Assembly (NCBI GenBank): GCA_001247695.2
Contig: LGRX02028952.1
Coordinates: 1 to 17,866, forward strand
Reading direction: 5' to 3'
DNA length: 17,866 nucleotides
Source: Cymbomonas tetramitiformis
Lineage: Eukaryota > Chlorophyta > Pyramimonadophyceae > Pyramimonadales > Pyramimonadaceae
Shown: one piece after another, positions 1-17,866 of the stretch
Position numbering within the stretch: position 1 is the first letter of the stretch
How the letters are laid out: the number at the start of each line of letters is the position of its first letter
Position numbers and translations under genes: made by a program
Notes under the pieces: generated by a model
Databases searched by the model: none
What the model was told of the DNA's origin: nothing
The model's input: the letters and a program-made list of their open reading frames with translations, nothing else

Positions 1-2
1 TG

Positions 3-350
3 TGGCCTTTTGACATGGCAGTGATGGCGGCACGCGTTGTGCTCGCCTTCGCTGCGCAGGAGATCAGTTTGTGACGGATTGTTTTTATTTTACAGCAGTA
101 TCGTCGCAGCGAGAGTTGATCTGCATCGTGCGCCACTGGCCCTGGCGAGGACGCTCCACATGTGAGACGTCTTCCGGAACCCAGAAGATGTACAGAAGAC
201 GTCCAGAAGACATCTTCCGGACGTCTTCTGTAACTCTACCAAAAGTCAATATACGTATGCGTTCAGGTTACACGCATGCAGTTCGTTGGCAGGATGATAC
301 AAATGGAACAAAGAAGAAGGTTTTTTTACAAAGCTATTTATTTACATATT
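3..350 (+). CDS. Possible partial plus-strand gene, 3' part, interrupted by a retroelement
   Basis: Weak call. The first 74 bases have an open frame that ends in TGA at 72-74 and reads MAVMAARVVLAFAAQEIS near its end. A strong acceptor, a T-rich tract followed by TTTTACAG, ends at 95. A possible exon at 96-161 reads IVAARVDLHRAPLALARTLH. It could join across a GT-AG intron at 162-281 to an exon from 282 that reads MFVGRMIQMEQRRRFF. That frame runs into the retroelement at 351. With the element removed it would run on to a stop at about 4108-4110, overlapping the end of the minus-strand gene. How positions 1-95 join the exon at 96 is unclear: the only phase-compatible donor I see would make a 25-base intron. 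No homology is recognised. Confidence 0.25.
162..281 (+). repeat. Class I GAAGAC-type intron candidate
   Basis: A 120-bp stretch begins GTGAGA and ends CGCATGCAG. Its middle (168-233) alternates CTTCC and GAAGAC motifs, for example GACGTCTTCCGG and later ATCTTCCGGACGTCTTC, so it can fold into a hairpin. Size, ends and motif match the introns of the two main genes downstream, which suggests an intron of the left-hand gene. It lies outside both main genes, so the motif is not confined to them. Confidence 0.5.
337..342 (-). promoter_or_regulatory. Probable polyadenylation signal of the minus-strand gene
   Basis: The minus strand reads AATAAA here. In the locus without the retroelement this lies about 20 bases past the stop codon at 4083-4085, so the palindromic retroelement sits between the stop and the signal. 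The assignment rests on motif and position only. Confidence 0.35.
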
Positions 351-518
351 TGCTGGAAACAGCAGCTCAGGCAGTGAGGACCCGCTGCCGACGGTGAAAC
401 AACGGATCACTAAACTCGGATATACAAACGATATATACCCGAGATGAGTGACACAGGCTGACCACCGAAGATGACATACAGGAATGACACTAGACTGTAC
501 GAACTAGTCGTAGTGTCA
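351..518 (-). repeat. Outer LTR, left, inverted
   Basis: A 168-bp LTR on the minus strand, starting TGACACTACG at 518 and ending CCAGCA at 351. It appears identical to the right outer copy. Its TG...CA ends are typical of LTRs. Its minus strand carries GGGTATATAT, a TATA-like core inside a partial inverted repeat bounded by CTCGG and CCGAG. It borders the ATATT target duplication. Confidence 0.9.
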
Positions 519-977
519 ATTCCAGCACACCACCTCATCTGAGGTGGACCAGCTAGTGACACTCACCACCCTAGCTACTAGAGTTTACAGAGAAATGTCA
601 AGATGTTAACTCTAGGGAGCTAGTCAAAGTCACAGGTGGCAAGATGAATGTACAGGCTAGCAAAATAATACTGCTAAGCCTAGGAAATTGCTAGGACCAT
701 TCTGGTCTGCTAAAATTAATGCTCTGCCAGCTAGTGGTGGGTGAACACACAATCCTCGCCTGTCTGCATGTGATGGAGAATGTAAAAAATAAGTCTGCCT
801 GTCGGTTTAGCTTTTAGCATGCTGCGAACTGAAAAGGCCTCTTGCCTGTAAATTGCTCGTCTTAATTGTGAAAGGCTGCCCGCAAGTGGTGAGACATAAA
901 ACAGCATCCTTCAGCCCAAAACTACAGCAAGTGGTGGAGAATTCAAAAAGGGAACACCGCCTGTCTGTTTAAAGAAA
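519..977 (-). other. Internal region of left arm, 3' of the ORF, non-coding
   Basis: This is the mirror of 3444-3902. No ORF is supported. It is rich in CTAG-containing words. Next to the LTR (529-546) is a small hairpin with CCACCTCA and TGAGGTGG arms two bases apart. This is where a polypurine tract would be expected. On the ORF strand the bases before the LTR are purine-biased (GATGAGGTGGTGTGCTGG) but do not form a clean tract. Confidence 0.6.
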
Positions 978-1901
978 TCAATAGAAGCCATCACCAGAAT
1001 CGTAACTAGCATCATCCTCATAATAAGAATCTCCATCATAAAATGCTGCACCACCAGTTTCAACGGAATCGTGGGCTCCTGCCTTCCAGGCAGCCCACTC
1101 CTCTGCGGTGTACTCGATCTCATCGTCCGTAGTAGACTCATCTTCAAAAGAAACTGCGTCTACATGAAACTCGCTTTGCGGTAAAAATTCCTCCCCAAGT
1201 GGGGGCTCCAAAACTCCGCCATAAGAGTCGCCCTGGAAACCTGTGTCCAGGGTTTCATCCTGTTCCAATCGATCGGACGAAAAATGCGGAGCGGCCAAGT
1301 GGCCATCTTGCTCCTCCTTTACTTCCTCACAACTGTCGCTGGAATCATCGAAGTACCCAAGTGGATACTCCGATTCATCTACTTCTTCACTACTTAAATA
1401 CTCCTCATAACCGCGAATAACCCCAGAGCCCATATAGGGAGGCACAATGGGAGGTGCATGGACATAGTGAACTTCGGTTACCACAGGAGGGGCCTGTGGC
1501 ACCATCTCGCTTGCCCTAGTGGCACTAGGCAAGGGTCTAGTGGTGGAAACTTGAGTAGAAATTGATCGGACGCCCAAAACTGCATCGCCATCGCCAACGC
1601 CTTTCTCACAAAGTGAAGGTGTAGAATTCTCGGAATCTACGGTTGCAAGCTCAACGCCCTGGACACCACCAACCGGTGTGCCAGTCTCTGAAACAATAAT
1701 TTGCAGAGAAATTGGTGAAGAATCCGCTGAGGAAACTGCCGAAAAATCCGAACTCCGAAAATGTGAAAGAGCGCGCCCCATAGAGGCACACAATGACAAC
1801 AGCTGCGAGCGTTTGAGGGTTGAGACCCTCTCCTGTAAACTATCAATAGTCGCCAAAAGAGCAAGAAGCTCCTCACTCGAAGAAAACTGCTGTGAATCCA
1901 T
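978..1901 (-). CDS. Retroelement ORF, acidic 307-aa protein of unknown function (left copy)
   Basis: The ATG at 1901 opens a 307-codon frame ending at 978. The N-terminal part (MDSQQFSSSEELLALLATID, then LQERVSTLKRSQLLSLCASM) looks helical and could self-associate. The middle is rich in Pro, Ser and Thr. The C-terminal half is strongly acidic and tyrosine-rich (DDEIEYTAEEWAAW, YYEDDASYDSGDG). There is no zinc knuckle, protease, reverse transcriptase or integrase motif. By position behind the primer-binding site it takes the place of gag, but I do not recognise it as Gag. It is a mirror duplicate of 2520-3443 and differs by one residue seen, Lys here against Glu there, at base 1085. Confidence 0.8.
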   Translation of the reverse strand: MDSQQFSSSEELLALLATIDSLQERVSTLKRSQLLSLCASMGRALSHFRSSDFSAVSSADSSPISLQIIVSETGTPVGGVQGVELATVDSENSTPSLCEKGVGDGDAVLGVRSISTQVSTTRPLPSATRASEMVPQAPPVVTEVHYVHAPPIVPPYMGSGVIRGYEEYLSSEEVDESEYPLGYFDDSSDSCEEVKEEQDGHLAAPHFSSDRLEQDETLDTGFQGDSYGGVLEPPLGEEFLPQSEFHVDAVSFEDESTTDDEIEYTAEEWAAWKAGAHDSVETGGAAFYDGDSYYEDDASYDSGDGFY

Positions 1902-2112
1902 CAAAGAAAACGAGATCTAACAATGAAATAACGAAACAAAAATCGTAGGAGTCCACCCCGTCGTAATCGCCCAAAGCCGTAAGCAGTCGTTTCCAGAAAA
2001 TCTGAAGAATTCGTTCTAAAGCGTCCCACAAGGCGTGGAGACGCTCAACCGAAAGATAGGGCGGAAATAAAATAAAATTCTACGCTAAAATTCAGTTCAC
2101 GCGAACGTGAGA
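1902..2112 (-). other. Leader between primer-binding site and ORF, left arm
   Basis: Untranslated leader of the left copy, mirror of 2309-2519. It has no ORF of note. It presumably holds packaging or dimerisation signals, though no specific one can be named. Confidence 0.45.
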
Positions 2113-2124
2113 AGGACCATAACC
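2113..2124 (-). promoter_or_regulatory. Primer-binding site, half-tRNA initiator Met type (left copy)
   Basis: On the minus strand the bases directly after the LTR end CCAGCA read GGTTATGGTCCT. The anticodon arm of eukaryotic initiator tRNA-Met (GGGCCCATAACC) would pair with GGTTATGGGCCC, so the first eight bases and ten of the first eleven match. Drosophila copia is primed by a cleaved initiator tRNA at this internal site. Here the site abuts only 6 bp of LTR end, since the rest of that LTR is missing at the centre. Confidence 0.6.
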
Positions 2125-2130
2125 TGCTGG

Positions 2131-2296
2131 ACACTACGACTAGTTCGTACAGTCTAGTGTCATTCCTGTATGTCATCTTCGGTGGTCAGCCTGTGTCACT
2201 CATCTCGGGTATATATCGTTTGTATATCCGAGTTTAGTGATCCGTTGTTTCACCGTCGGCAGCGGGTCCTCACTGCCTGAGCTGCTGTTTCCAGCA
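2131..2296 (+). repeat. Central shared LTR, forward
   Basis: A single LTR serves both arms. It lacks its first one or two bases: where the outer copies start TGACACTACG, this copy reads TGCTGG then ACACTACG. The TGCTGG (2125-2130) is the complement of the LTR end CCAGCA and belongs to the left arm, leaving one shared G at the joint. The remaining 166 bp match the right outer LTR as far as I can read, including the TATA-like GGGTATATAT. Confidence 0.88.
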
Positions 2297-2308
2297 GGTT
2301 ATGGTCCT
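2297..2308 (+). promoter_or_regulatory. Primer-binding site, half-tRNA initiator Met type (right copy)
   Basis: GGTTATGGTCCT follows the central LTR end CCAGCA with no gap. It pairs with the anticodon arm of initiator tRNA-Met, with one mismatch in eleven bases. This is the intact LTR/primer-site junction of the element and indicates Ty1/copia affinity, which is inference because no pol gene is present. Confidence 0.65.
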
Positions 2309-2519
2309 TCTCATGTTCGCGTGAACTGAATTTTAGCGTAGAATTTTATTTTATTTCCGCCCTATCTTTCGGTTGAGCGTCTCCACGCCTTGTGGGACGC
2401 TTTAGAACGAATTCTTCAGATTTTCTGGAAACGACTGCTTACGGCTTTGGGCGATTACGACGGGGTGGACTCCTACGATTTTTGTTTCGTTATTTCATTG
2501 TTAGATCTCGTTTTCTTTG

Positions 2520-3443
2520 ATGGATTCACAGCAGTTTTCTTCGAGTGAGGAGCTTCTTGCTCTTTTGGCGACTATTGATAGTTTACAGGAGAGGGTCTCA
2601 ACCCTCAAACGCTCGCAGCTGTTGTCATTGTGTGCCTCTATGGGGCGCGCTCTTTCACATTTTCGGAGTTCGGATTTTTCGGCAGTTTCCTCAGCGGATT
2701 CTTCACCAATTTCTCTGCAAATTATTGTTTCAGAGACTGGCACACCGGTTGGTGGTGTCCAGGGCGTTGAGCTTGCAACCGTAGATTCCGAGAATTCTAC
2801 ACCTTCACTTTGTGAGAAAGGCGTTGGCGATGGCGATGCAGTTTTGGGCGTCCGATCAATTTCTACTCAAGTTTCCACCACTAGACCCTTGCCTAGTGCC
2901 ACTAGGGCAAGCGAGATGGTGCCACAGGCCCCTCCTGTGGTAACCGAAGTTCACTATGTCCATGCACCTCCCATTGTGCCTCCCTATATGGGCTCTGGGG
3001 TTATTCGCGGTTATGAGGAGTATTTAAGTAGTGAAGAAGTAGATGAATCGGAGTATCCACTTGGGTACTTCGATGATTCCAGCGACAGTTGTGAGGAAGT
3101 AAAGGAGGAGCAAGATGGCCACTTGGCCGCTCCGCATTTTTCGTCCGATCGATTGGAACAGGATGAAACCCTGGACACAGGTTTCCAGGGCGACTCTTAT
3201 GGCGGAGTTTTGGAGCCCCCACTTGGGGAGGAATTTTTACCGCAAAGCGAGTTTCATGTAGACGCAGTTTCTTTTGAAGATGAGTCTACTACGGACGATG
3301 AGATCGAGTACACCGCAGAGGAGTGGGCTGCCTGGGAGGCAGGAGCCCACGATTCCGTTGAAACTGGTGGTGCAGCATTTTATGATGGAGATTCTTATTA
3401 TGAGGATGATGCTAGTTACGATTCTGGTGATGGCTTCTATTGA
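2520..3443 (+). CDS. Retroelement ORF, acidic 307-aa protein of unknown function (right copy)
   Basis: The ATG at 2520 follows TTCTTTG and opens a frame to TGA at 3441-3443. A TTG codon just upstream is in frame but is not a credible start. The sequence matches the left copy apart from Glu where that copy has Lys (codon 3336-3338). The reading frame is intact in both arms, as expected if the duplication is very recent. Layout: helical N-terminus of about 45 residues, a Pro/Thr/Ser-rich middle, and an acidic Tyr- and Asp-rich C-terminus. Its neighbours are the primer site 211 bp upstream and the LTR 459 bp downstream. A structural (Gag-like) or nucleic-acid chaperone role is possible but unproven. 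Confidence 0.82.
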   Translation: MDSQQFSSSEELLALLATIDSLQERVSTLKRSQLLSLCASMGRALSHFRSSDFSAVSSADSSPISLQIIVSETGTPVGGVQGVELATVDSENSTPSLCEKGVGDGDAVLGVRSISTQVSTTRPLPSATRASEMVPQAPPVVTEVHYVHAPPIVPPYMGSGVIRGYEEYLSSEEVDESEYPLGYFDDSSDSCEEVKEEQDGHLAAPHFSSDRLEQDETLDTGFQGDSYGGVLEPPLGEEFLPQSEFHVDAVSFEDESTTDDEIEYTAEEWAAWEAGAHDSVETGGAAFYDGDSYYEDDASYDSGDGFY

Positions 3444-3902
3444 TTTCTTTAAACAGACAGGCGGTGTTCCCTTTTTGAATTCTCCACCACTTGCTGTAGT
3501 TTTGGGCTGAAGGATGCTGTTTTATGTCTCACCACTTGCGGGCAGCCTTTCACAATTAAGACGAGCAATTTACAGGCAAGAGGCCTTTTCAGTTCGCAGC
3601 ATGCTAAAAGCTAAACCGACAGGCAGACTTATTTTTTACATTCTCCATCACATGCAGACAGGCGAGGATTGTGTGTTCACCCACCACTAGCTGGCAGAGC
3701 ATTAATTTTAGCAGACCAGAATGGTCCTAGCAATTTCCTAGGCTTAGCAGTATTATTTTGCTAGCCTGTACATTCATCTTGCCACCTGTGACTTTGACTA
3801 GCTCCCTAGAGTTAACATCTTGACATTTCTCTGTAAACTCTAGTAGCTAGGGTGGTGAGTGTCACTAGCTGGTCCACCTCAGATGAGGTGGTGTGCTGGA
3901 AT
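3444..3902 (+). other. Internal region of right arm, 3' of the ORF, non-coding
   Basis: Mirror of 519-977, with no supported ORF. The stretch 3875-3892 is the CCACCTCA/TGAGGTGG hairpin. Just before the LTR, TGCTGGAATTGACAC repeats the hexamer TGCTGG that also marks the central junction, a possible microhomology for template switching. Confidence 0.55.
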
Positions 3903-4070
3903 TGACACTACGACTAGTTCGTACAGTCTAGTGTCATTCCTGTATGTCATCTTCGGTGGTCAGCCTGTGTCACTCATCTCGGGTATATATCGTTTGTATA
4001 TCCGAGTTTAGTGATCCGTTGTTTCACCGTCGGCAGCGGGTCCTCACTGCCTGAGCTGCTGTTTCCAGCA
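3903..4070 (+). repeat. Outer LTR, right
   Basis: 168 bp from TGACACTACG to CCAGCA. The first eight bases, TGACACTA, recur inverted as TAGTGTCA at 3929-3936. The TATA-like GGGTATATAT is at 3981-3990. It is followed directly by the second ATATT target copy. Confidence 0.9.
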
Positions 4071-4082
4071 ATATTTACAGTT

Positions 4083-7000
4083 TCAATCATCAGAACCGTC
4101 TTCACTGTTACTAGCACTAGAAAGGATTTCCTTCGTCGGAGACCCCGCTTCGGAGCTGGTGGTTTCGTAGGCCCGATGCAAGTTATCCTTGAAGATGGGG
4201 CGGAGGTGGCTGATGGGAACCACCAGGCCCCACTTTGACTTGTCCCCGAAGGGGTACGTCTTCTCCTCCATCGCAGTGAGAAGTTGGGACCCGAGGCCAC
4301 CCGGCCCGGCGATCTTGTCGTTCGCCTTGAGGCCCTTGCCGCACATCTTCTCCAACCCGACAAAGGCCATTTCCATGCCATTTTGCCAGGCGGACAAGAG
4401 CAACGGGGCGTTGTCAAAGCCAACGTCGTCCTTGTCTACGGCCAAAGAGAGCACCTGGGTGCAGTCACACAAAAGTTTACGATCAGCTGCAAATGTCACT
4501 TACGTAATTAAAGAAACTAAATACATATCCAGAAGACGTGCGGAAGATACCCAGAAGACATATGTGATATCTTCTGGATATCGTCTATTCTAAGGGTTGT
4601 GCTTGCAGAACCATACCTTGATGCCAACATAGTCGCCTTTCAACTGAAGGCCGGTGACCGACTTCTTTTTCGTTGTATACGACTTCAAGCCATGGGCGGC
4701 CACATCCTTTGAATTGGGTGGGTGCGTTATCACCCCCGTGAGAAGGGGCATGTCCGCGGTCCATATCGCGGACTTCCCCTTCTCGTGGTAGAACCCCGTG
4801 GGGATATCTCCGGATCGTTCACCAGAGACTCCACCACGCAATACAATATGTCTCTTACCCATCTGTTGGCTGCAGCCAACATAAAGGCCCTTTATGTTGG
4901 CTGGAGCCAACATAAGCCTTGCTGACAATCCCGGGAGCTGTTGATACCGGATGGTACATTTCAGTAGCTCAAAATGAAGGCGGGGATGCTCTCTTTCACA
5001 CATGCGTTACCAATATTGGGCCGCTCAAAATTATCGAAGATAATTTGGGTTAATATGCGAAAGAATGTACAATTTTGTGGATTTCCCAAGAAACTTTTGG
5101 TGTTTTCATAGCCATGTTACTTTGATCGATATTTTGAGGGTCAAGATGAACTCGGATGAAAGTTTTGACAAGACACTGCAGAAAGAGCAGCTCGAGAACT
5201 TGACAACATAGGTCTTCGATTTTTTAATGCCCTTCTCATGCCGCCCCTATTGCCCACATTTATTATGACCACTTATGTTGGCTGCAGCCAACATAAGGTG
5301 CATTTTGTCTTTTCGCGATCACGCCCTAGCTCTAGGGCACAATTATGCAAGCGTCCGTGGGTGCAATCAGGGATATCACGTATTGACAATTTTGTAAAGG
5401 TCTAGTAGCCCTTCAAACAACATTGCTTTCGAGCAATATGCATCATTAACCATGAGTTATATACTTCGGAACTTTGGGTTTTATGTTGGCTGCAGCCAAC
5501 ATAAAGATGGGTAAGAGACAAATACCACGTGGCTACCCACCTCAAACCCCTCTTCAGCATCCTCCGCCACCGCCTTCTTCTTCCCCTTCGGGTCCTCCGC
5601 CACCGCCTTCCCCTTCGGGTCCACCGATGCCGCCTTCCCCTTCGCCTTGTTGTCCTCCGCCACCGCCTCCGCCACCTTCCTAACCTTAGAGCTGCCCGCC
5701 TTTTTTTCCAGCTCCTCGATCTGCGTCTTTGACTCCAACTCGAGCTGCAAGCATGCCGCCACTGAAACAGGCATATGTTAGTATGTTATACAAGAAGACA
5801 CTCAGAAGACACTCAGAAGACAGTCAGTCATACTTGCCTATTAGCTAAGCCCTATTAACTAAGGAAGACGTGCAGAATACTCTCAAAACGTCTCTGAGGT
5901 GTCCTGGTGACGTCTTCTTGGTGAGACAACAAAACAGGTGAAACAGAAATTAATTAAGCAAATTAACGTACCCATCTCATCCTTCGCCTCACCGTCCAAG
6001 GCGTCCAAGGCCTTGGCGGGCAGCTCGTGCAGCACCAACCCGTCGATGCTGAGCAACGCTGCCTTTTTTTCCTCGTTGTCCACTACCCTTCGGTACATGG
6101 GGATGTACCCAAGGGCCTTAGGTACAGAACGATGTACCTAAGCCGTACATATTAAATCAAGGCCCAAATCCGACGTTTTGTGCCCCTTGTAGTGACAATT
6201 AACCAATAGACACCCTCTTCTATCGATATTATGATCCAACATTCGGATCCGATCCGTACAATATACGCTCTGATGCATTCAAAATCACTCTTTTTGAAGA
6301 AAATAAAAAAACCCCAGGTCAAAATAAATGTTTTCCCGCTATATTCGGCAAGCTCGGCATTGTTCTCTCTGTGAACGTTCGGCTGGATTCTGGTAGTAGA
6401 CCTTGATAAAATATAATTCACATGTAGTTAGAAAATCCAAAAAATCCGCGCTATTGACCTTGCTCGCGGTACGTATCCAACATGGCCGCTCGTCGCGCAA
6501 TAGGGCAGCTTCTCCAAGGACGCGAGGTGAAGGCACACGCTGCAGCCTTCAACTCCAAGTGGAGTTCCGCAAGCGAAAGGCAGAAATCCGACAATAATTG
6601 GCAAGAGCCTTCATTATGAGATGCTTTAAATAATTTCCATGCAAGCCTCTAACCACACCTGATGAATATCGTTCACTCGTACGTGCGAAACCCTAAGGCG
6701 GAATATCGATTTTCGTGCATGCATATACTGTGGGATCAGTTTTAGGTGCCTACAACCGCGTGTCGAGTGAAGGCGTGCTTGGGTGTTTAAGTGCAAACCC
6801 CTGAAATTACAACTGCCCTAAGGGGTGTTAAATACCATTGTAACAAATGTGTATCGATATTCATCATTCAGCGGTCGTACACATGCATCAAACGCGATGT
6901 ACCTAAGGGATGTACCTAAGATTTTCGGAGTTTTGAAAATGTACATTTTCTGAAATTTGTCAATATCGATGACCTGCCTAGACTATCGTATTGAGCTAAA

Positions 7001-7730
7001 TACCATAAACCAAATGCTTCAGGACCAACAGGGACATGTCATCAACGGCTGAAATGGGCCACACGACCCCGCGTCGAGAATTTGGCTCACCGCGGCATTA
7101 AACGTACACGTATAGTTAGGTACATCGCGATGTACCTAAGCGTGGGTAGTGGACATCGTGCGTTGGGTACTTGGTTCGGGCGTCGGTCTCAATGACCAAC
7201 GCCTGAATGGCGTCCGTGTGCTTGCGGTAGTATGGGTGGGCGGTCCGGGAGGCGTGCCAAACCCACTTTCCCTTTTCGGTGCCCCTCCCCGACACACAGG
7301 TATACACCCCATACCTCCAAAATATTCTAAAATCGCAAATCATGTTCCTGAGGCGCCTGCTCACATCACGAACATCGTAGTCGTCGCTGCAGGCCAGGAC
7401 TTCCTCCCTGAAGGCCGTAGCCGCAAACGCTTGGTCCGTTACGTTAAGCAGCGGGTCCAGCCGCCCGTCGCAAATCCGCTCCACCATGATGCGCGTGAAG
7501 TCCGCTTGGAAGTGGAGCCCGCCCGTCTTGGACAACTTCTTCTTGGACTCCCCGCCTTGGTTTCCCCCACCGCCTCCGCTCCCCTCCTCCCCATCCCTTG
7601 CTACGAGCCACTTGATGAAGTTTTCGTCGCTGGCGTTGCCTCCCACCGCCGCGACAAACGACTCAAACTTCTCCCGGAGGTCACCCTCCTTCACCCCGCT
7701 GGCATTCTTTCGTTTCAAGGAATTAGACAT
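4083..7730 (-). CDS. Transposon-associated protein of unknown function, five exons
   Basis: The model on the minus strand has exons 7730-7136, 6082-5972, 5761-5501, 4900-4617 and 4454-4083, totalling 1623 bases (540 aa plus stop) with all phases compatible. The ATG at 7730 (AAAATG, reading MSNSLKRKNASG) is preferred to an in-frame ATG at 7904. Residues 1-198 hold a Gly-rich linker and then a compact region containing FRIFWRYGVYTCVSG and KWVWHASRTAHPYYR. Residues 236-322 begin with a probable coiled coil (LQLELESKTQIEELEKK) and continue with Lys/Ala/Glu repeats around KAVAEDPKGKKKAVAED. The last third is a folded-looking domain (KWGLVVPISHLRPIF) with an acidic Ser-rich tail. I recognise no family. 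The gene is divergent from the Tnp2 transposase about 1.6 kb away, and CACTA elements commonly carry a second protein that binds subterminal repeats, so an accessory role is inferred. Class II insertions interrupt it twice. Splice sites at 4901-5500 and 6083-7135 are one of several in-frame choices. Confidence 0.68.
4455..4616 (-). repeat. Class I intron of the minus-strand gene
   Basis: 162 bp between AAG|GTATGG and GCACCCAG|GTG. On the minus strand it reads CCAGAAGATATC, then TGTCTTCTGG, TATCTTCCG and CGTCTTCTGG, a foldable GAAGA/TCTTC block. A nearer acceptor, TTTGCAG, is out of phase. Confidence 0.7.
4849..5520 (-). mobile_element. Class II intron-forming insertion A (672 bp)
   Basis: The ends are 15-bp perfect inverted repeats, TGTCTCTTACCCATC at 4849-4863 and its complement at 5506-5520. 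AATA flanks both sides (4845-4848 and 5521-5524). The 24-bp palindrome with half TTATGTTGGCTG occurs near the left end (4864-4884, shortened), at 4892-4915 (one mismatch), at 5272-5297 and at 5480-5505. No ORF is supported inside. On the coding strand the donor TTAT|GTTGGC lies in the first palindrome and CTCCAG is a phase-matching acceptor. Removing the insertion with a GTATT duplication, and treating four bases (minus-strand TATT) at its exit side as element-derived, restores the frame as HVVLRGGVSGERSGD. A strict 4-bp excision does not. Confidence 0.8.
5762..5971 (-). repeat. Class I intron of the minus-strand gene
   Basis: 210 bp between ATGG|GTACGT and CCTGTTTCAG|TGGCGG, phase 1 at both sides. 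On the minus strand it contains AAGAAGACGTC early and three spaced TGTCTTCTGAG-like repeats late, at 5790-5825. It is the longest GAAGAC intron in this gene, with an apparent spacer between the arms. Confidence 0.75.
6077..7155 (-). mobile_element. Class II intron-forming insertion B (1079 bp)
   Basis: Terminal inverted repeats TGTCCACTACCC at 6077-6088 and its complement at 7144-7155, flanked by TCGT on both sides (6073-6076 and 7156-7159). The 24-bp palindrome with half TTAGGTACATCG is perfect at 7116-7139 and imperfect at 6117-6142. Two head-to-tail half sites, GATGTACCTAAG, lie at about 6895-6920. The rest is AT-rich with no supported ORF. Deleting the element and one TCGT rejoins exon 1 and exon 2 in frame as KYPTHEEKKAALLS. 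As it stands, donor TTAG|GTACAT inside the palindrome and acceptor GGGTAG|TGGACA inside the terminal repeat give an in-frame mRNA with a few added residues. Confidence 0.85.
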
Positions 7731-8692
7731 TTTGTTTTCTGAGTTCTTTAAAAAGTCAAACTGTGCTGGAAGTATCGTAAACGGGTACTTTTTAGCGCCG
7801 CAAAGATGCCTGGAAGACGGGCAGAAGGTCTTTCGCGTGTCTCTGACGCATCCCGTTCCGTACCCCGGTGATCGTACCGGTATCGAAACGACACCAACGT
7901 TCAAACAGTGCCGTCGATCAGCGAGCCCCTTTACCTATCGCGTCGGATCGGTCGAGTGAACTCTAGATGGGTTTTTACGGGAAAATCGAGGACTCTCAAC
8001 AGTTTCGTACCGAGTTCGTACAGTACCGTTCGAAAAATCCAAGATAGCAGTCTGGAGCTGTCGTAGCCGAGTGGTGGGGATGACCTGTTGCCCGGTCTTC
8101 GGGCCGTGAGGCGGCGGTTCAAACTCGCCGTGGGGCTGATGCGACATGAGCCGAACGACGTGTAGTGATCGGGCGCCAATAGGAGCTAATGACGCTGGCG
8201 TCTTTAATTAATTAAGGCCCTTCAGACGCCATACCCTTTTTCGATTTGCAGTCTGGAGTTTCTATGGGGCCCAGATTTTTCCCGCCTTTGATCCACAGGT
8301 GGGAAATCGTTTTTCGCGATCACGGTGACACTGACCCCGTCGAATTTCGTGCTTGTAAGTTTTTTGACACCCCTTCCTCATCTTTCGTCCCGTCCGATTA
8401 AGACGGGGGGGTTTATCTGGACCGCAGATTGCACTGTCCGCTGCGCGCGTGATCGACTCTTCGACCGTTGCTAGGAGCGATGGTGCTCTAAAACAAGAGC
8501 AGTTTCTTCTACCAAATTAGGCGGCCGTTTTAACTTAGTAACTTGGTACGTTTGACCCTCTCCCGAACAAACCACTTGTTTTTTTGCAATTCTACCTTCA
8601 CAGTACGGTTTTGCTCAATATTGCGCACCTTATATGTTTTTTTGTTTTTTCGCGATTTTTTATAGTTTTTTTCAAAAAATACAAAAACACCC
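7731..8692. other. Divergent intergenic region, promoter side of both genes
   Basis: No gene is supported. It should hold the minus-strand gene's promoter, but no clear TATA box stands out. A tRNA-like block is at 8057-8139. A short inverted repeat (TGGCGTCT and AGACGCCA around TTAATTAATTAA) is at about 8191-8229. T- and A-rich tracts follow at 8578-8700. Confidence 0.5.
8057..8139 (+). repeat. tRNA-derived SINE head or tRNA pseudogene
   Basis: TAGCCGAGTGG at 8064-8074 fits an RNA polymerase III A box, and GGTTCAAACTC at 8116-8126 fits a B box. The latter sits in a good T-arm (GGCGG, loop TTCAAAC, TCGCC). Between them is a hairpin GCCCG-GTCTT-CGGGC like the long variable arm of tRNA-Ser or tRNA-Leu. 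The would-be acceptor stem (GCTGTCG against GTGGGGC) does not pair, so it is not a working tRNA gene. Confidence 0.45.
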
Positions 8693-9258
8693 AAAAAACA
8701 TTCGGAAGATACCCCAGATATCTTCTGTGCATCTTTCTACCCTCCAGAGATGTCTTTGAGGAAGACATGTCTTCTGGAAATCTGCAACTTGTAGAAGTTC
8801 CACCGAACGTCTTAGCACCCCTCTTAGGGGCGTCTTCCTCATTTTTTTGACGATCTTCTACGCGTCTTCTAATGTCTACCTAGCACGTTCGGTGGAACTT
8901 CTACAAGTTGCAGATTTCCAGAAGACATGTCTTCCTCAAAGACATCTCTAAGACAACCGGAAGATGTACAGAAGATATCTGGGGTATCTTCCGCAAACAC
9001 AGTCAAGAAGACGTCCGGAAGATGTCAAAAAATGTCTTCCGCGTGTCTTCTGTGTGTCTTCCGCGCGTCTTCCGCGCGTCTTCCGCGCGTCTTTCGCACC
9101 TCTTCTGGGTTCAGGAAGACATATATTCCCCGAAGATGTCTGGAAGATGTACAGAAGGTATCTGGGGTATCTTCCGCAAGCACAGTCAAGAAGACGTCCG
9201 GAAGATGTCGGGAAATGTCTTCCACGTGTCTTCTGAGTGACTTCTGAACGTCTTCTGA
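8693..9258. repeat. GAAGAC/GTCTTC hairpin array upstream of the transposase
   Basis: Dense GAAGAC and GTCTTC words throughout. A 65-bp inverted repeat, apparently perfect, pairs 8746-8810 with 8885-8949 and extends imperfectly to 8704 and 8990. A 95-bp direct repeat starts GGAAGATGTACAGAAG at 8959 and again at 9142. Between them (about 9035-9106) GTCTTCCGCGC-type 11-mers repeat in tandem. The words are those found in class I introns of both genes. Confidence 0.85.
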
Positions 9259-9321
9259 GTGTTTGTCTTCAGGATGCCCTCCGCACTACCTTGGCCAAGT
9301 GTCCTTTGTATAGGAGATAGA

Positions 9322-12300
9322 ATGGCAAGTAAACGTGCCGCGCATCTCCAAAAGGGGGAAGCGCCCCCAAAGACCAAAATGTCGTCCTTCAAACGAGCGA
9401 TGCTCACTAAACCCCCCCCCGAATCCGCGGCGGAGGTCTTCCGTCAATCCAAGCCGGAGGTCTTGAAGGGGAAGATGGCAGCGGTGCACGATTGGTTGTC
9501 TACGGTGTCGCCATCCCGCGAGCTGGACCATGAGATGACGGCATGGCTCGGGGAATCCGTCTACATTCATGAGCATTCCCCTGCAACAAGGTGCTTGCTT
9601 GTCTCCATAACCCACATGCATCTATCATGCACATTTATGCAGTTTGGAATGCATACAACCGAAGATGTGTGGAGCATCTTCTGCGCAACTTCCGGACGTC
9701 TTGCACGTGTCTTCTATGAATTCACCATCACAATGTGTTCGCAGGGCTGAAGATCATGAGGACGCGGTTCGTATTTGCGTGCCGCGTCAAAGCAACCGGC
9801 CACCTTTCGGCTTAGCCGAGCCCACTAATGTGCTTTTCTCGGTTCAAGAGTTTTTTGGCTATGTGCAAGCAATTTCAGACTTGCATGAACCGGGCTTTAA
9901 GGAGCATACGTGGGAGGATATTTTCTCCGATCCATTGGACTTGGCCGATGATCCGGGCACGGTGCACTTTCGACAACATAAGTGGCTGCTTGAGCCTCCC
10001 ATTGGCGTCAACCTCCAAGGAATGGTGTTGAAGATACGGGATGCAATCGCATCGGGCGAACCATATCATCGTCCTCCGGAGCTTGTGAGTGATGGGGATA
10101 GGCGGATGAATCCGCAAAGGCTTACACCTTCACCTCCGGCCCCAATGGATGAAGTTGTGGACATGACCTATACCGAAGTCCATGAGCCCGAGGACCCTCC
10201 CCCGGAGAGGCCAACACGAAGGTGCGAACCGGTTGGCACGGCATGCCCGTATCTCCATGAAATATGTATGCCTGCACGCTCCGTCGGAAGTCGTTCCGAA
10301 GACGTCCCGAGCGTCTTCTGCACATCTTCCGGGCTCGTTCCGGTCAAGCTTATTCCCGGCGGATGCGTGTGACATGCTTGCGCAGGCGGATGAAAGGCCC
10401 CGTAGCACACCGCAACATGCCTCCCACGCCCGTCGAGTTGGCGGGTGAGACGCAAGAAGATGACGGGGCCGCCGTTGGTATCACGTCCAACCGTGACCCC
10501 CTCCCCCCGGAGAGGCCAACACGAAGGTGCGAACCGGTTGGCACGGCATGCCCGTATCTCCATGAAATATGTATGCCTGCACGCTCCGTCGGAAGTCGTC
10601 CCGAAGACGTCCCGAGCGTCTTCTGCACATCTTCCGGGATCATTCCGGTCAAGCTTATTCCCGGCGGATGCGTGTGACATGCTTGCGCAGGCGGATGAAA
10701 GGCCCCGTAGCACACCGCAACATGCCTCCCACGCCCGTCGACTTGGCGGGTGAGACGCAAGAAGATGACGGGGCCGCCGTTGGTATCACGTCCAACCGTG
10801 ACCCCCTCCCCCCGGAGAGGCCAACACGAAGGTGCGAACCGGTTGGCACGGCATGCCCGTATCTCCATGAAAGATGTATGCCTGCACGCTCCGTCGGAAG
10901 TCGTCCCGAAGACGTCCCGAGCGTCTTCCGCGCACATCTTCCGGGCTCATTCCGGTCAAGCTTATTCCCGGCGGATGCGTGTGACATGCTTGCGCAGGCG
11001 GATGAAAGGCCCCGTAGCACACCGCAACATGCCTCCCACGCCCGTCGACTTGGCGGGTGAGACGCAAGAAGATGACGGGGCCGCCGTTGGTATCACGTCC
11101 AACCGTGACCCCCTCCCCCCGGAGAGGCCAACACGAAGGTGCGAACCGGTTGGCACGGCATGCCCGTATCTCCATGAAAGATGTATGCCTGCACGCTCCG
11201 TCGGAAGTCGTTCCGAAGACGTCCCGAGCGTCTTCTGCACATCTTCCGGGCTCGTTCCGGTCAAGCTTATTCCCGGCGGATGCGTGTGACATGCTTGCGC
11301 AGGCGGATGAAAGGCCCCGTAGCACACCGCAACATGCCTCCCACGCCCGTCGAGTTGGCGGGTGAGACGCAAGAAGATGACGGGGCCGCCGTTGGTATCA
11401 CGTCCAACCGTGACCCCCTCCCCCCGGAGAGGCCAACACGAAGGTGCGAACCGGTTGGCACGGCATGCCCGTATCTCCATGAAATATGTATGCCTGCACG
11501 CTCCGTCGGAAGTCGTCCCGAAGACGTCCCGAGCGTCTTCTGCACATCTTCCGGGATCATTCCGGTCAAGCTTATTCCCGGCGGATGCGTGTGACATGCT
11601 TGCGCAGGCGGATGAAAGGCCCCGTAGCACACCGCAACATGCCTCCCACGCCCGTCGACTTGGCGGGTGAGACGCAAGAAGATGACGGGGCCGCCGTTGG
11701 TATCACGTCCAACCGCGGGCCCGGGATGGTGGTGTGTGATTGTGGCGCGTGTCACTCATCCATGCGCTTCGTCACCATGAGGACACGGTCTCGACATAGG
11801 ACTATGTTCAAACAGATTGTATGCCTTCCGACGCTTCCGGAAGAGGCGGTGGACGACGATGAGCAACATCCCGATGGCGAGTGCCTATTCTACGAAGGGT
11901 GGGTATACCCACCGTAAGAGGTGCTTACGGTGGGTATACCCACCCGAAGGATATCAATAATTACCGATGATTGGGTGCGAATCACGGCATGTCACCAGTG
12001 ACCAACTTGTTCTAGACACTCCCGTGAATCTCTATGGAGCCTCCACATGCGCCAGAAATGACTTGATAACGGGCCAAACGAACCCAAATACCCAAACCCT
12101 AATATCATCGGAATGCACTGTGTATATAGTATATTTGGTGTGCATAGTACCTGATTTTGAATGTGCAAGTGTCGGAGGTCTGCGAGGTGGCAGCACATAT
12201 TGTACCAAAAAGTACGTCGGTTATATACCAAAATCAAAGTACATATCGAAAAAATAAGTATATTGATGTTATACCAAGCTGCAGAAGTCTGCAAATAGAG

Positions 12301-15300
12301 TTGAATGGGTATACCCACCGTAAGCGAAGTTTTCTACCCACCGTTATTTCCCCAACTTCAAGGTTGTGTAATGTGCCCAAAACTTATCGGAGTCGTGTAA
12401 ATTAAGTTTTCCGTCCTTTAATCAACCTCCTGGGTCACAGAAAATCCATATGTTTAACCCCCGCAACCTACTTGTGCGGTCGGTACGAGCTTGCAAAGTT
12501 TGGCGTTACGGTGGGTATACCCACCGTAATATTTTTAGAATAGGCGCGAGGAGTCGGATCAGGTGTGCAACTCCGGGTAGAAAGACTATCATTCTCAGGT
12601 AACCCTCGCGGAAGGTACCCGGAAGAGGTGCAGAAGATCTTTCGGGTATCATCCGCATGTCTTCATGAGAATGAAGGTACATATCAAAATCGGTTACTCC
12701 TGATAGGTAATGCAGTTGTTCTTCACAATTGGCACGTATGTATCTCTTGCCCATTGAAAGTGATTGTGGTTGACAGGAAGATGCCGATTCCGGTTCCCTT
12801 GACGATGCCGATGCCGATGGAAACTTGCCGGACCCGGAAGCCGTTCAAGAAGAGCTCGACGAATTACTCGACCATGTCGACCCGGAACTTGCTAGAAAGG
12901 TGACGGAAGAAATCGAAGGAAAATTAAAGTCGTTGGAGAACTTGGCTGATATGGATGAGGTAACGTTCGCTGTTTGAATATTTTGCTCGGAATTGAAAAT
13001 TGTATATAGTGTGATGTCTTTTGTACCCGGAACACGCCCGGAAGTTACATGGGACGTCTTCCGTGCGTCTTCCTGACGTCTTCCGTTTTATCCTTCGATG
13101 ACAGACCGCAGCGACGAGCTCCGAGGATACCCTACTCGACTTATTGGAGTGGAATCTGGATGGCAATATGACTCAAGAATCCTTTGGGCAACTGCTGCAC
13201 ATTTTGAAAACTAATCACCCGGACGTGTTTTCTAAGTTGCCCGACTCCTTCAAACAAAGCATTGCTCGGTTTAAGGTCATTGATATCCCACTCCTAGTGG
13301 TGGACCTTTGCCCGCATGGATGCGTGATGTTCGAAAAACAATTCGCGGACTTTGACTTCTGTCCAAGGTGCGGGGCATGCCGTTGGGAGGGAGGTAAGGA
13401 TCGGTGCGGTGCGGGGAATGCCGAGGGTGCGGACGACACCCGGAATGCCGAAGCCACCCCGAGTGCAAAGCGGGGGAAGGCGAAGTGCCAATTCTATCAT
13501 TGGCATTTAAAGGATTTACTTCAAGCAATTTACAGCCATCCCGACGTTGCTGGGCTCATGCGTTCGCACGCCACGCGGGAAAAGTCTGAGGAAGGCATTC
13601 TGGAAGACATTCCCGGTGAGTAACACATTGATAGAGCATATCCTGAATTGCCCCGAAGAGGTACAGAAGATGTACAGAATGTCTTCCGTACATCTTCCGT
13701 ACGACTTCCTGATTCCTACTACTTGAATGAATTTAAGTTGTATTTATGTATCTTGCAGATGGATCTGAGTGGAAGGCGAAGCAAGCTGCATATCCTGACT
13801 TCTTCAAGGACCCTCGCAACGTCATCCTCATGCTTTGCGCCGACGGGGCCACCGTTTGGAAGGACAAGTCGGGGGTTTTCCCTACTTACTTTCAAGTGTT
13901 GAACTTGCCACCGGAAATCCGCAAGAGGTTTGTGAACCTTGAGTTGTGGGGAATGATGGCGGGGAAGCCGAAGAACACCACCATCCTCTACGAGAAGTTG
14001 GTAGACGAGCTTTTGGAACTTTGGGAAGTTGGGTTTCCATGTTGGGACTCCTTCACGGACGACGTGTTCCAATGCCGGGCGATGCTTCTTGCCGCCGTGT
14101 TTGACTATGTAGGGCTCGTCGATGCTATGAACATTATGGGCGTGGGCAGCTTCTGTGCGTGTGCAAAATGTTTGATCCGGGGGAAGGGGAAATGCCCGCA
14201 TCTAAATAAGATGTTGTACAAGTTTTGCGAGCAAGATCCGCCAGGTCCGTTTTCCCCAAAGACATGCCGAATGTATTCACAAGATCTTCCGGATGTCATC
14301 TGAGCGTCTTCCTGTTATTGTACGCAGGGCCCGCCGTACCAAAGACCGACGAGTTCATTCGACGCGCGGGCCAACGACACGTCTTGCTTAGCACGTGTAA
14401 GAATGCGGCCAATCTTCAGGAAGTGTTGGAGGAGGAAATCGGCGAAACCGGTGTGAAGTTCCCATCGGCACTATCTCGTTTGCCGTATTTCGATCTTTCC
14501 AAGAATGTCATCCTTGACGGCATGCATCAACTCCGAAACCTTGGGCTATATGTCCATGAGGCACTCATGGGGTTCGACTTTACGCCGGGTGTAAGAGAGC
14601 ACGCTCGCGCGAACGATATACATCCCACGTGGTGGAAGACGACAAGGGACGACAAAGGTGATGCAGTCAAAACCCGACCACTAGATAGGAAGGCGCCCGG
14701 AAGATGCCCCAAGTATCCTCTACGTGCCTTCCAGATGTCTTCCTGTCACCACTAACTTTCGCACCCGGGAAAATGACAGGTGTGGAACGATATTCAATGG
14801 CAATTGGTCCGTTTCAAATCCCGATGCGTGCAAAAGGGTCGAAATCTTTGAGGTCGCTAGAGACCGCCTTGAAGTTCATGACGGAGCTCTCGTTGGGAAG
14901 GTCATGGGGGCAAGGCCATACGAAGATGTTGCGTCCGAACGGCACGAACACCGGACCGAAGACGCTCAAGTGTCACGAGGCGTTGAAAATGCTACAAGCG
15001 GGCATCATGAGCGTGCTAGCGTCTTGGGATAGAGACGAGGGCTACTCGAAAAACATGCTTGAAGACTTGATCGGGCAGTTGACGGTCATAACGAGAGAGC
15101 TCACTTCGGAGCTTGTAGACTGTAAGGTACGGAAGACACCTGGAAGACATCCAGAATACTTTCCGAGTACATTCCACACGTCTTCCCTAATTGCCTTTTA
15201 TTTGGTGATTTTGCAGGATGTTCCTAAGCTTCAAAATCTGGTGGATGAGTTCTTCAAGTCACTCGAGCGCGATGGCTCACCTGACTGGCTGGTCATCAAC

Positions 15301-16628
15301 ACGCATTTGCTTTCCCACTTCCCCGACCAACTCCTCATGTATGGTCCAATACGGGGGACATGGATGTACGTGTTCGAATCATTCAACGGGAAGATTCGAA
15401 GGTGGGTGAAGAACAATGCATATCCGGTTCAGAGTGTTATGCAAGGCTTCGGGCGGTACCGGATGGTGCATGTGGTGCGAGGGTTAATCTTGGTACTTCG
15501 TCGCCGGCGGGAGGCAACCACCAATCCCACCCGGCCACCCGTGCTCCCGTTCTTGGCCACCGCACCGTTGAGGGCGCCGAACACCGTGGTTTTGGGAACA
15601 CAAGGCAAGCGCCATGTACTCTCCCGCGCTGAAACGAAAGCGCTGGAGCTGTGGATGCATGGCAACGTGCCCCAATACCGCAAGTTGAAGGCAAAATTCG
15701 ACGCCTACGTCACCTACTGCAAGAGGTAAGTAAGAAATGAAACCCATAAGGTGCCTGGAAGACGTTTCATATATCTTCTAGGCATCTTCCACACGTCTTC
15801 GGTAAATACATGTCCTGACACTGTGCACGTATACATTCGCAGGGAAAACCATATGGTTCGGAGACGTATTGGCGCACGAGCCGGAGCGTCTCGCCTGATG
15901 GATGTGCCGCTGCATATGCACGGTAGCGATCCCAAGGTCTGGCTGGGGAGACCATTCACGGAGAATGAAGCGGCACTCGTCGAAGGGCCTCCTCACGTGT
16001 GTCAATCTTTCGGCTCGGTCGTGGTTCGAGGAGTTTGCTATCGCACGGCAGCTCAGGACAAGACGAAGAAAACTTGTCAACGTTACTTCCGAGCCTTTTT
16101 CTCTGGAGAAAACATCAAAGGCGAGGAAATCGAGACTGACCGGTGCGTCCGTGCATTACGTTTTGGTGAATGTGCGCAGAATATGTACCGAATGTCTTCT
16201 GCGTGTCTTCCTTACGTCTTCGGGGATTCTTACTATAGAGTATAATTGTGGCTCCAACTCGCAGGTACGCCATGGTAGATAGCATCTACAAGGTCGACTT
16301 GGCCGCGAAAGAGTACATTCTTGTGAAGGGAAAGTGGTTCCCTGAATTCAACCAAGCGACGACAAAACGGTTTGCCAAGCTAAACTCGAAGTACGGGCCG
16401 GACAATACCGCAAAGGTGGTGTACACATACGACCCGGATGATCCCGAGACACCTTGGGACACTACTGATCCATTCATCCTGGCGGCTCAAATTGAGCACC
16501 AAGTTGTAATCAAGAAACATCCTGTGATGAAGACGGCGGTGGTATTTGATTTAAAGGCTGACTTTTTCGAGTGCATCGACGATGATGGTTCACGACCGAA
16601 AGGTGCAAGACGCAAGAGGCGATCATGA
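9322..16628 (+). CDS. CACTA (Tnp2-type) DNA transposase, 16 exons
   Basis: Exons: 9322-9590, 9745-10248, 10386-10553, 10691-10858, 10998-11165, 11303-11470, 11608-11902, 12539-12562, 12777-12959, 13105-13615, 13759-14244, 14328-14657, 14780-15126, 15217-15725, 15843-16142 and 16265-16628. They total 4794 bases (1597 aa plus stop) with every phase matching. The start is MASKRAAH (AGAATGG context). Cys718/722/735/738 in CPHGC...CPRC form a likely zinc site. The transposase core has Asp848 (LMLCADGATVWKD), Asp935 (AVFDYVG), clustered Cys952/954/957, and VILDGMH near 1045, which resembles the Tnp2 LDVMH block. Residues about 1150-1290 (MYGPIRGTWMYVFESFNGK) fit DUF4218. The tail with DPFILAAQIEHQ fits DUF4216, then basic ARRKRRS. 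Together these fit plant-type Transposase_21 proteins, which cut and paste DNA in the nucleus. Residues about 258-482 are the tandem 56-aa modules. No inactivating change was seen. The exon 7/8 junction is the least certain. Confidence 0.87.
9591..9744 (+). repeat. Class I intron 1 of the transposase
   Basis: 154 bp, ACAAG|GTGCTT to TGTTCGCAG|GGC, phase 2. The GAAGATGTG, GCATCTTCTG, CGTCTTGC and GTGTCTTC words lie at about 9660-9720. Confidence 0.75.
10249..11607 (+). repeat. Five-unit exon-intron tandem array inside the transposase gene
   Basis: The unit is 305 bp: a 137-bp class I intron (GTATCTCCATG to GCTTGCGCAG) plus a 168-bp exon. Introns are 10249-10385, 10554-10690, 10859-10997 (139 bp, extra CG near CTTCCGCGCAC), 11166-11302 and 11471-11607. 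Each exon is 56 codons and phase-neutral, opening RMKGPVAHRNMPPTPV and closing RRCEPVGTACP. A second possible donor 17 bases downstream would give 185-bp exons that break the frame. Variants show a higher order: intron copies 1 and 4 share GTCGTTCCG and CTCGTTCC, while copies 2 and 5 share GTCGTCCCG and GATCATTCC. A 917-bp block was therefore duplicated last. The array is a recent amplification of one exon-intron junction. Confidence 0.88.
11882..12546 (+). mobile_element. Class II intron-forming insertion C (665 bp)
   Basis: Inverted ends GCCTATTCTA at 11883-11892 and its complement at 12536-12545, flanked by GCGAG on both sides (11877-11881 and 12546-12550; the last element base is shared). 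The 24-bp palindrome with half TTACGGTGGGTA is perfect at 12506-12529 and near-perfect at 11897-11918 and 11924-11946. A partial copy is at 12306-12322. No ORF is supported. Deleting the insertion with one target copy joins the frame as HPDGEESDQEDADSG. In the present gene three donors are in phase with a usable acceptor: TGG|GTATAC with TTTTTAG|AAT, or CC|GTAAGA or GG|GTGGGT with AGAATAG|GCGC. The choice changes the protein by only a few residues. Confidence 0.83.
12563..12776 (+). repeat. Class I intron 8 of the transposase
   Basis: 214 bp, GATCAG|GTGTGC to GGTTGACAG|GAAGAT, phase 0. The block CCGGAAGAGGTGCAGAAGATC, abbreviated here as CCGGAAGAGG and CAGAAGATC, is followed by ATGTCTTCATG at 12655-12667. 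A competing donor, CTCAG|GTAACC at 12599, would put the next exon out of frame. Confidence 0.65.
12960..13104 (+). repeat. Class I intron 9 of the transposase
   Basis: 145 bp, GATGAG|GTAACG to GATGACAG|ACCGCA, phase 0. It has a CCCGGAAGTT word, then three CGTCTTCC-type words at about 13054-13087. Confidence 0.78.
13616..13758 (+). repeat. Class I intron 10 of the transposase
   Basis: 143 bp, CCCG|GTGAGT to ATCTTGCAG|ATGG, phase 1. It is one of the clearest hairpins: GTACAGAAGATGTACAGA, then GTCTTCCGTACATCTTCC. Confidence 0.82.
14245..14327 (+). repeat. Class I intron 11 of the transposase
   Basis: 83 bp, CCAG|GTCCGT to TGTACGCAG|GGC, phase 1, the shortest intron here. The motif (AAAGACATG, AGATCTTCCGGATG, GCGTCTTCC) fills nearly all of it. 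Confidence 0.78.
14658..14779 (+). repeat. Class I intron 12 of the transposase
   Basis: 122 bp, CAAAG|GTGATG to AATGACAG|GTG, phase 1. CCCGGAAGATGCCC and later GTGCCTTCCAGATGTCTTCC form the arms. Confidence 0.76.
15127..15216 (+). repeat. Class I intron 13 of the transposase
   Basis: 90 bp, TGTAAG|GTACGG to TTTTGCAG|GATG, phase 0. The motif begins directly at the donor (GTACGGAAGACACC) and ends with CACACGTCTTCC. Confidence 0.82.
15726..15842 (+). repeat. Class I intron 14 of the transposase
   Basis: 117 bp, AAGAG|GTAAGT (near-consensus donor) to CATTCGCAG|GGA, phase 2. TGCCTGGAAGACGTTTC pairs with regions of CTAGGCATCTTCC, followed by ACGTCTTCGG. Confidence 0.84.
16143..16264 (+). repeat. 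Class I intron 15 of the transposase
   Basis: 122 bp, GACCG|GTGCGT to AACTCGCAG|GTA, phase 2. Only right-arm words are strong (GAATGTCTTCTG, GTGTCTTCC, ACGTCTTCGG); the left arm is decayed (CAGAATATGTACCG). Confidence 0.75.
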
Positions 16629-16786
16629 TAATACGCCGGGCATCGTACTTAGTGGTCTGTATGTTGAATAGATGCAATCGTACATGTATGTGTAGATAGA
16701 CCTATCAATTAACTTAGCCGTATATCATGTATCATAGCAACAGAGCATGATGACCATTCTACACATTTGGGGAGTTTGGGAGTTTT
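16629..16786 (+). other. 3' flank of the transposase
   Basis: AT-rich sequence after the stop, with no supported ORF. No AATAAA was found; the polyadenylation site cannot be placed. Confidence 0.4.
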
Positions 16787-17550
16787 GGGAGTTGGGGAGT
16801 TTTACAATGGGAGGCCCTGAAAAAATTGAAAATTTGCCCGAATCTAGGGTTTAAGATTTTCCCGAGTTGAATGTAATTTTATTTAATTTTCCGGTTGTTT
16901 TAGGGTTTAAGAAATATTCCTGATTTTCACTAAAAAAATCATCTTTTTCAGCCTGAATTCAGGAAGGTTTATGGGGGTTTTTGTGTTAAGAAAACATAAA
17001 TTTTCAATTGAACTTGTACAATATTTCATGCTTTTTTAAGCTTCAAATTTTTTTTCGAAACTCGGTAGCAAAATGATACTTTTTACGTCTGATTTTCATG
17101 AAATATGTTTTTGGGGGTTCATCGATGAACCCCTTTTATTTTTTCTAGTTTTATATGAATTTCAGGCCTTTTTGGGAGTTGGGGAGTTTTACAAGGGGAG
17201 GCCCTGAAAAAATTGAAAATTTGACCGAATCTAGGGTTTAAGATTTTCCCGAGTTGAATGTAATTTTATTTAATTTTCCGGTTGTTTTAGGGTTTAAGAA
17301 ATATTCCTGATTTTCACTAAACAAATCATCTTTTTCAGCCTGAATTAAGGAAGATTTTTGGGGATTTTTGTACTAGGAAAACATAAATTTTAAATTAAAC
17401 TTGTACAATATTTGCCGCATATTTGAGCTTCAAAAAGATTTCCGAGAATCGATGGCAAAATGATACCTTTTACGCCTGATTTCATGAAATGTATTTTTTG
17501 GGGTTCATCCATGAACCCCAACGATTTTTTTATGTTTTTTTTTTATGAAT
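16787..17550. repeat. Two-copy 387-bp tandem repeat
   Basis: GGGAGTTGGGGAGTTTTACAA begins both units (given to 20 bases: GGGAGTTGGGGAGTTTTACA), at 16787 and 17174. The following CCCTGAAAAAATTGAAAATT, TCTAGGGTTTAAG and CACTAAA words recur in order. Each unit ends with a 20-bp palindrome of half GGGGTTCATC (perfect at 17114-17133, one mismatch at 17500-17519). No ORF. It could be subterminal DNA of the transposon or unrelated satellite-like DNA. Confidence 0.8.
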
Positions 17551-17670
17551 TTCATGCCTTTTGGGGGTTTCGAAAATTTTCGGAATTTTGGTTAAAAAAA
17601 CCTTAATTTTTTTACCACTTTCAGAAATTTCTTTGGTTGGCTTTGTCTCTATTTTTGCAGACGCTGACAG

Positions 17671-17866
17671 ATGGTGGGCCGAAGGCCCATGGGGAGTTGG
17701 GATAAAGGGTGAGGGAGGAGGAAAATTCGGTGGGCCGAAGGCCCGTGGGGAGCCGGGAGAAAGGGGGAAGGGAGGGAAATTGCGGCCCGAAGGCCCGCGG
17801 GGAGCCGGGAACGGGGGGGGAGGGAAAATTGCGGGCCGAAGGCCTTCGGGGAGCTGGGATAAAGGG
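17671..17866. repeat. G-rich minisatellite, about 49-56 bp period, runs off the window
   Basis: GGGCCGAAGGCC-type palindromic cores occur at about 17676, 17732, 17784 and 17833. Each is followed by GGGGAG, GGGA(T/G)AAAGGG or G-runs and then GGAAAATT. Spacing shrinks from 56 to 49 bases. Runs of G, up to nine at about 17813-17821, could form G-quadruplexes. The fourth unit is cut by the window end. Confidence 0.8.

Follow-up and report, generated by a model that had tools for sequence, protein, structure and literature searches.

Three insertions, A, B and C, lie within genes in a 17,866-nt stretch of the Cymbomonas tetramitiformis genome (contig LGRX02028952.1 of GCA_001247695.2; hereafter the window). 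They raise the question of what kind of mobile element they are, and whether they act as introns, as a preliminary description of this DNA had proposed. Searches of the window and of the organism's own 852-Mb assembly directly established exact ends, 4-bp target duplications, full-length and near-identical copies, a common spacing of palindromes, related families, and the uninterrupted target sites of A and B. We argue that A, B and C are probably copies of three many-copy families of geneless TIR transposons with 4-bp duplications, which would move by cut-and-paste through transposases that are encoded elsewhere and bind four palindromes private to each family.

Ends, target duplications and genome copies

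Element A (4849..5520, plus strand, 672 bp) has the ends TGTCTCTTACCC, with 15-bp perfect inverted ends TGTCTCTTACCCATC, and is flanked by AATA on the left (4845..4848) and on the right (5521..5524). Element B (6077..7155, plus strand, 1079 bp) has 12-bp perfect inverted ends TGTCCACTACCC and lies between two copies of TCGT (6073..6076 and 7156..7159), while element C (11882..12546, plus strand, 665 bp) has the inverted ends TGCCTATTCTA / CGCCTATTCTA and lies between two copies of CGAG (11878..11881 and 12547..12550). The outermost five bases are TGTCT in A, TGTCC in B and TGCCT in C. Each of the three is a precise insertion bounded by inverted ends, and the lengths agree with the range of 665-1079 bp given at the outset. 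The duplications, first put at 4-5 bp, are 4 bp in all three. The last base of C is G in the window copy and A in 10 of 10 other copies, and the apparent fifth duplicated base of C arises because the window copy ends in G. For A, a duplication of 5 bp together with filler sequence was also considered, and was dropped as paralogues show the empty site.

A search of the window for perfect 10-bp inverted ends placed 500-1200 bp apart and flanked by a 4-bp duplication recovered A and B, compared with 0.03 matches in simulated windows (100 simulations); C was not recovered because of its end base. Other inverted-end matches in the window fall within a large inverted repeat, within palindromes or within A/T-rich sequence. 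Outside their ends, duplications and palindromes, the three elements are not significantly similar to one another (best E 0.087). Their longest open frames are 78, 91 and 113 aa, respectively, and no transposase gene was found inside any of them, a Pfam search giving no match that reached its cut-off; in C, an 85-aa frame weakly matches HNH_2 (E 0.21), under that cut-off.

A and B interrupt the same minus-strand gene (4085..7730), whose protein has 503 residues once both insertions and two introns are removed; the gene is itself a high-copy repeat. C interrupts a plus-strand gene (9322..16627) with about 14 introns, whose product matches Transposase_21 (tnp2, E 9.3e-21) and, weakly, DUF4218. 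Empty sites for A and B are present in paralogues of the interrupted gene, and the empty sites of B and C read in frame. That all three insertions lie in coding sequence therefore holds for B and C; for A, paralogous proteins run in frame through the empty site, reading HVVLYCVV, but the window gene copy carries a frameshift about 27 nt beyond it.

The ends were expected to recur elsewhere in the genome, and they do so many times in the assembly. All 40 scored matches of A are full length at 98-100% identity, as are 38 of 40 for B at 97-100% identity, and all 40 scored matches of C span bases 1-664 or 1-665 at 99-100% identity. Exact inverted ends are common to the dispersed copies of each element, and 4-bp duplications flank 30/30 loci of A, 27/30 loci of B (the duplication is absent at 2/30) and 9/10 of the C copies examined. 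A, B and C are each a young high-copy family. Since their copies are nearly identical, all three have moved in recent times and could be active even now. A and B differ in target preference: the duplications of A are 19% G+C, whereas those of B are 48% G+C and Y-C-G-R-like.

Palindromes private to each family

Each element carries four copies of a 24-bp palindrome, with mismatches counted against the element's own perfect 24-mer. The copies in A lie at 4861..4884 (2 mismatches), 4892..4915 (1 mismatch), 5273..5296 (perfect) and 5481..5504 (perfect). Those in B lie at 6089..6112 (4 mismatches), 6118..6141 (3 mismatches), 6883..6919 (degenerate with 7 mismatches, plus a second half-site at 6908-6919) and 7116..7139 (perfect), and those in C at 11894..11917 (3 mismatches), 11925..11948 (2 mismatches), 12300..12323 (5 mismatches) and 12506..12529 (perfect). 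The two to four copies originally reported thus become four in every element, although several are imperfect. The window holds five perfect palindromes of at least 20 bp, whereas 200 simulated windows contain 0.005 on average.

The layout is the same in the three elements. The first palindrome starts at +12 in A, B and C and the second at +43, +41 and +43, while the third ends 224, 249 and 223 bp, and the fourth 16, 16 and 17 bp, before the right end. Despite this one layout, the palindrome sequences are wholly unlike one another, as the preliminary description had noted. Among copies of A and B, substitutions are about half as frequent in the palindromes as in the interior (5/2880 versus 63/16559 in A and 17/2496 versus 269/24880 in B; significance was not computed).

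The same plan extends beyond A, B and C. Palindrome A, allowing up to 2 mismatches, has 932 matches in the genome and 0 in the control, and a pattern for the shared end has 184 matches against 1 in the control, revealing additional families that share both this end and the layout. When ten of the shared-end matches were fetched, seven had both ends, and of these five had an exact and two an inexact 4-bp duplication. A variant palindrome pattern (TAAY), aimed at a longer relative of A, has 165 matches and 0 in the control; judged by their spacing and by one overlap with L001/L002, these appear to be variant copies of A. Because the ends of C (TGCC) are unlike those of A and B, it is the layout that would link C to the other two by descent.

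We infer that the palindromes are putative transposase binding sites, that each palindrome class would answer to its own transposase, and that this transposase would be of the DDE type. Transposases encoded elsewhere would then move A, B and C in trans by cut-and-paste, with one dimer on each of the four family-specific palindromes. The paired complex would form on the palindromes close to the two ends, while the additional copies would assist loading. Movement is unlikely to depend strictly on four good sites, because B and C have a degenerate internal copy and B has no perfect copy other than the right-hand one.

That the palindromes could instead serve as promoter or silencer sites, or as RNA or DNA hairpins, is suggested by their ability to fold on one strand and by the presence of internal copies as well as copies near the ends. 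We consider such a role improbable, as two of the four copies lie no more than 17 bp from the ends, at a distance that is constant among the three elements, and the second copy is set 29-31 bp apart from the first. This arrangement suggests that the palindromes act at the ends.

Candidate sources of a transposase

No autonomous element with the same ends as A, B or C was found in these searches, and one promising candidate failed. This candidate, a repeat read in L072 and L082, resembles the right end of B over its first 290 bp or so (65-67% identity), and an open reading frame that begins about 1.07 kb into it is related (24% identity, E 1e-14) to a frame in L021 that is interrupted by a copy of A. 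It was dropped as a transposase link, since 39/39 other scored copies match only from query base 581-593 and are without the B-type end. A pattern combining the B end with the flank of this repeat gave no second end on its contig among the matches listed.

It is very unlikely that the partner is the repeat encoding a 785-residue protein family (P0018, CYMTET_54225; core DFSEN...HEWADG...NFFET). Most of its 57 scored matches (93-100% identity) are free of stops, C1793 has a B-type end some 1.07 kb away from such a frame, and a related frame is interrupted by a copy of A. However, the B-type end is not part of the repeat, its 39/39 other scored copies matching only from query base 581-593, and the 2.1 kb upstream of the related frame (L021, L104) contains no end of the A, B or C type and no palindrome; in L104 the repeat was read without reaching its ends. 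The structure model of the protein is unusable (mean pLDDT 35.5), a profile search of solved structures gave no match up to E 1, and the family has no match in Pfam at its cut-off. Viral contigs yielded no relatives of palindrome A, the DUF4218 exon, P0018 or a four-protein alignment.

CACTA/EnSpm elements (Transposase_21) have repeated subterminal motifs, CACTA-type ends and a 3-bp duplication. A, B and C might be deletion derivatives moved by such a tnp2-type element, whose genes they occupy: the window contains a tnp2 gene, a further tnp2-like repeat is present in many copies, and CACTA elements carry repeated motifs near their ends. We regard this as very unlikely, as A, B and C have TGYC ends with a 4-bp duplication, no tnp2 gene is tied to them, and the window holds no convincing end of their type besides A, B and C themselves. 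In the one tnp2-like repeat with a visible end (L082, near base 874), that end begins approximately with CACCCTACAAA rather than TGYC. A tnp2 element was also tried as the mover and rejected, because the one in L082 forms a distinct nested repeat that has an end of its own.

The intron question and known systems

If A, B and C were introners, i.e. transposons that create spliced introns where they land, they would be expected to splice out in frame. They do lie in exons with in-frame empty sites, as reported for introners, of which some families have TIRs and 4-bp duplications (PMC9860276, in its available text). The ends of A and B contain GT and AG, and C has, from its sequence, one in-frame splice pair in the window copy. 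As the duplication length is fixed at 4 bp, each splice-site pair inside an element has a set effect on the frame, and 0/10 near-end GT-AG pairs preserve it, a point of difference from introners. Among the GT-AG pairs up to 60 bp from the ends, 32/110 preserve the frame, which is about chance. The single in-frame pair of C uses the G that ends its duplication and exists because the duplication of the window copy happens to end in G, and the in-frame option at A depends on the frameshift of the window gene copy.

The pressure to splice is likely weak, since dozens of copies of the repeated gene that contains A and B are uninterrupted (45 and 75 at its two sites among the matches listed) and C lies in a tnp2-type transposase gene. 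Moreover, 17/30 sites of A and 12/26 sites of B are not in open frames longer than those of 30 shuffles, a conservative measure that also misses the window's own A site. The elements, at 665-1079 bp, also exceed the median lengths of introner families, 30-654 nt in the same text. An introner origin is thus the least credible of these readings: the in-frame splice options claimed for all three insertions occur at chance, and splicing explains nothing otherwise unexplained and is unsupported. What survives of the proposed intron-making family is a kind of DNA transposon with a common plan and many copies in the genome.

Among known systems, A, B and C resemble MITE-like non-autonomous TIR DNA transposons in being short, with no recognisable gene, exact inverted ends, a fixed duplication length and many near-identical copies, but they differ in their four 24-bp palindromes, which occupy regular, fixed positions and have a sequence private to each family. 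Ginger1 and Ginger2, as described in the available part of PMC2836005, share 4-bp duplications and TG...CA ends; their ends take the form TGTNR, which TGTCT (A), TGTCC (B) and TGCCT (C) do not match, and their inverted ends are about 40-270 bp, whereas those of A, B and C are 10-15 bp with no integrase tied to them. IS481EU elements, from parabasalids, have TNT...AYA or TGT...ACA ends and, in part of their copies, duplications of about 4 bp (PMC10045372, available part). A and B share the TGT...ACA ends and the duplications of about 4 bp, but C has TGC...GCA ends in its other copies, the second IS481EU duplication class of about 15 or 25 bp is not seen for A, B or C, and no transposase is tied to their ends.

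We tentatively raise the possibility, which we hold to be doubtful, that these families are non-autonomous members of an undescribed DNA transposon superfamily. Its ends (TGYC...) and 4-bp duplication would be near-constant, while a homodimer-bound 24-bp palindrome, present at four fixed places, would be swapped as a set for an unrelated sequence between families and serve as a recognition tag isolating each transposase from the elements of its relatives. If the palindromes are indeed transposase sites, these families would form a natural series in which one architecture is kept and the recognition sequence is replaced whole, in step at several places. The joint change of transposase specificity and its sites, and the independence of the families from one another, would then become directly testable.

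Insertions A, B and C and their copies

Insertions A (4849-5520), B (6077-7155) and C (11882-12546) are discrete elements, each with inverted ends, flanking duplications and palindromes of its own, as the preliminary description had proposed. The perfect inverted ends measure 15 bp in A, 12 bp in B and 10 bp in C, where a mismatched base precedes them, and the target duplication is 4 bp in all three. A 5-bp duplication had been read at C because the window copy ends in GGCG; the ten other copies fetched all end in GGCA, and the duplication is really 4 bp. Two to four copies of a private 24-bp palindrome had been reported, and the count is four in each element. The first lies at +12 throughout and the second at +43, +41 and +43 (A, B and C, respectively), while the third and fourth lie 224, 249 and 223 bp and 16, 16 and 17 bp before the right end. 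The right-hand copy is perfect in all three; an internal copy is degenerate in B and C. That the palindromes differ between the elements is upheld, as only TTA-N-G and its mirror image read as common to them. The bodies of A, B and C have no significant similarity (best E 0.087). Perfect palindromes of at least 20 bp number five in the window against a mean of 0.005 in simulated windows, where end-plus-duplication pairs like these occur at 0.03 per window.

That the ends recur elsewhere was supported by searches of the window's own assembly (852 Mb; the window's own copy counted each time), which returned near-identical copies ending alike. All 40 scored matches of A span 1-672 (98-100% identity; 2,479 first-look candidates), 38 of 40 for B are full length (97-100%; 927 candidates), and all 40 for C span 1-664 or 1-665 (99-100%; 910 candidates). 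With up to two mismatches, palindrome A has 932 genome matches against 0 in the control. The 4-bp duplication is present at 30 of 30 A loci read on both strands (29 in the first reading), at 27 of 30 B loci (26 distinct, several having common flanks) and in 9 of 10 C copies fetched from the 40 listed. Two B loci have none, and the remaining one was read as a 3-bp duplication through a one-base error in the placement of its end. Seven more loci, two of them partial, belong to a subfamily of A that keeps its layout, with 86-87% identity to A. In raw counts, palindromes have about half the substitution rate of the interior, both in A (5/2880 versus 63/16559; 30 copies) and in B (17/2496 versus 269/24880; 26 distinct copies); the 12-bp ends of B (7/624) do not differ from the interior.

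Interrupted genes and neighbouring repeats

A and B lie in a minus-strand gene (4085-7730) that adjoins the plus-strand tnp2 transposase gene (9322-16627) carrying C. With A and B omitted, the minus-strand protein has a full-length match to CYMTET_5965 at 95%, and one exon in the plus-strand gene has a 96% match to a protein from Cymbomonas tetramitiformis. The claim that all three interrupt coding sequence holds for B and C, whose empty sites read in frame; at A the paralogues read through, but this gene copy is frameshifted. The A site reads HVVLYCVV in paralogues P0005 and P0006 (VVLYCVV also in P0007 and P0009), and the B site PTHEEK or PSHEQK. Among the matches listed of 210, at least 75 genome rows cross the A site (residue 304 of P0005) uninterrupted and at least 45 cross the B site (residue 190), 3 of 45 having a stop elsewhere; the host gene is therefore a repeat. 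It and the tnp2 gene may both belong to one transposon. Located some 27 nt downstream of A (PEI-SPRG versus PEILPTGFY in P0005 and P0007), the frameshift reflects either a decayed gene copy or an assembly error. Among the copies measured, 13 of 30 A sites and 14 of 26 B sites have joined flanks whose open frame exceeds that of every one of 30 shuffles, and several of these look, by eye, like retrotransposon genes.

A 1785-bp inverted repeat (350-2134 and 2287-4071; 100% complementary) has one 312-aa ORF per arm (978-1916, minus; 2505-3443, plus) and, with its 167-bp direct repeats (2130-2296 and 3904-4070), resembles a short LTR-flanked element in two head-to-head copies. At 10199-11720 a unit of about 305 bp stands five times in tandem; each unit consists of an exon of some 47 codons plus a single intron, which amounts to in-frame multiplication of an exon-intron pair. 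The 20-bp perfect palindrome GGGGTTCATCGATGAACCCC (17114-17133) recurs with one change 387 bp on (17501-17520), and the pair is possibly part of the host transposon's end region.

Splicing and introns

The insertions had been proposed to make introns through in-frame splice options. The 4-bp duplication fixes the frame effect of any splice-site pair inside an element: the frame is kept by none of 10 near-end pairs and by 32 of 110 pairs within 60 bp of the ends. Individual in-frame options are one pair in this copy of C (GA/GT...AATAG/GCG), relying on the duplication's last G, a pair that can be written in B starting in the right-hand palindrome, and a near-end option in A that hinges on the frameshift. 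The accessible text of PMC9860276 gives introner families median lengths of 30-654 nt, mostly leaving mRNA length unaltered; some have TIRs and 4-bp duplications, as do A, B and C.

The 16 introns of the two window genes, delimited by eye, all contain TCTTC, and 13 contain GAAGA, often arranged as GAAGAYGT...CNGAAGA...TCTTCNG; these words occur at 22 per kb in introns versus 5 per kb in coding parts. They look like a repeat-born intron family, and make stronger candidates for introners than the three insertions do.

Related elements and the transposases

A right-end pattern built to leave out A and B (TGTC-N3-TACCC-B-N3-TTA-N-G) has 184 genome matches versus 1 in the control. Ten of these places were fetched: both ends are present at seven, of which five show an exact 4-bp duplication, L072 has a single end, and L078 and L079 look like chance matches. 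The two-ended relatives measure 645, 646 (twice), 676, 1070, 1097 and 1395 bp. A-type palindromes occur in relatives D and E, and B-type ones in F, H, Y and a B variant. D and E align with A at 69% over 455 and 70% over 391 bases, the right-hand 220 bp not included; the right ends of B, F, H, Y and X match one another over about 260-380 bp at 61-68%, and H matches Y at about 92%. Palindrome sequence thus drifts within each class, and palindromes of different classes are unrelated.

Element X, a B-type end beside a transposase-like ORF, was dropped as a link to a partner, since 39 of 39 other scored copies lack the B-type end. At L082, one of its loci, a tnp2-like repeat (874-2172) continues elsewhere directly into 3430-5000; the 1.27-kb stretch 2173-3438 is absent from tnp2-like copies elsewhere and itself repeated at other places, and is therefore a nested insertion. 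A high-copy gene family (P0015-P0020; L021, L104) has conserved DFSEN, HEWADG and NFFET motifs, with 57 scored matches in this genome (93-100%), a relative from another source (P0020, 29%) and no Pfam match; it likely encodes a transposase of unnamed kind.

The accessible text of the Cymbomonas genome paper (PMC10675990) counts 52,009 copies of DNA transposons and 788,039 of unclassified repeats, and we found no such family described there. Nor did we find transposons of this layout among the titles and abstract openings surveyed in the open-licence PMC literature; Repbase entries may exist.

We argue that A, B and C are most likely excised and reinserted by transposases acting in trans, cut-and-paste being favoured over another route. 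Each transposase would bind, presumably as a dimer, to its palindrome near both ends. That the enzymes may be separate fits the unlike target preferences, as the duplications are 19% G+C in A (30 distinct sites) and 48% G+C with a Y-C-G-R-like profile in B (23 distinct sites).
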